Virus record (IMG/VR): IMGVR_UViG_3300037086_000474
Span: 48,463 to 112,462 of that record
Source: a virus
Reading direction: 5' to 3' (one strand)
DNA length: 64,000 nt
Both the position numbers and the translations under genes were made by a program. Each line of letters begins with the position of its first letter. The stretch's first letter is position 1. Below the pieces are notes generated by a model. That model did no database searches, was not told the DNA's origin, and saw nothing but the letters and a program-made list of their open reading frames with translations. Below are positions 1 to 64,000 of this stretch, in pieces.

Positions 1-101
1 AAGTTCATTCCTATTGGATTAGAGATGATGGCAAATGGGTGGATAATGGAAGGGACATGATTAGAGGGCTTTTCAAATTTGTTGGAGGATATGATTACTA
101 A
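1..101 (+). CDS. Partial hypothetical protein (C-terminal end)
   Basis: The frame starting at base 3 is open from the window edge and gives about 32 residues, including WIRDDGKWVDNG, before a TAA whose last base is the A of the next gene's ATG (TAATG overlap). The upstream part lies outside the window. The aromatic and charged content resembles the other small proteins of this cluster. No function can be assigned. Confidence 0.6.
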   Translation, partial: VHSYWIRDDGKWVDNGRDMIRGLFKFVGGYDY

Positions 102-445
102 TGCCAGAACCTTATCGATATAAAACACAGATTTTTGCAGTTGACGTTTTGGGAGAACCAGTCCCAAACAAAGTAGATAGATACTCAGAAGAACCAAGCG
201 TTCATGTCAGTTTTGATACTAGAGACACTGAACGATATGCAGACCACGTGGCCAAGGCTTATCATAAAGCCAAACGCATCGAGTGGCAAAAATCATATAA
301 AGAACTTATGATGAATAAAAGAGCAGATCAAGCAATTGCTAGAGGGGTTGCTCTTTCTTCTACCCCCTTTGATGCAGACGAATATGAAAAGAGATATGGT
401 GCAAATCTTGTAAGGACTACTGCCGTTCCCAAGGATGCTATGTAA
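101..445 (+). CDS. Hypothetical protein, 114 aa
   Basis: I do not recognise this protein. It is soluble-looking and charged, with no membrane segment. A helical middle part (about residues 45-75) is rich in Lys, Arg and Ala. Its ATG overlaps the stop of the preceding partial gene, and GGAGG lies 12 nt upstream inside that gene. It heads a string of overlapping small genes that ends at the giant fibre gene, so co-transcription is likely. Confidence 0.6.
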   Translation: MPEPYRYKTQIFAVDVLGEPVPNKVDRYSEEPSVHVSFDTRDTERYADHVAKAYHKAKRIEWQKSYKELMMNKRADQAIARGVALSSTPFDADEYEKRYGANLVRTTAVPKDAM

Positions 446-447
446 AG

Positions 448-732
448 ATGATTAGTCTTGAGAATGTAATTGAAACATACAGAAACAAAGGCAAAGACTA
501 TCGCTCATTTGAATATCTCGGTCTAGAGACAGATTGCTCATATAAGGGATATCAACATGAGTGGGAATGTAGAGTGGGTGGCATAATAGATATGCGAGGT
601 CGATATAGTCCATATTATTTTACAATAAAAAGACTAACAATAAAGGCATTGGCAGAGGCGCTTGAGAATATGTTTAGGAGAAATGAAGTCAAGAAACTTT
701 TTTTTGATAAAATTTTTGAGGTTGCTAGATGA
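448..732 (+). CDS. Hypothetical small protein, 94 aa
   Basis: The function is unknown. The N-terminal half is aromatic and probably beta-rich. The C-terminal 25 residues form a predicted amphipathic helix ending in KLFFDKIFEV. Many small proteins in this window end in a similar hydrophobic helix with an Ile/Leu-Phe pair, so I group it with that family by inference. It starts 2 nt after the previous stop and overlaps the next gene by ATGA. Confidence 0.6.
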   Translation: MISLENVIETYRNKGKDYRSFEYLGLETDCSYKGYQHEWECRVGGIIDMRGRYSPYYFTIKRLTIKALAEALENMFRRNEVKKLFFDKIFEVAR

Positions 733-1004
733 TCAAACTGTACACTTGGTGCTTTTATACTCCAGATGGAACTCGTACTTATTTTTTCAGTCTCAATGAA
801 GAAAAGACTGTTGGAAAGGGGATTACATTTCCAAAATGGGCTGAGAAACCTATCTATCAATGGGATGCAATAGCTCACAAAGAAGATCCTGAAAACTGGG
901 TTAATGCCCACAAGCCAAAGGAATTTTCTAGAAAAGTAATTAGCTTTATTTTTGAAGACACTGCTTATGTCAAAAAGGTATGGGACCCATTCGATGAGTA
1001 CTGA
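729..1004 (+). CDS. Hypothetical small protein, 91 aa
   Basis: No recognised domain. It opens with an aromatic strand-like stretch (LYTWCFYTPDGTRTYFF) and ends with a helix containing VISFIFED, the layout shared by the other small proteins here. Its ATG overlaps the TGA of the preceding gene, and its own stop lies inside the start of the next gene. This is tight translational coupling. Confidence 0.6.
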   Translation: MIKLYTWCFYTPDGTRTYFFSLNEEKTVGKGITFPKWAEKPIYQWDAIAHKEDPENWVNAHKPKEFSRKVISFIFEDTAYVKKVWDPFDEY

Positions 1005-1353
1005 TGTAGAAACAGGACAATGGATGACACGACAAATAGGAGCTCCTGGAACACACCTGGAACTATTTTTCTCTCTTGGTGACGCACACATCAAGAGCTT
1101 TATGAGAGGTGGTTGGATGGACGCAATACAGTGTGGATCGATTGGAAACAACTATCTTAGACAACTGACTTGCACTTTGTATGAAACATCTAAACATCTC
1201 AGGAGAACAGCTATTCAATATGCTTCAAAACCAAGGCTTCTAACTCCAAAAGAACTGAGACTAGTGAAGAAAGAAATAAAAGAATGGGAAGAAGGCCCAA
1301 GACAGATATTTATGAAGTGTATTTTTGAAAATCCAAATTCGAGAGTTCGATAA
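994..1353 (+). CDS. Hypothetical protein, paralogue of the next gene
   Basis: I chose the ATG at 994 because it overlaps the preceding stop by 11 nt. An in-frame ATG at 952 would overlap far more. The segment GGWMDAIQCGSIGNN matches DGWFEAIKCGSFGTN in the next gene, and both end in a helix containing IFMKCIFE or LFVKIFFE. The pair is therefore a tandem duplication. The function is unknown. Confidence 0.6.
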   Translation: MSTDVETGQWMTRQIGAPGTHLELFFSLGDAHIKSFMRGGWMDAIQCGSIGNNYLRQLTCTLYETSKHLRRTAIQYASKPRLLTPKELRLVKKEIKEWEEGPRQIFMKCIFENPNSRVR

Positions 1354-1685
1354 TGGAAGGCAAGTGGATAACGAGAGACGAAGGTGGTGACGATCGTTTG
1401 CTCTACTTTTGCATAAGTGGTGGACATGTTGATGATGCGCACGACGGATGGTTTGAAGCAATAAAATGTGGAAGTTTTGGGACCAATATAAATGGCAAAG
1501 ACTTTTGTTTGATTTACGATAGTCCTGATGGTATGTGGAAAACAGGCATATGGGATCAATCGGATCCAAAATATTTAAATGCGAATGAAGAAAAACTCTT
1601 CAAAGCAGCATTCAAAAGATGGGGAAAAACTGGTCGAAGATTGTTTGTGAAAATATTTTTCGAGGATATGAAATGGAAGAAGTAA
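1353..1685 (+). CDS. Hypothetical protein, paralogue of the previous gene
   Basis: This 110-residue protein is a diverged copy of its upstream neighbour. It shares the central GW..AI.CGS.G.N segment and the C-terminal RRLFVKIFFED helix. Its ATG overlaps the previous stop (TAATG) and its end overlaps the next gene by 13 nt. It is aromatic-rich with no membrane segment. The function is unknown. Confidence 0.6.
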   Translation: MEGKWITRDEGGDDRLLYFCISGGHVDDAHDGWFEAIKCGSFGTNINGKDFCLIYDSPDGMWKTGIWDQSDPKYLNANEEKLFKAAFKRWGKTGRRLFVKIFFEDMKWKK

Positions 1686-1906
1686 AGCAAGAATGCGATG
1701 AACTCAAAGAGTTCTTAGACGTAGAAAGAAGAATTATTCTCAAACACATTGACAGCCACAAATGGTTCAATGGCATTGCTGATAAAAATGAAGCCATTGC
1801 AGACTTCATTTCCCGTTATGCATGGCTTATCCGGGAAACTTACTGCATGAGCATTTGTGGCAATAGCAAGAATTGTGCTGTTTTGGATAGCTTGGAAGAA
1901 AAATGA
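1673..1906 (+). CDS. Hypothetical protein, 77 aa
   Basis: I chose the ATG at 1673 because it gives a modest 13-nt overlap. A non-ATG start at 1619 would overlap the upstream gene by 67 nt. The protein is acidic and helical, beginning MEEVKQECDELKEF, with two cysteines near its C-terminus (YCMSICGNSKNC). The function is unknown. It overlaps the next gene by ATGA. Confidence 0.5.
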   Translation: MEEVKQECDELKEFLDVERRIILKHIDSHKWFNGIADKNEAIADFISRYAWLIRETYCMSICGNSKNCAVLDSLEEK

Positions 1907-2247
1907 AATCAGATACTAAGTTTAGAATTGGTGCCACAGTCTATTGGGCTGAAATAGATAATGCTAATTTATCACATCAGCCTGACGGTGTCAATCTTTT
2001 TAGTGGAACTGTAATTGAAGACAAGATGAGTCAGGACAGTCCATATATCAAATTCAAAGAGATACTTTACCACGTTGGAAAATACACTTATGCTGGTGAA
2101 GGACGAAAATTGGATCCAGTACATCAAAATGCTAGGTTCAGCCTCTATGGATTTATCAACTCAATGCATTATAAGATTTTCAAAAAACTAGAAAAGGCTC
2201 AGAAAGATATGATTGTTCGTATCTTTGAAAAAGAAAAATGGCTCTAA
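1903..2247 (+). CDS. Hypothetical small protein, paralogue of the next gene
   Basis: This 114-residue protein shares TVYWAEIDN and PDGVNLFSG with TVYWVEVEN and PDGVFLYRG of the following gene. Both end in a helix of the form KKDMIVRIFEKEKW. The pair is a second tandem duplication in this cluster. The layout is an N-terminal strand region, a variable middle and a C-terminal amphipathic helix. The function is unknown. Confidence 0.65.
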   Translation: MKSDTKFRIGATVYWAEIDNANLSHQPDGVNLFSGTVIEDKMSQDSPYIKFKEILYHVGKYTYAGEGRKLDPVHQNARFSLYGFINSMHYKIFKKLEKAQKDMIVRIFEKEKWL

Positions 2248-2549
2248 AAAGATCTCTTTACGATGATGAGACCGTTTATTGGGTAGAAGTGGAGAATAGC
2301 AAAAACATTCCATTTATTGAAAATCCAGATGGTGTTTTTCTTTATCGTGGCAAGGTTCAATACACATATGAAAGTGGGCGCTATTATGTCAATAATATGG
2401 AATTGTTGTTCTCTACAGACGATAAAAAGAGATCAAAATATGGAAAAAGAGATGCAGATTTCCATAACCAGGACACGCTTTTTGACAATCTGCAAAAGGT
2501 GAAGAAAGAAATGATACGGATGATGTTCCAAAAACAACACTGGATGTAA
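2238..2549 (+). CDS. Hypothetical small protein, paralogue of the previous gene
   Basis: This 103-residue protein has the strand ETVYWVEVEN, the segment NPDGVFLYRG and the terminal helix KKEMIRMMFQKQHWM, all matching the upstream gene. It overlaps that gene by 10 nt. It is the last gene before the fibre gene, from which it is separated by about 47 nt carrying a candidate late-promoter box. Confidence 0.65.
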   Translation: MALKRSLYDDETVYWVEVENSKNIPFIENPDGVFLYRGKVQYTYESGRYYVNNMELLFSTDDKKRSKYGKRDADFHNQDTLFDNLQKVKKEMIRMMFQKQHWM

Positions 2550-2569
2550 GATAAAAAATCCTGGCCAAC

Positions 2570-2577
2570 AAAGATAG
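2570..2577 (+). promoter_or_regulatory. Candidate late-promoter box AAAGATAG
   Basis: AAAGATAG lies in the gap between the small-gene cluster and the giant fibre gene, 19 nt before its ATG. A Shine-Dalgarno sequence, TAGGAG, lies between them. The same box, mostly AAAGATAA, precedes several other genes on both strands. That it is a -10 element for the gp55-like sigma factor is inference. Confidence 0.4.
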
Positions 2578-2596
2578 TCGTAGGAGCTAATACAGA

Positions 2597-5500
2597 ATGG
2601 CTGAAAATTATCGCATAGTAGAAATAAATGGCCTAGCCATTGATCCAATCACTCAAAAAATGCCAGTAGAAATTACTGCTGAGCCACACGCTCTTTTTGG
2701 AGTTGAACATTATGGCTTGTTAGATGACAGTCAAATTCCTAGTGGAATAATGAGAGATCTCGAACATCAGCTCGATCCTCATACTATGATAATTGATGGA
2801 AGAGATGTTTCAGTGGATGGAACAAAACTCGATACAATTGAAACAGGCGCTGAAGTAAACAATCTCACTGATCAACAAGCTCAGAGTTTGACATCTGGAA
2901 TTGATTGTAATTGGCACACCCATGACAATAGATATTTCACTAAAGCCCAGCTTTCAACATCAGGAATGTCGATGGTTGATTGGGGAAATATCACAGATGC
3001 TCCGACAGCATTCAATCCGACTATTGCTACTACCTCCACTCTTGGTGGAGTTATTATTGGAAGTGGTGTCAATGTTTCTTCAAATGGAACAATTAGTGTC
3101 ACTCCGTATACTCTTCCCAAAGCGACACAAACAACTCTTGGTGGAGTGATTATAGGGCACGATATCAATATCGATGTCAATGGTGTCATCAGCATCGACA
3201 ATTACGAACCATATATGATGGAGCCTGTTATTTCTGGATACTTGCTCTCTTCAAGTGCCGCGGGACTTCGCCATTGGGTTCCACCCTATTCATTACCTCC
3301 GGCCACAACTTCTACACTTGGTGGAGTTGTTGTAGGAACCAACATTGGAGTTGATGCTAATGGAACAATAAGTGTCACCAATATTCCTTGGTCAATTATT
3401 TCATCAACACCAACTTCTATTGCTGGGTACGGAATTGTTCTCACGTTTTCCAACATCACAACTGCTCTTGGTTACACTCCAATCAATGTCAATCAAATTG
3501 GCGTTGCAAATGGTCTCGCTACGCTTGATGGTTCAGGACATTTGACCAATTCTCAAATTCCTCTATCTCTTATTGGAGCACTCGTTTATCAGGGAGTTTG
3601 GGATGCCAATACAAACACTCCACATTTAGTATCTGGAGTTGGAACAAAAGGATGGTATTATAAAGTTAGTGTGGCTGGTTCGACAAATATTGATGGAACG
3701 ACTTCTTGGGATATTGGAGATTTGATTATATTTGATGGAACGACTTGGGATGCAGTTGAAGAAGTGGCACCAGCAGTTGACAGTTTCAATGGAAGAACCG
3801 GCAATGTTGTACTTTCTTCTTCAGATGTCACAACAGCTCTTACATATACTCCATACAATGTCACAAACCCTGCTGGCTATTTGACACTTTCTACACTTCC
3901 AATTGGCTCAACAACAGTTCAAGGTATTTTGGAAGTTGGTGGTGAATTAGGTGTCTCAAATGGTGTAGTGTCCTATACACTTCCACAAGCCACGACTTCT
4001 ACTTTAGGTGGAGTAATTGTAGGAACAGGACTTTCTGTTTCTGCTGGAAATATCAGTATTGTTTATGCAGGAACGGGTTCCATTAATTCAGCTTCTCACA
4101 GCGATCATACTCATTCTAATGGCTCCAACATTGGTGGCCCCTATGAACTCGCTGATGGAAATCCATCAGCTGATGGTTATTTGTTTTCATCCACAATTCT
4201 TGGTTCGAGATCTTGGGTGGCTCCATATTCTTTGCCAGCGGCAACATCCTTTGCTCTAGGTGGAGTAAAGATTGGATCCAACATTGATGTTGAGAGTGAT
4301 GGAACAATCAGTGTCACTTTCCCAGCTGCCTATTCTCTTCCAATTGCATCTTCTTCGGTTCTTGGAGGAATAAAGATTGGGGCAAATGTTTCAGTTGCTG
4401 GTGACGGAACCATTTCTGTTGCAATTCCATATGTTCTTCCACCTGCGACCACTTCTGTTCTTGGTGGAGTAATTGTTGGAAGCAACATTAGTGTTGATGT
4501 GAATGGTGTAATTAGTATAACTGGATACGAATTAGCACTTGGAAATCCATCGACCAATGGCTACCTGCTCTCATCAACAACTTCTGGCACCAGATCTTGG
4601 GTTGCACCATATTCTCTTCCTGCCGCTACTTCTTCTGTTCTTGGAGGAGTAATTATTGGAAGTGGCATCAACAATAGCAGTGGAACTATTTCAGTAACTC
4701 CATATTCTCTTCCTGCCGCTACTTCTTCTGTTCTTGGAGGAGTAATTATTGGAAGTGGCATCAACAATAGCAGTGGAACTATTTCAGTAACTCCATATTC
4801 TCTTCCTGCCGCTACTACTTCTGTTCTTGGTGGAATAATAGTAGGAACCAACATTTCAGTTTCTTCTGGAACTATATCAGTTGCTACTGCCACCACGGCA
4901 GTTCTTGGTGTTGTCAAAGTAGGAACCAACATTACTGTATCGTCTGGAACTATATCAGTTGCTACTGCCACCACGGCAGTTCTTGGTGTTGTCAAAGTAG
5001 GAACTAATATTTCAGTAGCTTCTGGAGTTATTTCTGTTGCGACAGCTACTTCATCGGTGCTTGGACTTGTAAAGCCAGATGGAACCATTATTACCATATC
5101 CTCTGGAGCCATCACTGTTGCCACCTCTACAACAGCGGCTCTTGGTGTTGTGAAGCCAGATGGAACAACAATTACTATTGCCGCTGGAGTTATTTCGGCG
5201 ACACAATACTCTTTGCCAACAGCATCTACCACAGTTCTTGGTGGAGTAAAGATTGATGGATCCACCATCACTATTTCTGGTGGAGTAATTTCTGCTCCAT
5301 ATACCTATACTTTGCCATCTGCAACAACCGTCACTCTTGGTGGAGTGATCATTGGAAGTGGCATCACCCTTTCAAATGATGGAACAATCTCAGTCACTCC
5401 CTACACTCTTTCACAGGCCACGTCTTCCATTTTAGGTGGAGTAATTATTGGAAGTGGTATCAATGTTTCAAATGGAACCATAAGCATTGACAACTATGAA

Positions 5501-8500
5501 TTGGCACTTGGAGATCCAACGGCAGATGGATATTTGCTTTCTTCTACTACATCTGGAACGAGGTCTTGGGTTGCTCCATACTCTTATTCATTACCAGCCG
5601 CCACTACCTCTACTCTTGGAGGAGTGATTGTTGGATCCAACATTTCGGTTTCATCTGGAACGATCAGCATAACTGCAATTCCTTGGTCAATAGTTTCATC
5701 AACACCAACAACAATTTCTGGCTATGGTATTGTGATGACTTCTTCTAATGTCACCACCGCACTCGGATATACTCCAATCAATGTCAATCAGATTGGTGTT
5801 GCCAATGGGCTTGCAACTCTTGATAGTTCAGGTCACCTTACCAATTCACAAATACCCCTTTCATTAGTTGGAGCTCTCGTTTATCAAGGTGTTTGGGATG
5901 CTTCAGCCAACTCTCCTCATCTAACTAGTGGTGTTGGAACTAAAGGGTGGTATTATAAAGTAAGCGTGACTGGAACAACATCTATTGATGGAACATCGGC
6001 TTGGGGTGTTGGTGATCTTCTTATTTTCAATGGAACGACTTGGGATAGTGTTGAAGAAGTTGCTGCTGAGGTCACATCATTCAACACAAGAACTGGTAAT
6101 GTTGTATTAACTTCTTCTGATATTACGACGGCTCTTACATACACTCCATATAATGTCAGTAACCCAGCTGGATATTTGACATTGGCCACACTTCCCATTG
6201 CTTCATCTTCTACTTTTGGTATTGTAGAAATTGGAAGTGGCATTGATATCTCTGGCGGTGTAATTTCAGTCACTCCCTATTCTCTACCAACAGCATCCAC
6301 CACAGTTCTTGGTGGAGTAAAGGTTGATGGTTCTACAATCACAATTTCAAATGGGGTCATAACCGCTCCTTACACCTACACTCTTCCAATCGCTACTTCT
6401 ACAATTCTAGGTGGAGTGAAGATCGGCGCCAATATCAATATTTCAAGTGGCACCATAAGCATTGCTAATTATGAATTGGCTCTTGGAATTCCATCCACAA
6501 ATGGATACTTGCTTTCTTCCACAACCTCTGGAACGAGATCTTGGACTGTTCCATATTCTTTGCCAGTGGCAACATCCTCTGTTCTTGGTGGAGTGATCAT
6601 TGGAAGCGGTATTAATCTAAACAGTGGAACAATTAGTGTCACACCATATTCGCTCCCAACTGCATCCACCACTGTTCTGGGTGGAGTAAAGATTGATGGA
6701 TCTACCATCACAATCTCTAGTGGTGTAATTTCTGCTCCATATATATACACTCTTCCACAGGCCACCACGTCAGTTCTTGGTGGAATTATCATCGGAAGTG
6801 GCATTAATGTTTCAAGTGGAACAATCAGCGTTACTCCATATACTCTTCCAGTTGCCACTTCTTCAATTCTTGGAGGAGTAAAAATTGGAAGCAATATTGC
6901 TGTTGGTGGAGATGGAACTATCAGCATCGCCAACTATGAGTTAGTACTTGGAAATCCATCTACAAATGGATACATTCTTTCATCAACCGCTTCTGGAACA
7001 AGATCTTGGATTGCCCCATATTCTTTGCCAACTGCATCGACTACAGTATTGGGTGGTGTCAAAATTGATGGAACATCTGTAGTTATTTCTAGCGGAATCA
7101 TCTCTGCTACTTACACATACACTCTTCCTGTGGCTACTTCTTCAACCCTTGGAGGAGTTGTTGTTGGATCAGGACTTAGCGTAAATGCTGGAACAATTTC
7201 AGTCAATTTCCCAACTCCATATTCTCTTTCAATTGCAACCTCCTCAACATTGGGTGGAGTGAAGATTGGATCTAACATCAATATTGCTGGCGATGGAACT
7301 ATTTCAATAACTCCATATAGTCTTCCAATTGCAACTTCTTCTGTTCTTGGAGGAGTAAAGATTGGAAACAATATCACTGTTGGTGGTGATGGAACTATAT
7401 CTGTAGCAGCACCATATTCTCTACCAGCAGCAACAACGTCTGCACTTGGTGGAATTATTATAGGAAGCGGTCTTGGTGTGACTAGTGGAGGAACTCTATC
7501 AGTTAATTTTCCAGCATCTTATATTCTTCCAGTCGCTACAGCTTCTGTTTTGGGTGGAGTAAAAATTGGAGCTAATGTTAGTGTGACTGGAGACGGAACC
7601 ATTTCAGTAGCCACTCCATATTCACTACCAACCGCTTCAACCACCATATTAGGTGGTGTAAAAATTGATGGAACAACTGTTACAATTTCATCTGGAATTA
7701 TTTCAGCTCCCTACACATATACTCTTCCACAGGCAACTACTTCTACACTTGGTGGAGTGATAGTTGGGACAGGATTTTCTGTTTCCTTTGGAAACATTTC
7801 AGTGGTATATGCTGGAACTGGTTCAGCTAATTTTGCTGCTCATAGCGATCACAATCACACTGGAATTTATGAACCAGTGCTTGGAAATCCAGGAACGAAT
7901 GGATATATTCTTTCTTCTACAACTAGTGGAACAAGATCTTGGATTGTACCATATTCACTTCCTGCTGCCACAACATCTACGCTTGGTGGAGTGATCGTTG
8001 GAACGAACATCTCCGTATCAGCTGGAACTATCAGTATCACTGCAATTCCTTGGTCCATAATAACATCAACTCCAACCACAATTTCCGGTTATGGAATAGT
8101 TCTTACTTCATCAAACATTACCACTGCCCTTGGATATACTCCAATCAACTCCAACTTAATCGGAGCCGTTAATGGACTTGCCACCCTTGACGTAACAGGC
8201 CACTTGACGACGGCACAAATACCAACTTCTCTTCTTGGTGGTTTGAATTATCAGGGAATTTGGAATGCTTCTACAAACTCCCCTGCTTTGGCCTCTGGTG
8301 TTGGAACTAAAGGGTGGTATTATAAAGTAAGCGTGGCTGGAACAACCTCCATTGATGGAATTTCTGCTTGGGAGCTTGGTGACTTAATCATATTTGACGG
8401 CACTACTTGGGATAGAGTTGAAGGTGGAGTGACAGATGTCACATCTGTTTTTGGCAGAACTGGTGCAGTCACTTTAATATCTTCAGATGTCACTACCGCT

Positions 8501-10264
8501 CTTGGGTATACTCCTTACAATGTCACCAACCCTGCTGGTTACATCACTGCCTCAACAGTTCCAATTGCAACAGCGTCAGTGCTTGGTGGAGTAAAGATTG
8601 GAGCCAATGTAAGTGTTGCAGGAGATGGGACAATCTCTGTTGCAACACCATATTCTTTGCCAACTGCTTCAACAACCGTATTGGGTGGTGTAAAAGTTGA
8701 TGGAGCAACCATTACAATTTCATCTGGAGTGATTAGTGCTCCATATACATATACACTTCCTACCGCCACAACATCTACACTTGGTGGAGTGATTGTGGGC
8801 AGTGGCATCAATTTAGCGTCAGGAACTATATCAGTCACTCCATATTCTTTGCCAACTGCTTCAACAACCGTATTGGGTGGTGTAAAAGTTGATGGAGCAA
8901 CCATTACAATTTCATCTGGAGTGATAAGTGCTGCTACTTATGTTGATGCTCTCGCTACCACTTCTACTGCTGGTGATGTAATAATTGGTACGGGACTTTC
9001 TGTTTCTTCAGGAACTATTTCAGTAATTTATGCCGGAACTGGATCAGCCAATTCCGCTGCTCATAGTGACCATACTCATATCAATTCTTCTTCAATTGGT
9101 GGTCCATATGAACTTACACTCGGAAATCCTGGAAGCAATGGTTATGTTCTTTCTTCTACTACTTCTGGAACTAGATCTTGGGTTGCTCAAAGTTCTTACA
9201 CACTTCCACAGGCCACAGCATCAGTTCTTGGTGGAGTAATTGTAGGATCCAACATTAGTGTTGCTAATGGTGTAATTAGCATTGCCAACTATGAACCAGC
9301 ACTTGGAAATCCGGCAGGAAATGGTTATGTTCTTTCTTCTACGACCGGTGGAGTGAGATCTTGGGTGAGCGTTGCCACCACATTACAAGGTGCCTATAAT
9401 GGTGGCCAAACGGTCAATGTAAGCGGAAGTAACGTGGTATGGCAATTACCAGTCAGTAAGGGATTTGTTATTCAAGATAGCACCGGTGCCAATACCATGT
9501 TCTCAATTTATGGTAATAATACTTCTGGTTCTTTTGGGCTTGCAGGAAATCAATACAGCTCAATTCAGGTTAGTGATGTCCAGCTAGACATCTATTCAAA
9601 TGGAACAGGAAGCTCCATCACAATTCGTTCTGCAGGGACATTGACATTTGATGATAAGTTTACATCGAGTGCCATTTCACTAAGTGAAACTGGTGTAACT
9701 GGTTTGGCAGCTTCATTCTCTGGTCACGCAACCTCCATTATTGGCGCTATCAATTATATGCAGACGGAGGTCATGAGTGGTGGTGTTCAAAATGGTGTTC
9801 TCCAACTCACTAATCAGAGTTCCGCTCCAACTGGTGCCGCTGGCCAGATAGCAATGATTAATAGCGATCTTTATTTTTATGACGCTACAAGAGGAAAGTG
9901 GCTTACTCCATCTAAGACAGCTCAGTGTGCTAAGAATGGAAACTCAAAGGGTTATTATCTCAGATGGCCTGATGGTGCTCCTGGATCTGGAACATCTGGT
10001 CTTACTTTCCACAGAATTGGTACAATTGTTGGAGCCGCCATCAACACTACTACAACCGGAACTCCTGCAGTTGGAATGCACGCGTTCATAACACTCAATG
10101 GTTCTAATGTGGCTACCCTCACATTTGACAGCACGGGAGATGCCCTAAATACAACGTTCAATGTAGATTTCAATCTTCACGATGTTCTAGGAGTGAAAAT
10201 GGACAATGGCACAACTGATTTACAGAACCCAATTGCCAGCATAGAGTATAGTTTTCGTCCGTAA
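2597..10264 (+). CDS. Giant repetitive tail-fibre protein, 2555 aa
   Basis: This is almost certainly a long phage tail-fibre or side-fibre protein. After about 130 unique residues it consists of roughly 40 copies of a beta-repeat with the core TSxLGGVxxGxxIxVxxGTISV, spaced mostly 26-31 residues. Interspersed are copies of ALGNPSTNGYLLSSTTSGTRSW and the histidine motif HSDHTH, plus three copies of a module of about 165 residues containing GALVYQGVWDA, KGWYYKVSVAG, WDIGDLIIFDGTTWD and GRTGNVVL. The C-terminal 150 residues start around SSAPTGAAGQ and YFYDATRGKWL, a module also ending two other tail proteins here. It starts at an ATG behind TAGGAG. No chaperone-like or enzymatic domain is visible. 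The repeats presumably form a trimeric fibrous shaft. Confidence 0.85.
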   Translation: MAENYRIVEINGLAIDPITQKMPVEITAEPHALFGVEHYGLLDDSQIPSGIMRDLEHQLDPHTMIIDGRDVSVDGTKLDTIETGAEVNNLTDQQAQSLTSGIDCNWHTHDNRYFTKAQLSTSGMSMVDWGNITDAPTAFNPTIATTSTLGGVIIGSGVNVSSNGTISVTPYTLPKATQTTLGGVIIGHDINIDVNGVISIDNYEPYMMEPVISGYLLSSSAAGLRHWVPPYSLPPATTSTLGGVVVGTNIGVDANGTISVTNIPWSIISSTPTSIAGYGIVLTFSNITTALGYTPINVNQIGVANGLATLDGSGHLTNSQIPLSLIGALVYQGVWDANTNTPHLVSGVGTKGWYYKVSVAGSTNIDGTTSWDIGDLIIFDGTTWDAVEEVAPAVDSFNGRTGNVVLSSSDVTTALTYTPYNVTNPAGYLTLSTLPIGSTTVQGILEVGGELGVSNGVVSYTLPQATTSTLGGVIVGTGLSVSAGNISIVYAGTGSINSASHSDHTHSNGSNIGGPYELADGNPSADGYLFSSTILGSRSWVAPYSLPAATSFALGGVKIGSNIDVESDGTISVTFPAAYSLPIASSSVLGGIKIGANVSVAGDGTISVAIPYVLPPATTSVLGGVIVGSNISVDVNGVISITGYELALGNPSTNGYLLSSTTSGTRSWVAPYSLPAATSSVLGGVIIGSGINNSSGTISVTPYSLPAATSSVLGGVIIGSGINNSSGTISVTPYSLPAATTSVLGGIIVGTNISVSSGTISVATATTAVLGVVKVGTNITVSSGTISVATATTAVLGVVKVGTNISVASGVISVATATSSVLGLVKPDGTIITISSGAITVATSTTAALGVVKPDGTTITIAAGVISATQYSLPTASTTVLGGVKIDGSTITISGGVISAPYTYTLPSATTVTLGGVIIGSGITLSNDGTISVTPYTLSQATSSILGGVIIGSGINVSNGTISIDNYELALGDPTADGYLLSSTTSGTRSWVAPYSYSLPAATTSTLGGVIVGSNISVSSGTISITAIPWSIVSSTPTTISGYGIVMTSSNVTTALGYTPINVNQIGVANGLATLDSSGHLTNSQIPLSLVGALVYQGVWDASANSPHLTSGVGTKGWYYKVSVTGTTSIDGTSAWGVGDLLIFNGTTWDSVEEVAAEVTSFNTRTGNVVLTSSDITTALTYTPYNVSNPAGYLTLATLPIASSSTFGIVEIGSGIDISGGVISVTPYSLPTASTTVLGGVKVDGSTITISNGVITAPYTYTLPIATSTILGGVKIGANINISSGTISIANYELALGIPSTNGYLLSSTTSGTRSWTVPYSLPVATSSVLGGVIIGSGINLNSGTISVTPYSLPTASTTVLGGVKIDGSTITISSGVISAPYIYTLPQATTSVLGGIIIGSGINVSSGTISVTPYTLPVATSSILGGVKIGSNIAVGGDGTISIANYELVLGNPSTNGYILSSTASGTRSWIAPYSLPTASTTVLGGVKIDGTSVVISSGIISATYTYTLPVATSSTLGGVVVGSGLSVNAGTISVNFPTPYSLSIATSSTLGGVKIGSNINIAGDGTISITPYSLPIATSSVLGGVKIGNNITVGGDGTISVAAPYSLPAATTSALGGIIIGSGLGVTSGGTLSVNFPASYILPVATASVLGGVKIGANVSVTGDGTISVATPYSLPTASTTILGGVKIDGTTVTISSGIISAPYTYTLPQATTSTLGGVIVGTGFSVSFGNISVVYAGTGSANFAAHSDHNHTGIYEPVLGNPGTNGYILSSTTSGTRSWIVPYSLPAATTSTLGGVIVGTNISVSAGTISITAIPWSIITSTPTTISGYGIVLTSSNITTALGYTPINSNLIGAVNGLATLDVTGHLTTAQIPTSLLGGLNYQGIWNASTNSPALASGVGTKGWYYKVSVAGTTSIDGISAWELGDLIIFDGTTWDRVEGGVTDVTSVFGRTGAVTLISSDVTTALGYTPYNVTNPAGYITASTVPIATASVLGGVKIGANVSVAGDGTISVATPYSLPTASTTVLGGVKVDGATITISSGVISAPYTYTLPTATTSTLGGVIVGSGINLASGTISVTPYSLPTASTTVLGGVKVDGATITISSGVISAATYVDALATTSTAGDVIIGTGLSVSSGTISVIYAGTGSANSAAHSDHTHINSSSIGGPYELTLGNPGSNGYVLSSTTSGTRSWVAQSSYTLPQATASVLGGVIVGSNISVANGVISIANYEPALGNPAGNGYVLSSTTGGVRSWVSVATTLQGAYNGGQTVNVSGSNVVWQLPVSKGFVIQDSTGANTMFSIYGNNTSGSFGLAGNQYSSIQVSDVQLDIYSNGTGSSITIRSAGTLTFDDKFTSSAISLSETGVTGLAASFSGHATSIIGAINYMQTEVMSGGVQNGVLQLTNQSSAPTGAAGQIAMINSDLYFYDATRGKWLTPSKTAQCAKNGNSKGYYLRWPDGAPGSGTSGLTFHRIGTIVGAAINTTTTGTPAVGMHAFITLNGSNVATLTFDSTGDALNTTFNVDFNLHDVLGVKMDNGTTDLQNPIASIEYSFRP
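3382..3888 (+). repeat. 165-residue fibre module, copy 1
   Basis: This is the first copy of the long module, running from IPWSIISSTPTSI through the YQGVWDA and KGWYYKVSVAG segments to YTPYNVTNPAGYL. Copies 2 and 3 lie in the same gene and copy 4 in the next fibre gene. Confidence 0.75.
4607..4792 (+). repeat. Perfect 93-nt tandem duplication
   Basis: Bases 4607-4699 and 4700-4792 read identically, and the next copy begins in register before diverging after about 24 nt. Each unit encodes 31 residues of the fibre repeat. Other repeats in this gene differ at many third positions, so this duplication is recent. Confidence 0.85.
5678..6180 (+). repeat. 165-residue fibre module, copy 2
   Basis: Second copy of the long module, containing GALVYQGVWDASAN and GWYYKVSVTGTTSIDG. 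It ends at YNVSNPAGYL. Confidence 0.75.
8045..8545 (+). repeat. 165-residue fibre module, copy 3
   Basis: Third copy of the long module. It is more diverged, with GGLNYQGIWNAST in place of ALVYQGVWDA, and contains GWYYKVSVAGTTSIDG and TSVFGRTGAVTL. Confidence 0.75.
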
Positions 10265-10280
10265 TTTTTAGGGAGTAAAT

Positions 10281-12392
10281 ATGCTTACGACTTTTCAGAT
10301 CAAAAATACGAGTGGCTCATCAATCTTTATAAGCGAACTTAGTCTCACCATTCCTGCAAGTAGTTATGCAACCGTAACTAACGAGGATGTTTGGGAAGCG
10401 AACGCCTCTGGTGATTTGAGAGGTTTCATCAATGCTGGTACCACAATCATCAACAATGGTTCAGATCTAAATCAAGCCGACAGCCTTTCCTTCCTTGATG
10501 ACACTCTTTATCTCAAAACCATTTTTTCTGTTTTAGGTCACACCCACCCTGGAACGTATGAACCAGTACTTGGAAATCCAGCAAGCAGTGGCTATGTTCT
10601 TTCTTCAACTACTGCCGGAGTAAGATCTTGGGTGTCAAATATGAGTTACACCCTTCCAGCAGCTACGACTTCTACTCTTGGTGGAGTGATCATTGGAACT
10701 AATATTTCAGTTTCTGCCGGAACGATTTCGATCGCTTCTATTCCTTGGTCAATTGTTGCCTCTACTCCAACCACAATCTCTGGTTATGGAATAGTTCTTA
10801 CTTCTTCCAACATTACTACTGCTCTTGGGTATACTCCAATCAACTCCAACCTCGTTGGAGCAGCTAGTGGTCTTGCTACTTTAGATGGAACAGGAAAACT
10901 CACGACTGCACAAATACCCGCGTCTCTTGTTGGAGCCCTAGTTTATCAAGGAACCTGGAATGCTTCTACAAATACTCCCACCTTAACTTCTGGAGTTGGA
11001 ACAAAGGGGTGGTATTACAAGGTTTCTGTTGCAGGAACTACTAGTCTTGATGGTTTTGCCAATTGGGGAGTAGGAGATCTTGTTATTTTTGATGGAACAA
11101 CTTGGGATGGTGTAGAAGACACAGAAAATGTAGTTACGTCATTCAACACAAGATATGGTGCCGTCACGCTCACATCTTCAGATGTAACAACGGCCCTAAC
11201 CTACACTCCCTACAATTCAACAAATCCAGCGGGGTATATAACGGCAGCCACCTTACCAACAGCATCAACCACTGTTCTTGGTGGAGTAAAGATTGATGGT
11301 ACTACAATAATAATTTCTAGTGGAGTGATTAGTCACCCACTTGCTGGAACCGGAACTACCAACTCTTCTGCACATAGTGACCACACTCATACAAATGCAA
11401 GTGGAATTGGTGGCCCATATGAATTAGCTCTTGGAAACCCAGGAACAAGTGGATATATTTTGTCTTCGACAACTACTGGAATTAGATCTTGGGTTGCCTC
11501 CGCCTATACGCTTCCAGCAGCTACAATTTCTACTCTCGGTGGAATTATTGTAGGAACAGGTCTGGGAGTATCCACTGGAACAATTAGCGTTTCATATGCT
11601 GGAACTGGAACTGCTACCTCGGCAGCCCACTCCGACCATACACACTCTGGAACATATGAACCCGTACTCGGAAATCCTGGAACGAATGGATATGTTGTTT
11701 CTTCGACAACTGCTGGTGTTAGATCTTGGATCGCTCCAAGTTCCTATACTCTTCCGACGGCCTCTACTACAGTGCTTGGAGGAGTGAAGGTTGATGGAAC
11801 TTCAATCACAATTACTAATGGCGTTATTTCAACGAAAAACTTTTCGCTCAACGACATATACAATAATGGAACCACAATCACCACTGGAGCAGGTGCTTTT
11901 AATTTAGACTCGGCCAACGGATATGCCCCTCTACAAATTGGTCCTGAGACGTCTGCACCAACTGCTGGACTTGCAGCGGGACAAATTTGTACTTATGATA
12001 ACACACTTTTTATGTATGATGCAGTTAGAGGCCATTGGCTTTCTGTTGATAGCGTGGCCTTTTCGGCAGCTATAGTTGGTTCGAGTGTTAAGAACTCTTA
12101 TATGCTCGTTCACGGAGACAGTTGTTCAGCAACAGTAGGGTATGTAATGCCATTTAATGGAACAATTGTTATGATGGGAGCAGTTTCATCTTCAGCAACT
12201 AGCAATAGTTTTGCGATCTATAGGAGTGGGGCATCTTTGGTGAGTTTGGCGTGGAGTGGAGTTGCCTCGGTCTATTCAAACACGACTAATGCAGATTTTT
12301 CTGCTGGTGACATACTCTCACCCTATATTAGTGGCACATCCAACTATTGTACAAATCCAGTCTGTTGGTTCAGCGTCAGAAGGAGAATATAA
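10281..12392 (+). CDS. Second tail-fibre protein sharing modules, 703 aa
   Basis: A fibre protein co-transcribed with the giant fibre. The gap is 16 nt, with the Shine-Dalgarno AGGGAG. The N-terminal 75 residues (IKNTSGSSIFISEL, then LTIPASSY) resemble the start of the next gene and may be an attachment domain. It then carries one copy of the 165-residue YQGTWNAST module, about four LGGV repeats and several HSDHTH or GHTHPG motifs. The C-terminal 160 residues begin ETSAPTAGLAAGQ and FMYDAVRGHWLS, the module also seen at the end of the giant fibre and of a minus-strand tail protein. It is probably a receptor-binding or side fibre assembled with its neighbour. Confidence 0.8.
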   Translation: MLTTFQIKNTSGSSIFISELSLTIPASSYATVTNEDVWEANASGDLRGFINAGTTIINNGSDLNQADSLSFLDDTLYLKTIFSVLGHTHPGTYEPVLGNPASSGYVLSSTTAGVRSWVSNMSYTLPAATTSTLGGVIIGTNISVSAGTISIASIPWSIVASTPTTISGYGIVLTSSNITTALGYTPINSNLVGAASGLATLDGTGKLTTAQIPASLVGALVYQGTWNASTNTPTLTSGVGTKGWYYKVSVAGTTSLDGFANWGVGDLVIFDGTTWDGVEDTENVVTSFNTRYGAVTLTSSDVTTALTYTPYNSTNPAGYITAATLPTASTTVLGGVKIDGTTIIISSGVISHPLAGTGTTNSSAHSDHTHTNASGIGGPYELALGNPGTSGYILSSTTTGIRSWVASAYTLPAATISTLGGIIVGTGLGVSTGTISVSYAGTGTATSAAHSDHTHSGTYEPVLGNPGTNGYVVSSTTAGVRSWIAPSSYTLPTASTTVLGGVKVDGTSITITNGVISTKNFSLNDIYNNGTTITTGAGAFNLDSANGYAPLQIGPETSAPTAGLAAGQICTYDNTLFMYDAVRGHWLSVDSVAFSAAIVGSSVKNSYMLVHGDSCSATVGYVMPFNGTIVMMGAVSSSATSNSFAIYRSGASLVSLAWSGVASVYSNTTNADFSAGDILSPYISGTSNYCTNPVCWFSVRRRI
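10740..11238 (+). repeat. 165-residue fibre module, copy 4
   Basis: The only copy outside the giant fibre gene, containing GALVYQGTWNAST and GWYYKVSVAGTTSLDG. It is closest by eye to copy 3 of the giant fibre in its first part. Confidence 0.75.
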
Positions 12393-12394
12393 AA

Positions 12395-13252
12395 ATGGCT
12401 CAACGAATTATCAAAAACTATACTAATCAAGATTTAATTTTAATCGATTTAGGAGACGTTGTCATTCCCGCTAATGGAGCCACAGATATCGGTGGTGAAG
12501 AAAATAAACTCATTCAGCTCGCCTCTTCAAACGATTTGATTGCTGCGATTGGTCAAGGTATCAATAAATATCAAGTAAACGATGGAATGAAAGACATGTC
12601 TTTTTCTGAGGGTATTGATTGTATTAGAAAGATACAAGTTCCCACACTGAGAGACCCTCAAGGAAGATGGCGAGTTAGAGCAGACTCAATTCCTACAAAC
12701 TATGACGTTCAATTTACTGGTTCTGGCGATAATTTAACAACTCGAGAAATTTGTGGAGGAGAGCCACTATACTGGAATTTTCACGGGGATGAACATGAGG
12801 TCACCGAAGGCGTACCAAGTGGATATCGAAGAAAAAGAATAGATTTTCAATTTATAGATGGTGTATATGTCAAAGACGGAATTATCAAATACGTCGGCGC
12901 ACCCCCCTCGTCATACATAGATATGATGTTGGTTTGTCCCACGGGCTATTATTACGATAAAAAATGGGTTGATGACGGTGGCAACATATCTTGGACTTAT
13001 CATGAGGCAACCGAAGATACTGTTTTCGCTTGTTGGGTGAATAAGTTTTGGATATACGGCGACGACGATTGTACTTTGGGAACAGAAACTGCTTCTGATA
13101 TACTTGCTCCAGAGTATTTGATCTGGAGAATAGAAATCACGGCGCCCGCGGATATGCCTGATACTGTTCCATTTCACGACATCACAGGATTGCACGGTAC
13201 ATGTATTTTTCAACTTTATCGAGCGAGAACAATCGCTTGGCCCGCGGAGTAG
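12395..13252 (+). CDS. Structural or tail-associated protein, 285 aa
   Basis: I chose the ATG at 12395, preceded by AGAAGGAG, over an upstream ATG at 12347 that lies inside the fibre gene. The first 60 residues (IIKNYTNQDLILIDLGDVVIP) resemble the N-terminus of the preceding fibre, so it may share its attachment site. The rest is aromatic and beta-rich, with cysteines but no recognised enzyme motif. Its position after two fibre genes suggests a tail tip, fibre or receptor-binding component. The exact role is unknown. Confidence 0.65.
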   Translation: MAQRIIKNYTNQDLILIDLGDVVIPANGATDIGGEENKLIQLASSNDLIAAIGQGINKYQVNDGMKDMSFSEGIDCIRKIQVPTLRDPQGRWRVRADSIPTNYDVQFTGSGDNLTTREICGGEPLYWNFHGDEHEVTEGVPSGYRRKRIDFQFIDGVYVKDGIIKYVGAPPSSYIDMMLVCPTGYYYDKKWVDDGGNISWTYHEATEDTVFACWVNKFWIYGDDDCTLGTETASDILAPEYLIWRIEITAPADMPDTVPFHDITGLHGTCIFQLYRARTIAWPAE

Positions 13253-13279
13253 GTTTTATCAAACTATAGGAGTAAAAAA

Positions 13280-13465
13280 ATGATTGAAGGATTTTATTTT
13301 TTTGATTGGAAAGACTTAACCGAAGAACAGACAGCAGACATCATTGAATTTATGACTTCTGGAGGAAAACAAAGGCTTCAGTCTGATAGAAAGTTTATCA
13401 ATATGCAGAAGATGAGTAACTTCTTGAGAAGAAATCCTGATCTATCACAATACTTTGTAGGATGA
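13280..13465 (+). CDS. Hypothetical protein, 61 aa
   Basis: A short protein beginning MIEGFYFFDWKDLTEEQTADII, mostly helical, with no membrane segment. ATAGGAG lies just upstream of its ATG. It sits between a structural gene and a holin-like gene. The function is unknown. Confidence 0.55.
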   Translation: MIEGFYFFDWKDLTEEQTADIIEFMTSGGKQRLQSDRKFINMQKMSNFLRRNPDLSQYFVG

Positions 13466-13470
13466 CAAGT

Positions 13471-13478
13471 AAAGATAA
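13471..13478 (+). promoter_or_regulatory. Candidate late-promoter box AAAGATAA
   Basis: An exact AAAGATAA lies in the 31-nt gap before the next gene, 18 nt from the ATG, followed by the Shine-Dalgarno AAGGAG. It matches boxes elsewhere in the window. Confidence 0.45.
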
Positions 13479-13496
13479 TCTAGTAAGGAGTTCAAT

Positions 13497-13934
13497 ATGC
13501 CAGATACACCAGTTGTTCCAATCACACCACCAACGTCACCAGTATTGCCTGGACCAACAGTTCAAGATATACAAAAACAAATTGAAGAGCTCAGAAACTC
13601 ACTTCTGTCTCAAGATCAGGGAGATCAGGGAGTAGAAGTTGGAGCAGCGCCCACAGTGGGAGGAATACCGGTAAAGACCGATAGTACTTCTAAGTGGATG
13701 ATCAATATTTCATTTGTTGTTTTTGGACTCTGTGGAGTAGTTGGATCAGTGTGGCAGGGATTTGATATGACTAAATATACTCAGTTCTTGCAGACATTTG
13801 CCTATATTTGGGCGCCACTTGTTGTTGCAGTCGGTGGAGGTCGTGCTTTCAAGAATTGGGTCAGCAAGAAATATGTGCCACCCGAGACACCATTAAATCC
13901 ATCTGTTCCTGCATCAGTTGCGGGCGGAAAATAG
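13497..13934 (+). CDS. Small membrane protein, holin candidate, 145 aa
   Basis: The N-terminal 60 residues are proline-rich, then predicted coiled coil (QDIQKQIEELRNSLL). Two hydrophobic segments follow at about residues 63-80 (INISFVVFGLCGVVGSVW) and 92-112 (FAYIWAPLVVAVGGGRAF), with a short basic and proline-rich tail. Two membrane spans in a small late protein fit a class II holin. There is no sequence-specific holin motif, and no endolysin gene is adjacent, so another membrane or virion role is possible. Confidence 0.5.
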   Translation: MPDTPVVPITPPTSPVLPGPTVQDIQKQIEELRNSLLSQDQGDQGVEVGAAPTVGGIPVKTDSTSKWMINISFVVFGLCGVVGSVWQGFDMTKYTQFLQTFAYIWAPLVVAVGGGRAFKNWVSKKYVPPETPLNPSVPASVAGGK

Positions 13935-13943
13935 GGAATTTAT

Positions 13944-14240
13944 ATGAAATGGATCCTTACGTTGGAGGAAAATGGCTATGAGATCCGTTATTGGGATCAA
14001 ATTACTGAGCAAATCGGTGAATCAATAGCCACTAATTGGAACAAAAAAAGGCTTTATGAGACTCTGTTAGAAAGCGGCTTCAACATCAAGAAAGAAGATC
14101 TGAAGGAGGCCTTCAGCATACTTGATAGTGGTGAGAGGCCTTTTGTTGTATTAACTTCTTTGTCGAAGGGTCCCATCGACCTGGACACCTTTATTCACGA
14201 CCAATTTGTCATCGACAAAGAAACTCAAGATGGAAAATAA
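13944..14240 (+). CDS. Hypothetical protein, 98 aa
   Basis: No domain recognised. It is helical in the middle (KKRLYETLLESGFNIKKEDLKEAF) and ends with a hydrophobic strand. It starts 9 nt after the holin-like gene behind AGGGAA and overlaps the next gene by 11 nt, so it is probably part of the same transcript. Confidence 0.55.
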   Translation: MKWILTLEENGYEIRYWDQITEQIGESIATNWNKKRLYETLLESGFNIKKEDLKEAFSILDSGERPFVVLTSLSKGPIDLDTFIHDQFVIDKETQDGK

Positions 14241-14466
14241 TGAAAAAATACTCGCGACCCATTATTTAGAGCAAGTTGCTATAGGGTTGGAAGATTTTGG
14301 TAGATTCAAAGAATTATTTAATGCTGAACACATATATTCGTTCTATGTCAAAGACAAAAGAGTCGATGGCACGAAAGTAATACTTAGTGTTCGAGCGATG
14401 AGGATCAATGAATTTGCTGATCTTCTTCGCGCAAATAAAATCGAGTACGAAGTATTAGATCAATAG
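14230..14466 (+). CDS. Hypothetical protein, 78 aa
   Basis: I chose the ATG at 14230, which overlaps the previous stop by 11 nt. An alternative start at 14206 would add eight residues. It is a small mixed alpha/beta protein (HYLEQVAIGLEDFGRFKELF, then a strand FYVKDKRVDGTKVILSV). The function is unknown. Confidence 0.5.
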   Translation: MENNEKILATHYLEQVAIGLEDFGRFKELFNAEHIYSFYVKDKRVDGTKVILSVRAMRINEFADLLRANKIEYEVLDQ

Positions 14467-14475
14467 GAGATCATA

Positions 14476-15171
14476 ATGAAAAGGTCATCGAAAAAGTTGG
14501 AACTCTATAAGGAAGAGAAGCAAGAAGTTCTCAATAGAATTCTGAAACTTTATAAAGATTGGGCTTCTTCCAAGGGACAAAAGGCCATTCAAGAAATGAA
14601 AATGACTCTCAATGAGGCAATTACTAGCCCAATTAATTTCTTGAAGATAGTTGAGAAGATGGGATCAGATGGAAAAACGATGCTAGATATCTATGGTAAA
14701 GAATGGACACGATTTGGAAAAAGTCCCCTAGAGGCCAAAAAGAACATAATTAAGACATTAGTCAAAGAAAATAAGATGAGAGCCCTAAAAGAAGACAAAA
14801 ACGATGGATCTGTCGTTGGTGAGTTTGGATTGGCCTATTACCCCATTACTGATAGATCAAATGCAATGGAATCTGCAGTAGATTTGAATGACCGTGATAT
14901 TGTTATCCAAATTAGACATGCTATCACTGGTGGCAATATGGAAATTGCCAAGCAATTGATTTTGAGTTCTTGGGGCAGTCTGACTCTTAATGACCGCAAT
15001 AGTTTAATTGAGTGGATTAATGGAATGCAACAGTACAATGCGTTTGAAAATGCTCCAGAAAAGGGCAGAAAGTTGCTAATTAAGCCATTAAAGACTAAAA
15101 ATGAAATGCCAAAAGATGAATTCGCTGAAAGATTTGTTAAAACAGCAATTGAAAACATGAAAATTAGTTAG
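14476..15171 (+). CDS. Hypothetical helical protein, 231 aa
   Basis: A lysine-rich, largely helical soluble protein beginning MKRSSKKLELYKEEK, behind the Shine-Dalgarno AGGAG. It has no recognised motif. Its stop lies 12 nt from the end of the convergent tnpB gene, which places the TnpB element exactly in the gap after it. It may be a structural or DNA-binding protein, but nothing specific supports either. Confidence 0.6.
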   Translation: MKRSSKKLELYKEEKQEVLNRILKLYKDWASSKGQKAIQEMKMTLNEAITSPINFLKIVEKMGSDGKTMLDIYGKEWTRFGKSPLEAKKNIIKTLVKENKMRALKEDKNDGSVVGEFGLAYYPITDRSNAMESAVDLNDRDIVIQIRHAITGGNMEIAKQLILSSWGSLTLNDRNSLIEWINGMQQYNAFENAPEKGRKLLIKPLKTKNEMPKDEFAERFVKTAIENMKIS

Positions 15172-15183
15172 ACCTTGCGTGAA

Positions 15184-16437
15184 CTATTGTAATCTTGCGA
15201 TTACGTTTTCCTGTTTCATAGAAGCATGGCTTGGAACTAATCGCTTAGATCTAGAGGTCTTCTTCTCCACAGGCTTTACTTCGGGAGGTTCCATCCCTAG
15301 TTGTTTTATTCCGTAATTTGCCAGATTTGTCCCAGCATTTTGGTCTCTATCTAAATAGGCACCACAGCTGGGACAATTCCAACTTCTTTCCTGCAGCATC
15401 AAATCCTTTTTTACATACCCACAACTCGAACAAGTTTTACTGGATGCAAACCACTTGTCCGCTTGAATGAGTGTTTTATCATTCCATAGTGTTTTGTATT
15501 TTAGTTTCTGTACGAACGTTGCATATCCAAGATCTGATACTGATTTTCCAAGTTTTAGTGCCTGTTTCATTCCGGCAAGTGATAAACTTTCTACCACTAT
15601 AACATCATATTCTTTTACCAGTCTCAAACTCAATTTGTCTATGAAATCTAGTCTCTGTCGTGCAATATGCTCATGAATTTTAGCTAATCTAATTCTAGCT
15701 TTTTCTTGATTTTTACTTCCGTTGATTTTCCGAGAGTATTGTCTTTGTTTTTTAGCTAGAACAGCTTGTGAGTTTCTGTAATGTTTCGTATATTCCGGTG
15801 AATTCCCATATTGATCTACATAAAACTTGTCCAATGAACAATCGAGTCCAAGAACTTTTATATCTTGATCTAAGATTTGATGGCCTTTGAAATCTTGTTC
15901 TCCTTTGAACAAAATGGAAGCAAAATATTTTCCAGATGAAGTTTTTGTAATCGTTATGTTTTTGACTTCTGCCTCATAGAACCATGGTTTTATCACCCTA
16001 TGTCTGAAGTTTATGGATTTTATTTTAGGTAACTTTATCGTTTTTTCATTCAAGTTGATTTCAGAGCGCATTGTTCTATACGAACAAGTGTGTTTTTTCT
16101 TTTTGAAATTAGGATATCCAACTTTTTGCCCCTTTCTCATACCTTTTAAAGATTTGAAAAAGTTCATATAAGCTATTGATAGGTCTATTCTAGATTGTTG
16201 AAGAGCGACGGCATCCGCCTCTTCCAACCATTCAAACTCTTTTTTATAATCCTTTTCAGTTTTATGTTTATGTTTGTAGAGTTCAACTTTATTATTTTTC
16301 AGACGTTCATATGTTTCAATTCTCTCTGCCAACATCTGATTGTACAGAAATCTACAACATCCAAGAGTTTTATTGATCTGAATTTGTTGCTTTGAAGTAG
16401 GGTAAATTCTGACTTTTAGAGATCTATTTATGTTCAT
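15184..16437 (-). CDS. tnpB: TnpB-family RNA-guided nuclease (IS200/IS605 OrfB)
   Basis: A 417-residue TnpB, of normal length for the family. The N-terminus KVRIYPTSKQQIQINKTLG is typical of OrfB. The RuvC-like residues are present: D199 in GLDCS, E283 in VVESLS, and D363/D365 in LDRDQNAGTNL. A CxxC...CxxC zinc finger lies at C336, C339, C355 and C358. TnpB proteins cut DNA guided by an RNA transcribed from the end of their own element. No tnpA lies nearby, so this copy depends on a TnpA elsewhere or acts on its own. It lies antisense between two co-oriented phage genes. It looks intact. Confidence 0.9.
   Translation of the reverse strand: MNINRSLKVRIYPTSKQQIQINKTLGCCRFLYNQMLAERIETYERLKNNKVELYKHKHKTEKDYKKEFEWLEEADAVALQQSRIDLSIAYMNFFKSLKGMRKGQKVGYPNFKKKKHTCSYRTMRSEINLNEKTIKLPKIKSINFRHRVIKPWFYEAEVKNITITKTSSGKYFASILFKGEQDFKGHQILDQDIKVLGLDCSLDKFYVDQYGNSPEYTKHYRNSQAVLAKKQRQYSRKINGSKNQEKARIRLAKIHEHIARQRLDFIDKLSLRLVKEYDVIVVESLSLAGMKQALKLGKSVSDLGYATFVQKLKYKTLWNDKTLIQADKWFASSKTCSSCGYVKKDLMLQERSWNCPSCGAYLDRDQNAGTNLANYGIKQLGMEPPEVKPVEKKTSRSKRLVPSHASMKQENVIARLQ
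15189..15204 (-). repeat. Hairpin at the 3' end of tnpB
   Basis: On the tnpB strand GTAATC-GCAA-GATTAC forms a perfect 6-bp stem with a GCAA loop, ending about 5 nt before the stop codon. In IS200/IS605 elements the right end and the guide RNA scaffold lie at the 3' end of tnpB, so this may belong to them. The exact element boundary is not determined. Confidence 0.4.
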
Positions 16438-16528
16438 AAGTTGAAACTTCTATACACATATCTTATGTATTTTTGTGAAAAGATATATTTGATTTGTCGA
16501 AATTTATGCAAATACACCCATTATATGC

Positions 16529-16557
16529 AAGTATGCATTAGTGATCCTTGCATACTT
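16529..16557. repeat. Inverted repeat upstream of tnpB, possible element left end
   Basis: AAGTATGCA and TGCATACTT form a perfect 9-bp stem with an 11-nt loop, in the 146-nt non-coding stretch between tnpB and the next rightward gene. Subterminal hairpins mark the ends of IS200/IS605 elements and this one is in the right place. It could instead be a weak terminator or an operator. The rest of the stretch is AT-rich, with no gene. Confidence 0.4.
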
Positions 16558-16583
16558 TTAATATAAAGTTGTGAGGTCTCGCT

Positions 16584-16964
16584 TTGGATAGTATTGTATA
16601 TTGTGAATTAATAAATCCCAAGTCTCATATTGATGCGCAAAAGGGTATTTTGAGCTTTTACCTTACAGGTGGCTTGGTCCTAAATTCATTAGAAAGAAAA
16701 ATTGTACAAACTGGAATCAGACTCAAGGTTGATTCCAGTTTTATTTTAATAATCAAGAGCGATTCCTACTTAGAAAAGACCAACGGCATTTTTACATTCC
16801 CTACCTTTATTTACCCCACATACACTGATGAAATTCTCCTCACATTAGCCAATCTCAGCACCGCGAGGATGGTGATAGCAGTTGACACGAGAATAGCTGA
16901 GGGATGTGTCATCCCATTCACAAACATTCTTCTCAAACAAGTCCACAACATTTCACATCTTTAA
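16584..16964 (+). CDS. dUTPase-like fold protein, probably not catalytic
   Basis: 126 residues, starting at TTG (16584) behind GTGAGG; no in-frame ATG is available at the 5' end. The order of segments recalls trimeric dUTPases: TGIRLKVD (motif-like), then FIYPTYTDEILLTLANLS where dUTPases have GVIDxDYxGEI, then TRIAEGCVIP like the DRIAQLI segment. The aspartate and tyrosine of the catalytic motif are not conserved and no C-terminal P-loop-like motif is present. It may be a structural or regulatory relative. The assignment is by motif shape only. Confidence 0.4.
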   Translation: MDSIVYCELINPKSHIDAQKGILSFYLTGGLVLNSLERKIVQTGIRLKVDSSFILIIKSDSYLEKTNGIFTFPTFIYPTYTDEILLTLANLSTARMVIAVDTRIAEGCVIPFTNILLKQVHNISHL

Positions 16965-16990
16965 TAAAAATTGTTTTCCGGAGCGTTAAT

Positions 16991-17350
16991 ATGGAAATCA
17001 CAAACGAAAAAAGCGAATTTACTAAAGAACTCTTCATTTTCCTGAAGTATAATCTAATAGTGAACGGCCCAAGCTTCACCGAAACAGACGAACTCCTTTA
17101 TCAAGAATTTCTCAAGAAAATTGCATCTTTGCAACACGACTTGAGAGAATCAGATTCAGCAGCAAGTGAAACACTTGGATCTATTATGGCGATGTTTGGT
17201 TTCAGCAGGCACTACTGTAGCATTTCTGGAAAGCCAATTATTGGAAAGTATTACAAAATTGGCAACAGAATAGTCAGTCAAGAAGCCTATGAATCATATA
17301 TGATCGTAAAGGAACTTGAAGGAAGAACTAGTATAGGCACCAAGGAGTAA
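16991..17350 (+). CDS. Hypothetical protein with a Cys/Gly C-terminal motif, 119 aa
   Basis: I chose the ATG at 16991, preceded by CCGGAG, over a start at 16904 that overlaps the previous gene. The N-terminal 75 residues are helical. The C-terminal part, HYCSISGKPIIGKYYKIGN followed by RIVSQEAYESY, resembles half of a LIM-like zinc module, although only one cysteine is visible in it. The function is unknown. Confidence 0.5.
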   Translation: MEITNEKSEFTKELFIFLKYNLIVNGPSFTETDELLYQEFLKKIASLQHDLRESDSAASETLGSIMAMFGFSRHYCSISGKPIIGKYYKIGNRIVSQEAYESYMIVKELEGRTSIGTKE

Positions 17351-17357
17351 CACCACT

Positions 17358-17963
17358 ATGAATGAAAATATGGAAGACTTCGTAGATGAAGTCTTGACTG
17401 GCAGAAAGAAAAAGAAAGACACTGAAATCAAAGAAAGCGTAGTTAATGTAAAGAAATTATTTGAACAAGACGATGAAGCGGATAAGACGGATCAGTCAGC
17501 AACTTCTGACAATAGTAAGGTCACTATTGGAGGGAAAGAAGATGCGCCAAAGGATCCTAGATTTAAGGGTGAAACAAAAGTCATGACAATTAAACTTTCT
17601 ATTGGAGACAAGGACTATTCACCAATAGAGCTTTCAAAACAAACGTATGAAAAGACGGCCATAACAGATTTTAGTTCCCTTGTCAGCATGTTCGATATAG
17701 ACAAGAGGAAACTAGTAGCACAAGATTCCAGTCCAACATCATTCACGCTGACAACAGAAGAATCAGTATCTCGATCAGGAAATAACTCAGTTTCAATTTC
17801 TCTCACAAGCAATACAGACCAAACAATCAGCGCCAAGGTAACGCTGAATGGAGAGAGTACGGCTTTTGATCTCTTAGACTCAGCAGTGAAACATTTCGAC
17901 CAATTATTCCTGGACAACATTATCAAGACGGTTGATAAAGAACTGCAGAGTGAAAATGGGTAA
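17358..17963 (+). CDS. Hypothetical protein, 201 aa
   Basis: The N-terminal 70 residues are highly charged and probably disordered, with a run of lysines. The remainder is predicted beta-rich, with Ser/Thr-rich strands. No recognised domain. It directly precedes and overlaps by 8 nt the gp55-like sigma factor gene, so a role in late transcription or assembly is possible but unsupported. Confidence 0.55.
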   Translation: MNENMEDFVDEVLTGRKKKKDTEIKESVVNVKKLFEQDDEADKTDQSATSDNSKVTIGGKEDAPKDPRFKGETKVMTIKLSIGDKDYSPIELSKQTYEKTAITDFSSLVSMFDIDKRKLVAQDSSPTSFTLTTEESVSRSGNNSVSISLTSNTDQTISAKVTLNGESTAFDLLDSAVKHFDQLFLDNIIKTVDKELQSENG

Positions 17964-18678
17964 TCATTATTTTAATAACGCTGAAGTCCAGGGATGGATC
18001 GAACAATTTTTAGCCATTCCTGTCGAAAAGAGAGACACTAATCAAAAAGCTTTACTGATAAGAGAAAAAATTTTTAAAGAAGTCAGCAAGATCATCAATG
18101 GCATTATTTTCAAACACAAATTTACTGTCTGGGAGCAGTATGATGACCTATTTCAAGAAGCTGCCGAGGCATGTATTAAGGCGCTTCCGAAGTTCAATCC
18201 GAACTTCATTACAAGCAATGGATCAAAAGCCACTGCTTTTAACTACTTTTCTTTGACTGCAAAGAGATGCTTGAAGTTCTATACAATCAAAAACAAGAAG
18301 CATCGCAATAATCTTCCTATGGAAGAATATGGGCATGAATTGATTCTCGAGGACACGAATGACAGAATGTCACTCAACACTGTTTGGAGCGATTTTATAG
18401 CCTCAGTAGTTAAGATTTTCAATAGTCCTAAAAACAAGAAATTTCTACCATTGATAGAGATCTTAAGAGAGTATCTCGACAAAATGGGCAATTTCAATAA
18501 GAGAGACTTCTTTAGATTTGCCAAATCGTACGGCTGGTCACCAAACCTGATCAGAAAATTCCTCAAGATCATGAAGGACCACAAAGACAAGATCTACAAA
18601 GACAACCATGCAGTATCCTCAAATCATCAACCTTATGTTTCCAGGAGCAAAGATAATAGTTATTCGGAGGTGAATTAA
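17956..18678 (+). CDS. T4 gp55-like late RNA polymerase sigma factor
   Basis: 240 residues from the ATG at 17956, which overlaps the upstream stop by 8 nt. The segment YDDLFQEAAEACIKALPKF is a sigma-70 region 2.1/2.2-like helix pair that contacts the beta' clamp. The following AFNYFSLTAKRCLKF and YTIKNKKHRNN match the region 2.3/2.4 helix of T4 gp55-type factors, which recognise late promoters. Region 4 is absent, as in gp55. Known gp55 factors direct host RNA polymerase to late promoters together with a sliding clamp. Here its target may be the AAAGATAA box (inference). Its stop overlaps the next ATG. Confidence 0.7.
   Translation: MGNHYFNNAEVQGWIEQFLAIPVEKRDTNQKALLIREKIFKEVSKIINGIIFKHKFTVWEQYDDLFQEAAEACIKALPKFNPNFITSNGSKATAFNYFSLTAKRCLKFYTIKNKKHRNNLPMEEYGHELILEDTNDRMSLNTVWSDFIASVVKIFNSPKNKKFLPLIEILREYLDKMGNFNKRDFFRFAKSYGWSPNLIRKFLKIMKDHKDKIYKDNHAVSSNHQPYVSRSKDNSYSEVN
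18649..18656 (+). promoter_or_regulatory. Candidate late-promoter box AAAGATAA inside the sigma gene
   Basis: An exact AAAGATAA near the 3' end of the sigma-factor gene, 21 nt before the next ATG, with the Shine-Dalgarno CGGAGG between. The spacing matches the boxes before 13497 and 45917. It may also be coincidental coding sequence. Confidence 0.3.
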
Positions 18679-19754
18679 TGAGTGATTCAATTATAGAAGT
18701 AATCGACAAAATGGGCGGAAAGAGACCTTGGACCACTGAAACAGACCTCGACAAAATACGCCAGGAGCTGAAAATCATTTCTGGTGAAGAAAGGTTTCAA
18801 GGAACCATAGATACTTATCAGGCTCTAAAAAGAGTTGTCGATGCTGTTATTGATGGAAGATTTAACGACTACCGCAGTTTTTTCAAAGTCGATATAGCCG
18901 ATCTAGCAAAAGAAGTTAAGAAAGTTATTGCTAAAATGAATAAGGCTGATGTCGAAATAATTATTAACGCTCACGATGAAAAGGGTATGACCAAGAATGA
19001 AAAGGCTGTTTTCGAGTTCGCCTCGCAAATAGAAGACGTGTTGTTTAGAAAAACAATCGGCAATAAATATATGTCGTCAAGTGAGAATGCCACCTCAATG
19101 GAAACGGTAAGTAAGAGAGCTTATAATATGATTCCATTGAGAATGAGTGTCGATGGGAAGCATGTTTATGGTTATATAACTGCTCCACAGGGAATTATTA
19201 CCTGGCAGAAGAACATAAAGGCATTTGATGTTCTTGGGGATCTTGAAACAGATGTCGATTCGACTCCTAATTTAACAGATCAACAGAAGGAAAGAATCGA
19301 TAAAGTAAATCTTAGAAAGAAGAACGGAGAACTGACACCAAAAGAAGCCAAAGAATTAATTGGGGCTATCAAGGGGCCAGCTCCAAAAAAGAGAAACTGG
19401 GATGAGCTTTCAGATGAAGAAAAAAAGATGAAATCCATGACAATCAAAGACAAGATGGGAACTTTTGGCCAACTCCCTTATAAACTGCCTCTGATGCAAA
19501 ATGATGACGGAACTTATAAGGTTGAGATGAACAAACACACTAGAGAGATTTTGGATAGATATAACATCATGTTCAATGATACCGAACCGGCCAAGAAGAA
19601 GCTCTTGATGACCGTTATTTCAATACTCAAGAAGAGCAAGAAATATGGTTCCCTTGGTAAAGAAGAAATTAATAATCTATTCAAATATCATGGAGTAAAA
19701 ACTTTTGCAACCGAAAACACTACGTTCTGGGATGCTGTTAGGTCGCTTGTTTAA
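18678..19754 (+). CDS. Hypothetical protein, 358 aa
   Basis: Soluble, lysine-rich and mostly helical. The N-terminus is MSDSIIEVIDKMGGKRPW, a probable linker rich in Lys and Glu lies at about residues 205-260, and a helical C-terminus follows. No enzymatic motif is seen. The start overlaps the sigma-factor stop (TAATG) and is preceded by CGGAGG. Sequence and position suggest a phage-specific structural or scaffolding protein, but I have no firm evidence. Confidence 0.55.
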   Translation: MSDSIIEVIDKMGGKRPWTTETDLDKIRQELKIISGEERFQGTIDTYQALKRVVDAVIDGRFNDYRSFFKVDIADLAKEVKKVIAKMNKADVEIIINAHDEKGMTKNEKAVFEFASQIEDVLFRKTIGNKYMSSSENATSMETVSKRAYNMIPLRMSVDGKHVYGYITAPQGIITWQKNIKAFDVLGDLETDVDSTPNLTDQQKERIDKVNLRKKNGELTPKEAKELIGAIKGPAPKKRNWDELSDEEKKMKSMTIKDKMGTFGQLPYKLPLMQNDDGTYKVEMNKHTREILDRYNIMFNDTEPAKKKLLMTVISILKKSKKYGSLGKEEINNLFKYHGVKTFATENTTFWDAVRSLV

Positions 19755-19902
19755 GAATTTGACACTGACCAATGACGAATGGGACCAGCTCTACAAAGAT
19801 TTTGAAGATGCTGTTCCCAAGTGGCAAATTTGTCGAAAGTATCACATCAAAACAGGTTATTACAAAGTGTTGAAGAAATATGTAATGGGCGAAATTAGAT
19901 GA
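19732..19902 (+). CDS. Small helix-turn-helix-like protein, 56 aa
   Basis: I chose the ATG at 19732, which overlaps the preceding gene by 23 nt. The sequence LTNDEWDQLYKDFEDAVPKW followed by QICRKYHIKTGYYKVLKKYV has the helix-turn-helix rhythm of small DNA-binding proteins. It is followed directly by a strong terminator. The assignment is tentative. Confidence 0.4.
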   Translation: MLLGRLFKNLTLTNDEWDQLYKDFEDAVPKWQICRKYHIKTGYYKVLKKYVMGEIR

Positions 19903-19930
19903 TGGGGCTGTCAAGCCCCATTTCTATTTC
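19903..19930. terminator. Intrinsic terminator, probably bidirectional
   Basis: TGGGGCT-GTCA-AGCCCCA is a perfect 7-bp GC-rich stem followed by TTTCTATTTCTTT. It ends the rightward operon and lies at the 3' end of the convergent homing endonuclease gene. Confidence 0.75.
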
Positions 19931-21414
19931 TTTACAAAAACACTATTACCACAGTCCCATATTCTATCCCAACCATTCAATTGCATGTTTTCCCATTCAG
20001 TCAACTTTGGATTAAAGATTTTCAGTTTTTTGGATAATTTGTGCTTCTGGAATTCAATTCTGTTGAATCTATGAGTGTAGTCAGTGTAATAATAGCTTGG
20101 GGAAGAATTTTCCATTTCAATGAAGCCGTTTTTTGAGTAGGTAGATCCTGAGAAGTATCTTTTGTCACAATAACTTATAATGCTTTTTGGATGATATTGT
20201 GTTTCGAAATATTTGAGCAATCTCGAAAATCCTCCCATGATCATCATGTCTTTCTTATTACAAAATCTCGTGATCTCCCACTCATATTTTTTGTTGAATC
20301 TTGGTTTAGAAAGACTCAACAGAGAAACCAATTTGCCCTTGTGACGGAGACCAATATGAATTTTTCCAGCAGTAAATCCTTGGAGATGATTTGTATCAAC
20401 GAAAACTCTAGCTTCTTCACTAGAAATCTCATCTATGATGCAGCTTCTGGCACCAATTTTTGAGGTGGTTAGACCCATGATTGTTCGAATAATTGATTCT
20501 ACTATTTCTCTTTTCTCAATCCATTCATCCTCAAAAATATGAATCAATTTGATTCCATGTTGTTCGCAAAGATTAGTTTTCTGAAGATGTCCAGTTTTGT
20601 TTCCGCCATTCAGTTCTGAATGCCAATAGATGCCATCGAACTCTATAGCTAATTTATGTTTTGGAAGATAAATGTCGAGTTCATATGGTGGTATAATTTT
20701 CTTAGTGTTTTCTTCTATAGAAGAAATGGAAAGTTGTTTCACAAAATCAACAACCTGTTTTTCAACAAGAGAACTTCCATTTTGTTTTGGAAAACAGATT
20801 GGGCATCGGGGAAGAGTGCCGTTGGCGTAGTAAAACTGAAAAACGGTATTACAGGTGATACATCTCCAATCAAACTTTTGGTATTTTTCCTTTTTATCAA
20901 GATATTCTTGTAGATTAAAAAGAGGAACAACTTTATCGAATGTTTTGAATTTGAGATATGAATTCTTCAACTTTATTTTTTTATATTTAGGATTATTGAA
21001 ATTTGTTTCAATACCATATCGAGTCAACATGGTCTGTTTCTTTTTTTCCTTGACACCCACTATTTGAGAAGGGTTATCTACACCATATTTTTTTTGAATT
21101 CCTTGTTTGATTCTAGAAGAAGCATTAGCTGATCCATATTTAGCTATTTTAGTAATCGTAAAACCACATTCTCTGCAGAGAATCTCTTCTTCAAAAAATT
21201 TAGAGTTAGAATTGAATTTTTCAGTTTTCTTCTTTTTGCAATGATGACAGATATAAACTATCTGATCTCTTTGTTTGATTGGATAGATTTTATTGACTAG
21301 GAGTGTTTGAAATTTTTTCAGACGACAGATTTGTTCACTTTTTTCTATCGATTTGACCTTAATGTGCTTACTGAATATGATTACTTCTAATACCATTAAT
21401 ATAAAATATGCCAA
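19924..21414 (-). CDS. Vsr-like homing endonuclease with zinc motifs and C-terminal GNAT-like domain
   Basis: 496 residues; an in-frame ATG at 21396 is an alternative start. In order: a CHHC...CREC zinc motif near residues 56-82; repeats of the type KYGVDNPSQ and RYGIETNFNN, common in phage homing endonucleases; a second zinc motif CITC...CPIC; then a Vsr/EDxHD-like nuclease core with ELDIYLPKHKLAIEFDG, YWHSE and IFEDEW. The last 170 residues (NHLQGF, CDKRYFSGSTY, NGFIEME) resemble the acetyltransferase-like domain fused to some such enzymes. It is antisense and inserted between phage genes, as expected for a mobile free-standing endonuclease. Confidence 0.75.
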   Translation of the reverse strand: MAYFILMVLEVIIFSKHIKVKSIEKSEQICRLKKFQTLLVNKIYPIKQRDQIVYICHHCKKKKTEKFNSNSKFFEEEILCRECGFTITKIAKYGSANASSRIKQGIQKKYGVDNPSQIVGVKEKKKQTMLTRYGIETNFNNPKYKKIKLKNSYLKFKTFDKVVPLFNLQEYLDKKEKYQKFDWRCITCNTVFQFYYANGTLPRCPICFPKQNGSSLVEKQVVDFVKQLSISSIEENTKKIIPPYELDIYLPKHKLAIEFDGIYWHSELNGGNKTGHLQKTNLCEQHGIKLIHIFEDEWIEKREIVESIIRTIMGLTTSKIGARSCIIDEISSEEARVFVDTNHLQGFTAGKIHIGLRHKGKLVSLLSLSKPRFNKKYEWEITRFCNKKDMMIMGGFSRLLKYFETQYHPKSIISYCDKRYFSGSTYSKNGFIEMENSSPSYYYTDYTHRFNRIEFQKHKLSKKLKIFNPKLTEWENMQLNGWDRIWDCGNSVFVKK

Positions 21415-21422
21415 AAATACTA

Positions 21423-21430
21423 AAAGATAG
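21423..21430 (+). promoter_or_regulatory. Candidate late-promoter box AAAGATAG close to a start codon
   Basis: AAAGATAG is followed by TTAT and then the ATG at 21435, leaving 4 nt between. No Shine-Dalgarno sequence is visible. This near-contact spacing recurs at four other genes. Confidence 0.35.
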
Positions 21431-21434
21431 TTAT

Positions 21435-21827
21435 ATGAGCCAAATACAAAAAGTAGATACCAATAAGACCATGGTTGAAGCTCAACAGCAACAGGTTGAA
21501 CAGATGAATGAAGTTGCTAAATTGGCTATGACCAATATAGATTCTGATAGAGATAGAAGCAATGAATTATATGATTTTATGAAAGACCAAATTGATATCG
21601 ATGGTGACCGTAACCCAGCCACGAGAGAAGCCATGTCCAAGGCAGTTGAGCTCAGAATGAAAGGGACTGATCAGTTGATTGAGCTTTTGAAAATAAAGGC
21701 CAAACTAATCAATCCAAATGCTCCGGGAGTGAATGTTAATATAAATTTGGGTAGTTATGATGAAAACAAGGGTGGAGATACAAGCGACTTGATTGAGGTT
21801 GTAGATAAAATTAGACACGGAGAATAA
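21435..21827 (+). CDS. Hypothetical helical protein, 130 aa
   Basis: I prefer the ATG at 21435, just after an AAAGATAG box, to one at 21408 that overlaps the divergent endonuclease gene. The protein is acidic and helical: a probable coiled coil in the N-terminal half (VEAQQQQVEQMNEVAKLAM), a conserved-looking core AMSKAVELRMKGTDQLIEL, then an Asn/Gly-rich strand. Size and helical layout would fit a small terminase subunit, but I see no diagnostic motif. A strong terminator follows. Confidence 0.5.
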   Translation: MSQIQKVDTNKTMVEAQQQQVEQMNEVAKLAMTNIDSDRDRSNELYDFMKDQIDIDGDRNPATREAMSKAVELRMKGTDQLIELLKIKAKLINPNAPGVNVNINLGSYDENKGGDTSDLIEVVDKIRHGE

Positions 21828-21829
21828 AT

Positions 21830-21858
21830 AAGGGACTCTTTCGAGTCCCTTTTCTTTT
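21830..21858. terminator. Intrinsic terminator between convergent genes
   Basis: AAGGGACTC-TTTC-GAGTCCCTT is a perfect 9-bp stem followed by TTCTTTTATTTTTG. On the opposite strand it is followed by ATTTATTCT. It serves the rightward gene and probably also the leftward gene ending at 21857. Confidence 0.8.
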
Positions 21859-22792
21859 ATTTTTGTTCGATTACTGGTATTTGCCAATTCTTGAACGCGT
21901 GATAGTATTTCAGAGCCTCGGCTAAATCTCCCTTTATATAGAGAGAATTTGGAATTGCCCCACTGCCATCTTTCCAATAATTAGAAATGACTTCATACTC
22001 ATCAGTAAATAGTGCCAGAAGAACCCAATCTTCTCGGTTGTTGAATGTCTGCATCAAATCATCGATTCTAGCAACAAGCAACTTAATCGATTCAGATGGA
22101 TTATTAAGAGTTTCGTTTCCCTTATACACAAGTTGAAAAAATCTGTTGTTTCTGATCAATGGTAAATTGGCGATTCTTTCTCCAGTCTTCATGTACATTG
22201 AAGCAATTCCATGTCGATAGGCCACATTATAGACTGGATTGAAGTTTGTGGCTACTTTTAGATACGCGAGAGGTAGAAAATAGTTAATCGATGGAATATC
22301 AGACGTGCAAAGCCACGTCTGCTCGAAGAAAGTACTCAATTGATCATCATTCATTTTTTGTTCAACAGGCGTAATGTTTGTATAGTAATTGACCATTGAA
22401 TATGTGAATTCTCTAAGTTTTTCCTTTCTTTGATTCATCGGCAAGCTTTCCCAGGAATTAGTTGCTTCCATCCTATCTCTTGCAACGAGAATTCTCTCAC
22501 TTTCGTGCAGGTAGGTCTTTTTCATGTCGTTGACTGCCCAGGTGAACGCTAGCCAGCCTCCAACAACAGCAAGAATGAAAACAGAACAAAGAACAATTAT
22601 GGTAACTCTCTGTTTTCTGCCGGTCTCATTTTTCTCTTTGCTAGTTCCACTCACTGCATTAATCAGCAACTCTCCCACATCAACCCCCTGTTGTTTTGCA
22701 GCATCAAGTATCATACTAACTGCTGTTACTTCGCCGTTGGGTTTTCTTATGCCATTAGGCCCTAGTATAGGAGGTCTTAAAGGTTCAGCCAT
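21857..22792 (-). CDS. Membrane-anchored protein with transglycosylase-like segment, 311 aa
   Basis: An N-terminal cytoplasmic part of about 62 residues is followed by one transmembrane helix (VTIIVLCSVFILAVVGGWLAF) and an external domain. The segment LKVATNFNPVYNVAYRHGIASMYM recalls the lytic transglycosylase SLT signature (ESxFNPxAxSxxGAxGLMQ). However, the catalytic glutamate position carries alanine, so it may bind glycan without cleaving it. The start has AAGGAG. It is followed downstream on the same strand by no other gene and lies next to a membrane-anchored M23 peptidase, suggesting paired envelope proteins. Confidence 0.55.
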   Translation of the reverse strand: MAEPLRPPILGPNGIRKPNGEVTAVSMILDAAKQQGVDVGELLINAVSGTSKEKNETGRKQRVTIIVLCSVFILAVVGGWLAFTWAVNDMKKTYLHESERILVARDRMEATNSWESLPMNQRKEKLREFTYSMVNYYTNITPVEQKMNDDQLSTFFEQTWLCTSDIPSINYFLPLAYLKVATNFNPVYNVAYRHGIASMYMKTGERIANLPLIRNNRFFQLVYKGNETLNNPSESIKLLVARIDDLMQTFNNREDWVLLALFTDEYEVISNYWKDGSGAIPNSLYIKGDLAEALKYYHAFKNWQIPVIEQK

Positions 22793-22833
22793 TTTTTACT
22801 CCTTTTTCTTATATTATCAAACTATGCATCAAA

Positions 22834-23679
22834 CTAGTAGGTGACTGAAAGAAAATTCATTGGATCAATTGGAATTTTGTCTTTTCTGATTTCATAGTGG
22901 AGATGGGGACCATTGGATTCTCCAGTCTCTCCAACTCGACCAATCATATCACCTCGCTTAACACTGTCTCCTATATGACAATCAAATTCACTCAAATGAG
23001 CATAGTAGGTAACGAATCCATATTTATGAGTAACAATAATCACTCTTCCATATATAGGATTATCTCTTTGTATTAAAGTGACAGTTCCTTCGGCGGTTAC
23101 AAGAACTGGATCTCCGGTCTTACCTGCAATATCAATTCCAGCATGAAGACTGAGTTTTTTCTCATCAAATGGATCTGGTCTAAAGCCAAATCCTGATGTA
23201 ATTTTTGGAACTCCATCGCTCTTTACGGGCCAAACGAATGGAAAATTGTCGATAAACTCTTTACGAGCGCTCAGATACACCTTGACCTGCGAAAGGAGTT
23301 TCTGTTCCTCGTCTATGTTATAGACAAGATCTCTTAATTGAAGTAGGACGTTTTCATCAGAGGGATTAATTGTTTGTGGGGAGGCTCCGCCCATGGGCGT
23401 TTTTCTATTGTAGATCAAATCTACGATGGATTTTATGGATTCTTTGTATCGATTGCTTACTTTAAGCACGTCTGTGTATTGGTTTCTATAGTCGTCTCTT
23501 TGTTTCTCTAGTCCTTTGATTGTGGCTTCATAGCTTGTTTTGGAGGCCTCTATCCTTCGATCTGCTAACCATCGAGTTGCCAGTGTAAATCCTCCAAGGA
23601 GGATTACCACGACACCAAGAATTGTCAGAAAGAATATTCGAGGACGGACGCCTGCCTTTTGAGTAGGCCCTAGTTTCAT
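22834..23679 (-). CDS. Membrane-anchored M23-family peptidase (LytM domain)
   Basis: One transmembrane helix at about residues 15-38 is followed by a coiled-coil stretch (about 45-85) and a C-terminal lysostaphin-type domain. The zinc ligands are present: H179 and D183 in LHAGIDIAG and H261 in HLHYE, with H228 (YYAHLS) and H259 as catalytic histidines. M23 enzymes cleave peptide cross-bridges of peptidoglycan. The membrane anchor suggests action in the periplasm during lysis, or a virion-associated lysin. The start has GGAGG. It probably shares a leftward transcript with the 311-residue gene. Confidence 0.85.
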   Translation of the reverse strand: MKLGPTQKAGVRPRIFFLTILGVVVILLGGFTLATRWLADRRIEASKTSYEATIKGLEKQRDDYRNQYTDVLKVSNRYKESIKSIVDLIYNRKTPMGGASPQTINPSDENVLLQLRDLVYNIDEEQKLLSQVKVYLSARKEFIDNFPFVWPVKSDGVPKITSGFGFRPDPFDEKKLSLHAGIDIAGKTGDPVLVTAEGTVTLIQRDNPIYGRVIIVTHKYGFVTYYAHLSEFDCHIGDSVKRGDMIGRVGETGESNGPHLHYEIRKDKIPIDPMNFLSVTY

Positions 23680-23723
23680 TCATACCTCCGATATAGTTAA
23701 AATTATGCAGGTTTCATACTGGA

Positions 23724-23731
23724 TTATCTTT
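23724..23731 (-). promoter_or_regulatory. Candidate late-promoter box AAAGATAA (leftward)
   Basis: TTATCTTT on the plus strand is AAAGATAA on the minus strand, 44 nt upstream of the M23 peptidase start, with the GGAGG Shine-Dalgarno sequence between. It is back-to-back with a rightward box at 23751, making this 106-nt gap a candidate divergent promoter. Confidence 0.45.
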
Positions 23732-23750
23732 CCTTTTATCAATCAAAACG

Positions 23751-23758
23751 AAAGATAA
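23751..23758 (+). promoter_or_regulatory. Candidate late-promoter box AAAGATAA (rightward)
   Basis: An exact AAAGATAA 27 nt before the ATG at 23786, with CAGGAGG between them. It forms a divergent pair with the leftward box at 23724-23731. Confidence 0.45.
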
Positions 23759-23785
23759 TTCTAGAAACATCCAGGAGGCCCCGAA

Positions 23786-23965
23786 ATGAAATTTGTTGAG
23801 TATTTGGTGGAATTTGTAGTCCATATGCCTGGACATAAGAACTCGGTAGGAGAAGAAGCCCCATGGGTCATTAAGTCTCATACCACGGGCAAAATTTTGT
23901 CATCCCATAAGTCTCGTTCAGCTGCAAAGTCTCACCTCAGAGACATGCATTCCCATGGAGGCTAA
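23786..23965 (+). CDS. Hypothetical short protein, 59 aa
   Basis: ATG at 23786 behind a perfect AGGAGG (23773-23778), ending in TAA two bases before the next gene. The sequence begins MKFVEYLVEFVVHMPGHKNS and ends HLRDMHSHGG, with six or more histidines. The strong ribosome-binding site, an upstream promoter-like box and tight spacing to the next gene support a real gene. The function is unknown. Confidence 0.65.
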   Translation: MKFVEYLVEFVVHMPGHKNSVGEEAPWVIKSHTTGKILSSHKSRSAAKSHLRDMHSHGG

Positions 23966-23967
23966 CA

Positions 23968-24762
23968 ATGCCTGGAGATTGGCGTCCACGACTACATGAT
24001 ATCCCCGATGAAAAAGCCCTGTTCAAGTTTTTTGAGAAAAACGCTCGGTATCGAGGAGATAATGGTTATTCTATAGCTGGGATCTATGGCGACGACACCG
24101 ATATTTTGTTTAAAAAGCTTAAGAAGGCATGGAAGGCTGACGTCAAACAACACAAAGAAGAAATAGGTGAGAGTATTGGTCTCTTTGAGAAAAAGTGCTC
24201 AAAGAAAGACATGAAAAAACATAAATCCGAAAAGAAGGAGGACATTAACATGCCCAAAACATTAGAACAAATGATTAGAGAACAGCTTGTCAAAGAACAG
24301 GCTAAGAAACAGGCTAAGAAAGAACTAGGAAATGTTACTCTGATGGCTAAGGACCAGAAATCGGTAGAAGGAAATTTGTCAGGAGTCGATAGCATAAAGC
24401 TCAAGAAAGACGACGAAAAAGAGCTAAAGATCAAGAAAATCAGTAAAAAATCAAGCTCTGTATTTGCCGATAAGAAAATGAATACGGAGGGCATTCTAAT
24501 GAAGTTTGTCAAAGCAATGGAAGAGGAAAGAGGTGTTTCAGAGCACCCCAAGGCTACTGCAAGAAAGAAGAAGAAAACCGAGGCTAGCCATGTTGGATCA
24601 AGCAAGGTTAAAGAAATTTACAAGACAGCCGAAAAACTGAAAGAGGCTCCAGGCGTAGATAACCCATGGGCCCTTGCTCATTGGCAGAAGGAAAGAAAGT
24701 TTGCTGGAGAAAGACAGCATGCTGCCGAAAAGGCCGCTAGATCAAGAAAACGAAACAAGTAA
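23968..24762 (+). CDS. Lysine-rich hypothetical protein, 264 aa
   Basis: The N-terminal 45 residues, with GDWRPRLHDIPDEKALFKFF, look folded. The remainder is very rich in Lys, Glu and Ala and predicted helical or disordered, with basic clusters such as KKKKTE and a basic C-terminus (AARSRKRNK). There are several internal methionines with possible ribosome-binding sites, for example GGAGGACATTAAC before the ATG at 24250. It could be a DNA-binding or scaffold protein. No family recognised. Confidence 0.55.
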   Translation: MPGDWRPRLHDIPDEKALFKFFEKNARYRGDNGYSIAGIYGDDTDILFKKLKKAWKADVKQHKEEIGESIGLFEKKCSKKDMKKHKSEKKEDINMPKTLEQMIREQLVKEQAKKQAKKELGNVTLMAKDQKSVEGNLSGVDSIKLKKDDEKELKIKKISKKSSSVFADKKMNTEGILMKFVKAMEEERGVSEHPKATARKKKKTEASHVGSSKVKEIYKTAEKLKEAPGVDNPWALAHWQKERKFAGERQHAAEKAARSRKRNK

Positions 24763-24764
24763 CC

Positions 24765-25259
24765 ATGGAAGAAACCAATCTCGACAAAATTCTTATCGAA
24801 GAGCTGGCTCTCAATGAGTTTATGCCGGCTGAAACAGTCGGAGGGGCAATTGCTCAGTTGAGCATAGTGACTATCGGATTTTTGGCCATGTTTATCATTA
24901 GTGGAGCTCCTGAAGCTATTATTGATCGAGTAGTCACTGCCATCAAAAATAGAAAAATAACTTCACAAAGGATCGAACGGCTAGTTCGAGACATGAAGAT
25001 TGTCGGATTGGATCCAAAAAAAATAACCGATCCAGCCCACACTGCTATTTTTACCAAAGTTATCAAAAAGTTAATGAAGGCAGAATCAACTACAGAAACT
25101 GAGGCGGCCGAAAAAGAGCTGAAGCAAATGCTCTCAGACTTTTGGCCATATCAGCGTGGTCAAATTAGAGATACCATGAATAAGATGTCAAAAGAAAATC
25201 AAATTTCTCTTGCCCATAAGATAAAGTACTTTTTTAGTTTTAAACAAGATGAAAATTAA
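24765..25259 (+). CDS. Single-pass membrane protein, 164 aa
   Basis: A hydrophobic segment at about residues 27-48 (AIAQLSIVTIGFLAMFIISG) is preceded by an acidic N-terminus and followed by a long charged, helical domain. It starts 2 nt after the previous gene. The function is unknown. Its place in a cluster of basic coiled proteins suggests a membrane-linked virion or injection protein at most. Confidence 0.55.
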   Translation: MEETNLDKILIEELALNEFMPAETVGGAIAQLSIVTIGFLAMFIISGAPEAIIDRVVTAIKNRKITSQRIERLVRDMKIVGLDPKKITDPAHTAIFTKVIKKLMKAESTTETEAAEKELKQMLSDFWPYQRGQIRDTMNKMSKENQISLAHKIKYFFSFKQDEN

Positions 25260-25289
25260 TCCTAGAGAGCAGCCATATTGGAGATTCAT

Positions 25290-25547
25290 ATGAAATTAGA
25301 TGAGTTTGTAAAAAGGCTAGATAAAGAAATGCTTTCAACCGCATATGGCACACAAAGAAGTATAAGAAATGTGTCTTCAGATATAGATTATGCTCTACAA
25401 AACAAAAAAGAGATAACTGGAGATGATATAAAAAAGACTGCAGAAAAGTATGGACTTAAAGACATAGAACCAGAGCAAATAATCCAAATAGCTAAAGAGC
25501 TCAAACGAAGCAGATTGGCAAGACAACATGTCCAGGCAAAGGGCTAA
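25290..25547 (+). CDS. Hypothetical helical protein, 85 aa
   Basis: I chose the ATG at 25290, which has GGAG 7 nt upstream. A non-ATG start at 25278 has nothing ahead of it. The protein is helical and charged: MKLDEFVKRLDKEML, then a C-terminal part with KKTAEKYGLKDIEPEQ. No known domain. Confidence 0.55.
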   Translation: MKLDEFVKRLDKEMLSTAYGTQRSIRNVSSDIDYALQNKKEITGDDIKKTAEKYGLKDIEPEQIIQIAKELKRSRLARQHVQAKG

Positions 25548-25553
25548 CCTTAA

Positions 25554-25871
25554 ATGAGATTTGACGAAGCGGTCAAAGAAAAATACCCACATCCCGGATT
25601 TCCAGAAACCACCAATACTGATAAAAGAATCAAAATAGTCTCATATAAAGATTTCCGTCCAAAAAAGCATATCAAAAGGAAGAGAAAACTGTTTCGACAT
25701 ATAAAAGCAGTCCTCTCTGTTCATGAAAGAGCGGAAGTTGAGAGAGAGCGCGCCAAGGCAAAGAGAGAGCATGCAGAAGAAAAAGCAAGAGAAAAATTTC
25801 ACGAGAAGAAAAAACCAGTCAAGCATGTCCAGAAGCCTATAAGGAAACCAGCGAAGAAGAAAAAGAAATGA
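25554..25871 (+). CDS. Very basic coiled-coil protein, 105 aa
   Basis: The N-terminal 35 residues (FDEAVKEKYPHPGFPE) are followed by a long Arg/Lys/Glu helix (HERAEVERERAKAKREHAEE) and a tail of repeated lysines and prolines. Its pI must be very high, so nucleic-acid binding is plausible. It overlaps the next gene by 4 nt (ATGA). No family recognised. Confidence 0.55.
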   Translation: MRFDEAVKEKYPHPGFPETTNTDKRIKIVSYKDFRPKKHIKRKRKLFRHIKAVLSVHERAEVERERAKAKREHAEEKAREKFHEKKKPVKHVQKPIRKPAKKKKK

Positions 25872-26143
25872 CCGTTGCTCAACTCCTTAAAAAGGTTAGC
25901 AATGATTTTGCGGAAAAATATCTCTGGCAAAATTTAGTATTTGAATTTGCACGTGGCCGGTGGGTATATATGGAAACAGATAATGAATTTCCTGGTCATA
26001 CTCACACATGTGTTCAATGGCTTACCGATGACGATACCCCACATCGTTTCATTGATCAAGAACTCAGAAATGCAGCTATATTGGAAAGAGAGACGATCAA
26101 TTGGATTTTTGATCCTGCAGATCTCTTTGGGATAGACAAATGA
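25868..26143 (+). CDS. Hypothetical protein, 91 aa
   Basis: It starts in an ATGA overlap and ends in another. Aromatic and His-rich in the middle (EFPGHTHTCVQWLTDDDTPH), ending with a helix containing ETINWIFDPADLFG. The ending resembles the C-terminal helices of the small-protein family in this window. The function is unknown. Confidence 0.55.
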   Translation: MTVAQLLKKVSNDFAEKYLWQNLVFEFARGRWVYMETDNEFPGHTHTCVQWLTDDDTPHRFIDQELRNAAILERETINWIFDPADLFGIDK

Positions 26144-26490
26144 ACAGTTGGAACATAAAAGTTGGAGACATTTTTTACTATTTCTGGTTAGAGGCCCATG
26201 CTCTCACATTTATGAAAGTTGAGGCAATTAGACGTGACCGTTTTAAGATTCTTGAAATTTATAGCACTAACAGAAGTTATACTGTTGATAGTGAAACCCG
26301 TCTTCGATTCAATCGTCTGTATAAGAATTTTAGTACCCCACTCAAAAAGGCCATAAAATACGGAGTTCAATATTCAATAGTTGAGTCCATTTTTGATGGT
26401 GGCGGTTATCACAACACCATTCGAGATTATGCCATTGGATTTGATGGAGAGAGCAAAGTTGCCATAAAGGGTTGGGAGAAACATTTCTAA
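26140..26490 (+). CDS. Hypothetical protein, paralogue of the next gene
   Basis: 116 residues. The start KVGDIFYYFWLEAHALTFMKV matches KVGQLYYYFNFETTSAEFLQV of the next gene, and SIVESIFDGGGYHNT matches YVFQSIFENGKHNQL. The two genes are a tandem duplication joined by TAATG. The layout is an N-terminal beta-rich part and a C-terminal helix ending in Ile-Phe. It belongs to the small-protein family described under findings. Confidence 0.65.
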   Translation: MNSWNIKVGDIFYYFWLEAHALTFMKVEAIRRDRFKILEIYSTNRSYTVDSETRLRFNRLYKNFSTPLKKAIKYGVQYSIVESIFDGGGYHNTIRDYAIGFDGESKVAIKGWEKHF

Positions 26491-26846
26491 TGAATAGGGA
26501 TGAACTCAAGGTTGGACAATTGTACTATTACTTCAACTTTGAAACCACTAGTGCTGAGTTTTTGCAAGTAAGGGCTCTCCATATTCAAGACAGAAACTGT
26601 TTGTTTGAAACAATGGAAATCTATATCTCTAGATACAAAGATCTTGGACAAAGAATTTTGCCTGTCAGTAAGATATATAGAGGACATGCCGCAGCCCTAA
26701 AGAAAGTAGGCTCAGTTCCATACTTGGGGCGCTATGTATTTCAATCAATTTTTGAAAATGGCAAGCACAATCAATTGGGAATGTATGTTGACGGTGAGGC
26801 ACGCTGGGCCTACAATGTTTGGAAATCAGCTTATAGAAGGAAATAA
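26490..26846 (+). CDS. Hypothetical protein, paralogue of the previous gene
   Basis: 118 residues from the ATG at 26490, which overlaps the previous stop. A non-ATG start 18 nt upstream is less likely. It shares the N-terminal KVGQLYYYF strand and the C-terminal VFQSIFENGKHN segment with its neighbour, while the middle is diverged. The function is unknown. Confidence 0.65.
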   Translation: MNRDELKVGQLYYYFNFETTSAEFLQVRALHIQDRNCLFETMEIYISRYKDLGQRILPVSKIYRGHAAALKKVGSVPYLGRYVFQSIFENGKHNQLGMYVDGEARWAYNVWKSAYRRK

Positions 26847-26860
26847 CAAAGGAGCTTAAT

Positions 26861-27640
26861 ATGCCAGACTACGGACAATATGGAAAATATTTTTGGAACA
26901 ATAAATACAAAATGAGCCCAGTCATCTATAGCGGAAGAGCTGAAAGAGGCAGGTCTACTAACATTAACGTCGATGTAAGGAACTTCATTGTTAACAATGA
27001 CTATATCCTTCAACAAGTTGTCGCTAAATACGGACTCAAAAAAGACACTCCAAACAATACCGCATGGGCAGTTCAGCAATTTGTGGTCAAATTTCTCAGC
27101 TATATGGAAGACGATAAAGCCAATTTGGCTGAAGAATTTTGGCAGTTCCCATTTGAAGCAATTCAGTGGGGAGTTGGAGATTGTGAAGACGGAGCACTTT
27201 TGACTGCTTCTCTCATGATTAACGCTGGGATTGAATCCTGGAGAGTTAAGAGTGCCGCTGGATATGTACAGGAATCGGCGACCGCTCCTCAGGGTGGTCA
27301 TTGTTATTGTCTCTTTTTGGCAGACAGACCAGAATCTGAAAGAAAATTGGAATGGGTCATTATGGATTGGTGTTATCTCGAAGATTCAAGGCTTCCACCG
27401 GAAAAGAAACCATTAGCAAAAGACGGTGGTCAGCAGAATAACTACAAAGATACATGGTTCACTTTCAATGACCAATTTAGTTGGGCTGGTGGACCAATCA
27501 GCATGCAGGATAGCAGAGTTACTTCTGCCGTCGCCGCAGCTCAAGATAATCAATTGGCCGAGCAACTAACTAATGAGCTTCTTCCACAGATTTTCAACGA
27601 AATAGATAAAAAATATAAAAGAGGGCAAAGTATCTACTAA
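26861..27640 (+). CDS. Transglutaminase-like cysteine protease-fold protein
   Basis: 259 residues. The triad of the bacterial transglutaminase-like family is visible: C108 in GVGDCEDGALL, H147 in GGHCYC and D169 in VIMDWCY. These proteins have a papain-like fold and can hydrolyse or cross-link amide bonds. The biological substrate here is unknown. The start has AAAGGAG. The next gene overlaps by TAATG. Its place in the structural cluster near the terminase suggests a virion or assembly role, but a host-directed enzyme is equally possible. Confidence 0.7.
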   Translation: MPDYGQYGKYFWNNKYKMSPVIYSGRAERGRSTNINVDVRNFIVNNDYILQQVVAKYGLKKDTPNNTAWAVQQFVVKFLSYMEDDKANLAEEFWQFPFEAIQWGVGDCEDGALLTASLMINAGIESWRVKSAAGYVQESATAPQGGHCYCLFLADRPESERKLEWVIMDWCYLEDSRLPPEKKPLAKDGGQQNNYKDTWFTFNDQFSWAGGPISMQDSRVTSAVAAAQDNQLAEQLTNELLPQIFNEIDKKYKRGQSIY

Positions 27641-27981
27641 TGATTGGCAAGAAAATTGGAGTCTTTTCAGATTTCTTTCACATAAGTCCTCCTCTCACCA
27701 AATGGATTGTCATGGCGGCACTACAAGATGAACAATTTGTTAAGGGAGGTGGCTATGGTGGAGACATCGACGATGATGGAATTGATTTTTACAAAAAGAA
27801 ACTTGGTGATATGAACCACATCATAGTTACCATGGCGCGAGGCAAGCTTATTGTTCAACTTGGAATCAAAAAGCCATTGAATAATGCAAATCCTGAAGAC
27901 CCAATCAAACATTTTATTAATACAAAAATTACTTATGCCATAGATATGTCAACTTTAGATGTCTATAATTCGCAATACTAG
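27640..27981 (+). CDS. Hypothetical protein, 113 aa
   Basis: The start overlaps the stop of the transglutaminase-like gene (TAATG), so the two are probably translationally coupled. The protein has mixed alpha/beta composition with a Gly-rich centre (FVKGGGYGGDIDDDGID) and no membrane segment. No domain recognised. Confidence 0.55.
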   Translation: MIGKKIGVFSDFFHISPPLTKWIVMAALQDEQFVKGGGYGGDIDDDGIDFYKKKLGDMNHIIVTMARGKLIVQLGIKKPLNNANPEDPIKHFINTKITYAIDMSTLDVYNSQY

Positions 27982-27985
27982 AACG

Positions 27986-27994
27986 AGCATACTT
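27986..27994 (+). promoter_or_regulatory. Intergenic motif AGCATACTT
   Basis: AGCATACTT lies just after the previous stop and 8 nt before the ATG at 28003, with no Shine-Dalgarno sequence. The same 9-mer precedes genes at 32806/32849, 43339 and 46962. A promoter or activator site is inferred. Confidence 0.35.
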
Positions 27995-28002
27995 TCATCT
28001 AT

Positions 28003-28611
28003 ATGACAGATGCCGTACTTGTGCTTGACATGGACTTTTTTACTAGACCCGTATATATTGGTAGTTTCTATGAAAAAAGAGAGTATTTGAATCCTCTAGA
28101 TTTCAAAGGAACGGCTAAAAATTGGATGACGCTTGATGATTTTTTGTACAAAATGAATTTCTTGTACAAAATCAGAGGAGCCTCTGTTGGAAGAGATCAA
28201 GAAACGATCTATTATCTTCAGAGAATGATTGATGTCCATCACATACAACCAAAAAAATTCGAACTAATACTCATGGATGCTCACCATGATTCATATATGT
28301 GGAATGACAAAAGTCATTATGATCATTGTCCTATCACCGAATTTAGAGATTGGGATTGGGCACTAGGAACGTTTAGATTTGGATGGGTCGATCATATCAC
28401 ATGGGTCTATCCAGATTATTTAGAAAAACAAGAGCCTTTTCATCCTGCAGCTTTCAGTAAAATACATACAAGAATTACTCCTGTCAAATGGGCTGATTTC
28501 AAACCTAACGAATATGAATGGAAATATCTTAGCCTTGTCTTGAATAAAGACATGGCAGCGTACGATGATAAAATGTTGCAAGGCATATTAAAACACATTC
28601 AAGTATTTTGA
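28003..28611 (+). CDS. UPF0489/arginase-like fold protein, 202 aa
   Basis: The N-terminus VLVLDMDFFTRP and the segment ELILMDAHHDSYMW match the DxDxF and DAHxD features of the UPF0489 family, distantly related to arginase and deacetylase metal-binding folds. The Asp and His residues in DAHHD are likely metal ligands. The reaction is unknown. It follows an AGCATACTT motif and is followed by a strong terminator, so it seems to be transcribed as a single gene. Confidence 0.55.
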   Translation: MTDAVLVLDMDFFTRPVYIGSFYEKREYLNPLDFKGTAKNWMTLDDFLYKMNFLYKIRGASVGRDQETIYYLQRMIDVHHIQPKKFELILMDAHHDSYMWNDKSHYDHCPITEFRDWDWALGTFRFGWVDHITWVYPDYLEKQEPFHPAAFSKIHTRITPVKWADFKPNEYEWKYLSLVLNKDMAAYDDKMLQGILKHIQVF

Positions 28612-28615
28612 AAGT

Positions 28616-28646
28616 AGGGCAACTGTAAAAAGTTGCCCTTTTTTGT
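28616..28646 (+). terminator. Intrinsic terminator
   Basis: AGGGCAACT-GTAAAA-AGTTGCCCT is a perfect 9-bp stem followed by a T tract (TTTTTG). It ends the UPF0489-like gene. Confidence 0.85.
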
Positions 28647-28660
28647 AAGATATATTTATA

Positions 28661-28954
28661 ATGAAAGCCTATCATCTCCAATGGAATTACGAGGATTCAG
28701 ATGCCGATCCTCAAACCGGGGAACAAATACAAATACGGGTGCCAATTGATAGCTACGCCTTTGTTGAAGGAAATTATACTTTAGAATTCGACTTTAGCAA
28801 CGGTGGAGAAAAAGTAATGATCTGGGCAAATAACTCAGAACAGGCCGATAAGATCATCAGAAATTTTGAAAAAATCAAAGGGGCTCTAATTGACGAAAAC
28901 ACTAAGCATTATTGTATTGAATGCCTCTTCGAGAGAGATTACGAAATAAAATGA
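28661..28954 (+). CDS. Hypothetical protein upstream of terL, 97 aa
   Basis: 97 residues. The N-terminal half is beta-like and acidic (MKAYHLQWNYEDSDADP), and the C-terminal helix contains ADKIIRNFEKIKGAL and ends YCIECLFERDYE. It overlaps terL by ATGA. It may belong to the small-protein family with C-terminal helix. It is too small and not similar enough to be called a small terminase subunit. An AT-rich TAAGATATATTTATA sits just before its ATG. Confidence 0.55.
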   Translation: MKAYHLQWNYEDSDADPQTGEQIQIRVPIDSYAFVEGNYTLEFDFSNGGEKVMIWANNSEQADKIIRNFEKIKGALIDENTKHYCIECLFERDYEIK

Positions 28955-31905
28955 CTAAACAAGATCTAGCTGAACAACAACTAAAAGAAAACTACAAGAA
29001 ATATGGATTTGATCTTCCATGGGATAAGATTCGATGGGGAGGGGCTCTAATCGAAACTACTCTTAATGATGGAAGTGTGGAGATTGTAGACAGATTAGTT
29101 GAATTCACTCTTTGTTCTCTATATTCTTTCTATTACATAGATAGATATTGCTGGACCGTTCCATCAAACGGTGGGCCAATACCACTCAAACTCTTTTATT
29201 TTCAAAAAGATGCTCTGGGGCTTTTTCAGAAATACAGCAAAGTCATATTCAGAAAGTGCCTGACCGAGGACAACTATATCCAAACAGACAGAGGATTGAT
29301 TTCAATCAAGGAAGCCAAAGTTGGAGACAAGATCCTAACTCTCAAGGACGGCGTTCCTTATTGGGATGAGATTGTTGATTTTTGGGAAAATGAAGAAAAA
29401 CAGGAAGTCGTTAAAATTCATCAATACAATGGAAATATGTTGGAATGCAGTTTAGATCATCCAACAATGACGACAGAAGGGTGGAAAGAGGCTAAGGATA
29501 TAAAGAAAAATGACGAATTAATTTCTTTTTTTGAAAAAGAAACATTTGGAGATTTTGAACTTGAATCTGATGAATTAGCAAAACTCATTGGCTTTTACAT
29601 AGCTGATGGCAAAGCAAGAAGAACCCATTTCACTAATACAAACAAAAAGTACGCTAAAGAGGTATTTGAGGCTTCCAAGCTTTTCAAAGATATAAAACCG
29701 CGCATGGTAACTCATATAAACACTAATCCAAGACATAAAAAATATGGATATAGTGTTAGCATGTCTAATGGAGATCATTCTGGCAGCTACACATCTAGTT
29801 ATCTCAGATTTGCTGATAGGTTTAATTTTGGTAAAATTGGAAGAGAGAGATTTCTTTCAGAAGAAACTATGAATCTGAATAAACGGCAAATGTCGATTCT
29901 TTTGAATCGATTATATGCTGGAGATGGATGGGCCACTATTGGAAAACGTTCAAATAGTGCTGGTGCTCTTTTTGTTGATTTTGGTGTCGGAATAGGAATG
30001 CCCAACAAAAAATTCGCATATCAAGTGCAGAACATACTAAATACTAAATATGGCATAAAAACAGCTATCAAATATGAAGATAGATTTTGGAGAGTTCAAA
30101 CAGTTGATAAGTATTCTGGTTTAAAGTTTGCTAAAGAGATTGGCATCCAAGGTAAAATTAGTGATAGATTCATCAATAGGGCAGAGAAATCTATAAAATA
30201 CATAGGAAAAAATCCAAATAAAGTTGGAAGAATAAAAAACATAGGAAAAAAAACAACGTATGATATAACAACTAAGACTGGAACATTTTTGGCTAATGGA
30301 ATTTTAGTTCACAACTGTCGCCAGGTTGGTGCCTCTGTTCTTTCTGGATGCTATGCTCTTTGGAGAGCCAATTTTCAATTGTCACAGAACATCAAAGTCA
30401 TTTCTTTGAAGATTGATGATGCTCGCGAATTCAAAGAGAAGACAATTGATCTCAATTATCTCAACATGCCAGGATTTTTGAAAACTGTTGCAACCAGAGA
30501 CGGAAATAACAGAACTACTCTGAAGCTCAAAAATGGCTCAATGATAAAGATTCTTCCAAAGTCTAAAAATGCAGGTCGTGGTGGTACTCCTTCACTCGTA
30601 ATTATAGACGAGGCAGCATTTAATGAATGGATGGATCATATTTGGAAATCCATTGAACCATCATTGGACAAGGGTGGAGACATCATTGTTATTTCGACGA
30701 CCAATGGTGTTGGAAATTGGTACCATCTTACATATTCTAGAGCAGAGACTGGAGAGAATGAATTTTATCCAATTCATATTCCATGGTGGAAATATCCTGG
30801 AAGAGACAACCCATGGCTTCAAGATGTGCTCGATGGAAAAATACCAACAGACCAAATAGAAGATTTTGTTGCAGTTGAAGAATTAAAACAGCTCGCCTAT
30901 GAAGGCGACCCAAGAAAAGCTCCATGGCTTTGGAAGAGACGACATAATGCTAAGAACGAAAAAGACTTCCATCAAGAAATATTAGCAGAGTTTATTGGTT
31001 CTGGTGATACGGTCACGACTCCAAAAACAATCATGAGATTAGAGGCCGAAAAAAGAGATCCAAGATGGGTTGATCGTATGCCGAATGGAGAGGGACCATA
31101 TGCTGGACTTTGGTGCTGGGAAGACAGAAAAGAAGACCGTTATTACATGCTCACTGCTGATACAGCAACTGGTCATGGAAGAGATTTTTCCACCTTTCAA
31201 GTTATGGACATTTTCAACAGAGAGCAGGTTGCAGAATTTAGATATCAAATACCAACGGATAGTTTTGGAATGCTGATAAAGAAAATGGCTCGTTATTACA
31301 ACAACGCCTTTGTGGTAGTTGAAACAAACCACCCTGGACCAGCAACTTTTAATGAAGTCTATAAATCAAGAATAGATCCATACCCTAATGTATATGTGCA
31401 AAAAAGAGGCAAGGATTTGGCATCTTGGGAAACGACATCAAAGACAAGAGTAAAGTTAATAGAGGCTTATTTTAGAGATTTGGAAAATGGATCCATTCAT
31501 GTTTATTCAAGTCGACTTTTGGAAGAAATCAAGACATTTATTTGGTCAGATTCCGACAAACCAGAAGCTCTGACTGGATACAATGATGACTTGGTTATGT
31601 CTCTTGCTATGTTCTGTCATTTGAAAGACAAACAGCAAACAGCAATGCCTCTTATTCTGAGCTCATCGTACAGTAAGGCTAGTGAATATTCTGAAACAAT
31701 GCCAGATTTGAAATGGGCTGAAAGAGAGCGACAGATTACTGAAATGTATGGAGTAAGTCTGGAAGATTGGTACTGGGTGAGTGGGAATAAGGCTCCAGAT
31801 GAGTATTTAAAAATGAAGGAGCGGCAGGAGCAAGATAAAGAAGAGAGGCAAGTAGTTTTAGAAAAGCCTCCAGAGTGGTTGACTAAGATTGTAAAGGATA
31901 AATAA
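28951..31905 (+). CDS. terL: Terminase large subunit with in-frame intein
   Basis: 984-residue precursor. I chose the ATG at 28951 (ATGA overlap with the previous gene). Removing the intein (residues 103-455) leaves 631 residues, normal for a T4-type large terminase. ATPase motifs: a Walker A-like KCRQVGAS formed only after splicing, Walker B VIIDEAAF (D553, E554) and coupling motif ISTTNG. Nuclease motifs: D737 in TADTATGHG, E791 in VVVETNHPG and D879/D880 in GYNDDLV. TerL pumps DNA into the prohead and cuts it. Without splicing the ATPase site is split, so the intein must be removed for packaging. Confidence 0.92.
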   Translation: MTKQDLAEQQLKENYKKYGFDLPWDKIRWGGALIETTLNDGSVEIVDRLVEFTLCSLYSFYYIDRYCWTVPSNGGPIPLKLFYFQKDALGLFQKYSKVIFRKCLTEDNYIQTDRGLISIKEAKVGDKILTLKDGVPYWDEIVDFWENEEKQEVVKIHQYNGNMLECSLDHPTMTTEGWKEAKDIKKNDELISFFEKETFGDFELESDELAKLIGFYIADGKARRTHFTNTNKKYAKEVFEASKLFKDIKPRMVTHINTNPRHKKYGYSVSMSNGDHSGSYTSSYLRFADRFNFGKIGRERFLSEETMNLNKRQMSILLNRLYAGDGWATIGKRSNSAGALFVDFGVGIGMPNKKFAYQVQNILNTKYGIKTAIKYEDRFWRVQTVDKYSGLKFAKEIGIQGKISDRFINRAEKSIKYIGKNPNKVGRIKNIGKKTTYDITTKTGTFLANGILVHNCRQVGASVLSGCYALWRANFQLSQNIKVISLKIDDAREFKEKTIDLNYLNMPGFLKTVATRDGNNRTTLKLKNGSMIKILPKSKNAGRGGTPSLVIIDEAAFNEWMDHIWKSIEPSLDKGGDIIVISTTNGVGNWYHLTYSRAETGENEFYPIHIPWWKYPGRDNPWLQDVLDGKIPTDQIEDFVAVEELKQLAYEGDPRKAPWLWKRRHNAKNEKDFHQEILAEFIGSGDTVTTPKTIMRLEAEKRDPRWVDRMPNGEGPYAGLWCWEDRKEDRYYMLTADTATGHGRDFSTFQVMDIFNREQVAEFRYQIPTDSFGMLIKKMARYYNNAFVVVETNHPGPATFNEVYKSRIDPYPNVYVQKRGKDLASWETTSKTRVKLIEAYFRDLENGSIHVYSSRLLEEIKTFIWSDSDKPEALTGYNDDLVMSLAMFCHLKDKQQTAMPLILSSSYSKASEYSETMPDLKWAERERQITEMYGVSLEDWYWVSGNKAPDEYLKMKERQEQDKEERQVVLEKPPEWLTKIVKDK
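29257..30315 (+). mobile_element. LAGLIDADG intein in terL, 353 aa
   Basis: It begins at Cys103 (CLTEDNYIQTDRGL, block A) and contains SLDHPTM (block B). The homing endonuclease core has two motifs, LIGFYIADGKA and LYAGDGWATI. It ends TYDITTKTGTFLANG followed by ILVHN (blocks F and G), with +1 residue Cys456. Both splice junction residues are intact (Cys1, terminal His-Asn, +1 Cys). The insertion splits lysine from CRQVGAS in the ATP-binding motif, a typical conserved target. Both LAGLIDADG motifs look complete, so the nuclease may be active. Confidence 0.92.
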
Positions 31906-32217
31906 ATGAAATATGAGAAATTGGCCGAACAAGTTCAAGCAGCCCTCACGGCTCAAAGATTGACAAGAGCTGCCGGACGGGCATTTACTTATAAAGGTCC
32001 AGCAACTACTCGTGTCACTCGACAACAAAAGGTTAATCTCTATAAAGAAAAAGATCCAGCAAGCATCAAGGGAGCGCTTGAAAATGCTTTCGATATGATG
32101 ATCGCTGCGGTCAATGGAACTCATATTCAACAATTTGCCATTTCAAAGATCAATACACTTCGAACTCAACTCTACAATAAAATTGAAAATGAAGAGCACA
32201 TGAAGGAGCAGAAATGA
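31906..32217 (+). CDS. Hypothetical basic helical protein, 103 aa
   Basis: It begins directly after the terL stop (TAAATG) and overlaps the next gene by ATGA. The protein is helical, basic and Ala/Gln-rich (KLAEQVQAALTAQRLTRAAG). No known domain. Co-expression with terL suggests a packaging or structural role, which is inference. Confidence 0.55.
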   Translation: MKYEKLAEQVQAALTAQRLTRAAGRAFTYKGPATTRVTRQQKVNLYKEKDPASIKGALENAFDMMIAAVNGTHIQQFAISKINTLRTQLYNKIENEEHMKEQK

Positions 32218-32405
32218 TTTTCAATATAGCTCTTGAAATGCTCAAAGTTCCTGACATTATCAATCGACCCACCAAAAGAATCTCACGGGCTTGGAACGCT
32301 GCTCAAGGCAAAAATGATGATTTGAAGAACAAAAAGCGTAAAAAGAAGAGCTCATCTGAAAAGCGACAAAAAGCTATTTTAGAGCCTAAGTTCAAGTATT
32401 TATAA
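32214..32405 (+). CDS. Hypothetical basic protein, 63 aa
   Basis: Short, with a helical N-terminus (FNIALEMLKVPDIINRP) and a very basic C-terminal half rich in Lys, Arg and Ser. ATGA overlap with the previous gene. Possibly nucleic-acid binding. No family recognised. Confidence 0.5.
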   Translation: MIFNIALEMLKVPDIINRPTKRISRAWNAAQGKNDDLKNKKRKKKSSSEKRQKAILEPKFKYL

Positions 32406-32411
32406 TACTAT

Positions 32412-32780
32412 ATGAAAAAATTGATACTAGTCATCATCCTAATGCTCGTAGTGGCAGAATGCTTTGGGGCCACAAATAGTGCAGTCGTGTTTCCAAACAT
32501 GAACTTCAATCAGGGACTCAACTTCATAGATGGATATTTTTCTGTCATTGGGACGGTAGTTGTCTCTATTGTTTTGCCCTTTGTCTTTGATGATCCTATG
32601 GATAAAGTCACTGGTATACCTCCTGGATTTCTTTATTGTTCTATGGATGCAATTCTTATCGCCTCTGCTATTTGGAACCTTACTATTGCGACCTCAGAAT
32701 GGGGCCATCAGCACTACACCAATCCGAAACTTTTTAGTACCAATGTTTATGTTCTTGGATTCAAGATTTTTTCCATCTAG
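32412..32780 (+). CDS. Membrane protein with N-terminal signal-like helix, 122 aa
   Basis: Starts with a lysine pair and hydrophobic helix (KKLILVIILMLVVAECFGA) that could be a signal peptide or first transmembrane span. Two more hydrophobic stretches follow (VIGTVVVSIVLPFVF and LIASAIWNLTIA). It could be a holin, spanin-like or superinfection-exclusion protein. No specific motif decides. Confidence 0.5.
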   Translation: MKKLILVIILMLVVAECFGATNSAVVFPNMNFNQGLNFIDGYFSVIGTVVVSIVLPFVFDDPMDKVTGIPPGFLYCSMDAILIASAIWNLTIATSEWGHQHYTNPKLFSTNVYVLGFKIFSI

Positions 32781-32787
32781 CATACTT
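32779..32787 (+). promoter_or_regulatory. Intergenic motif AGCATACTT
   Basis: This 9-mer overlaps the stop of the membrane-protein gene and lies 18 nt before a short open frame at 32806, with AGAGG between. It is one of four identical upstream copies in the window. Confidence 0.35.
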
Positions 32788-32805
32788 CATTCAGAGGTAT
32801 AGTCT

Positions 32806-32880
32806 ATGATGTCATTTATTTGGTGTCCAATTGGCAAGAAGGATAAGAATGCAACTTTGGATGAATTTGACAAGAAATAA
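32806..32880 (+). CDS. Possible 24-residue leader peptide
   Basis: ATG-ATG at 32806 behind AGAGG encodes MMSFIWCPIGKKDKNATLDE and four further residues, ending inside the next gene, which starts at 32849 in another frame. The 32-nt overlap and upstream motif suggest a leader or translationally coupled micro-protein. The evidence is only positional. Confidence 0.3.
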   Translation: MMSFIWCPIGKKDKNATLDEFDKK

Positions 32881-33439
32881 GCCCGATTTTGAATCAGCCA
32901 TAATAGCTTCTGGTTATGGAATAATTCGAGGTGTCATCAATCCTATCTACAAGGCTGATGACGTGAGGTCAAAACTCACTGGTCAGTATACCTATCTTGA
33001 ACCACTAGCAGAAACTAATCCTTTGAATCTTGGAGAGATCATTAAGTTCAAAATTGATGCGATTTCTCCATTAAAATTTCAGGGATTTGGTTTTGTCTTT
33101 GATGCTGACAGCGTTGGAATTGCTATCTTCTCCCAATTGAAACGCAATTTTTCTTGTCAGTTTGGAGCTTATTACAGCAAAGAAGGAGATTGGACCAGTC
33201 CACGTTTTTTCATGAGCATCAACGCTATGTTTGAAGCTGGAGTCGATTACGTTTTTTTGAATCCATCATTCCTTCCTGAAATCATTGAATGGGTCATAAA
33301 AATCCATGATAGAATGCTCTACAAAACTAGAGTTATATTAGAAAGTGATGAGGGGAGTTCAGATGATGTATTGGCATCTGGCGCCCATGGTCTTCTGCTT
33401 AAAGACTATGAGTATGTCAATTTTTTTGGTAAAGTCTAA
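32849..33439 (+). CDS. Hypothetical protein, 196 aa
   Basis: I chose the ATG at 32849 with AGAAGG 8 nt upstream. A TTG at 32831 lacks one. The protein is mixed alpha/beta and aromatic (QGFGFVFDADSVGIAIF, then SCQFGAYYSKEGDW) and ends with ASGAHGLLLKDYEYVNFFG. I do not recognise the family. Its stop overlaps the next gene's ATG (TAATG). Confidence 0.55.
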   Translation: MQLWMNLTRNKPDFESAIIASGYGIIRGVINPIYKADDVRSKLTGQYTYLEPLAETNPLNLGEIIKFKIDAISPLKFQGFGFVFDADSVGIAIFSQLKRNFSCQFGAYYSKEGDWTSPRFFMSINAMFEAGVDYVFLNPSFLPEIIEWVIKIHDRMLYKTRVILESDEGSSDDVLASGAHGLLLKDYEYVNFFGKV

Positions 33440-33885
33440 TGGGCACCAATTTTTACATGCGAACTAAAAATATAGAAAATTATCCTGAAAAAATTCGTTC
33501 TGATGAGTCTCTCAGCAGCAAGAATTTTTTTGGATGTATCCATATCGGTAAAAGAAGTGCTGCGGGTATGTGGTGCTATGATTGCGGAGTTACTCTTTGT
33601 AAAGACGGAATCGAAGGAATCCACAACGGCAAATCTGAATGGTACAAAGAGAGCGACAAATTTGTTTGCCCAAAGTGCGGCAAAGAAGTAAAGACTCATT
33701 GTTCTTCTTGGACTTGGGCTGTTGATCCGGGTGACGTGTTTTTCAAAGCAGAATTGATTTCAGGTTCCAACAAAAAAATCGTAGTAAATGAGTATGGAGA
33801 TGAAATTACTGGTGACGATTTTTTGATTGAACTCGAAAAGGTACCGATCAAATTCATACACTCAGTAGGAGTTGATTTCTCATGA
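33439..33885 (+). CDS. Zinc-ribbon hypothetical protein of a phage-wide type, 148 aa
   Basis: Starts GTNFYMRTK and continues FGCIHIGKRSAAG, a pattern I associate with small uncharacterised phage proteins. A CxxC pair (WCYDCG) and a second one (VCPKCGKE) form a probable zinc ribbon at residues 46-77. The C-terminal half has SGSNKKIVVNEYGDEITG. The function is unknown. It overlaps genes on both sides. Confidence 0.6.
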   Translation: MGTNFYMRTKNIENYPEKIRSDESLSSKNFFGCIHIGKRSAAGMWCYDCGVTLCKDGIEGIHNGKSEWYKESDKFVCPKCGKEVKTHCSSWTWAVDPGDVFFKAELISGSNKKIVVNEYGDEITGDDFLIELEKVPIKFIHSVGVDFS

Positions 33886-34043
33886 TAACAGTAGCTGATT
33901 TGATTAAGGAACTTAAAAATAGAGATCCAAAGGCCATCATTGTTGCTCGTGATAAATGGCAAACCTTCGAAATCAAAAGCATTGGAAGCAGCACTTGGCC
34001 ATATGGCAAAGACAAGAGACCGGCAGTATGGCTTTTGGAGTAA
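33882..34043 (+). CDS. Hypothetical short protein, 53 aa
   Basis: ATG at 33882 overlaps the preceding stop (ATGA). It encodes MITVADLIKELKNRDPKAII and 33 more residues, ending in TAA at 34043, one base before the next ATG. The perfect fit between neighbours and the well-formed helix-strand sequence argue that it is real, although it is very short. The function is unknown. Confidence 0.6.
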   Translation: MITVADLIKELKNRDPKAIIVARDKWQTFEIKSIGSSTWPYGKDKRPAVWLLE

Positions 34044-34044
34044 A

Positions 34045-34296
34045 ATGACTGACGCGAAGTTTGCCAAACTACTCCTATCAGATATCACTTGCGATGATTG
34101 TTTCTATAAGTTAAAATTAGTAAATATAGGAGCAAATTCGGCAGCACTTGCGTATGAGTTTAACCAAACGGCCAAAACGATAGGGGCGCACTGCAGAATC
34201 ATTGGATTAGTTGAGTTCAAATCCGACAAAGTTCCTTATGAAACCTACATCTTTCGAAGCAAGAGACTTTGCAAGCAGTGGAAGAGGAGAAAATAA
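34045..34296 (+). CDS. Hypothetical protein, 83 aa
   Basis: I chose the ATG at 34045, directly after the previous stop. An upstream in-frame start at 33940 lies inside the 53-residue gene. Sequence features: a Cys pair (TCDDC), a helix and a basic C-terminus (SKRLCKQWKRRK). It overlaps the next gene by TAATG. The function is unknown. Confidence 0.55.
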   Translation: MTDAKFAKLLLSDITCDDCFYKLKLVNIGANSAALAYEFNQTAKTIGAHCRIIGLVEFKSDKVPYETYIFRSKRLCKQWKRRK

Positions 34297-34703
34297 TGGG
34301 TTTCAACACGGTTGTCCATATTTTGAATGACATGTTCTCTCAACTCCAAGAGCATCCTAAGGAGTTTGTCGATTACATTCTCAGCAGAATGAATGGTGGT
34401 CCGAAATATCAAGGAAGTCCAGTAGATCAAGCAGTCGAAGTCATGCAAACCCACCATGCTTCTGATTATGTACTTTACCTCTCTGGTGGAAACACATGTT
34501 TCGATTTTTCTTCAAAAGAAATTGACAGACTTTTGGCTAGTGGCCACGATGAATACCTCGATAAGATTGTCAGAGAAGCTCAGTGGCATGTCACACGAAT
34601 GAAGAGATATGTCGCTGAACAGCGGGCAATAAGAGACCCTTTGCTCTACAAGGCGAAAAAGGCGGTGGCGAGCCATCGGGCTCGAAAGAAGGCAAAAAAA
34701 TGA
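34296..34703 (+). CDS. Hypothetical protein, 135 aa
   Basis: Start ATG overlaps the previous stop. Mostly helical, with MGFNTVVHILNDMFSQL at the N-terminus, a central SGGNTCFDFSSKEIDRLL and a basic helical tail. Proteins beginning GFNTVV... are frequent in phages without known function. Overlaps the next gene by ATGA. Confidence 0.55.
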   Translation: MGFNTVVHILNDMFSQLQEHPKEFVDYILSRMNGGPKYQGSPVDQAVEVMQTHHASDYVLYLSGGNTCFDFSSKEIDRLLASGHDEYLDKIVREAQWHVTRMKRYVAEQRAIRDPLLYKAKKAVASHRARKKAKK

Positions 34704-34897
34704 TCGACGTCAAGTTTAGTCATTTCAACAATGGCGCGTGTCCAATGTGTAAACATAACACCAATTGCAACATTCTTAAATCCATGAATCACTCAGTCAA
34801 CCTAGTGGCTAGTGCCAAATTTGATAAAGTGATGGAGATCGTTGTATATCGTTGTCCAGAGTTTGAAGAGAAGGATTTCATAGCTGATAAAGAATGA
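34700..34897 (+). CDS. Cysteine-containing small protein, 65 aa
   Basis: The CPMCKHNTNC cluster and a later YRCPEF suggest a small metal-binding or Fe-S-like site. 65 residues, ATGA overlaps at both ends. The function is unknown. Confidence 0.5.
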   Translation: MIDVKFSHFNNGACPMCKHNTNCNILKSMNHSVNLVASAKFDKVMEIVVYRCPEFEEKDFIADKE

Positions 34898-35139
34898 GTA
34901 CAAAAATCGCTCGTTTTTACCGTAAGCTTTCAGATCAGGAACTTTTTGGATGCATCAAAGACATCAAAAAACTCCATCAAACAGGTGTGCTTCCAAATAA
35001 CTCCATAGTGACCAAAGTCAAAGAAGATTTTTGCAATATTTCTGGCATGGGAGAAGCTGTGGCATTTGATGCCAACATCAAAAATCTACGGTGGGAAGCA
35101 GCCCAGAGATGGTTTGACCAAGTACTAGATCGCGTCTAA
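34894..35139 (+). CDS. Hypothetical protein, 81 aa
   Basis: Helical, charged, starting STKIARFYRKLSDQELFGCI. No known domain. Last gene of a tightly overlapping run. A 33-nt gap with an AAAGATAA box follows. Confidence 0.5.
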   Translation: MSTKIARFYRKLSDQELFGCIKDIKKLHQTGVLPNNSIVTKVKEDFCNISGMGEAVAFDANIKNLRWEAAQRWFDQVLDRV

Positions 35140-35159
35140 GAACAATCAAAAGCTACAGT

Positions 35160-35167
35160 AAAGATAA
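35160..35167 (+). promoter_or_regulatory. Candidate late-promoter box AAAGATAA close to a start codon
   Basis: AAAGATAA, then CCCAT, then the ATG at 35173: only 5 nt intervene and there is no Shine-Dalgarno sequence. If this is a -10 element, the transcript would start at or near the AUG. Confidence 0.45.
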
Positions 35168-35172
35168 CCCAT

Positions 35173-35436
35173 ATGAAACTATTCAAATGGTATTCTCGCA
35201 AAACAACAACTGGCATAATAGAATACGTCTTTCCATTTTTCGAGGTCAATCCAAGTGATCCTGGTGTGGCCTATTTTCAATACACTTCTAATGATTCATC
35301 TATAGGAATGGACGCCACATCAACTCCAGATTTTGAAAACATCTATACCAAAGACAAAAGCAATCACGAAGAAAAGATACACGGAATGATATATTCTCTT
35401 TTTACTGATCTATACCAAATATTGGAATATTTTTAG
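35173..35436 (+). CDS. Hypothetical small protein, 87 aa
   Basis: The N-terminal strand is aromatic (KLFKWYSRKTTTGIIEYVFPF) and the C-terminal helix contains HGMIYSLFTDLYQIL, fitting the small-protein family. It has no Shine-Dalgarno sequence and sits 5 nt after an AAAGATAA box. The function is unknown. Confidence 0.55.
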   Translation: MKLFKWYSRKTTTGIIEYVFPFFEVNPSDPGVAYFQYTSNDSSIGMDATSTPDFENIYTKDKSNHEEKIHGMIYSLFTDLYQILEYF

Positions 35437-35437
35437 G

Positions 35438-35683
35438 ATGAGAACAAAACCTGTGATTGGGAATATCTACTGGATAGTTTGGGAACATGGTGGCCTTCCA
35501 GATATTGGAGAGGCCATTGAATATGCCAGTGATCGACGAGTTCGAATGAAAGAGCTAACCTCTCACAACACTCTCAATATTTTCTATGGTCAAATTCATG
35601 AGAGGTTGCCCTACAAATTATCACCGTATCTAATGCAAAATGTGATCAAGAACCTTTTTGATAATAAGGCTCGTTTTAAATAA
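35438..35683 (+). CDS. Hypothetical small protein, 81 aa
   Basis: Starts RTKPVIGNIYWIVWEHGG, similar in style to the VGDIFYYFW and VGQLYYYF openings of the paralogues at 26.1-26.8 kb, and ends with the helix QNVIKNLFDNKARF. Begins one base after the previous stop and ends convergent with a minus-strand tail gene 4 nt away. Confidence 0.55.
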   Translation: MRTKPVIGNIYWIVWEHGGLPDIGEAIEYASDRRVRMKELTSHNTLNIFYGQIHERLPYKLSPYLMQNVIKNLFDNKARFK

Positions 35684-35687
35684 TATT

Positions 35688-38468
35688 CTACTGAGTTTCG
35701 ATTATCTGATAATTCCAAGTGTATGTTGTTCCAGTTATTGGAGCTGCCGTAAAATTCACACTAAATCCACTTACTAATGATGTCACAAAAACACCAATTG
35801 TGTTACCCGCAGCATTTGCATTTGTCGGTGTGAGATTAACAATTGGCACAACATTATAAGCAACGTTGAAACTTACCGTAAGTTGAGTTCCTGAAGCGAC
35901 GGCAGCAGATCCAGATGTCAAACTAACAGAACCAGCACTATCTGTAGCATGAGACACAGAAGCAGTGGCACCAGTACCAGCATTAGCATTTGGAGTTGCT
36001 GTTGGAGCTGTAGTTTGAGTACTTTTGAGATGTCCATTATTAAAGACAGCTGAGGTGCTAGCATTAGGAGATAATGATTCAAGGATGTTTTTAGTTGTAC
36101 TAGTTCCTAATACGGCTCCATTTGTGACAAACCAATAGTTGGTCGATCCATCCATTCTGAGTGCATTTGATCCACCATCAAACATTGCACTGTTAGTAAT
36201 TTGAGACACATAAATTCCATAGTCATCAAAGTTTACTGAATTTGCTAACCAAATCATTCCGCCCTTGAAAGTAGTGAATTCAACATGGCTATACTGAAGA
36301 AGGGTCAACAAACCACTAAATTCATTGTTTTCAGAATATGCCAGTTCAACTCCTATACTGCCTCCTCGACCGACACCATTATAAATACCATTAAATATTC
36401 CTCTGATGCGGCTCTTATATAAGGCAAAAAACTGAGCAGTGCCCTGCGTAAGCAAACTAGCATCAACTGATATGGTTGAAGGGAGCGCATATGCAAATGT
36501 AAGTGATGGAGTTCCGCCCGCGGTTGCTGGTTGAGTAATTACAAGAGCTGAACTACTAGTAATGCTCTTGATGAATGTGTTAGAGGGAATTCCAGCACCA
36601 CTCAAAGCTTGGCCTGTCATAAGTCCAGTAGTGCTCAATCCTGTAATACTTGTTGATCCAAGAGTTGTTGTTCCAGTTTGAACGCTATAGGTCATTAGCC
36701 CTGGATTACCAAATATTTCTATATCACCAAAAGAATATTCTTGATTGACATTATTTCCACTTTGAATATCGAGCAAACGCAAGGTGCCAGTCAGTCTATT
36801 TTTAGAAATATAAGCAAAGTGTGTAGAGTTTGAATCGTCATGAGGAGTCACACCAGCGCAGAATGAGAATCCATGTCTCATTGACCATGAATTGAACATA
36901 ACGTCTGGTTGCAAGTGAAAGTCGATAAAATGATCTGTTCCGGGCTGTGGAGTCCAGAATGTTGAGTTTGTACCACCACTATTATAAGTACTACCAGCAT
37001 CAGCTCTTCCAAGATGCACAGGTCCTAAACCAATTGTGCAAATTTTTCTCTTCGTCATATCACAATAGAAAATGCTTGGAATTTGGAATGAAAGGCTAAC
37101 TGTGGCTGAAGCGGTGGCGGGTTGTGAAAGAGTAAGGGTCCCTAAATTCATCGTTGCACTAAAGCTAATAGCTGTGACCGTAGTTCCAGATTGAATCCCA
37201 GAACCAGTCACTGTTTGACCAATCATCGCATTAGCTACATAACTGACATTATTGACTGTTGAACCACTGCTTGCCGTTGTACCTGTTACTTGAAGAGGCA
37301 CATTGACTGTAAATGGCACATCAGAAGCTGTTGCAGTAGCAGCATGAGAAATTGTTACACTAGAGGCTCCAACTGTAGTCATTGAAGCAGTACCAGACTG
37401 AACAGCATTATTGCTTACTTGTATACTGGTACCACCAGGCAAAATGGCAGTAATTCTAGAGGCTGGTAAATATGATTGACTACTACCTGAATACACGGTT
37501 TGTCCAACCCACAAAGCAGCAGTGCTTGAAAAACCTGTGACTATATTGCTTCCAGTAGTATAGCTGACTGTTCCAAAAAATCCACCAGCAATAAAACTTT
37601 GTCCACTGATTGTAGTGTTGACGGGAATGCCTGGTCCAGTGATTGTCTGTCCATTGATTGCCGGGAGATAAGTGTATCCAAAATCGTAAACCGTAGTCGA
37701 TCCGGTTATAGTAGTTCCATATATTGTAAGATTATTGGAAGTAGGAGTGTAGACGCCTGCAGGAAGCATTATGACCCAGTCATTGCCGTTTTGAGTGAGA
37801 GTGTCATCTGCACGAGGAATAGAAGCCCATGCTGCATTGAGATCAGTTCCAAATTGTTTGACTCCATAGCTAGACAGTCCTTGCATATTGTTTGGAAAAA
37901 CTGTGATCTGGCTGAAACTCAAATTTGAAGCTAGAGCTGACTTGACGGCCTTTTGAGTTGGATAGAGAGTGTCAGAATTTGCCGTAAAACTGGCATCAGT
38001 TGATTTATTACTAATATTTTCAGGAGTAAATCCAAGTGCATTTTGTTTGCTGTTGAAAGTAGTCCAATCTGTTGATGAAAGAGCTCCCAATACTGAACCA
38101 GTTGCTGTTGGAATATTGGCTATATTACTCCAATCTAAATCTGTGGCAGAAATGCTATCTCCAACAAATTTGCCACTAATATACAAATTACCAGTTTGAT
38201 AAGTGACATTAGTTATTTGAATGGTGTGGAATACATTTCTAGTAGATCCAACGGCCGTAGAAACCCTCGAAGACAAATCAATGGCTTCAATTCCAATAGT
38301 ATAATCTACGCCCTGAGACAGCAGGGTGCCTCCACCCGAGGCAGCAGTTCTAATGACCAAATCTTGTTGAATAAACCAGTCATGGTCTAATTGAAAAATA
38401 GAGCTGCCAACGTTTGTCTTAAGATTATCAGCAAAAATCAATCCTGTAAGGATTAGATTCATCAACAT
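35688..38468 (-). CDS. Tail spike or fibre protein, 926 aa
   Basis: Long, Ser/Thr/Gly-rich and beta-dominated, typical of phage fibres. The N-terminal 110 residues contain a strand-rich region with LSSRVSTAVGSTRNVFHTIQI, then DWSNIANIPTATGSVLGALSS and TLYPTQKAVKSAL, motifs common in fibre shafts. The middle has repeated GQTITGPGIPVNTTI-type strands (also GQTVTGSGIQSGTTV and GQALSGAGIPSNTFI). A parallel beta-helix around residues 530-800 is plausible. It starts behind TTAGGAG. It probably forms a tail spike. No catalytic motif can be named. Confidence 0.7.
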   Translation of the reverse strand: MLMNLILTGLIFADNLKTNVGSSIFQLDHDWFIQQDLVIRTAASGGGTLLSQGVDYTIGIEAIDLSSRVSTAVGSTRNVFHTIQITNVTYQTGNLYISGKFVGDSISATDLDWSNIANIPTATGSVLGALSSTDWTTFNSKQNALGFTPENISNKSTDASFTANSDTLYPTQKAVKSALASNLSFSQITVFPNNMQGLSSYGVKQFGTDLNAAWASIPRADDTLTQNGNDWVIMLPAGVYTPTSNNLTIYGTTITGSTTVYDFGYTYLPAINGQTITGPGIPVNTTISGQSFIAGGFFGTVSYTTGSNIVTGFSSTAALWVGQTVYSGSSQSYLPASRITAILPGGTSIQVSNNAVQSGTASMTTVGASSVTISHAATATASDVPFTVNVPLQVTGTTASSGSTVNNVSYVANAMIGQTVTGSGIQSGTTVTAISFSATMNLGTLTLSQPATASATVSLSFQIPSIFYCDMTKRKICTIGLGPVHLGRADAGSTYNSGGTNSTFWTPQPGTDHFIDFHLQPDVMFNSWSMRHGFSFCAGVTPHDDSNSTHFAYISKNRLTGTLRLLDIQSGNNVNQEYSFGDIEIFGNPGLMTYSVQTGTTTLGSTSITGLSTTGLMTGQALSGAGIPSNTFIKSITSSSALVITQPATAGGTPSLTFAYALPSTISVDASLLTQGTAQFFALYKSRIRGIFNGIYNGVGRGGSIGVELAYSENNEFSGLLTLLQYSHVEFTTFKGGMIWLANSVNFDDYGIYVSQITNSAMFDGGSNALRMDGSTNYWFVTNGAVLGTSTTKNILESLSPNASTSAVFNNGHLKSTQTTAPTATPNANAGTGATASVSHATDSAGSVSLTSGSAAVASGTQLTVSFNVAYNVVPIVNLTPTNANAAGNTIGVFVTSLVSGFSVNFTAAPITGTTYTWNYQIIETQ

Positions 38469-38482
38469 AATATTTCTCCTAA

Positions 38483-39724
38483 TTAGGCATAATAACTATC
38501 GTCGCCATAATAAGCACTATCTGAAATGGCTTCACTATAGTACTCCGTTAGTTCGACGGTCGTTGGTGGAAGATATGAACTTTCAGTTATTGAACTGGGT
38601 GCTATGTTGAGAGCAACTCTTGGAGAATAAACCAAGCCCCCATTGCCTTGAGTATCTGCATAGCAATAAATTTGAATAACGTCTCCAGCTGAAAAATCGA
38701 GACTTAGAGAAGAATTGACATATTTCCCTGCAGCAAGATTGAAATAAAAGAGATCTGTGTCAACACCATTTTTTCTGATTGAGAATTTTTTTGTTTGATT
38801 TCCATGACCACCAGCAGCTGAAACTCCAAGAATTGTACCACCACTGAGAGCTGTCCATCCGGTGGCATGATCACTTTGATTGTTTGTTGATAGATAAACT
38901 CCATTTCCATATCTGATTTCATATGAAACATTTCTCTTATCTGCAGACAGCCATTTTCCTCTTGTTGAATCGAACACATACAACATACCATTCACTACGG
39001 TCATTTGTCCAGCAGAAAGATTTGTAGTTGGAGCAGTGGTTATTGATACAATTTCAAATGGAGCATTTGAAGAAGTCGTTGAGTTTAAAATCACTGGCCC
39101 ATTACTATCAATAATAATAGTAGAGTTGTTTTCGTAGGCATCTTGTAAAGACACGTTGGCTGTTGATCCACTAATTCCTTTTGGTCCAATGTATCTATAA
39201 ACTCTAGCCCAAAGAGGAGTACTCCATCCCATGATGGATGCAGTATTGGCTGCACCAAGCACCACGAATCCCAATTTGTAAGATGGAATCCAAGCACCTT
39301 GAGTTGTTGAAATCTCTGTTCCAACTCCAGTTCCAGAACCATTGTCCTGGAACAAACGCATTGCATAGCCTTGTCCGAAAATCTGTGGGAGAAGCCAATT
39401 ATCATATATTCCAGAGGAAGGAGTGTCGAGAGTAATATAGGCTGCCCAAGCTCTGTAGTTTGTTCCATTTACAAGAGACAACTTGATGTCCCTTTTTTCA
39501 ATGGTTCCGGGGTTTGCAGTGACATTATCGTCAGCAGCTGTAGAATCGGCAGCGGGCGGGACGGCATTGGCCCACAGATCTTGATTGACTAGAAATGGTC
39601 TCCAAGAGTTTTTCTCTTCATACCATTGGAGTCCCGTGGCATCCGAGGTATTGCTCAAGCCTTGAATACCAAAAACCATTTTGAGGCTCAGATTGAGTTT
39701 TTCAATAGAAGTCAGATCGGCCAT
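38483..39724 (-). CDS. Tail protein with shared C-terminal fibre module, 413 aa
   Basis: 413 residues, start ATGGCCGATCTG without a strong Shine-Dalgarno sequence. The N-terminal 200 residues (RPFLVNQDLWANAVPP, ARVYRYIGPKGISG) look like a virion-anchoring domain. From about residue 230 the sequence ITTAPTTNLSAGQ, YVFDSTRGKWLSAD and LDFSAGD parallels the C-termini of both plus-strand fibre proteins. It is probably the anchor or tip partner of the 926-residue spike with which it is co-transcribed (14-nt gap). Confidence 0.65.
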   Translation of the reverse strand: MADLTSIEKLNLSLKMVFGIQGLSNTSDATGLQWYEEKNSWRPFLVNQDLWANAVPPAADSTAADDNVTANPGTIEKRDIKLSLVNGTNYRAWAAYITLDTPSSGIYDNWLLPQIFGQGYAMRLFQDNGSGTGVGTEISTTQGAWIPSYKLGFVVLGAANTASIMGWSTPLWARVYRYIGPKGISGSTANVSLQDAYENNSTIIIDSNGPVILNSTTSSNAPFEIVSITTAPTTNLSAGQMTVVNGMLYVFDSTRGKWLSADKRNVSYEIRYGNGVYLSTNNQSDHATGWTALSGGTILGVSAAGGHGNQTKKFSIRKNGVDTDLFYFNLAAGKYVNSSLSLDFSAGDVIQIYCYADTQGNGGLVYSPRVALNIAPSSITESSYLPPTTVELTEYYSEAISDSAYYGDDSYYA

Positions 39725-39733
39725 TGTTGTTTC

Positions 39734-40009
39734 CTATTCTAGAATTGTTTTGAAGAATCGTTTTTGAACCCAATCTTTTTCATCTGATGATACAGACTTC
39801 CAAAACATGTCCCACGTGATGTTTTCGTTTTTGCCTATAGGTTTGTAGATTTTTTTTTCAAACTGAAACTTTGAGTTCTTGTGTGAATAGACATCATGTC
39901 CATCTTCATCATTGATTTTTTCCCAACCAAGGATAAACAAATAAGCCTCACCAAAATCAAAAATTACAGCTTCCTCACCACTACCAGTGTATTCGTAATA
40001 TACTTCCAT
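39734..40009 (-). CDS. Hypothetical small protein, 91 aa
   Basis: An acidic and aromatic protein, MEVYYEYTGSGEEAVIFDFG, ending with the helix DEKDWVQKRFFKTILE. It is paralogous to the minus-strand gene at 63704-63964 (MQIFYSYYDTGTEIVIW and DREWMMRKMIQTVLI). An AAAGATAA box lies 4 nt before its ATG with no Shine-Dalgarno sequence. Confidence 0.6.
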   Translation of the reverse strand: MEVYYEYTGSGEEAVIFDFGEAYLFILGWEKINDEDGHDVYSHKNSKFQFEKKIYKPIGKNENITWDMFWKSVSSDEKDWVQKRFFKTILE

Positions 40010-40013
40010 GAAG

Positions 40014-40021
40014 TTATCTTT
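40014..40021 (-). promoter_or_regulatory. Candidate late-promoter box AAAGATAA (leftward)
   Basis: TTATCTTT on the plus strand reads AAAGATAA leftward, 4 nt before the ATG of the 91-residue gene. It abuts a rightward early-type promoter at 40025-40053. Confidence 0.45.
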
Positions 40022-40024
40022 CGT

Positions 40025-40053
40025 TTTAGAGCCGAAAAAGCATAGTTTAGAAT
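40025..40053 (+). promoter_or_regulatory. Early-type promoter TTTAGA-17-TAGAAT
   Basis: TTTAGA at 40025-40030 and TAGAAT at 40048-40053 with a 17-nt spacer. It starts the rightward block. The predicted start site falls after an in-frame ATG at 40052 and before that at 40070, favouring the latter start for the first gene. Confidence 0.55.
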
Positions 40054-40069
40054 GAAAGTAGGTGTAAAG

Positions 40070-40255
40070 ATGGCAAACAAACTGGCTTTATGGTTTCTTT
40101 GGGGTGGGGTAGTTGTAGTAACAACCAGTACAGTGATGTTTATCACACATCTGATCCCCGCATCAATTGGCATACTTGTCACCATCATTGCTGGTCTGTG
40201 TGTCATTCTAAGCACGGAGATCAGTAAGTTCATCCTCAAGCTTTTGAAGAGGTAG
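40070..40255 (+). CDS. Two-span membrane protein, 61 aa
   Basis: I chose the ATG at 40070, 6 nt after GTAGGT. The ATG at 40052 overlaps the presumed promoter. Two hydrophobic segments (LWFLWGGVVVVTTSTVMFI and IPASIGILVTIIAGLCVIL), with a basic C-terminus. It is the first gene of the rightward block. The role is unknown; a host-envelope protein is plausible. Confidence 0.55.
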   Translation: MANKLALWFLWGGVVVVTTSTVMFITHLIPASIGILVTIIAGLCVILSTEISKFILKLLKR

Positions 40256-40259
40256 AGAA

Positions 40260-40475
40260 ATGGAAAGTGCCATCATTCATGTCTTAACTATTATCGTAGG
40301 TGCCGTGCTTTGTGCAGCACTATCTGGCTTCATCTTCAAGCGTTTCATCAGTCACCTGAAGATGGGGTACAATGCACAGATGCTCATCATGGTTCCAATT
40401 TTCATGGTGATCATGATTGCCTACGGTGTATCACTCATCGCTATTTGGAACTCACTCGGATTGATAGGGAAATGA
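40260..40475 (+). CDS. Two-span membrane protein, 71 aa
   Basis: Two hydrophobic segments (IHVLTIIVGAVLCAALSGFIF and AQMLIMVPIFMVIMIAYGVSL) joined by a short basic loop. It follows the previous membrane-protein gene by 4 nt and overlaps the next by ATGA. The pair may work together. The function is unknown. Confidence 0.55.
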   Translation: MESAIIHVLTIIVGAVLCAALSGFIFKRFISHLKMGYNAQMLIMVPIFMVIMIAYGVSLIAIWNSLGLIGK

Positions 40476-40900
40476 TGAACGAGCACGAAATCGAGTTCGC
40501 TGATCAGACGGCGAAGAGAGGTTTCGAGGCCTCTCACTCGATGGACAAATACCTTGAAAAGGTCATTCGAGCCAGCGTGGCTTACGCTGATGCTATCAAG
40601 GTGACCAATCCCCATAGTTGGACTTTCAAGTTTGATCTTGGTGATTGGTTTGTTAGAATCAAGGATGCAAGTGATCGATGGAATGAAAGAAATTACCACT
40701 ATTTCTTGCTCAAGTATAAGAAAGTCACGCTCGTTCGCCTTGATTGGGTCATAGCGAAAACTGAGGGCAAAAAGCATCCTCAGGTAGTGAGTGTCACAGA
40801 GTTGGCAAAGGATCAACTTTTTTATATCACTGAATATGTCAATCATGTAGATGTCGAGCTCACTCAAATGAGCACAATGATGGAGAAGGTCAATCTCTAG
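40472..40900 (+). CDS. Hypothetical protein, 142 aa
   Basis: I chose the ATG at 40472 (ATGA overlap; a second ATG follows directly). Soluble and mixed, with EFADQTAKRGFEASHSMDKY at the N-terminus and SWTFKFDLGDWFVRIKDASD in the middle. No recognised domain. Confidence 0.55.
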   Translation: MMNEHEIEFADQTAKRGFEASHSMDKYLEKVIRASVAYADAIKVTNPHSWTFKFDLGDWFVRIKDASDRWNERNYHYFLLKYKKVTLVRLDWVIAKTEGKKHPQVVSVTELAKDQLFYITEYVNHVDVELTQMSTMMEKVNL

Positions 40901-40905
40901 AATGT

Positions 40906-40934
40906 TTTAGAGATAGGGCAATGTAAGGTATAAT
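40906..40934 (+). promoter_or_regulatory. Early-type promoter TTTAGA-17-TATAAT
   Basis: TTTAGA (40906-40911), 17-nt spacer, perfect TATAAT (40929-40934). The methyltransferase ATG lies 6 nt further on, so the predicted transcript begins at about the AUG. Confidence 0.65.
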
Positions 40935-40940
40935 GATCCC

Positions 40941-41723
40941 ATGATCAAAGAGAATGGAATAGTAGACTACATGACCTACAATGAGGGCATGAAGAAGTCC
41001 CTTTTGGACAAGATCTTCTTCATGGACAAAATCGACGCCAGAGTCATCATTGATTACGGGTGCGCTGATGGAGTTCTCATTCACTTTCTTTCCACTCTCT
41101 TCCCCGAACTTTACTACATCGGTTATGACATCGACGAGAAGATGCTCGAAAAGGCAAGGGAGCGCTGTGGAAACAACGAGCAGCGGTTTCTTTTCACGTC
41201 TGATTGGAGCAAAGTCGAAGAGCATGCTGGGCAGGGGCTCAATGCGATCGTCCTCTCTTCGGTCATCCACGAGGTCTATGCTTATGGAACCCGAGCAGAT
41301 GTGGACAACATGTGGAACCGCGTCTTTTCTGGAAAGTTTGATTACATCGTCATCCGTGACATGGTCCCTTCCACCTCTCTCGACAAGGTTTCGAACATCA
41401 ACGACGTGGCTAATATCTACAAGAAGGGTGACAAGGCCTACCTCCATGAGTTCGAAAAAGTGTGGGGCACAATCGAATCCAACAAGAATCTCATTCACTT
41501 TCTTTTGAAGTATCGCTATACTGACAACTGGGACAGGGAGGTTCGAGAGAATTATCTCCCCATCACTCGTGAGGAACTTCTCTCCTCTATTCCTGATGCA
41601 TACGAAATCGAATTTCATGAGCACTTCATCCTTCCTTTTCTCAAGAACATCGTGAAGCAGGATTTCAACATCACAATCAAAGACAACACCCATCTGAAAC
41701 TTGTTCTCAAGAGGGTAGTGTGA
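40941..41723 (+). CDS. Class I SAM-dependent methyltransferase, 260 aa
   Basis: The Rossmann methyltransferase motifs are in order: motif I VIIDYGCADGVL (about residue 36), motif II acidic GYDID, and motif IV-like AIVLSSVIHEV. The remainder is helical. The substrate is not evident. The shape is that of small-molecule or tRNA-type methyltransferases rather than DNA methylases, because no NPPY or similar motif is present. Promoter just upstream and no clear Shine-Dalgarno sequence at the first ATG. An internal ATG at 40988 preceded by GAGGG would be a shorter alternative. GTGTGA overlap with the next gene. Confidence 0.75.
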   Translation: MIKENGIVDYMTYNEGMKKSLLDKIFFMDKIDARVIIDYGCADGVLIHFLSTLFPELYYIGYDIDEKMLEKARERCGNNEQRFLFTSDWSKVEEHAGQGLNAIVLSSVIHEVYAYGTRADVDNMWNRVFSGKFDYIVIRDMVPSTSLDKVSNINDVANIYKKGDKAYLHEFEKVWGTIESNKNLIHFLLKYRYTDNWDREVRENYLPITREELLSSIPDAYEIEFHEHFILPFLKNIVKQDFNITIKDNTHLKLVLKRVV

Positions 41724-42007
41724 AGAAGAGAAAGGCATTCTACAAAGAGATCACCCAGTGCGTTGTTGGAGAATGTCCGTTCTCTGAGTGGCAAGAAGAT
41801 GCTAATGGTCCTGACGGCATTCATTGCAACCACCCGCAAGGCCATTGGGGATTAATTATAAGTGACAATGAAGTTGAAAGATGGCACAAGGAACATAAAG
41901 GGAAACACTTTCCTTTTCATATTCCGAAGGATTGCCCCTTGGACGACTATGATCTCTTTTATGCGGCCGTAAATGCCATAAAGGAAAAAGGCAATGAGCA
42001 ACACTGA
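41720..42007 (+). CDS. Cys/His-rich hypothetical protein, 95 aa
   Basis: GTG start at 41720 overlapping the methyltransferase stop. C and H residues in TQCVVGECPFSEW and GIHCNHPQGHW suggest a zinc- or Fe-S-binding site. The rest includes DCPLDDYDLFYAAVN. The function is unknown. It overlaps the next gene by 14 nt. Confidence 0.5.
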   Translation: MKKRKAFYKEITQCVVGECPFSEWQEDANGPDGIHCNHPQGHWGLIISDNEVERWHKEHKGKHFPFHIPKDCPLDDYDLFYAAVNAIKEKGNEQH

Positions 42008-42398
42008 TCTCGTGGATAGTGTTCTTCGTGAAATTCCTCAAGAACTAGATCCAAAATCTCCTCGAAAAAGGAGATTTGTTTGTGAGACCGCCAATCTCAC
42101 AATTTTCTACAATTATCCTATGGGTGACATCATTGTCAGTGCTGAACTTTGTCTGGCCGATGTCCATGTTGGTTCTGCGCGAGTGATGAATGTATACATT
42201 GAGAGTGATGATTACTATAAGAAGTTTACCATCGCACCAGCCAAAAGAACCATTGCTGGTCTTGTCCGAAGCAATGCTGTGGGGCACATGAATCTCGACA
42301 AGACTGAGATACTTGAGAGGATCAAGTTTTGTACTCAAGATCTTGAATATAACATCATTGATTTCTTGATCACAAGAATCAAGAAGTACATGTACTAA
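41994..42398 (+). CDS. Hypothetical protein, 134 aa
   Basis: Mixed alpha/beta, LVDSVLREIPQELDPKSPRK at the N-terminus, ending in a basic helix (DFLITRIKKYMY). A perfect 9-bp hairpin (42054-42077) lies early in the gene. No recognised domain. Confidence 0.5.
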   Translation: MSNTDLVDSVLREIPQELDPKSPRKRRFVCETANLTIFYNYPMGDIIVSAELCLADVHVGSARVMNVYIESDDYYKKFTIAPAKRTIAGLVRSNAVGHMNLDKTEILERIKFCTQDLEYNIIDFLITRIKKYMY

Positions 42399-42408
42399 AG
42401 GAGAAAAA

Positions 42409-42639
42409 ATGATTACGTATCACGACATTGAAGTAAGGGTTACGGAATTTTGCATCAGCGATCTCAATAATGAGATCCTTGTGAAGGTTGAGACTGAAGA
42501 GGGAAATCGCTGGTCGAATGGTTGGGTTGCTGGACTCGATCTCGTTTTCACCGGTGATGACAGTTTGAAGGCAGTTTGCGATGGTATTGCAGCTGATGAA
42601 ATCCGATCTCGTCCTCCCGAGGAAAACAAGACCAACTAG
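42409..42639 (+). CDS. Hypothetical protein, 76 aa
   Basis: Start ATG at 42409 behind AAAGGAG. Acidic, beta-rich (DIEVRVTEFCISDLNNEILV), ending in a disordered charged tail. The function is unknown. Confidence 0.5.
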   Translation: MITYHDIEVRVTEFCISDLNNEILVKVETEEGNRWSNGWVAGLDLVFTGDDSLKAVCDGIAADEIRSRPPEENKTN

Positions 42640-42753
42640 ATGGGCATGCCTCAAGAACCATTTCTGAAAAAGATTGTTGACAGTTTCATACTCGATCCTC
42701 ATGGCATTCATGGAATCGAGCATTGGATCAGGGCCTATGAGAATGGCTATTAG
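42640..42753 (+). CDS. Short protein with HGxxxWxRxxENG motif, 37 aa
   Basis: ATG at 42640 directly follows the previous stop and reads MGMPQEPFLKKIVDSF to a TAG at 42753. The core HGIHGIEHWIRAYENG resembles a short motif that recurs in small phage and bacterial proteins of unknown function (HG..HW.R...NG). Perfect head-to-tail contact with the previous gene supports it. Confidence 0.5.
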   Translation: MGMPQEPFLKKIVDSFILDPHGIHGIEHWIRAYENGY

Positions 42754-42769
42754 CCTGTGAACTTCTCAT

Positions 42770-42798
42770 TTTAGAGCCTTTAGTGGTTGTTGTATTAT
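42770..42798 (+). promoter_or_regulatory. Early-type promoter TTTAGA-17-TATTAT
   Basis: TTTAGA (42770-42775), 17-nt spacer, TATTAT (42793-42798) preceded by TG. The next ATG (42805) lies 6 nt downstream with no Shine-Dalgarno sequence. Confidence 0.6.
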
Positions 42799-42804
42799 CA
42801 TTTT

Positions 42805-43251
42805 ATGAAGCAAACAACCATACAAATACTCTCCGAAGATGTGAAGAAGTTAGTAAAGCAGATTTCTTCCTACGAAGAGCAGGGCATGACATTCTTTGCA
42901 GCCAATGAAAAGGCAATCGATGAGATTCTTCCGAATTACGATTTCTTTTGGCAGCTTGTTATTCTTGCGGCTATTTGCCGCAGGTGTGTTCAGGTGGATA
43001 ACGCCCGTTTGGGTGGCAATGACAAAACTTTCATCGATATATATCTCAAGAACAAGAATCATGAGGATCTCTGTAAACGTATCATCAAAGATCTGACTCG
43101 GAAAGACAATAAGGTTGGTACCGAAGTCGATTTCACCCGTGATGATTGGAACAATGAAACCGAGAAACTCATGGATGAGCTGTTGAAAACCGACGACACC
43201 TTCAGATATGATGGCATTGTGGATGCCCGCCAGATAATGTTTGGGTTCTAG
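42805..43251 (+). CDS. Hypothetical protein, 148 aa
   Basis: I chose the ATG at 42805. A non-ATG start at 42787 lies in the promoter spacer. Helical and charged, beginning MKQTTIQILSEDVKKLVKQI, with a central FWQLVILAAICRRCVQV. The predicted transcription start is at the AUG. A strong terminator follows, so it forms a single-gene unit. The function is unknown. Confidence 0.55.
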   Translation: MKQTTIQILSEDVKKLVKQISSYEEQGMTFFAANEKAIDEILPNYDFFWQLVILAAICRRCVQVDNARLGGNDKTFIDIYLKNKNHEDLCKRIIKDLTRKDNKVGTEVDFTRDDWNNETEKLMDELLKTDDTFRYDGIVDARQIMFGF

Positions 43252-43271
43252 GTGAAAAACACAGAAAAATT

Positions 43272-43301
43272 AAAGGGGAGCAAGAGCTTCCCTTTCTTTT
43301 T
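43272..43301 (+). terminator. Intrinsic terminator
   Basis: AAAGGGGAGC-AAGA-GCTTCCCTTT, a 10-bp stem with one G-T pair, followed by CTTTTT. Confidence 0.75.
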
Positions 43302-43310
43302 AGCATACTT
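43302..43310 (+). promoter_or_regulatory. Intergenic motif AGCATACTT
   Basis: This copy lies directly after the terminator and 28 nt before the pncB ATG, so pncB is likely transcribed from here. GAGGAGG lies between. Confidence 0.4.
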
Positions 43311-43338
43311 CAATGTGAAGGCAGCTGAGGAGGAATAG

Positions 43339-44499
43339 ATGGCGATTTACACTTCTCTTGCGGACGTGGACACTTACAAATTTTCAATGCAACAGGGTGT
43401 CCTTCATCAGTTTCCTGGAACTGAAGTTGAGTATGCTTTCAGGTGTCGTAATAGCGCAAAATGGACTTCTGAGATTGTGGGAGAAATTAATGATGAGCTC
43501 GATAATCTCTGTTCTCTTCGCTTTACCACTAATGAACTTGAGTATCTTGCCAACATCCGATTTCTCAAGCCTGATTACATCGACTTTTTGAGCCTCATGC
43601 AGCTCAATCGTGGCCACATCAGAGCATGGCTCGACAATACCAACAACCTTCAGATCCGTATCAAGGGAAGCTGGCTTCTCACCATCCTCTTCGAAGTCCC
43701 AGTCCTTGCCATCGTCAACGAAGTCTATTACCGCAACACTTACCCCACCATTCCCTACACCGCCGGGCGCGAGAGGTTGGAGAAGAAAGTCCTCCTCATC
43801 CCTGATGACATGTGGTATAGTGAGTTCGGAACTCGTCGCCGCCAGTCCTTCGACAATCAGGATGCAGTGATTGCCTATCTCATCGAGCAGAAGCGTGGAC
43901 ATTTCATGGGAACGTCAAATGTCTTTTTCGCCAAAAAGTATGGCATCACTCCCATTGGAACCATGGCTCATGAATGGATCCAGTGTGGCCAGGCCATCGG
44001 AGTCCGTCTCATTGATTCTCAGAAGCGGATGCTTCAGGCCTGGGTTGATGAATACCGCGGAGATCTTGGATACGCACTCTCTGATACTCTCGGAGTGGAT
44101 GCTTTTCTCCGTGACTTCGATCAGTATTTCGCAAAGTTGTATGATGGACTCCGACAGGATAGTGGCGACCCGATCGAATGGGGCGAAAAGGTCATCAAAC
44201 ATTATGAAGACCTCAAAGTGGATCCGAAGAACAAATCTCTCATCTTCTCTGACTCACTCGACATTGCCAAGGCAAAAATGATCAATGACACCTTCAAGGA
44301 AAGAGCAAAGGTTTCTTTCGGAATCGGCACTTATCTCACCAACGACATTCCTGGGATCGAACCTCTCAACTGCGTCATCAAAGTTGTGAGGTGCAATGGC
44401 CAGCCAGTGGCAAAAATATCTGATTCAAGTGGAAAAAGCATGTGTGAGGATCAGAGTTATGTCACGTATCTCAAGCAGATGTTCAAGATCGAGAGGTAG
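43339..44499 (+). CDS. pncB: Nicotinate phosphoribosyltransferase PncB
   Basis: 386 residues, close to the usual 400. The sequence follows bacterial PncB throughout: DTYKFSMQQGVLHQF, AFRCRNSA, FGTRRRQSF, FMGTSNVFFAKKYG, PIGTMAHEW, LRQDSGDPIEWGEK, FSDSLDIAKA, SFGIGTYLTNDIP and GQPVAKISDS. PncB joins nicotinate and PRPP, using ATP, to give nicotinate mononucleotide, the first step of the Preiss-Handler route to NAD+. The active-site region TMAHEW is present. It starts behind GAGGAGG, after a terminator and an AGCATACTT motif. The pathway partner NadE is encoded about 5 kb downstream. Confidence 0.93.
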   Translation: MAIYTSLADVDTYKFSMQQGVLHQFPGTEVEYAFRCRNSAKWTSEIVGEINDELDNLCSLRFTTNELEYLANIRFLKPDYIDFLSLMQLNRGHIRAWLDNTNNLQIRIKGSWLLTILFEVPVLAIVNEVYYRNTYPTIPYTAGRERLEKKVLLIPDDMWYSEFGTRRRQSFDNQDAVIAYLIEQKRGHFMGTSNVFFAKKYGITPIGTMAHEWIQCGQAIGVRLIDSQKRMLQAWVDEYRGDLGYALSDTLGVDAFLRDFDQYFAKLYDGLRQDSGDPIEWGEKVIKHYEDLKVDPKNKSLIFSDSLDIAKAKMINDTFKERAKVSFGIGTYLTNDIPGIEPLNCVIKVVRCNGQPVAKISDSSGKSMCEDQSYVTYLKQMFKIER

Positions 44500-44502
44500 A
44501 GT

Positions 44503-44907
44503 ATGTGGTTTTTTCTTATTGGAGTTGGCGTGATTTTTGCTGGATGCTTGATTTTTGCTTTTACCAAGCTAGATGCTGATGATTCAGTGTTGACAGCTAT
44601 TTTTGCATCTCTTTTCATCGCAATTGTGTTCAGCTTCGTAATCACTGCGATAGCAACATCTTGTGTACACAAAGAAACCATAGTGGAAAAAATGGATGTT
44701 GTTTCTGTGAAAACGTCGACAGGAACGGACTTTCTCTTCAAAGAAGGCAAAGAGTACAAAAACATCAACACTATGAAGTTTGACACGAAAATAACTATTG
44801 GTGAACAAATGATTGTTCAGAAAACGACGGTAAGAGTTCCTGAAAATGGTTGGTTTTTTCCAACTTCAAACTCAACCTATCTGCTTGTGATGGCTGAGGC
44901 GAGGTGA
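44503..44907 (+). CDS. Membrane protein, 134 aa
   Basis: Two hydrophobic segments at the N-terminus (MWFFLIGVGVIFAGCLIFAF and LTAIFASLFIAIVFSFVITA) followed by a soluble strand-rich domain. Starts 3 nt after the pncB stop. It might be a phage-encoded envelope protein. Not recognised. Confidence 0.55.
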   Translation: MWFFLIGVGVIFAGCLIFAFTKLDADDSVLTAIFASLFIAIVFSFVITAIATSCVHKETIVEKMDVVSVKTSTGTDFLFKEGKEYKNINTMKFDTKITIGEQMIVQKTTVRVPENGWFFPTSNSTYLLVMAEAR

Positions 44908-44909
44908 AT

Positions 44910-45290
44910 ATGAACTTACTTGGTGGTTTAAGGAAGAAGGGTATAAAGAGACACAATGGTGAATACCACCAGTCTGACATCAAAGACTTTCAGGAAAAAT
45001 CCTCTGATGAAGAGAGATTGGTTTTTCTCAAAAATGTTTTTGATGAAAAAATCTATGGAGAGTACGCTGGCGGAACTCTGACCGGCATGCTGAATAAAAA
45101 GCTCAACTTCTTCAACGTGGGCAAGGGAGAGACAGAAGAAGAAAACTTTTGGATTGCTCTCAACTACATCAAGTATATGTCGGCCAATGGAAAAGGCGCT
45201 CACTATCAAGATGCTCTCGACATTGCCAACAAGGATCCAAACCAAGCTTTCATAGTGGCGAAAGCAATGCTCTGGAGTCAGAATGACTGA
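44910..45290 (+). CDS. Hypothetical protein, 126 aa
   Basis: I chose the ATG at 44910 (GAGGCGAGG upstream). A GTG at 44904 overlaps the previous stop and is an alternative. Helical and charged; the central EYAGGTLTGMLNKKLNFF could be a turn-helix region. The C-terminal half ends FIVAKAMLWSQND. The function is unknown. Confidence 0.5.
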   Translation: MNLLGGLRKKGIKRHNGEYHQSDIKDFQEKSSDEERLVFLKNVFDEKIYGEYAGGTLTGMLNKKLNFFNVGKGETEEENFWIALNYIKYMSANGKGAHYQDALDIANKDPNQAFIVAKAMLWSQND

Positions 45291-45630
45291 TGAAGACCAG
45301 ATGATCCAGGGGCGGTTTGTCTATGATTATTGGTATAAGCCGATCAATTGGAATGCCTATAGCCCAGACCAGTATCCTGGCATTGGTCTCAAAATCATCT
45401 TTGTTGGAACATATGCCTATTTGAGACTAGCTTCAAAAGAAAGAGGAAGATTTCATTTTGAGCTCTACGACTTTGCTCAGACCGAAAAGCCATTGAAATG
45501 GTTTAGTGTTCAAACCTTAGAAGGATTGCGTGAGGCATCAAACGGAGAAGTTGCTGAAAGTGCTGCTTATATTGCAAAGAAAATGATAGAAGACAGTTTA
45601 AGGAGAGGAAACTATGACTCATTTGTCTGA
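45283..45630 (+). CDS. Hypothetical protein, 115 aa
   Basis: Aromatic N-terminal half (GRFVYDYWYKPINWNAYSPD) and a helical C-terminus (SAAYIAKKMIEDSLRRGNY), similar in layout to the small-protein family. Overlaps both neighbours. The function is unknown. Confidence 0.5.
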   Translation: MTDEDQMIQGRFVYDYWYKPINWNAYSPDQYPGIGLKIIFVGTYAYLRLASKERGRFHFELYDFAQTEKPLKWFSVQTLEGLREASNGEVAESAAYIAKKMIEDSLRRGNYDSFV

Positions 45631-45871
45631 TAGAGAGCGAACCATTCAAGGATATATTGCAGGCACTGTATTGTTTATCGTCGTAGCCAACTTTGCTTTG
45701 ATCATGATCAACTGGGTTGTGCGAGAGCCTTTTGCCCCATGGCTTTTATTTACTGGCACATCGGCTTTCTTTTTGATTTTATCACTCGTTCCTATTCAAA
45801 AACGATTGGCCAGAATCGTTGTTCGTATTATTGACCGAAAGAAGAATGAAAGAGAGAAGATTGATTTCTGA
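45614..45871 (+). CDS. Two-span membrane protein, 85 aa
   Basis: Two hydrophobic segments (YIAGTVLFIVVANFALIMI and FAPWLLFTGTSAFFLILSLV) with a basic C-terminus (RKKNEREKIDF). AGGAG upstream. The function is unknown. Confidence 0.55.
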   Translation: MTHLSDRERTIQGYIAGTVLFIVVANFALIMINWVVREPFAPWLLFTGTSAFFLILSLVPIQKRLARIVVRIIDRKKNEREKIDF

Positions 45872-45890
45872 ACTCTCTATCTAGGTTAAC

Positions 45891-45898
45891 AAAGATAA
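45891..45898 (+). promoter_or_regulatory. Candidate late-promoter box AAAGATAA
   Basis: AAAGATAA 18 nt before the lipoprotein ATG, with AATAGGA between. It is an exception inside the early-type block. Confidence 0.4.
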
Positions 45899-45916
45899 AC
45901 TCAATAGGAAAAAAGT

Positions 45917-46612
45917 ATGAAAAAAATATTTTCTCTTCTAGTTTTGTTGGCACTAGTTGGATGTGTGAGTGTTCCAGACAACAAAGTCATTCTTCTTGCT
46001 CCTGTTCCACCTCATCCTCCTCTTACCACTGGCGCTGCTACTGTTCCAAAGGAAACTGGAACTTTCGATATTGATGCCCCAGTAGTCATTACCACCAATA
46101 CAATCAAAAATGAGATTCTTTTGAACCTCAAAGAGCTGAAAAACTCTGGTTTTACGATTGACATTTCTGATGCTCAGGTATATGGAGTCAATGATCAAAT
46201 GGCCGTTCTTGGTCTCAAAATTGATGCTCGATATAGTTTCTTCCATGCCAAGGGGTGGATCTATCTCCGCACCAAACCTGTACTTGATATACAGCGCCAA
46301 CAACTCCTTTTTACTAAAACCACATTTGATGTGCAAACGAAAAACGTGTTGGTTGGTGTTGCCAACTGGCTTCTTAATGCAGAGATTGTCAAACAAATCG
46401 ACAAAGTAAAATTCGATCTCACTGGGCCAATCAATCAACAAAAAGATTCTTTCAACAAACAGTTTGCCAACATGCCTCTTTCGGGAGTTGGAGATGCCCA
46501 TGGAAACGTGGTGAGTATTGTGGTTACCGACTACAAAATTGCCGACTCTGAGTTTTTAGTAAGGTTCAAAGTTATTGGAACTATTGATGTAAGGGTCAAC
46601 ATTCCAAAATGA
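45917..46612 (+). CDS. Lipoprotein with DUF4403-like domain, 231 aa
   Basis: Signal peptide and lipobox at the N-terminus: KKIFSLLVLLALVGC, with C16 as the lipidated cysteine. The mature part is beta-rich (WIYLRTKPVLDIQRQQLLF and NVLVGVANWLLNAEIVKQID), which matches my memory of the DUF4403 family. The protein would be anchored in the host envelope and could act in superinfection exclusion or lysis timing. That is inference. The next gene starts within its stop codon region. Confidence 0.6.
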   Translation: MKKIFSLLVLLALVGCVSVPDNKVILLAPVPPHPPLTTGAATVPKETGTFDIDAPVVITTNTIKNEILLNLKELKNSGFTIDISDAQVYGVNDQMAVLGLKIDARYSFFHAKGWIYLRTKPVLDIQRQQLLFTKTTFDVQTKNVLVGVANWLLNAEIVKQIDKVKFDLTGPINQQKDSFNKQFANMPLSGVGDAHGNVVSIVVTDYKIADSEFLVRFKVIGTIDVRVNIPK

Positions 46613-46926
46613 AGGTAGATGATCTCAAGCCATTCACATGGTACGCCGTATATGGTTCAGATGGCAAGTTCCTCATCGACAACATGCTTATAATCAACGA
46701 AGTTTCTAGAGATGATAAAGAAGCACTCTTTCAAGGGTTCTTGTTTCTTCCTCCAGAAGATCTTCAGTTCAGAAGAGGCGGATGGCTTTTTTCTCTTCCG
46801 TTAGATTCTGAAATGGACTGTCGGAAAGAATATCCTAAGCATAACGATAGAGTAAATCGACAGTGTATTGTTGAACTATTTCACACCCCCGCTTATGAAA
46901 CAGGAAAGACCACACAGCTAATCTAA
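46609..46926 (+). CDS. Hypothetical small protein, 105 aa
   Basis: KVDDLKPFTWYAVYGSDGKF at the N-terminus (strand-rich), a variable middle, and an ending with VNRQCIVELFHTPAYE like the small-protein family. ATGA overlap with the lipoprotein gene. The function is unknown. Confidence 0.5.
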   Translation: MKVDDLKPFTWYAVYGSDGKFLIDNMLIINEVSRDDKEALFQGFLFLPPEDLQFRRGGWLFSLPLDSEMDCRKEYPKHNDRVNRQCIVELFHTPAYETGKTTQLI

Positions 46927-46934
46927 TATTCTAA

Positions 46935-46943
46935 AGCATACTT
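46935..46943 (+). promoter_or_regulatory. Intergenic motif AGCATACTT
   Basis: Fourth copy of the 9-mer, 18 nt before the next ATG, in a 35-nt intergenic gap that also holds GAAGGTGGG. Confidence 0.35.
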
Positions 46944-46961
46944 ACTTACGAAGGTGGGTGT

Positions 46962-47282
46962 ATGGTCGAGGAGAGAAATGGAAAACGCCTCCGCGATGCA
47001 TTGGGACTAATCCGAGGCAATATTTTCTATCTGAAAAATCGAGGACTTGTGGTTTGGACAGATGGATCCATTCATACTCATCTCGTCTATAAGAGCACTA
47101 GATTATGGGAGAATGAACCCCATTGCTATTTCAGTTTGTGTTGGGGTGCTCCTCTCAAAACCCGTCTTATAAGAGTCAAAGTCAAACAAATGCAAAACAT
47201 GTTCAATGATGACAGTTTGCAACCACTTTCAGAAGCCGAGTTTGCAAAGTTTATCCTTGGATTGAAAAAGGAAGAACTCTAA
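46962..47282 (+). CDS. Hypothetical small protein, 106 aa
   Basis: GNIFYLKNRGLVVWTDGSIH resembles the strand-rich openings of the small-protein family, and the C-terminal helix contains VKVKQMQNMFNDDS. It ends just before an early-type promoter. The function is unknown. Confidence 0.5.
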   Translation: MVEERNGKRLRDALGLIRGNIFYLKNRGLVVWTDGSIHTHLVYKSTRLWENEPHCYFSLCWGAPLKTRLIRVKVKQMQNMFNDDSLQPLSEAEFAKFILGLKKEEL

Positions 47283-47286
47283 TCAT

Positions 47287-47315
47287 TTTAGAGTTGTCAC
47301 TGGGAGGAGTATAAT
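47287..47315 (+). promoter_or_regulatory. Early-type promoter TTTAGA-17-TATAAT
   Basis: TTTAGA (47287-47292), 17-nt spacer, TATAAT (47310-47315), 5 nt before the rtcB ATG. The spacer contains GGGAGGAG, which could serve as a Shine-Dalgarno sequence on read-through transcripts. Confidence 0.6.
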
Positions 47316-47320
47316 AAATC

Positions 47321-48622
47321 ATGTCGTTAGAATATAGAGGAAAGTACGGAAGCGCTATCGTCTTCAACGACGAGGTTGAAGCAACGGCTGTTTCTTCCAT
47401 CATCAATCTCATGAACCATGAGGTCGCTGAAAACGCCCACGTTCGAATCATGCCTGATGTCCATGCCGGAAAAGGTTGTGTCATCGGATACACCGCTCTT
47501 CTGACCAACAAGGTTATCCCCAATCTCATAGGTGTTGATATCGGTTGTTCCGTCGTCTCCTTCAAAATTGGACACTTCTCTGTCATTGGCGAACTTCGTG
47601 ATAAGCTCGACAAGTTTATTCGAGGCAATATTCCTTCCGGTCACGATGTCAGAAACAAACCTTTTGGTGGTCTTGATGTTCTCTTCAACGACAAGATTGC
47701 CGCGCCAGCCATCAGCTATGTCATCTACGACAAGAGCATCCGAGAGATCTGCAAGCAGGAAGGCCAGTCTTACGACAGGGTAATGGCTTCTATTGGAACT
47801 CTTGGTGGTGGAAATCATTTCATTGAGCTCGGCAAGGATGAGGAAGGTTTTCTCTGGCTGACTTTCCACTCTGGTTCTAGGAACTTTGGAAAAGTCATCT
47901 GTGAGTATCACCAGGAAGTTGCTGAGAAACAGATTCTTGGACCGGATGAGGATGAGTTCAAGCGCCAAGTTGAAATCATCAAGGCGACCAAGAAGGGAAA
48001 GGGAATTGAAGCCGCAATCCACGCTCTTCGGACTGGAATGTCGAAGAGGGGAAAGAAGTCTGGTCTCGAGTTCTTGACGGGCGATAAGAAGGATGACTAT
48101 CTCCATGATATGATGATCGCCCAGATGTATGCCAAGTTAAACAGGATGATCATGGCATATGATGTCATTCAGAACTTTTACAAGCTCAACTTTTTTGAGC
48201 TTGAGATGGTTGAGTCGGTGCATAACTACATCAACTTCGTGGATGGCATCGTCCGTAAGGGTGCGATTTCTGCTCACTCTGGTGAAAAGGTCATCATTCC
48301 TTTCAATATGAGGGATGGTCTCATTATTGGCAAGGGCAAGGGAAATGAAGATTGGAACAACTCTGCTCCTCACGGCAGTGGCCGTCTCATGAGTCGTACT
48401 CAGGCTAAGGGGTTGGATCTCGATTACTTCGAAAAGACCATGAAGGATGCTGGTGTTTGGTCCTCTTGTGTTGGCAAGGGAACGCTCGATGAGTCTCCCA
48501 TGGCCTACAAGAATTCTGAGTCCATCATCAAGTATTTGGAGCCAACGGTTGAGATCACCCATCGCGTGAAAAGCATCTATAATTTCAAGGCCGGAGAAGA
48601 GTCGAGGGAAAGGGAAGAATAA
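47321..48622 (+). CDS. rtcB: RtcB-type RNA ligase
   Basis: 433 residues. The motifs of the RtcB family are clear: DVHAGKG (residues 46-52), GVDIGCS with metal ligand C76, GGGNHFIE (about 163-170), HSGSRN (183 onwards), GAISAHSGE and SAPHGSGRLMSR, whose histidine is the residue guanylylated in known enzymes. RtcB joins RNA ends bearing 2',3'-cyclic phosphate or 3'-phosphate to 5'-OH using GTP and Mn2+. A phage could use it to repair tRNA cut by host anticodon nucleases. The C-terminus ESREREE lies in a 20-bp direct repeat also present at the end of the next gene. Confidence 0.93.
   Translation: MSLEYRGKYGSAIVFNDEVEATAVSSIINLMNHEVAENAHVRIMPDVHAGKGCVIGYTALLTNKVIPNLIGVDIGCSVVSFKIGHFSVIGELRDKLDKFIRGNIPSGHDVRNKPFGGLDVLFNDKIAAPAISYVIYDKSIREICKQEGQSYDRVMASIGTLGGGNHFIELGKDEEGFLWLTFHSGSRNFGKVICEYHQEVAEKQILGPDEDEFKRQVEIIKATKKGKGIEAAIHALRTGMSKRGKKSGLEFLTGDKKDDYLHDMMIAQMYAKLNRMIMAYDVIQNFYKLNFFELEMVESVHNYINFVDGIVRKGAISAHSGEKVIIPFNMRDGLIIGKGKGNEDWNNSAPHGSGRLMSRTQAKGLDLDYFEKTMKDAGVWSSCVGKGTLDESPMAYKNSESIIKYLEPTVEITHRVKSIYNFKAGEESREREE
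48599..48618 (+). repeat. 20-bp direct repeat, copy 1 (end of rtcB)
   Basis: GAGTCGAGGGAAAGGGAAGA matches 18 of 20 bases at 49079-49098, exactly 480 bp away. Both copies are read in the same frame as SREREE and SRERED. Confidence 0.75.
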
Positions 48623-49102
48623 ATGGAGACGACTTTTCCCCAACGTCTAGCGTATGGCAAAGAGGCAGAAAGAGCGGTTTGTAATGTTTTAGATAAGCAA
48701 GAAGTTTCATATGAAACTACCGAAAAAAGATCAGATTGGAGTCCAACTTTTGACCAAAAGTATGGTGATATTTGGATATCAGCACCTTGGGGTAATAGAA
48801 TATTCAAAATTGATGTAAAAAGGTCGTCAGTTTCCTTTGATAGCATTGATCACTTTGAGGGAAACTATTTTATTCTAACTGAACATGAAATGAAACACTT
48901 TTTTGTTTTTCCTGCAAGTTCTATGAAACATTATAAGGCCACCTGCATTAAAAATGGTAATGGATATACAACACTTTCTTCAGGCGACGCTGGGATCAAA
49001 TTTGATCTTTATAAATTAGTTCATTTATACAAAGCCCTATTTCTCAATGTTTGGATTTCTGATATTATGAAACCATATGACTCAAGGGAAAGGGAAGACT
49101 AG
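48623..49102 (+). CDS. PD-(D/E)XK-like nuclease-fold protein, 159 aa
   Basis: It starts at the ATG directly after the rtcB stop. The N-terminal helix GKEAERAVCNVLDKQ is followed by KYGDIWISAPWGNRIFKIDVKRSS, which has the D-(about 12)-DxK arrangement of the PD-(D/E)XK nuclease core. It could be a small homing endonuclease or Holliday-junction resolvase-like enzyme. Its base composition is more AT-rich than rtcB or nadE on either side. Its last codons (SRERED) copy the end of RtcB, as if the gene was inserted there. Catalytic activity is not established. Confidence 0.5.
   Translation: METTFPQRLAYGKEAERAVCNVLDKQEVSYETTEKRSDWSPTFDQKYGDIWISAPWGNRIFKIDVKRSSVSFDSIDHFEGNYFILTEHEMKHFFVFPASSMKHYKATCIKNGNGYTTLSSGDAGIKFDLYKLVHLYKALFLNVWISDIMKPYDSRERED
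49079..49098 (+). repeat. 20-bp direct repeat, copy 2 (end of inserted gene)
   Basis: GACTCAAGGGAAAGGGAAGA, second copy of the rtcB-end repeat. The DNA between the copies equals the length of the nuclease-like gene. Confidence 0.75.
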
Positions 49103-49132
49103 ATTGCATATGTCTTGATAGAGGAGAGAAGA

Positions 49133-49978
49133 ATGCTGAAAGATGTCGAAGGTGCAGTGAAGAAGATTGTGAAGGAACTTCAGGACTTCACAGATTGTGC
49201 GACATTGGGCATGTCGGGTGGAGCGGATTCCACTCTCGTCGCATGTCTCTGCGTGAGGGCTCTGGGTGAGGAAAATATTTATGCTATTGGGCTTCCCTAC
49301 AGTGATCTTGACAAGAACAGCTTCAATAGCAGATCGAGACGGACAGCTGAGAGACTTGGGGTTCATTATACCGAGATCCCCATCAAGAAGCAGGTGGATT
49401 CAGTGGTTGAATCTCTTGGAATCAATGATTTTGTCAAGGGATCTGGACCCGAAGCCATGGACCCAGTTCAACTCGGTAACATCAAAGCCCGCATCCGCAT
49501 GACCACCCTTTATGCCATGAATGCGTGGCTCACATCCAATGGACAGAGATACCGTGTCATGGGAACCGGAAATCTTTCCGAAGACTTTATCGGCTATGAC
49601 ACCAAGGGTGGAGACGCTCTTGCCGACATTTTCCCAATCGGAACCCTCTTCAAGAGTGAAGTCTATCAAATGCTCGACCACTTCGTCAAAGAAGGCATGA
49701 TTGTCGATTCCGACATCGACCGTGTTCCGAGTGCAGGTCTCTGGAATGGACAGACCGACGAAGGAGAACTCGGCCATACTTATGCTGAGATGGAAGGTGC
49801 CATCCAGTGCCTCATCGATGATTATGACTCCATCAATAAACCATCAATCAATCCACTTCTTGAGTTTGTTCGCCAGAGACACCTCATCAACAAGCACAAA
49901 CATATCGGACCCCCTGTCATCAATGTCAGAGATCAGTGTCATTGGAACGACCACAATCACAAGTATTGGCAGCAATGA
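49133..49978 (+). CDS. nadE: NAD+ synthetase NadE
   Basis: 281 residues from the ATG at 49133, behind GAGGAG; a TTG start 18 nt upstream is an alternative. The PP-loop SGGADS near residue 30 binds ATP. GTGNLSED, GYDTKGGDALADIFP and PSAGLWNGQTDEGELG follow the NadE family closely. NadE adenylates the carboxyl group of nicotinate adenine dinucleotide and amidates it to NAD+. No glutaminase domain is present, so ammonia is the expected nitrogen source. Together with PncB it covers the first and last Preiss-Handler steps. The next gene overlaps by ATGA. Confidence 0.92.
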   Translation: MLKDVEGAVKKIVKELQDFTDCATLGMSGGADSTLVACLCVRALGEENIYAIGLPYSDLDKNSFNSRSRRTAERLGVHYTEIPIKKQVDSVVESLGINDFVKGSGPEAMDPVQLGNIKARIRMTTLYAMNAWLTSNGQRYRVMGTGNLSEDFIGYDTKGGDALADIFPIGTLFKSEVYQMLDHFVKEGMIVDSDIDRVPSAGLWNGQTDEGELGHTYAEMEGAIQCLIDDYDSINKPSINPLLEFVRQRHLINKHKHIGPPVINVRDQCHWNDHNHKYWQQ

Positions 49979-50382
49979 CCTACGAAGAGTTCCTGGCAGA
50001 GTATGATCAACTCATGAAATTATCCTCTAGAAAAGACAGAGGAGAGGCTATGGGTGTGTTAATCTCAAAGGTGCCGCAAGAGTTTGTCAATCGTCACAAT
50101 CAAGAGAGATATGAAAAGGAACTCTTTAATTGGAGAGACTTCCAAGTTGTTGGTGAAACCAAAGAAGCGAGAAAAGCCAAGGTGCTTCTCAGTGGTCATC
50201 AACTTGATGAAAGTGATGAGAGATTTACTGCTGCACTTATGCCAGAGGCAATTGCACAGGAGGCAGAGGTTTGGCACTTTCGCTCACCACCTGCCACTTG
50301 GACTCAACTAGCTGGCAGAGAGGGTTTCATGATCTTAAAGGGTGACAAGGTTCTGAAAACCAAGCTCACCAGAATGAACTAG
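49975..50382 (+). CDS. Hypothetical protein, 135 aa
   Basis: Begins in an ATGA overlap with nadE (MTYEEFLAEYDQLMKLSSRK). The C-terminal half, FTAALMPEAIAQEAEVWHFR then SPPATWTQLAGREGFMI, looks like a conserved phage domain but I cannot name it. Coupling to nadE is structural only. Confidence 0.55.
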   Translation: MTYEEFLAEYDQLMKLSSRKDRGEAMGVLISKVPQEFVNRHNQERYEKELFNWRDFQVVGETKEARKAKVLLSGHQLDESDERFTAALMPEAIAQEAEVWHFRSPPATWTQLAGREGFMILKGDKVLKTKLTRMN

Positions 50383-50391
50383 GAGAAAGAG

Positions 50392-50643
50392 ATGGGGTTT
50401 TGGTCACCGCTTCGAGTTCACAATCTCATGGAAGACATCAGTTCACTCAACATTCGAAGAACTGATTTCTGTGATAACTGTCTCTTCTTCCAGAGAATGA
50501 TTGACGACTTCAAGAAGAAAAAAATCCCAACTCTTGAAATCGAACAGAAACTTGCGGAATATGGTTCTATTTCGCATCAACTGTCAGAACTCATTGGTGA
50601 GAAACAGGAGCAGCTGAAGAAGTTGATGCTGAAGAATAAATGA
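50392..50643 (+). CDS. Coiled-coil protein with CxxC, 83 aa
   Basis: MGFWSPLRVHNLMEDISSLN followed by a CDNC pair and a long Lys/Glu helix (EIEQKLAEYGSISHQL, then GEKQEQLKKLMLKNK). Shine-Dalgarno AGGAG. The function is unknown. Overlaps the next by ATGA. Confidence 0.5.
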   Translation: MGFWSPLRVHNLMEDISSLNIRRTDFCDNCLFFQRMIDDFKKKKIPTLEIEQKLAEYGSISHQLSELIGEKQEQLKKLMLKNK

Positions 50644-50912
50644 AAGATCTAACAAACGACATAGAAGTTTTAGGAGTTCGAATCAAAGAAGATTGTCTGC
50701 CCCTGGTTCAAAGGAAGATGGTTGATTTTCCTTCCATTCGTTTTCTCTACAATCCTTTGAGATACAAAGGCACTAACTACTATGAAATCTCCTATGGTGG
50801 TAGTGTGGATGATGTCAGAGGTTTCGAAACTACCATCGAAGATTTCTATTACAAAGAGCCCAAAGAAGAAAAGATTCCTTTCTTCCAGAGGCTCTTTGGA
50901 AAGCGCAAGTGA
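50640..50912 (+). CDS. Hypothetical protein, 90 aa
   Basis: Mixed alpha/beta (MKDLTNDIEVLGVRIKEDCL) ending in a basic tail (FQRLFGKRK). No recognised domain. ATGA overlap upstream and GTGA overlap downstream. Confidence 0.5.
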   Translation: MKDLTNDIEVLGVRIKEDCLPLVQRKMVDFPSIRFLYNPLRYKGTNYYEISYGGSVDDVRGFETTIEDFYYKEPKEEKIPFFQRLFGKRK

Positions 50913-51271
50913 CCTTCAAGAATCGAATCCATTCTGGAGATTACTGTTGGTTTGATTGGCTAGATTTCGAAAAGAAATTTCGTCCTAGTGTAATCAAACC
51001 TATCTACATCCTTACTCCTCGCCTGTGGGCCGAAGGCATCTTGATTTCTGATGTCGTATTATTTTTACAAGAGGGGTACTACGACAACTCTGATCAAATC
51101 AACTGTGGTTATTTTCGAGGTCTGATAAATAATCAAACCATCGATTTCATGATTGATAATGAAACTCTTGAAAAGGCATATGATCAATGTATGTTCGATC
51201 TTTCAAAAGAAGATGATCGAATAGCCAAGTTGATGTTGGTTTTAGAGATGAGCGGAGTTGATGTAATATGA
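50909..51271 (+). CDS. Hypothetical protein, 120 aa
   Basis: GTG start overlapping the preceding stop (GTGA). Aromatic N-terminal half (SGDYCWFDWLDFEKKFRP) and a long helical C-terminal half ending DRIAKLMLVLEMSG, a layout similar to the small-protein family. The function is unknown. Confidence 0.5.
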   Translation: MTFKNRIHSGDYCWFDWLDFEKKFRPSVIKPIYILTPRLWAEGILISDVVLFLQEGYYDNSDQINCGYFRGLINNQTIDFMIDNETLEKAYDQCMFDLSKEDDRIAKLMLVLEMSGVDVI

Positions 51272-51284
51272 AAGAAGAATAGAT

Positions 51285-51632
51285 ATGAAGCGTAGTCCAA
51301 TCTCGATCAAGGAATACAAACAGGGAAACTTTACTCCTTGTATCAATGACCTCAAGTTTCGACCTGTCATTAGGAAATACGGTGATTTTCCTGGTATTTT
51401 GAAGCGCGCGTTTTCAAACCACAGAGTGATATTCCTTGATCAGTTTGGCAAACAAGATTTCGTCTTCACTGGTGAATATAAGCACTATTGTTGGGGATTC
51501 ACCCTTCCATCTGGACTCCGTCTTGTTGTGCTCACTGGGAATCAAGGCACAGGATACGAATATGAACTGGGATCGAAGATTACCAAAGAAGACGTGGCTG
51601 ATCTCGATCATTTTCTAGATGGGCTGAAATAG
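51285..51632 (+). CDS. Hypothetical protein, 115 aa
   Basis: Beta-rich (KHYCWGFTLPSGLRLVVLTG) with an acidic C-terminus. No known domain. Separated by 13 nt from its neighbour with AAGAAGAATAG upstream. Confidence 0.5.
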   Translation: MKRSPISIKEYKQGNFTPCINDLKFRPVIRKYGDFPGILKRAFSNHRVIFLDQFGKQDFVFTGEYKHYCWGFTLPSGLRLVVLTGNQGTGYEYELGSKITKEDVADLDHFLDGLK

Positions 51633-51642
51633 GAGAAGAGAG

Positions 51643-51939
51643 ATGAGTGCGAGGAAGATTGTTTTGTGGGTGATTTTGACCTTGGGCACACTTGCTCTCA
51701 TAGTCCTTATTAGCTTCACGATTTTTCGTGACTATCATCCGACACCCAAGCAGGCTATCGAAAGAGCTGTTGCCCATGAGGATAGCATGGAAGCTGGGCT
51801 TCCTACGAGTTTTGTTTTCATAGAAGATCGTGGCAATGGTTATCGTCTCTACAAGGACGAGTTTGGATACTACCTTGTTTGGCATGACACCACCTATGCG
51901 GCGTCAACTCACATCACTTTTCTTGGAAAGGCGAGATAA
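51643..51939 (+). CDS. Membrane-anchored small protein, 98 aa
   Basis: One N-terminal transmembrane helix (IVLWVILTLGTLALIVLISF) and an external domain of about 70 residues (EDRGNGYRLYKDEFGYYLVW). AGGAG upstream. It may face the periplasm. The function is unknown. The external domain recalls that of the lipoprotein at 52950 (VDGYRVYRF). Confidence 0.55.
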   Translation: MSARKIVLWVILTLGTLALIVLISFTIFRDYHPTPKQAIERAVAHEDSMEAGLPTSFVFIEDRGNGYRLYKDEFGYYLVWHDTTYAASTHITFLGKAR

Positions 51940-51944
51940 GATAG

Positions 51945-52514
51945 ATGAACAAGAAACAAGCCAGAGAGTTTGCCGCGAAGGTTGTTCATGTATGGTGTTC
52001 TGGAGATGAAGAGATTAATGAGCACGTCCAGGAGATTCTCTCCGGAGCGGCTGATGACTTGATTGGAATCGGTGCATTTCTTGAAAAGGAACATCCGAGA
52101 AATCCGTATCTTACAGTAGATGCCATTATTGAAGTTCCTATGCTTTACAAAAATGATGAATCTGGCATGGGGATTGTTGTCATCGAACGAAAGAACCCAC
52201 CACATGGTTTCGCTCTTCCTGGTGGATTTGTCGAATATGGTGAAAGTGTGGAAGACGCGGTGAAGAGAGAGTGCAAAGAAGAAACTGGTCTTGACGTCAG
52301 GATTTACAAACAGTTCCACGTCTATTCCAAGCCAAATCGCGATCCTCGACAGCACAATGTCTCAATCGTTTTCATCTGTCGAGCTGAGGCTCTTCCAGTA
52401 GCAGGAGATGATGCGGCAAAAGTTGATTTAGTTCCGTTCGGAAAGGTTCTGAAGCTCAAATTTGCTTTTGACCACAAACAAATCTTGACCGACTATTTGG
52501 AGATGCTTAGATGA
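51945..52514 (+). CDS. Nudix hydrolase, 189 aa
   Basis: The Nudix box is complete, starting GGFVEYGESVEDAV and ending KRECKEETGLDV (GX5EX7REUXEEXGU), at about residues 96-118. Nudix enzymes hydrolyse nucleoside diphosphates linked to another moiety. An N-terminal 60-residue extension has no recognised domain. Substrate unknown; in this neighbourhood ADP-ribose, NADH or a modified nucleotide would all fit. It lies between nadE and the ADP-ribosylglycohydrolase, linking it to NAD/ADP-ribose metabolism only by position. Confidence 0.85.
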   Translation: MNKKQAREFAAKVVHVWCSGDEEINEHVQEILSGAADDLIGIGAFLEKEHPRNPYLTVDAIIEVPMLYKNDESGMGIVVIERKNPPHGFALPGGFVEYGESVEDAVKRECKEETGLDVRIYKQFHVYSKPNRDPRQHNVSIVFICRAEALPVAGDDAAKVDLVPFGKVLKLKFAFDHKQILTDYLEMLR

Positions 52515-52816
52515 AGGCTAAAGCTTCCTATAAAATACCATTCAACTCTAATGGTGATATGTGTACCTATGCTAGCACTTGGGACAAGGTTGAATGGAAA
52601 GACAACTGTGAGTGGGAAGACAATTTGGAGTATGAGTCTTTTGGCAGAGGAAGGTCTGCAGTGCATATTTACTTCAGGTCGTTGATCACGGGTAATAAAT
52701 ACACGATGTTCATGACGGATTTTCATGACATCATAAAAGACATGGTCACTGGAAGAGTTTCTGGGACCTTCACTTTTCAGAAGCGGGGTGCAAACTACGG
52801 AATGAGGAGAGTATGA
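52511..52816 (+). CDS. Hypothetical protein, 101 aa
   Basis: Start ATG overlaps the Nudix stop. Mixed alpha/beta with several tryptophans (ASTWDKVEWKDNCEWEDNLE) and TDFHDIIKDMVTGRVSGTFT towards the end. I do not recognise it. Overlaps the next gene by ATGA. Confidence 0.5.
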   Translation: MKAKASYKIPFNSNGDMCTYASTWDKVEWKDNCEWEDNLEYESFGRGRSAVHIYFRSLITGNKYTMFMTDFHDIIKDMVTGRVSGTFTFQKRGANYGMRRV

Positions 52817-52953
52817 CCAAGTGCAGTGAGTGTGAAAAAGAGAGTGATATATTCTACACTTGGTTGCGTGTTGCGAAAAATCGGATTTTCTGTTCCTGGA
52901 AATGTTTGGGAACATGGTGTGATAGTCTATCCAAAGAAGGAGAGAAGAAATGA
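52813..52953 (+). CDS. Short zinc-finger-like protein, 46 aa
   Basis: The ATG overlaps the preceding stop and the TGA overlaps the next ATG. It encodes MTKCSECEKESDIF, then FCSWKCLGTWC. Cysteine pairs CSEC and CSWKC suggest a small zinc-binding protein of treble-clef type. The perfect overlap on both sides supports it. Confidence 0.6.
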   Translation: MTKCSECEKESDIFYTWLRVAKNRIFCSWKCLGTWCDSLSKEGEKK

Positions 52954-53285
52954 AGAAGCTGATTTGGGTTCTGTTGGGTGTGGCTGTTCTTATGCTCGCG
53001 GGTTGTGGGTATGAGAACCGGATCCGTGATTTTGGAGATAACAACGGCAACAAGAAGCCGGCAATTTCAGAACAGTCTCTCGGAAAAGGCGGAGTTTTCA
53101 AGGTCGATCTGCTTTTCGAAGTTGATGGGTATCGAGTGTATCGTTTTGTCGATAACGCCCATGACCGCTACCTTGTCCTACCGATCACCGACAAGCGCAC
53201 ATCCCAGGTTCTCAGCGATGAGTCCGAAACTCAGGGCAAGACGGTTATTTATCATGACGCGAGTATCATGACGGTTTTGAACTAG
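52950..53285 (+). CDS. Lipoprotein, 111 aa
   Basis: Signal peptide with lipobox (KKLIWVLLGVAVLMLAGC), cysteine at position 19 as the lipidation site, then about 90 residues with VDGYRVYRFVDNAHDRYLVL. A host-envelope role such as superinfection exclusion is possible. A strong terminator follows. Confidence 0.65.
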   Translation: MKKLIWVLLGVAVLMLAGCGYENRIRDFGDNNGNKKPAISEQSLGKGGVFKVDLLFEVDGYRVYRFVDNAHDRYLVLPITDKRTSQVLSDESETQGKTVIYHDASIMTVLN

Positions 53286-53288
53286 TTG

Positions 53289-53316
53289 AAACTGGCCTCC
53301 TTAGGAGGCCAGTTTT
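53289..53316. terminator. Intrinsic terminator
   Basis: AAACTGGCCTCC-TTA-GGAGGCCAGTTT is a perfect 12-bp stem with a 3-nt loop, followed by a T. It ends the long nadE-to-lipoprotein run. Confidence 0.8.
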
Positions 53317-53378
53317 ACTGATGATTGCATTGAGATTCAACAGAGAATCGATTTTTTGATGAGAGAGGAAGGATCAGT

Positions 53379-53567
53379 ATGGCAAAAAAGAGAGTGAAGT
53401 GCATCGAGAACGGTGAGTTTGAGAATGAGAGGTTCTCAAATGGCGAACTATTCTACAAACTCATCACAATCGACGACAAGGAGCTGCTTATTCTTCACGC
53501 AGGCGACGGAGGTGTGGTAGTTGTCGATCCCGCCAGTTTCAAGAAGAGCAAGAAGAAGACTGTCTGA
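53379..53567 (+). CDS. Hypothetical protein, 62 aa
   Basis: Starts MAKKRVKCIENGEFENERF behind GAGAGGAAGG; beta-rich with GDGGVVVVDPASF and a basic tail. The function is unknown. Convergent with the minus-strand gene 4 nt away. Confidence 0.5.
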   Translation: MAKKRVKCIENGEFENERFSNGELFYKLITIDDKELLILHAGDGGVVVVDPASFKKSKKKTV

Positions 53568-53571
53568 CACA

Positions 53572-53913
53572 TTACGTCCAAGCAACCATTCCATCTGTAA
53601 TAGAGACGTGACAGCATTCATTTCCATCGATCCATTTGGCTGATATGCTAGGCGTTAGCGTAAAGGTTTCAAAGGTGTCCCCTCTCACCCTGTTCCAATA
53701 TGGAATATGATACTGCTGCAACCAATCCCATTGAACTTTCTTCAGATCTGCCAGACCCGGACTATCATCAGGATATGTAGAGATGATGGGCCAAAAATAA
53801 ACAAAGTGAATACGTTTTGGATTTTTTGGACAATGATAGGTAAGAGCAAGAGCGATTCCTGTAGCAACTGGAATTCTATTGCTCCATTCTGGTGAGAGAT
53901 CAATTAGTCTCAT
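53572..53913 (-). CDS. DUF6527-like hypothetical protein, 113 aa
   Basis: I chose the ATG at 53913, which has GAAGATAA 7 nt upstream. An ATG at 53964 would add 17 residues. The C-terminus FTLTPSISAKWIDGNECCHV followed by SITDGMVAWT matches my memory of DUF6527, a short protein of phages and bacteria with a C-terminal CHF-x-I-x-x-G-x-x-W motif. The function is unknown. Confidence 0.55.
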   Translation of the reverse strand: MRLIDLSPEWSNRIPVATGIALALTYHCPKNPKRIHFVYFWPIISTYPDDSPGLADLKKVQWDWLQQYHIPYWNRVRGDTFETFTLTPSISAKWIDGNECCHVSITDGMVAWT

Positions 53914-53920
53914 TGTGATT

Positions 53921-53928
53921 TTATCTTC
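53921..53928 (-). promoter_or_regulatory. Candidate late-promoter box GAAGATAA (leftward)
   Basis: GAAGATAA on the minus strand, 7 nt before the ATG at 53913, in a coding-poor stretch. One mismatch to the AAAGATAA consensus. Confidence 0.3.
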
Positions 53929-54025
53929 TCTGCGGCATGAGCATATATCTTCACGTCTGATCATCGTCCCAATAGGTGATCAAGGAGAAAAAGACATTGG
54001 AGGCTCGAGGTTTGCTCTCGGCCAT

Positions 54026-54054
54026 TTTAGAGCATTTCACCCATGTGATAATAT
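54026..54054 (+). promoter_or_regulatory. Early-type promoter TTTAGA-17-TAATAT
   Basis: TTTAGA (54026-54031) and TAATAT (54049-54054) with a 17-nt spacer, or GATAAT (54047-54052) with 15. The rIIA ATG follows 27 nt later, behind AAGGAG. Confidence 0.55.
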
Positions 54055-54081
54055 AAGACTATCTTATCATAAGGAGCGTGC

Positions 54082-56142
54082 ATGGAACTGAAGGGTGGGA
54101 TCAACCAGGTAAAGTCGAATGTTGCAGCTGACGGTGCTTTTACAATCACGACTTCTGCCAAGGCTTTCAAAATCCTTTCCGACAACCTCTATTCCGACAA
54201 GGTCCGCGCAGTCATCCGCGAGCTTTCTTGCAACGCCTACGACGCTCATGTGACTGTTGAAAAGGGAACCACTCCGTTCGAAGTGCACATGCCCACACGC
54301 GAAGAGCCCTTCTTCGCCGTGAAGGATTTTGGAACTGGTATGTCCCGTGACTTCGTCATGAACCTCTACACCTCCTATTTCAACTCCGACAAGACCCAGA
54401 GGAACGACTTGGTTGGAGCCCTTGGTCTTGGAAGCAAGAGCCCCTTCGCATACACCGACACCTTCACCGTGACCTCCATCTTGGATGGCACCAAGAGCGT
54501 CTACACCTGCTACATCAACAAGGACGGAACTCCCAACATCAGCCTCATGAACGAGAGCAAAACCGAAGAGGCCAATGGCGTCGAAGTGAAGCTTCCTGTG
54601 AAGATGCAGGATTTCGGCGAATTTGATTCAAAAGCCCAGGATGTTTTCAAGTATTTCACCACTCGCCCCAATTTCAACAACAAACAGAGAGTTCCCTCTT
54701 TCGATGTCCTCTACCATGGAAAGACATGGAAGCTTCTGAAGCATGACTATGACAGCCACTGTGTTGCGATTCAGGGAAACGTTGCCTACCCCATCGATTC
54801 AAACCGCCTGATGGGCCTCAACAAAGCCGAAGAGTTTGTCTGCCACAACAGCTTCATCTTGGATTTCAACATTGGAGACCTCGACATTGCGGCTTCTCGT
54901 GAGGCCCTCAGCTACGATGAGGCTACTATCACCAACCTCAAGAAGAAGATGAATGAGGTTCACAAGGACCTCGTGAAACAGATCACCAAAAAGATCGCCG
55001 ACATTTCCTCGAAGTGGGAAGCAGTGGTTGTCCTGAAGGGCCTCATCAACGGCCTCAGCTACAACAATGCTCTTCGCATCCCTTACAAGGGCGAGGAAAT
55101 TGTCGACACGACTTTCAAGGTCAGCGTCAAGTCGATTCAGACTTCAGTCCACCTCTACAAGCGCAACAGCCGCAATCAGGATTACATTGGCCGCGAGATC
55201 CTCACCAAACCTGAGCAGGAAGCCATCCACATCAGCCCGACTTCCAACATCCAGTTCGTCGTCAACGATCAGAAGCGTACTGGTGTCAGCAAGGTAAAGA
55301 TCCTTGTGAAGGAAACCAGCAATCATATCTATGTTCTTGAGAGCGAAGATCAGATATTCTTGAAAGCGATGGGAAATCCCAAGGTGACCTATACTTCTGA
55401 GCTTCCTGATCTTCCGAAGGCCGAGAAGAAGCGCGAAGCCAAGGAGCAGAAAAAGACTTTCGTCCCCTTCAGGTACGGCCGCTTCGAAGACTCTGCCAGC
55501 ATGTCGATGAATCAGCTCGAGAAGAGCGCTGTGAAGTACTATGTCATCATGAAGCGCAATCATGTCATGGATGGTGAGATTCAGGTAGATAATCGCACCT
55601 TCAATGATAGGATCAACGACGCCATCAAGATTGAGGCTCTTCCTAAGGATGTTCAGATCTTCGGCGTTCCCTACTGGGCGCCCACTCAGAAGTGGTGGAA
55701 GAATGTCTCTCGCATCACTTCTCTCTTCAGCGTTCTTGAGACCCTCACGAAGGAAACGGTGAAGGCCAACATGGATGCTATTGTGACCTACGCAGAGTCC
55801 TATGCCACTTACGAAGCAGTTCAGCAGCAGGAAAATCTCTACCAGCAGGTTCTTCAAAGTGTAGCCATCACGAATCGCATCAAAAAGGTCGACTCGAAGT
55901 TCTTCCTTCTGAAGGCAGAGTTTTCTTCCATCATCGCCAACTACAAGAAGGGTACTGCGAGCTCGAAGATGAGCGCCCTCTACGAACTGGCATGCCGCTA
56001 CGGCATGGTGAAGACGACCAAGAAGAACGTTGAGAAGATTGAGACCGTGTATCCGATGCTGAAGGTTCTCGACAAGTGGAACATCAAGAACTCCACCGAA
56101 GAGATTGCCGATTATATCAACCTCGTGGATCAGGCGCGCTAG
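54082..56142 (+). CDS. rIIA: rIIA-like GHKL-ATPase protein
   Basis: 686 residues. The N-terminal GHKL ATPase fold is clear: RELSCNAYDAH (N-box, residues 46-56), KDFGTGMS (G1-like) and GLGSKSPFAYTD (G2-like lid). The rest is helical and Lys-rich. T4 rIIA protects against the lambda RexAB exclusion system and influences lysis inhibition. Here its own early promoter and AAGGAG suggest early expression. The start is supported by the well-conserved N-terminus after the ATG. Of note, codon use is more GC-rich than most of the window. Confidence 0.85.
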   Translation: MELKGGINQVKSNVAADGAFTITTSAKAFKILSDNLYSDKVRAVIRELSCNAYDAHVTVEKGTTPFEVHMPTREEPFFAVKDFGTGMSRDFVMNLYTSYFNSDKTQRNDLVGALGLGSKSPFAYTDTFTVTSILDGTKSVYTCYINKDGTPNISLMNESKTEEANGVEVKLPVKMQDFGEFDSKAQDVFKYFTTRPNFNNKQRVPSFDVLYHGKTWKLLKHDYDSHCVAIQGNVAYPIDSNRLMGLNKAEEFVCHNSFILDFNIGDLDIAASREALSYDEATITNLKKKMNEVHKDLVKQITKKIADISSKWEAVVVLKGLINGLSYNNALRIPYKGEEIVDTTFKVSVKSIQTSVHLYKRNSRNQDYIGREILTKPEQEAIHISPTSNIQFVVNDQKRTGVSKVKILVKETSNHIYVLESEDQIFLKAMGNPKVTYTSELPDLPKAEKKREAKEQKKTFVPFRYGRFEDSASMSMNQLEKSAVKYYVIMKRNHVMDGEIQVDNRTFNDRINDAIKIEALPKDVQIFGVPYWAPTQKWWKNVSRITSLFSVLETLTKETVKANMDAIVTYAESYATYEAVQQQENLYQQVLQSVAITNRIKKVDSKFFLLKAEFSSIIANYKKGTASSKMSALYELACRYGMVKTTKKNVEKIETVYPMLKVLDKWNIKNSTEEIADYINLVDQAR

Positions 56143-56358
56143 ATGAAGTATATCATCACAAACAATACCATATCAGTTGTCCTGGAAAATGGAACCACAA
56201 TGGTCTGTGACAACACTCATGAGCAGTTTGAGGCCATCAAGACCGCTATTGCAAACAAGGATGAGGAAGAGGTTGCCTATCTCTTCAACAAGATCATAGT
56301 GGATCAGGCTGCTCAGCTTCTTCGCAAGACTTGCGGAGAGCAGAAGACCTGGAGGTAA
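56143..56358 (+). CDS. Small protein after rIIA, possibly rIIB N-terminus-like, 71 aa
   Basis: Starts one base after the rIIA stop. MKYIITNNTISVVLENGTTM followed by a helix (EQFEAIKTAIANKDEEEVAY). I associate this N-terminal shape with rIIB-like proteins of large phages, but at 71 residues it lacks the rest of rIIB. The function is uncertain. Confidence 0.45.
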   Translation: MKYIITNNTISVVLENGTTMVCDNTHEQFEAIKTAIANKDEEEVAYLFNKIIVDQAAQLLRKTCGEQKTWR

Positions 56359-56362
56359 GACA

Positions 56363-56629
56363 ATGTTTTGGAAACTGAGAAGGTTGTTTAGGTGGCCATG
56401 GAAATGGCCACATGTTTTTCACAACTATGAGATTTTGCTTTCGGAAATCATCACTGAAGAGTGTGAGAAGATTCTCTTTAGAAAACCTCCAGATCTTGCA
56501 CACATGCTTCGTTGGGAAAAGTGCCAGGGTTGCGAGAAGCAGAGAGTGTTTCTCATTTCCATTGATGGAAAACAAACAAAGATCGAACCTACTTTTGTGA
56601 AGGCTATCGACAAGGTATGTAGGAAATAA
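56363..56629 (+). CDS. Hypothetical basic protein with CxxC, 88 aa
   Basis: MFWKLRRLFRWPWKWPHVFH at the N-terminus could be an amphipathic membrane-binding stretch, then helices and a CQGC pair. Small and basic. The function is unknown. Shine-Dalgarno GGAGG. Confidence 0.5.
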   Translation: MFWKLRRLFRWPWKWPHVFHNYEILLSEIITEECEKILFRKPPDLAHMLRWEKCQGCEKQRVFLISIDGKQTKIEPTFVKAIDKVCRK

Positions 56630-56630
56630 T

Positions 56631-56822
56631 ATGACTCAATCAAAACGACTTTGCCGTTCATCTTCAGATAGTTGGGTTGGTGGTGTTTGCGGTGGTCTAG
56701 GAAAGTATTTCGAAATCGATGCAAGCATCATCAGGCTGATTTGGATTGTTGCCATTTTGGCGGCGGGTTTCGGTTTTGGACTCTACATCATCCTCTGGAT
56801 CATTATGCCGAGGGGGAGGTAG
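56631..56822 (+). CDS. PspC-domain membrane protein, 63 aa
   Basis: The PspC signature is complete: RLCRSSSDSWVGGVCGGLGK followed by YFEIDASIIRLIWIVAILA and a second hydrophobic segment. Bacterial PspC is an inner-membrane protein of the phage-shock response, and here the phage carries a minimal single-domain copy. It may modulate the host envelope-stress response during infection. That role is inference. Confidence 0.85.
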   Translation: MTQSKRLCRSSSDSWVGGVCGGLGKYFEIDASIIRLIWIVAILAAGFGFGLYIILWIIMPRGR

Positions 56823-56823
56823 T

Positions 56824-57174
56824 ATGAAATTTTCCTCAATCAAAGAAGGGGTCGTTTTCACTCTTCCGAGTGGGTATCGACTTTACAGAGAAAAGAAAGG
56901 TGGTCCTTCTTTCACGACGAGTGACAAACTTGTTGGTGATTATGTCGTCATCAACTTTCAGTATCGGCCTGGATGGCATCATGATCCCAAGACCCCAGAT
57001 TTTCAGTATTGGATCTGGGCCAAGCGTCTCGACAAGAATGGCCGGTGGAAGGACAATGGTGCGGAGATTCGACTTCATACTGGTTCCGAAAATGAACGCG
57101 ATCTCGTCACCATTCCTATCGAAAATCTGAAGTTGAAAAAGCACATGAAGCGGACCTATGTGGATGAGAAATAG
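56824..57174 (+). CDS. Hypothetical protein, 116 aa
   Basis: I chose the ATG at 56824 (GGGGGAGG upstream), one base after the PspC stop. Beta-rich with aromatic segments (VVINFQYRPGWHHD, YWIWAKRLDKNGRW) and a C-terminal basic helix. No recognised domain. Confidence 0.5.
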   Translation: MKFSSIKEGVVFTLPSGYRLYREKKGGPSFTTSDKLVGDYVVINFQYRPGWHHDPKTPDFQYWIWAKRLDKNGRWKDNGAEIRLHTGSENERDLVTIPIENLKLKKHMKRTYVDEK

Positions 57175-57177
57175 AAA

Positions 57178-57405
57178 ATGAAAACTTTTCAAATCAAATC
57201 ATTCAGTGCACTCATGATCTATTTCATCGCAGCCATGTCTACTGGTGGAGCACTTTGCATGACGGGGATCGTTGCGTACTTGTGGATTTTCATGGGAGCA
57301 CCGATTCGTGCATTCATTGTTGATCTTCTTCTCGTAGATGGAGGAACAGCAATCATCATTTTCATGGCGGTTCGCAAAGCCCGTTCACTCAACAAAAGGC
57401 GGTAG
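57178..57405 (+). CDS. Two-span membrane protein, 75 aa
   Basis: Hydrophobic segments ALMIYFIAAMSTGGALCMTG and APIRAFIVDLLLVDGGTAII, with a basic tail (RKARSLNKRR). Short gap to neighbours. The function is unknown. May act with the PspC-type protein in the inner membrane. Confidence 0.55.
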   Translation: MKTFQIKSFSALMIYFIAAMSTGGALCMTGIVAYLWIFMGAPIRAFIVDLLLVDGGTAIIIFMAVRKARSLNKRR

Positions 57406-57411
57406 TTTAAA

Positions 57412-58350
57412 ATGGACACAAAGGACCGTTTTCTAGGTTGCATATATGGGCTCGCTATCGGGGACGCTTTAGGGGCCCCTGTCGAGTTTCAGACTCTCCA
57501 GATCGGTGGTAAAAGAGTCTCATTTTTGTCTGATTGGGGCGGTCATCCTGTAGGTTCTTATACAGATGATACCCAAATGTCACTTGCGACAGCACAGGGT
57601 ATCATCGATGCATTCAAGAAGAAAGACAGATGGTCTACTCCATATGTCTATAAGAGATATCTCGATTGGCTCGATACTCAAATGTCTGCAGAACAATCGA
57701 GAGCTCCTGGCCGCACCTGCATAAGAGCACTGGCAAGTGGAAAGATGGGAACAATCGAACAACACCTCAATGATAGCAAGGGGTGTGGTGGTGTCATGCG
57801 AACGGCACCAATCGGTCTTGTCTATAAAGATCCTGAAACAGTTTTTAGGTATGGAGCAGAGTGTGCAGCAATCACTCATGGACATCCATCTGGATACCTT
57901 TCTGCAGGGTATCTTTCTCACATCATCTATCTCCTCAACAAAGGTGATGTGGATCTGAAGACTGCGATCAGTCTTCCCATCATCATTCTTCGTGGATATA
58001 AAGGTTATGAAGAGATGGACAAAATCATCCACGACGTAGTCAAATACTATAGTGATCCAAGTATGTCGATCGAAGACGCCATCAACAAGTTGGGTCAAGG
58101 ATGGATTGGAGAAGAGGCTCTTGCAGTTTCAGTCTACTCAGCACTAAAGTTCTCTGATGATTGGAAAGCTGGAGTTCTTGCAGCTATAAACTACTCTGGA
58201 GACAGTGACTCTTGTGGTTCGATTACCGGAGCTATCCTTGGAACCATGTTGGGAGTTGATGCCATTCCTTCTGAATGGGTAGAGAAAGTGGAGAACTCTC
58301 ACTACATCAAAACAATTTCTGAAGAGCTCTGGAAATATAGAGAGATCTAG
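57412..58350 (+). CDS. ADP-ribosylglycohydrolase family protein
   Basis: 312 residues with the DraG/ARH signature: GDALGAPVEF, YTDDTQMSLATA, a metal-ligand region SKGCGGVMRTAP, HGHPSGYLSAGYL and NYSGDSDSCGSITGA. These residues bind two Mg or Mn ions. The family removes ADP-ribose from arginine and other residues. A phage could use it to reverse host or toxin ADP-ribosylation. Which substrate is used here cannot be read from sequence. Starts at ATG 57412 without a strong Shine-Dalgarno sequence. Confidence 0.88.
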   Translation: MDTKDRFLGCIYGLAIGDALGAPVEFQTLQIGGKRVSFLSDWGGHPVGSYTDDTQMSLATAQGIIDAFKKKDRWSTPYVYKRYLDWLDTQMSAEQSRAPGRTCIRALASGKMGTIEQHLNDSKGCGGVMRTAPIGLVYKDPETVFRYGAECAAITHGHPSGYLSAGYLSHIIYLLNKGDVDLKTAISLPIIILRGYKGYEEMDKIIHDVVKYYSDPSMSIEDAINKLGQGWIGEEALAVSVYSALKFSDDWKAGVLAAINYSGDSDSCGSITGAILGTMLGVDAIPSEWVEKVENSHYIKTISEELWKYREI

Positions 58351-58364
58351 AGTTGTGGTATAAT
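58336..58364 (+). promoter_or_regulatory. Early-type promoter variant TATAGA-17-TATAAT
   Basis: TATAGA (58336-58341), 17-nt spacer, TATAAT (58359-58364), overlapping the end of the upstream gene. AAGGAG and an ATG at 58382 follow. Confidence 0.5.
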
Positions 58365-58381
58365 GATCTAAAGGAGATCGA

Positions 58382-59101
58382 ATGACCTTTGTCACTGGCG
58401 ATTGTCATGGAGTAAGCCTAAACAGTGAAATCATGAAGCTCTCAAAGAGCAACTGGCCTCTTTCTAAGTCACTGACAAAGAGAGACTATCTCATCGTCGC
58501 CGGTGATTGGGGAGTCGTTTGGAGCGGCCTCCTTGATTCCATCAAAACCGAAAACTATCTCATCAACTGGCTCAACAATGCCCCATTTACAACTCTCGTT
58601 GTTCGTGGAAATCACGACAATCCTCTCCGTCTTGCCGACTTTCCTGAGGTGGAAATGTTTGGAGATGTTGTCAAGCAAATCTCTGACACTATTTTCTATC
58701 TGCTCGATGGCCATATCTATAACATCGACGGCAAGATCATCTTTGTTTTGGGTGGAGCGGACTCTTTTGACAAGGCACAGAGGGTCGAAGGAGTTTCTTG
58801 GTGGAGAGAAGAGATTCCATCCTACATGACCATCAAGGAAGGTGTTGATAGGCTGGCCAAGATCAACTTCAATGTGGATTATGTGATTACTCATGCCATT
58901 TTCACAGAGGCCTATGAGGCTCTGTGGGGTAAACAGGCTAATGATCGCCACTTCAGAGATCCCATGATCAAGAGTCTGCAAGTAATCAAGGACAGTTTGA
59001 CCTACAAAGCTTGGTATTGTGGTCACTATCACAAAGACCAATATCTTGCTGATTATCGTGTTCGTGTTCTCTACTACAAAATAGTAGAAATAGGAGCATA
59101 A
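58382..59101 (+). CDS. Calcineurin-like metallophosphoesterase, 239 aa
   Basis: All metal-binding motifs are present: TGDCHG, VAGDWG, VVRGNHDNP, VITHAIF and GHYHKD. The two-metal core hydrolyses phosphoesters. Substrate unknown; could be a nucleotide phosphatase or an RNA/DNA end-processing enzyme in a block with RtcB and ligase. AAGGAG upstream. The next gene starts one base after its stop. Confidence 0.85.
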   Translation: MTFVTGDCHGVSLNSEIMKLSKSNWPLSKSLTKRDYLIVAGDWGVVWSGLLDSIKTENYLINWLNNAPFTTLVVRGNHDNPLRLADFPEVEMFGDVVKQISDTIFYLLDGHIYNIDGKIIFVLGGADSFDKAQRVEGVSWWREEIPSYMTIKEGVDRLAKINFNVDYVITHAIFTEAYEALWGKQANDRHFRDPMIKSLQVIKDSLTYKAWYCGHYHKDQYLADYRVRVLYYKIVEIGA

Positions 59102-59102
59102 G

Positions 59103-59717
59103 ATGAAGATAACTTTGCTTGGTGATTCTATTTTCGACAACGCTCGTTATGTAAATCCTGATGAAAGGTCAGTGATCGAACATCTGAAGGCTGTTGGAAT
59201 GGATGCTGATCTTCTGGCTGTTGATGGAAGCATCACACTCGATGTCACAAGACAGTTGGAAAAATGTTCTAATCTCACGTCTCACTTCGTCATCAGTTGT
59301 GGTGGAAATGACGCTCTCTACGCAGAGACTGTGATTTCAACCGCCATAACCGCTCAGTCCCTACTGCATGCTCTTCAAAACATTCAGATGGATTTCAGAA
59401 TCAACTATCATCAACTCCTTGCAAAGATGAAGGAGACTGGTATTCCGACTTTCGTCTGCACAATCTATGACAAGATCCCACATTTCAGTCCTGAAGAGCT
59501 AACTTTGCTTTCCATTTTCAATGATGTCATCATTTCAACAGCGACATTCTTTGGGTATTCAGTGATTGATCTCCGTCCGCTTTGCAACGATCCCAAAGAT
59601 TATTCAGAGCTTTCACCCATAGAGCCTTCAAACCAGGGAGGGGAGAAGATTGCAAACAAGATCGCTAGCACACTGAAGCGTTGGAACCCAAAGTTCAGCA
59701 AGACGGTGATCTTTTAG
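59103..59717 (+). CDS. SGNH/GDSL-type hydrolase, 204 aa
   Basis: The catalytic Ser is in LLGDSIFDN, Gly and Asn in SCGGNDALY. In the C-terminal block SPIEPSNQGGEKIA, where SGNH enzymes usually carry D-x-x-H-P-N, glutamate stands at the histidine position. So an esterase activity is plausible but the His is not visible. Role unknown. Confidence 0.65.
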   Translation: MKITLLGDSIFDNARYVNPDERSVIEHLKAVGMDADLLAVDGSITLDVTRQLEKCSNLTSHFVISCGGNDALYAETVISTAITAQSLLHALQNIQMDFRINYHQLLAKMKETGIPTFVCTIYDKIPHFSPEELTLLSIFNDVIISTATFFGYSVIDLRPLCNDPKDYSELSPIEPSNQGGEKIANKIASTLKRWNPKFSKTVIF

Positions 59718-59726
59718 GAGGATGAT

Positions 59727-59939
59727 ATGAAGAGAATCATGGACAATGCGGTAATGAAGATGGACAAGATTGTGAAGCGGAACAAGATTCCCGCGCACAT
59801 CGGGATCAATGACCCCAAGAAGATCATTTTCGTCTATATCACCCGCCATGTCTCCGCGAGGACGCTCGGCAAGCTGCCCACAAAACTCGGCACATATACC
59901 GTTGAGACGAAATATGTCGGTGAGGTCGTTCCGGCTTAG
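59727..59939 (+). CDS. Hypothetical protein, 70 aa
   Basis: Small and basic, MKRIMDNAVMKMDKIVKRNK then a beta-rich part. AGGAGG lies upstream of its ATG. It ends just before an early-type promoter. The function is unknown. Confidence 0.5.
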   Translation: MKRIMDNAVMKMDKIVKRNKIPAHIGINDPKKIIFVYITRHVSARTLGKLPTKLGTYTVETKYVGEVVPA

Positions 59940-59941
59940 TT

Positions 59942-59970
59942 TTTAGAGCCGGTGGTTTCTGTAGTATAAT
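59942..59970 (+). promoter_or_regulatory. Early-type promoter TTTAGA-17-TATAAT
   Basis: TTTAGA (59942-59947) and TATAAT (59965-59970), 17-nt spacer. The ligase ATG follows 6 nt later. A GTG at 59998 with AGGAG upstream is an alternative start. Confidence 0.65.
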
Positions 59971-59976
59971 GAACTC

Positions 59977-60864
59977 ATGATGAAACAGGAGAGAACTGTG
60001 AAGAAGATTGCTGTCACAAGCGGAGCTGCTCTGATTTCCAAGGCCAAGTCGGCCCCTGCCAAAAAGGACGAGTTGTATGATCTCTACACCATGTGTGCAG
60101 AGCTCAACACCACGAATTCCATGAATGGAAAGCTGGAGATCCTCAAGAAGTATCCCCAGTGCAAACAGCTTCTCACCTACACCTACGATCCATTCAGACA
60201 GTACTATGTGTCTTCTGCAAACCTTCAGAAGCGCCAGGACCTGGTCGAATACACGAAGTTCTCTCTCATCGAAATCCTCGACAAGCTCGCAAATCGCGAA
60301 GTCACTGGCCACAAGGCCATTGCTCTTGTGAATGGGTACGTCTTCGCCAATCTCCAGTATCAGGAACTCATCTACAACATCTTCAAGCGAAACTTGAAGA
60401 CGCGTGTAGATTCGTCCCTCATCAACCGCATCTGGCCAGGAACGGTGCCCGCGTTTGATGTCGCCCTCGCCTACAATTACGAACACCGGAAGGACAAGGT
60501 TGATTTCACCAAGCAGAAGTGGTTCGCTTCGCGGAAGTTGGACGGCTGTGTCTCGGGTGATTCCATCGTAGAGTTTGAAGATGGGTCGAAGTCTACAATG
60601 CGTGAAGTTGTCGAGGGACGAATCAACAGGAAAATCAAGTCATACAATGACGTCACCAAGAAGATTGAATACAAAGAGATCACGGCCTACGTCAAGAACG
60701 GTGACGACATCCAGGAAAAAGGTTATCAGTGGTATGAGATTGTGTTGGAAAATGGAGTCAATCTCAAGCTAACTGGAAATCACCGGGTTTATCTTCCTGA
60801 ACTGAAGTGTTACCGGCGCGTCGACGAACTTGAAGGGAGCGAAGAACTTCTGTTGGACATCTAA
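59977..60864 (+). CDS. ATP-dependent DNA ligase N-terminal part fused to split-intein N-half
   Basis: 295 residues. Residues 1-190 look like the N-terminal part of a phage ATP-dependent DNA ligase, ending at KWFASRKLDG, where K187 would be the AMP-accepting lysine of motif I (KxDGxR). At residue 191 the ligase stops and the N-terminal half of an intein starts (CVSGDSIVEFEDG). There is no C-terminal ligase domain in the window, so it must be supplied by a separate gene carrying the intein C-half, spliced in trans. Start: ATG 59977 directly after TATAAT, or GTG 59998 behind AGGAG. An abandoned pseudogene is the alternative. Confidence 0.75.
   Translation: MMKQERTVKKIAVTSGAALISKAKSAPAKKDELYDLYTMCAELNTTNSMNGKLEILKKYPQCKQLLTYTYDPFRQYYVSSANLQKRQDLVEYTKFSLIEILDKLANREVTGHKAIALVNGYVFANLQYQELIYNIFKRNLKTRVDSSLINRIWPGTVPAFDVALAYNYEHRKDKVDFTKQKWFASRKLDGCVSGDSIVEFEDGSKSTMREVVEGRINRKIKSYNDVTKKIEYKEITAYVKNGDDIQEKGYQWYEIVLENGVNLKLTGNHRVYLPELKCYRRVDELEGSEELLLDI
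60547..60861 (+). mobile_element. N-terminal half of a split intein (Int-N), 105 aa
   Basis: It begins at Cys191 of the ligase open frame with CVSGDSIVEFEDGSK (block A) and contains LKLTGNHRVYLPE (block B, with the conserved TxxH). It ends about 35 residues after block B at a stop codon and lacks blocks F and G. The length of 105 residues fits split inteins. No Int-C is visible in the next 3 kb. Confidence 0.85.
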
Positions 60865-60865
60865 C

Positions 60866-61759
60866 TTATTTCAACCATTCATTCAAAATGTCTTCATATT
60901 CTCTTCTGCCTATTTGTGAGCACCATACTACAACAACACGATAACCAAAACTTTTTAGGTGTTCCTCTCGAACTTTGTCGAGATACCAAATCTCAGCAGC
61001 CGTGATCTCACCCTTGAATCTTTTTATTATGTCGGTGCCTTTGTACCTATCTGGATTGGCGTGCCACTTGTCTCCATTTACTTCTATTATCAACTTTCTA
61101 TCTTCAATCAGTATGTCGGGTCTTGGAGAGTATATTCTACCAAGTTGATCATTGAATTTAGAAAATCTCGTTCCATCTTCAGAAACAAAATCAATACCTT
61201 TCTTTTCCAAAAATCCTTCTATAATTTTGTGTCCTATAGATTTTCTGCCTGCATTGCTTTTTCTCCAAGGAACATTTGTCGGATTTAGAACACCATGGTG
61301 CTTATATAGTGTGTCTATTGATTTCGCTTTGATTTCTTCTAGCTGAAAAACATTCTTCACTCCATACTTTCGTTCTACGGTTGCGTTTCTTTTATAGTAT
61401 GATGTGGTGTTTTTGGACAGGGCATTTACTTTACCATACTTTTCAAGACAGGATTTTTCGTACTTTTCTCGAGTGGCTGGATTGTTCATAGCTTCTTTGA
61501 CTGATTTCGTCTTCAATCCAAATCTTACGGCATATTCTATGACTGTTCCTGCATCTATGATGGGTGAAAGATGTAGTGATATGGCTATGTCGTTTGCAGT
61601 TCTGTTGTTTTCAATATATTCTTTCTGAAGAAAAGCCAGGGTCAGGTTGTCATCACGGATTTTCTTAGTATTGCTTATCCAAGTGGGGCACTTGCCCTTA
61701 TGACCATGCAGAGCATTTTTAGAGTCGAATATTTTACCACAGGCGGTACATTTATACAT
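60866..61759 (-). CDS. Vsr-like homing endonuclease with N-terminal zinc finger
   Basis: 297 residues from the ATG at 61759, behind AGGGAGA. Frames extending to 62059 lack support. An N-terminal C2H2/CCHC-like finger (YKCTACGKIFDSKNALHGHKGKC) is followed by KYG-type repeats (CLEKYGKVNALS, KYGVKNVFQ) and a Vsr/EDxHD-like core (SPRPDILIEDRKLIIEVNGDKWHANPDRY split at PDIL and EVNGDKWH). It ends with VVVVWCSQI. It ends 2 nt after the Int-N stop. Endonucleases of this type are known to accompany split-intein genes in environmental phage sequences. Confidence 0.75.
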   Translation of the reverse strand: MYKCTACGKIFDSKNALHGHKGKCPTWISNTKKIRDDNLTLAFLQKEYIENNRTANDIAISLHLSPIIDAGTVIEYAVRFGLKTKSVKEAMNNPATREKYEKSCLEKYGKVNALSKNTTSYYKRNATVERKYGVKNVFQLEEIKAKSIDTLYKHHGVLNPTNVPWRKSNAGRKSIGHKIIEGFLEKKGIDFVSEDGTRFSKFNDQLGRIYSPRPDILIEDRKLIIEVNGDKWHANPDRYKGTDIIKRFKGEITAAEIWYLDKVREEHLKSFGYRVVVVWCSQIGRREYEDILNEWLK

Positions 61760-61823
61760 TTTATATCTCCCTGAATGTATATAAATATGCATCGAGGAAG
61801 ATGGATGGAAATATGTTCGACAT

Positions 61824-61852
61824 TTTAGAGAGAGTGGCCAATATGATAAGAT
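61824..61852 (+). promoter_or_regulatory. Early-type promoter TTTAGA-17-TAAGAT
   Basis: TTTAGA (61824-61829), 17-nt spacer, TAAGAT (61847-61852), 45 nt before the next ATG. The ATG is preceded by GGAAGGGTACGGAG. Confidence 0.5.
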
Positions 61853-61897
61853 TTCTTCTAACAAAGATTCTTCTAGATAGAAGGGAAGGGTACGGAG

Positions 61898-62485
61898 ATG
61901 AAGGCAAAACAGAGGAAAGAGATTGAAGAGAATCCCGCTGCTTGGATAAGAAGTACAGCAAAGTTCTTCTGGAACGTTTTTCATGACGAAAGCGACTACA
62001 TTCCTGCTTTCATAGAGAAGTTGCTTGCTGGTGGCGGTGGCAATTCCATGTTCAATCAAAGTTGGGTGTTTACATCTTCTCTCTTTGTTCAGAGAAGAAT
62101 CTCTAGTGAGGCAGTAAAAGTATTGGAAGAGCTTGGTCTTTCAAAGAACAACATACCTCATGATTTGTTGCATGATAATGCAAAGGGAGAAGCAGACCGG
62201 AAAGCAATTGGAAAGCTTCTGCATGAGGACCATTGTCCAGGAAACGTGAAAGTCATGCACTTGATCAGGGACAAGATACGGTCGTACCCTCTGACTGCAA
62301 CCTTTGAAGACATCGCAGATGACCTTTGTGAGTTTTTGAAAACTGTCCAGACTCTGGACATTATTACAGTCAAACAGGACGATATGAGAACCTTGAAGAG
62401 CAGCGGCTTTGTGAAGAAGCAAAAGGACATGTTTACTCACGAGGAAAGAGATGCTCTTCTAGATGACGAGTGGGAGGATATGTAA
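61898..62485 (+). CDS. Hypothetical protein, 195 aa
   Basis: Soluble, helical in the C-terminal half (DDLCEFLKTVQTLDIITVKQ), with LHEDHCPGNVKVMHLIRDKI, a His/Asp-rich stretch that could be metal-binding. It has GGGGNSMFNQSWVFTSSLFV in the N-terminal part. Possibly an enzyme, but I cannot name it. It is transcribed from the promoter at 61824 and ends before a terminator. Confidence 0.5.
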   Translation: MKAKQRKEIEENPAAWIRSTAKFFWNVFHDESDYIPAFIEKLLAGGGGNSMFNQSWVFTSSLFVQRRISSEAVKVLEELGLSKNNIPHDLLHDNAKGEADRKAIGKLLHEDHCPGNVKVMHLIRDKIRSYPLTATFEDIADDLCEFLKTVQTLDIITVKQDDMRTLKSSGFVKKQKDMFTHEERDALLDDEWEDM

Positions 62486-62526
62486 GATCGAACATAGTCA
62501 TCCATAGAGTTTCATGGCCCCAAAAT

Positions 62527-62557
62527 ATGGGCTCTATTACAGAGCCCATTTTGTTTT
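62527..62557 (+). terminator. Intrinsic terminator
   Basis: ATGGGCTCT-ATTAC-AGAGCCCAT is a perfect 9-bp stem followed by TTTGTTTTT. It ends the rightward block of early-type genes. Confidence 0.85.
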
Positions 62558-62572
62558 TAGACCATTGGCTCG

Positions 62573-62650
62573 ATGAGAGTTTATACGGTTGAAAACCGTG
62601 GAAAAGCATATTTTCATTCTATAGAAGAAGACCAATGTGATAAGAGTTGA
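62573..62650 (+). CDS. Possible 25-residue peptide
   Basis: ATG at 62573 encodes MRVYTVENRGKAYFHSIEED and five more residues. There is no clear Shine-Dalgarno sequence. It lies in the 180-nt gap between the terminator and the DNA methylase gene, which otherwise contains nothing I can assign. Confidence 0.25.
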   Translation: MRVYTVENRGKAYFHSIEEDQCDKS

Positions 62651-62665
62651 ATTCAAAAATGATAA

Positions 62666-63700
62666 ATGGAAGGATATTCAAAATTGAGATCTGAAAAAGC
62701 AAAGAAATACGATTTTTGGCCCACCCCAGAAATTACAAAAACAGATTTATTTTCTCTAATCAAAGATTTTTCAGGAACATGGGTAGAAAACTCAGTAGGG
62801 CAAGGAGCGCTCCTTTCAGCACTTATTGACAAGGGCGTCAAGCAAAATAAAATAACTGCAATCGACATTGACAAGGATAACATAGACCATTGCAAAGAAC
62901 TGTGGCCCCATGTGAATTATATTCATGGAGATTTTCTTGATAGCACTGGAAAATGGGACAACTGTGTCTATAATCCACCATTCACTAAATGGGAAGAGTT
63001 TACAAGAAAATCATTGGAATGTTGCGAAAATCTCTATGCAATATTGCCCAACAATTGGGCCCATAGTCCTAGAGCAAGGTATTTTGATTTACAGTCTCGT
63101 ATTGTAAATGAGGTGTATGACAGAAAATATTTTTGCGAGTTTGGTATTCAACAGTGTATCTCTCTTTTCGTGATAAAGAAGGATCACTATGTAGATCACA
63201 GCATTGCAAAAGAAAAATATTTTCATGAAAAAGATTTACTAGCAAAAGTTGAAAATGGACAAACAACAGATGCATTCAAACAAAAACTGGTTGATCAAAG
63301 ATTTGGAATAATTGTCCCATGGGGACCAACATTCAATAATAGTGGATGTCTTCCAAGAGGAACTAAAGTGAATTTGGGTCCCGTTGTTCGTGCAATTCAT
63401 CTATCAAACGAATTTTATGTAGACGAAAACTTTGTCATGTACAATGGAAAACTAAAATCTGGTAAAGACTTTGAGTTTCTCTATATTAGACGTCATACTA
63501 ACGATAGAGTACAGAAGGGAAGCCGAAGAGACGCTGTTTGGTGTCTATATTGTGAAAATGAAAAGGAATTAGATAAATTGATTGATTTTTATATAAACTA
63601 TCCAGTGGATTTTCATTGTAAGTTTTCTAATTGGAACTGTTCAAAACATACTATAGTACCAGATTGGTATGCAAAAAAATATGAGTCACTTGAGAAGTGA
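62666..63700 (+). CDS. Adenine-specific DNA methyltransferase-like protein, 344 aa
   Basis: The order of motifs is that of N6-adenine DNA methylases: SAM-binding VENSVGQGALLSALIDKG (motif I-like), acidic ITAIDIDKDN, then catalytic motif IV NPPF in VYNPPFTKW. The remainder, with target-recognition potential, is not recognisable. The specificity is unknown. Such enzymes protect phage DNA from restriction. The ATG at 62666 has only a weak upstream purine stretch. Confidence 0.7.
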   Translation: MEGYSKLRSEKAKKYDFWPTPEITKTDLFSLIKDFSGTWVENSVGQGALLSALIDKGVKQNKITAIDIDKDNIDHCKELWPHVNYIHGDFLDSTGKWDNCVYNPPFTKWEEFTRKSLECCENLYAILPNNWAHSPRARYFDLQSRIVNEVYDRKYFCEFGIQQCISLFVIKKDHYVDHSIAKEKYFHEKDLLAKVENGQTTDAFKQKLVDQRFGIIVPWGPTFNNSGCLPRGTKVNLGPVVRAIHLSNEFYVDENFVMYNGKLKSGKDFEFLYIRRHTNDRVQKGSRRDAVWCLYCENEKELDKLIDFYINYPVDFHCKFSNWNCSKHTIVPDWYAKKYESLEK

Positions 63701-63703
63701 GAT

Positions 63704-63964
63704 TCAAATAAGAACCGTTTGGATCATTTTCCGCATCATCCATTCTCGGTCTGATGATTTTATATGTTCCCAAAAATAAGATGTAATATCTGAGTCCTCC
63801 TCATCTTCATGTGAATGTGTATAAAACACATATTTGCCTTTTTTGGGAGGAAGAGTCTTTCGTTTGTTTGAGATATGATCCCAACTAATCCGAAGCTGAG
63901 CTCCATCAAAACTCCAAATAACAATTTCAGTTCCCGTGTCGTAATAGCTGTAAAATATCTGCAT
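63704..63964 (-). CDS. Hypothetical small protein, 86 aa
   Basis: Paralogue of the 91-residue gene at 39734-40009: MQIFYSYYDTGTEIVIWSFD against MEVYYEYTGSGEEAVIFDFG, and an ending DREWMMRKMIQTVLI against EKDWVQKRFFKTILE. It has a CAAGATAA box 5 nt before its ATG with no Shine-Dalgarno sequence. The function is unknown. Confidence 0.6.
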   Translation of the reverse strand: MQIFYSYYDTGTEIVIWSFDGAQLRISWDHISNKRKTLPPKKGKYVFYTHSHEDEEDSDITSYFWEHIKSSDREWMMRKMIQTVLI

Positions 63965-63969
63965 ATGGA

Positions 63970-63977
63970 TTATCTTG
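63970..63977 (-). promoter_or_regulatory. Candidate late-promoter box CAAGATAA (leftward)
   Basis: CAAGATAA on the minus strand, 5 nt from the ATG at 63964. One mismatch to AAAGATAA. The last 20 bases of the window show no gene. Confidence 0.35.
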
Positions 63978-64000
63978 TCTTTAGGGCATAGTTTGTAATG

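What the first reader, a model, noticed from the sequence alone, without database searches (positions are those of the whole stretch)
59977..61759. Fractured DNA ligase: split intein inserted at the catalytic lysine, with a Vsr-like endonuclease beside it
Seen: the ligase-like frame stops after RKLDG and continues as an intein N-half of 105 residues that ends at a stop. No C-half follows. A Vsr-like endonuclease gene on the other strand ends 2 nt from that stop. Known: environmental phages carry genes fractured by split inteins with similar endonucleases, and the two halves are joined by protein trans-splicing. Inference: active ligase is made only after trans-splicing with a product encoded elsewhere, because motif I (KxDGxR) is cut in the middle.
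Basis: partly seen in the sequence, partly recalled or inferred. Interest (0 to 1): 0.85.

Follow-up and report, generated by a model that had tools for sequence, protein, structure and literature searches.

The report
Phage DNA ligase split by intein
A phage DNA-ligase gene stops at its active site and continues as half of a self-splicing "split intein"; at least 32 other viral contigs carry the same ligase cut at the same spot with both halves side by side, but here the second half is missing from an incomplete genome and the accompanying endonuclease gene points the other way.

Summary
ORF 59977-60864 is the N-part of an ATP-dependent DNA ligase up to SRKLDG, followed in frame by a 105-aa intein N-fragment with its own stop. 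A Vsr/EDxHD-type homing endonuclease (60866-61759, minus strand) ends 2 nt away. The stop is not an error: 32 viral contigs hold DNA ligases fractured at the same KxDG|xR bond, with Int-N fragments of about the same length. Four RNA ligases are fractured at or beside the same motif. In all 36 the order is N-half, endonuclease (sense, remnant or absent), C-half, on one strand. Near-identical ligases without the insert show exact insertion at GGN|TGY, and both exteins of fractured copies stay under purifying selection. One contig has a contiguous LAGLIDADG intein at this site. The nearest solved intein is split NrdJ-1. So this belongs to the known "fractured gene" arrangement.

The window locus is the exception. 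Its endonuclease is antisense, and no C-half exists in the next 3.1 kb or anywhere in the 112-kb contig. The contig is incomplete (no PolB or DnaB-type helicase found), so absence is not loss. A C-half encoded elsewhere, with trans-splicing required for ligase activity, is the best reading but is not shown here. C-half loss and a misjoin at about 60865 remain open.

The parts
59977..60546 (+). N-extein: N-terminal part of an ATP-dependent DNA ligase (T4 gp30-like, PHROG 114), ending SRKLDG
   Evidence: PHROG 114 E=4e-23; 59-60% identity to the ligase of L008, 43-56% to many others
60535..60546 (+). First four residues (KLDG) of ligase motif I KxDGxR, with the nucleophilic lysine
   Evidence: sequence; uninterrupted relatives read SRKLDGVRC or SRKLDGCRC
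60547..60864 (+). Int-N: 105-residue split-intein N-fragment (Cys1, block B TGNH) plus stop codon
   Evidence: PF01079 E=5e-7; profile of ligase Int-N fragments E=7e-46; alignment A3; nearest solved structure NrdJ-1 split intein E=1.3e-7
60866..61759 (-). Homing endonuclease: N-terminal CxxC...HxxxxC zinc-finger-like motif, DUF7487 region, C-terminal Vsr/EDxHD nuclease domain
   Evidence: PF24308 E=2e-10, Vsr weak; PDB profile hits Vsr 1odg/1vsr/1cw0 E about 0.007; Foldseek 1cw0 E=2.5e-4, I-Bth0305I 3r3p E=0.008; 38-46% identity to endonucleases lying between the halves of fractured ligases
60865..60865 (.). Junction of Int-N stop and antisense endonuclease stop: likely rearrangement breakpoint (or misjoin)
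   Evidence: in 31 of 31 relatives with a full-length endonuclease it is sense, and in most its end overlaps the C-half start
61898..62485 (+). 195-aa ORF of unknown function lying where the C-half would be expected
   Evidence: no Pfam, PHROG or INPHARED match
62666..63700 (+). Putative DNA methyltransferase gene, also downstream of the N-half
   Evidence: PHROG 799 E=1e-16

Best explanation
The gene is the N-terminal half of a fractured phage DNA ligase. Its product is a ligase N-extein ending in KLDG, fused to the N-fragment of a split intein. A separate protein, an intein C-fragment of about 40 aa ending HN fused to CR... and the rest of the adenylation and OB domains, is expected from a part of the genome not held here. 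The two intein fragments associate, splice the exteins and rebuild KLDG-CR, the AMP-accepting motif I. Until then neither half can seal nicks, because the lysine is in one half and the motif I arginine plus motifs III-V are in the other. The neighbouring Vsr/EDxHD endonuclease is the cognate homing enzyme that cuts intein-less ligase genes near the motif I codons and so spreads the intein. Here a later rearrangement turned the endonuclease round and separated N-half from C-half by at least 3.1 kb. Shown: the split N-half, the exact site, family-wide collinear C-halves, empty sites. Inferred: the C-half of this virus, trans-splicing, homing activity.
For: Ligase, Hint and intein profile hits. 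32 DNA-ligase contigs with both halves and the same split point. Rejoined exteins give KLDG|CRC exactly as in uninterrupted close relatives: 97-99% DNA identity upstream and 93% downstream of the seam for L230 versus L273/L268, 90-92% for L231 versus L277/L276/L281. dN/dS of fractured versus uninterrupted copies is about 0.03-0.09 (N-extein) and 0.09-0.14 (C-extein), so both halves stay under purifying selection. The window Int-N differs from relatives mostly at third codon positions, 0.60-0.72 against 0.22-0.39 at the other two, i.e. no sign of decay. Nearest solved intein is the split NrdJ-1. Endonuclease fold is Vsr/I-Bth0305I. The contig lacks PolB and DnaB-type helicase, so it is partial.
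Against: No C-half in 112 kb of this virus. In all 36 complete relatives the C-half lies within about 1.1 kb of the N-half on the same strand, so a distant C-half would be unprecedented in this family. No splicing was tested.
Confidence: 0.6

Rival explanations
1. Decaying remnant: the C-half was deleted in a rearrangement that also flipped the endonuclease. The N-half is a leftover, and the phage relies on a host or other ligase.
For: No C-half in the 112 kb held; unique antisense endonuclease and unrelated genes where the C-half is expected; T4-like phages can use host ligase (own knowledge).
Against: The N-half reading frame, intein blocks and codon-position pattern are intact; the genome is incomplete.
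Confidence: 0.2
2. Assembly misjoin at about 60865: the real locus is the ordinary N-half/endonuclease/C-half, and the contig joins the N-half to another stretch in the wrong orientation.
For: The junction lies exactly between two stop codons; all 31 relatives with a full-length endonuclease have it sense, with the C-half start usually overlapping its 3' end; the window endonuclease keeps an out-of-frame ATG about 12 nt before its stop end, as in L323 (weak); GC3 falls from 0.70/0.55 (ligase/Int-N) to 0.34 (endonuclease) and 0.28 (methyltransferase).
Against: No repeat or inverted repeat at the junction that would favour a misjoin; low GC3 also occurs in many other genes of this contig; in a simple fold-back artefact the sequence after the endonuclease start would be the N-half again, and it is not.
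Confidence: 0.2
3. A contiguous intein broken by a chance frameshift or stop at 60862, not a split intein.
For: None found.
Against: The stop coincides with the Int-N end of over 30 independent loci, and no intein C-part follows in any frame.
Confidence: 0.02

Closest known systems
Fractured genes with split inteins and Vsr-like homing endonucleases (Dassa et al. 2009, doi 10.1093/nar/gkp095; not held here, known from citations and own knowledge)
   Same: An enzyme of DNA metabolism broken by a split intein, with a free-standing Vsr/EDxHD endonuclease at the break, in environmental phages
   Different: Break at motif I of DNA ligase (whether ligase is among the eight enzyme types of that paper could not be checked); endonuclease antisense and C-half not adjacent in this contig
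NrdJ-1 split intein (PDB 8ubs, 9omb)
   Same: Best solved match of the Int-N profile, residues 8-103, E=1.3e-7; a naturally split phage-type intein
   Different: Inserted in a ribonucleotide reductase, not a ligase
Fractured DNA ligases of L138/L230, L213/L231, L233, L238, L183/L232, L089 and 26 other viral contigs found here
   Same: Same site KxDG|xR, homologous Int-N; same endonuclease family in 27 of the 32 DNA ligases
   Different: N-half, endonuclease and C-half collinear within about 1.1 kb on one strand
I-Bth0305I (EDxHD homing endonuclease, PDB 3r3p) and Vsr (1cw0)
   Same: Fold of the C-terminal nuclease domain
   Different: I-Bth0305I is, from own knowledge, a group I intron enzyme; Vsr is a mismatch-repair nicking enzyme
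Haloarchaeal ATP-dependent DNA ligase intein (PMC4071816)
   Same: Intein in an ATP-dependent DNA ligase
   Different: One archaeal case, not described there as split; insertion position not compared

Membership tests
Split-intein 'fractured gene' (Dassa-type) | Conserved enzyme ORF interrupted in frame by an intein N-fragment that ends at a stop | tested here: met
Split-intein 'fractured gene' (Dassa-type) | Intein C-fragment fused to the rest of the enzyme, in the same genome | tested here: inconclusive
   absent from the 112-kb contig; contig incomplete; present in all 36 complete relatives
Split-intein 'fractured gene' (Dassa-type) | Free-standing endonuclease gene between the two halves | tested here: inconclusive
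   endonuclease of the right family abuts the N-half but is antisense; the other border cannot be seen
Intein (HINT) N-fragment | Cys1, block B TxxH, Hint-domain profile | tested here: met
   C1, TGNH; PF01079 over cut-off
ATP-dependent DNA ligase | Motif I KxDGxR complete after splicing | tested here: inconclusive
   KxDG present; xR must come from the unseen C-half; in relatives the rejoined exteins give KLDGCR
Vsr/EDxHD homing endonuclease | Vsr-like fold with conserved acidic and histidine residues | tested here: met
   Foldseek to Vsr and I-Bth0305I; invariant D215, E226, D230, H233, D243 in A2
Vsr/EDxHD homing endonuclease | Cuts intein-less alleles at the insertion site | not testable with these tools
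   needs a cleavage assay

The most novel reading that the evidence does not exclude
After fracture the two ligase halves have come apart in the genome: the gap holds an inverted homing endonuclease plus at least two unrelated genes, or the C-half lies elsewhere altogether. Then an essential replication enzyme is assembled by protein splicing from unlinked genes, as known for cyanobacterial DnaE. With the LAGLIDADG cis intein (L207), the split loci with full, remnant or no endonuclease, and the empty sites, one insertion site would show every step from contiguous intein to dispersed gene halves.
Probability: 0.4. Interest if true: 0.65.

Novelty: new member of a known kind. Interest (0 to 1): 0.5.

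Why it matters
The locus led to a family of split inteins that target the nucleotidyl-lysine motif of covalent nucleotidyltransferases (DNA ligases of several types, and RNA ligases) in viral contigs. At this one site there are contiguous, split-with-endonuclease, split-with-remnant, split-without and empty alleles, some about 97-99% identical in flanking DNA. That makes the question of how split inteins and broken genes arise directly testable, and it supplies new candidate split inteins for protein ligation. It also bears on how a phage can afford a ligase that works only after trans-splicing.

Tried and rejected
Frameshift or assembly error at 60862: rejected by the shared split point. C-half hidden in the contig: tblastn with several C-half queries, Int-C profile, HN[CST] scan of all frames, phrog_114 and PF14890 found only the TerL intein. 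NAD-dependent ligase: none. Terminal repeats that would make the contig complete: none. Cellular genomes: Int-N profile patterns gave no relative. Orphan C-halves elsewhere: two pattern scans gave ligase C-halves that all have a collinear N-half wherever enough upstream DNA is held. L185, first thought to be a C-half at a contig end, has its N-half adjacent. Recent jumps of the intein between ligase types: the Int-N tree needs 5 label changes, one more than the minimum, so the intein largely follows ligase type. The AlphaFold model of P0001 was poor (pLDDT 66) and was not used. Dassa 2009 could not be read.

Full report
What is there. The window is bases 48463-112462 of a 112,462-bp viral contig. 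ORF 59977-60864 encodes 295 aa. Residues 37-191 match PHROG 114 (ATP-dependent DNA ligase, E=4e-23). From residue 191 the frame continues as CVSGDSIVEFEDG...LTGNHRVY..., a Hint/intein N-fragment (PF01079 E=5e-7), and stops. On the other strand, 60866-61759 encodes a 297-aa endonuclease with a zinc-finger-like N-terminus, a DUF7487 region and a Vsr-like C-terminus. I take ATG 61759 rather than the longer TTG frame because relatives in A2 start in the same region. Downstream lie a 195-aa ORF without relatives and a DNA methyltransferase, then the contig ends.

The split is genuine. I searched viral contigs for the same junction by protein, by DNA pattern (KxDG followed by an intein start; Int-C end followed by CR) and by alignment. 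One close case, L089, has an N-half ending KIDG|CLSGDS, an endonuclease 37% identical to the window's, then a C-half starting with about 40 aa ending LVHN|CRMILSV. A uniform profile search over the collected loci gives 32 distinct contigs with both DNA-ligase halves and 4 with RNA-ligase halves (PF09414: L325, L338, L195; L339 has no Pfam ligase hit and is called an RNA ligase by context only). L338 and L195 are split two residues later (KxDGxx|C). Most of the Int-N fragments are 101-108 residues, as in the window (105), and end at the same place. In all 36, both halves are on the same strand. The C-half frame opens 67-1073 nt after the N-half frame ends: 31 have a full-length endonuclease of this family between them, always sense (split into two ORFs by an in-frame stop in L180), 2 have a short remnant (L235, L228), 3 have none. 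In most endonuclease-bearing loci the C-half start codon overlaps the end of the endonuclease gene.

Empty sites and selection. Uninterrupted relatives read SRKLDGVRC or SRKLDGCRC. L230 and L273/L268 are 97-99% identical upstream of the seam and 93% downstream, and the insert sits exactly between GGT and TGC. L231 against L277/L276/L281 shows the same at 90-92%. The Cys at +1, needed by this intein type, is the natural residue of the empty gene. dN/dS between fractured and uninterrupted copies is about 0.03-0.09 for the N-extein and 0.09-0.14 for the C-extein, so the fractured ligases are kept functional. One contig, L207, has a contiguous intein with a LAGLIDADG endonuclease at the same site.

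Family. The Int-N profile finds the split NrdJ-1 intein first among solved structures. The endonuclease model (pLDDT 79) finds Vsr and the homing enzyme I-Bth0305I. These are the hallmarks of the fractured-gene arrangement named by Dassa et al. 2009, which I could not read here. The library holds no paper that I found describing ligases fractured this way, but subscription papers are missing, and ligase may be among that paper's eight enzyme types. No cellular genome gave a relative. In the Int-N tree the window falls in the clade that holds the other T4-type ligases, with weak placement inside it.

What is odd about this locus. The endonuclease is antisense and abuts the N-half stop, and no C-half follows within 3.1 kb or anywhere in the contig. 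The contig has TerL, rIIA and a late sigma factor, but no match to DNA polymerase B or DnaB-type helicase and no terminal repeats, so a good part of the genome is probably missing. One inversion of a segment lying between N-half and C-half would give the observed order and put the C-half just beyond the contig end; this is inference. Loss of the C-half or a misjoin at 60865 are the rivals. GC3 falls from 0.70 (ligase) to 0.55 (Int-N) to 0.34 (endonuclease), in line with a foreign endonuclease, but also with a misjoin.

How it most likely works. Each half alone lacks a complete motif I, so neither can form the enzyme-AMP intermediate (established ligase chemistry). Int-N and Int-C associate, splice, and yield KLDG-CR. 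The endonuclease is inferred to spread the element by cutting empty ligase genes. Confidence: genuine split-intein N-half of a fractured ligase, about 0.95; C-half encoded elsewhere in this virus and used by trans-splicing, about 0.6.

Verdict. A new member of a known kind, with a rearranged or truncated locus. The surprise lies less in the window than in the breadth of the family at one catalytic motif and the completeness of its intermediate states.

Noticed in passing
window 28921-31905: TerL gene carries a contiguous LAGLIDADG intein ending ANGILVHN|CRQVGAS, apparently at the ATPase Walker A region.
   Followed up: partly
contig G000:C1 1785-3503 (L002), outside the window: Complete eukaryotic-type DNA topoisomerase IB (N-terminal, core and C-terminal Pfam domains, E down to 4e-63) in a T4-like phage contig.
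   Followed up: partly
contig G000:C1 12721-22087 (L002/L003), outside the window: About a dozen small paralogous genes beginning MKxRxGFVSNSSSSSF.
   Followed up: no
L325, L338, L195, L339: RNA ligases (PF09414 in the first three) fractured at or beside motif I by the same intein and endonuclease family.
   Followed up: partly
L112:5000-7700, also L094, L096, L109, L120: A DUF6267 protein is split at KLDG|SPAV by another intein with a 439-aa ORF between the halves.
   Followed up: partly
L008:10470-10510: The closest ligase relative has lost about 30 codons just after motif I, with a frameshift; pseudogene, hidden insertion scar or assembly fault.
   Followed up: no
L235:6882-7010: Endonuclease remnant between intact ligase halves, which suggests that the split persists after endonuclease loss.
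   Followed up: partly
window 19924-21414 (-): A second homing-endonuclease-like gene (DUF7487, REase_MTES_1575) with a relative in L008.
   Followed up: no
window 15184-16437 (-): IS605 OrfB/TnpB-like gene.
   Followed up: no
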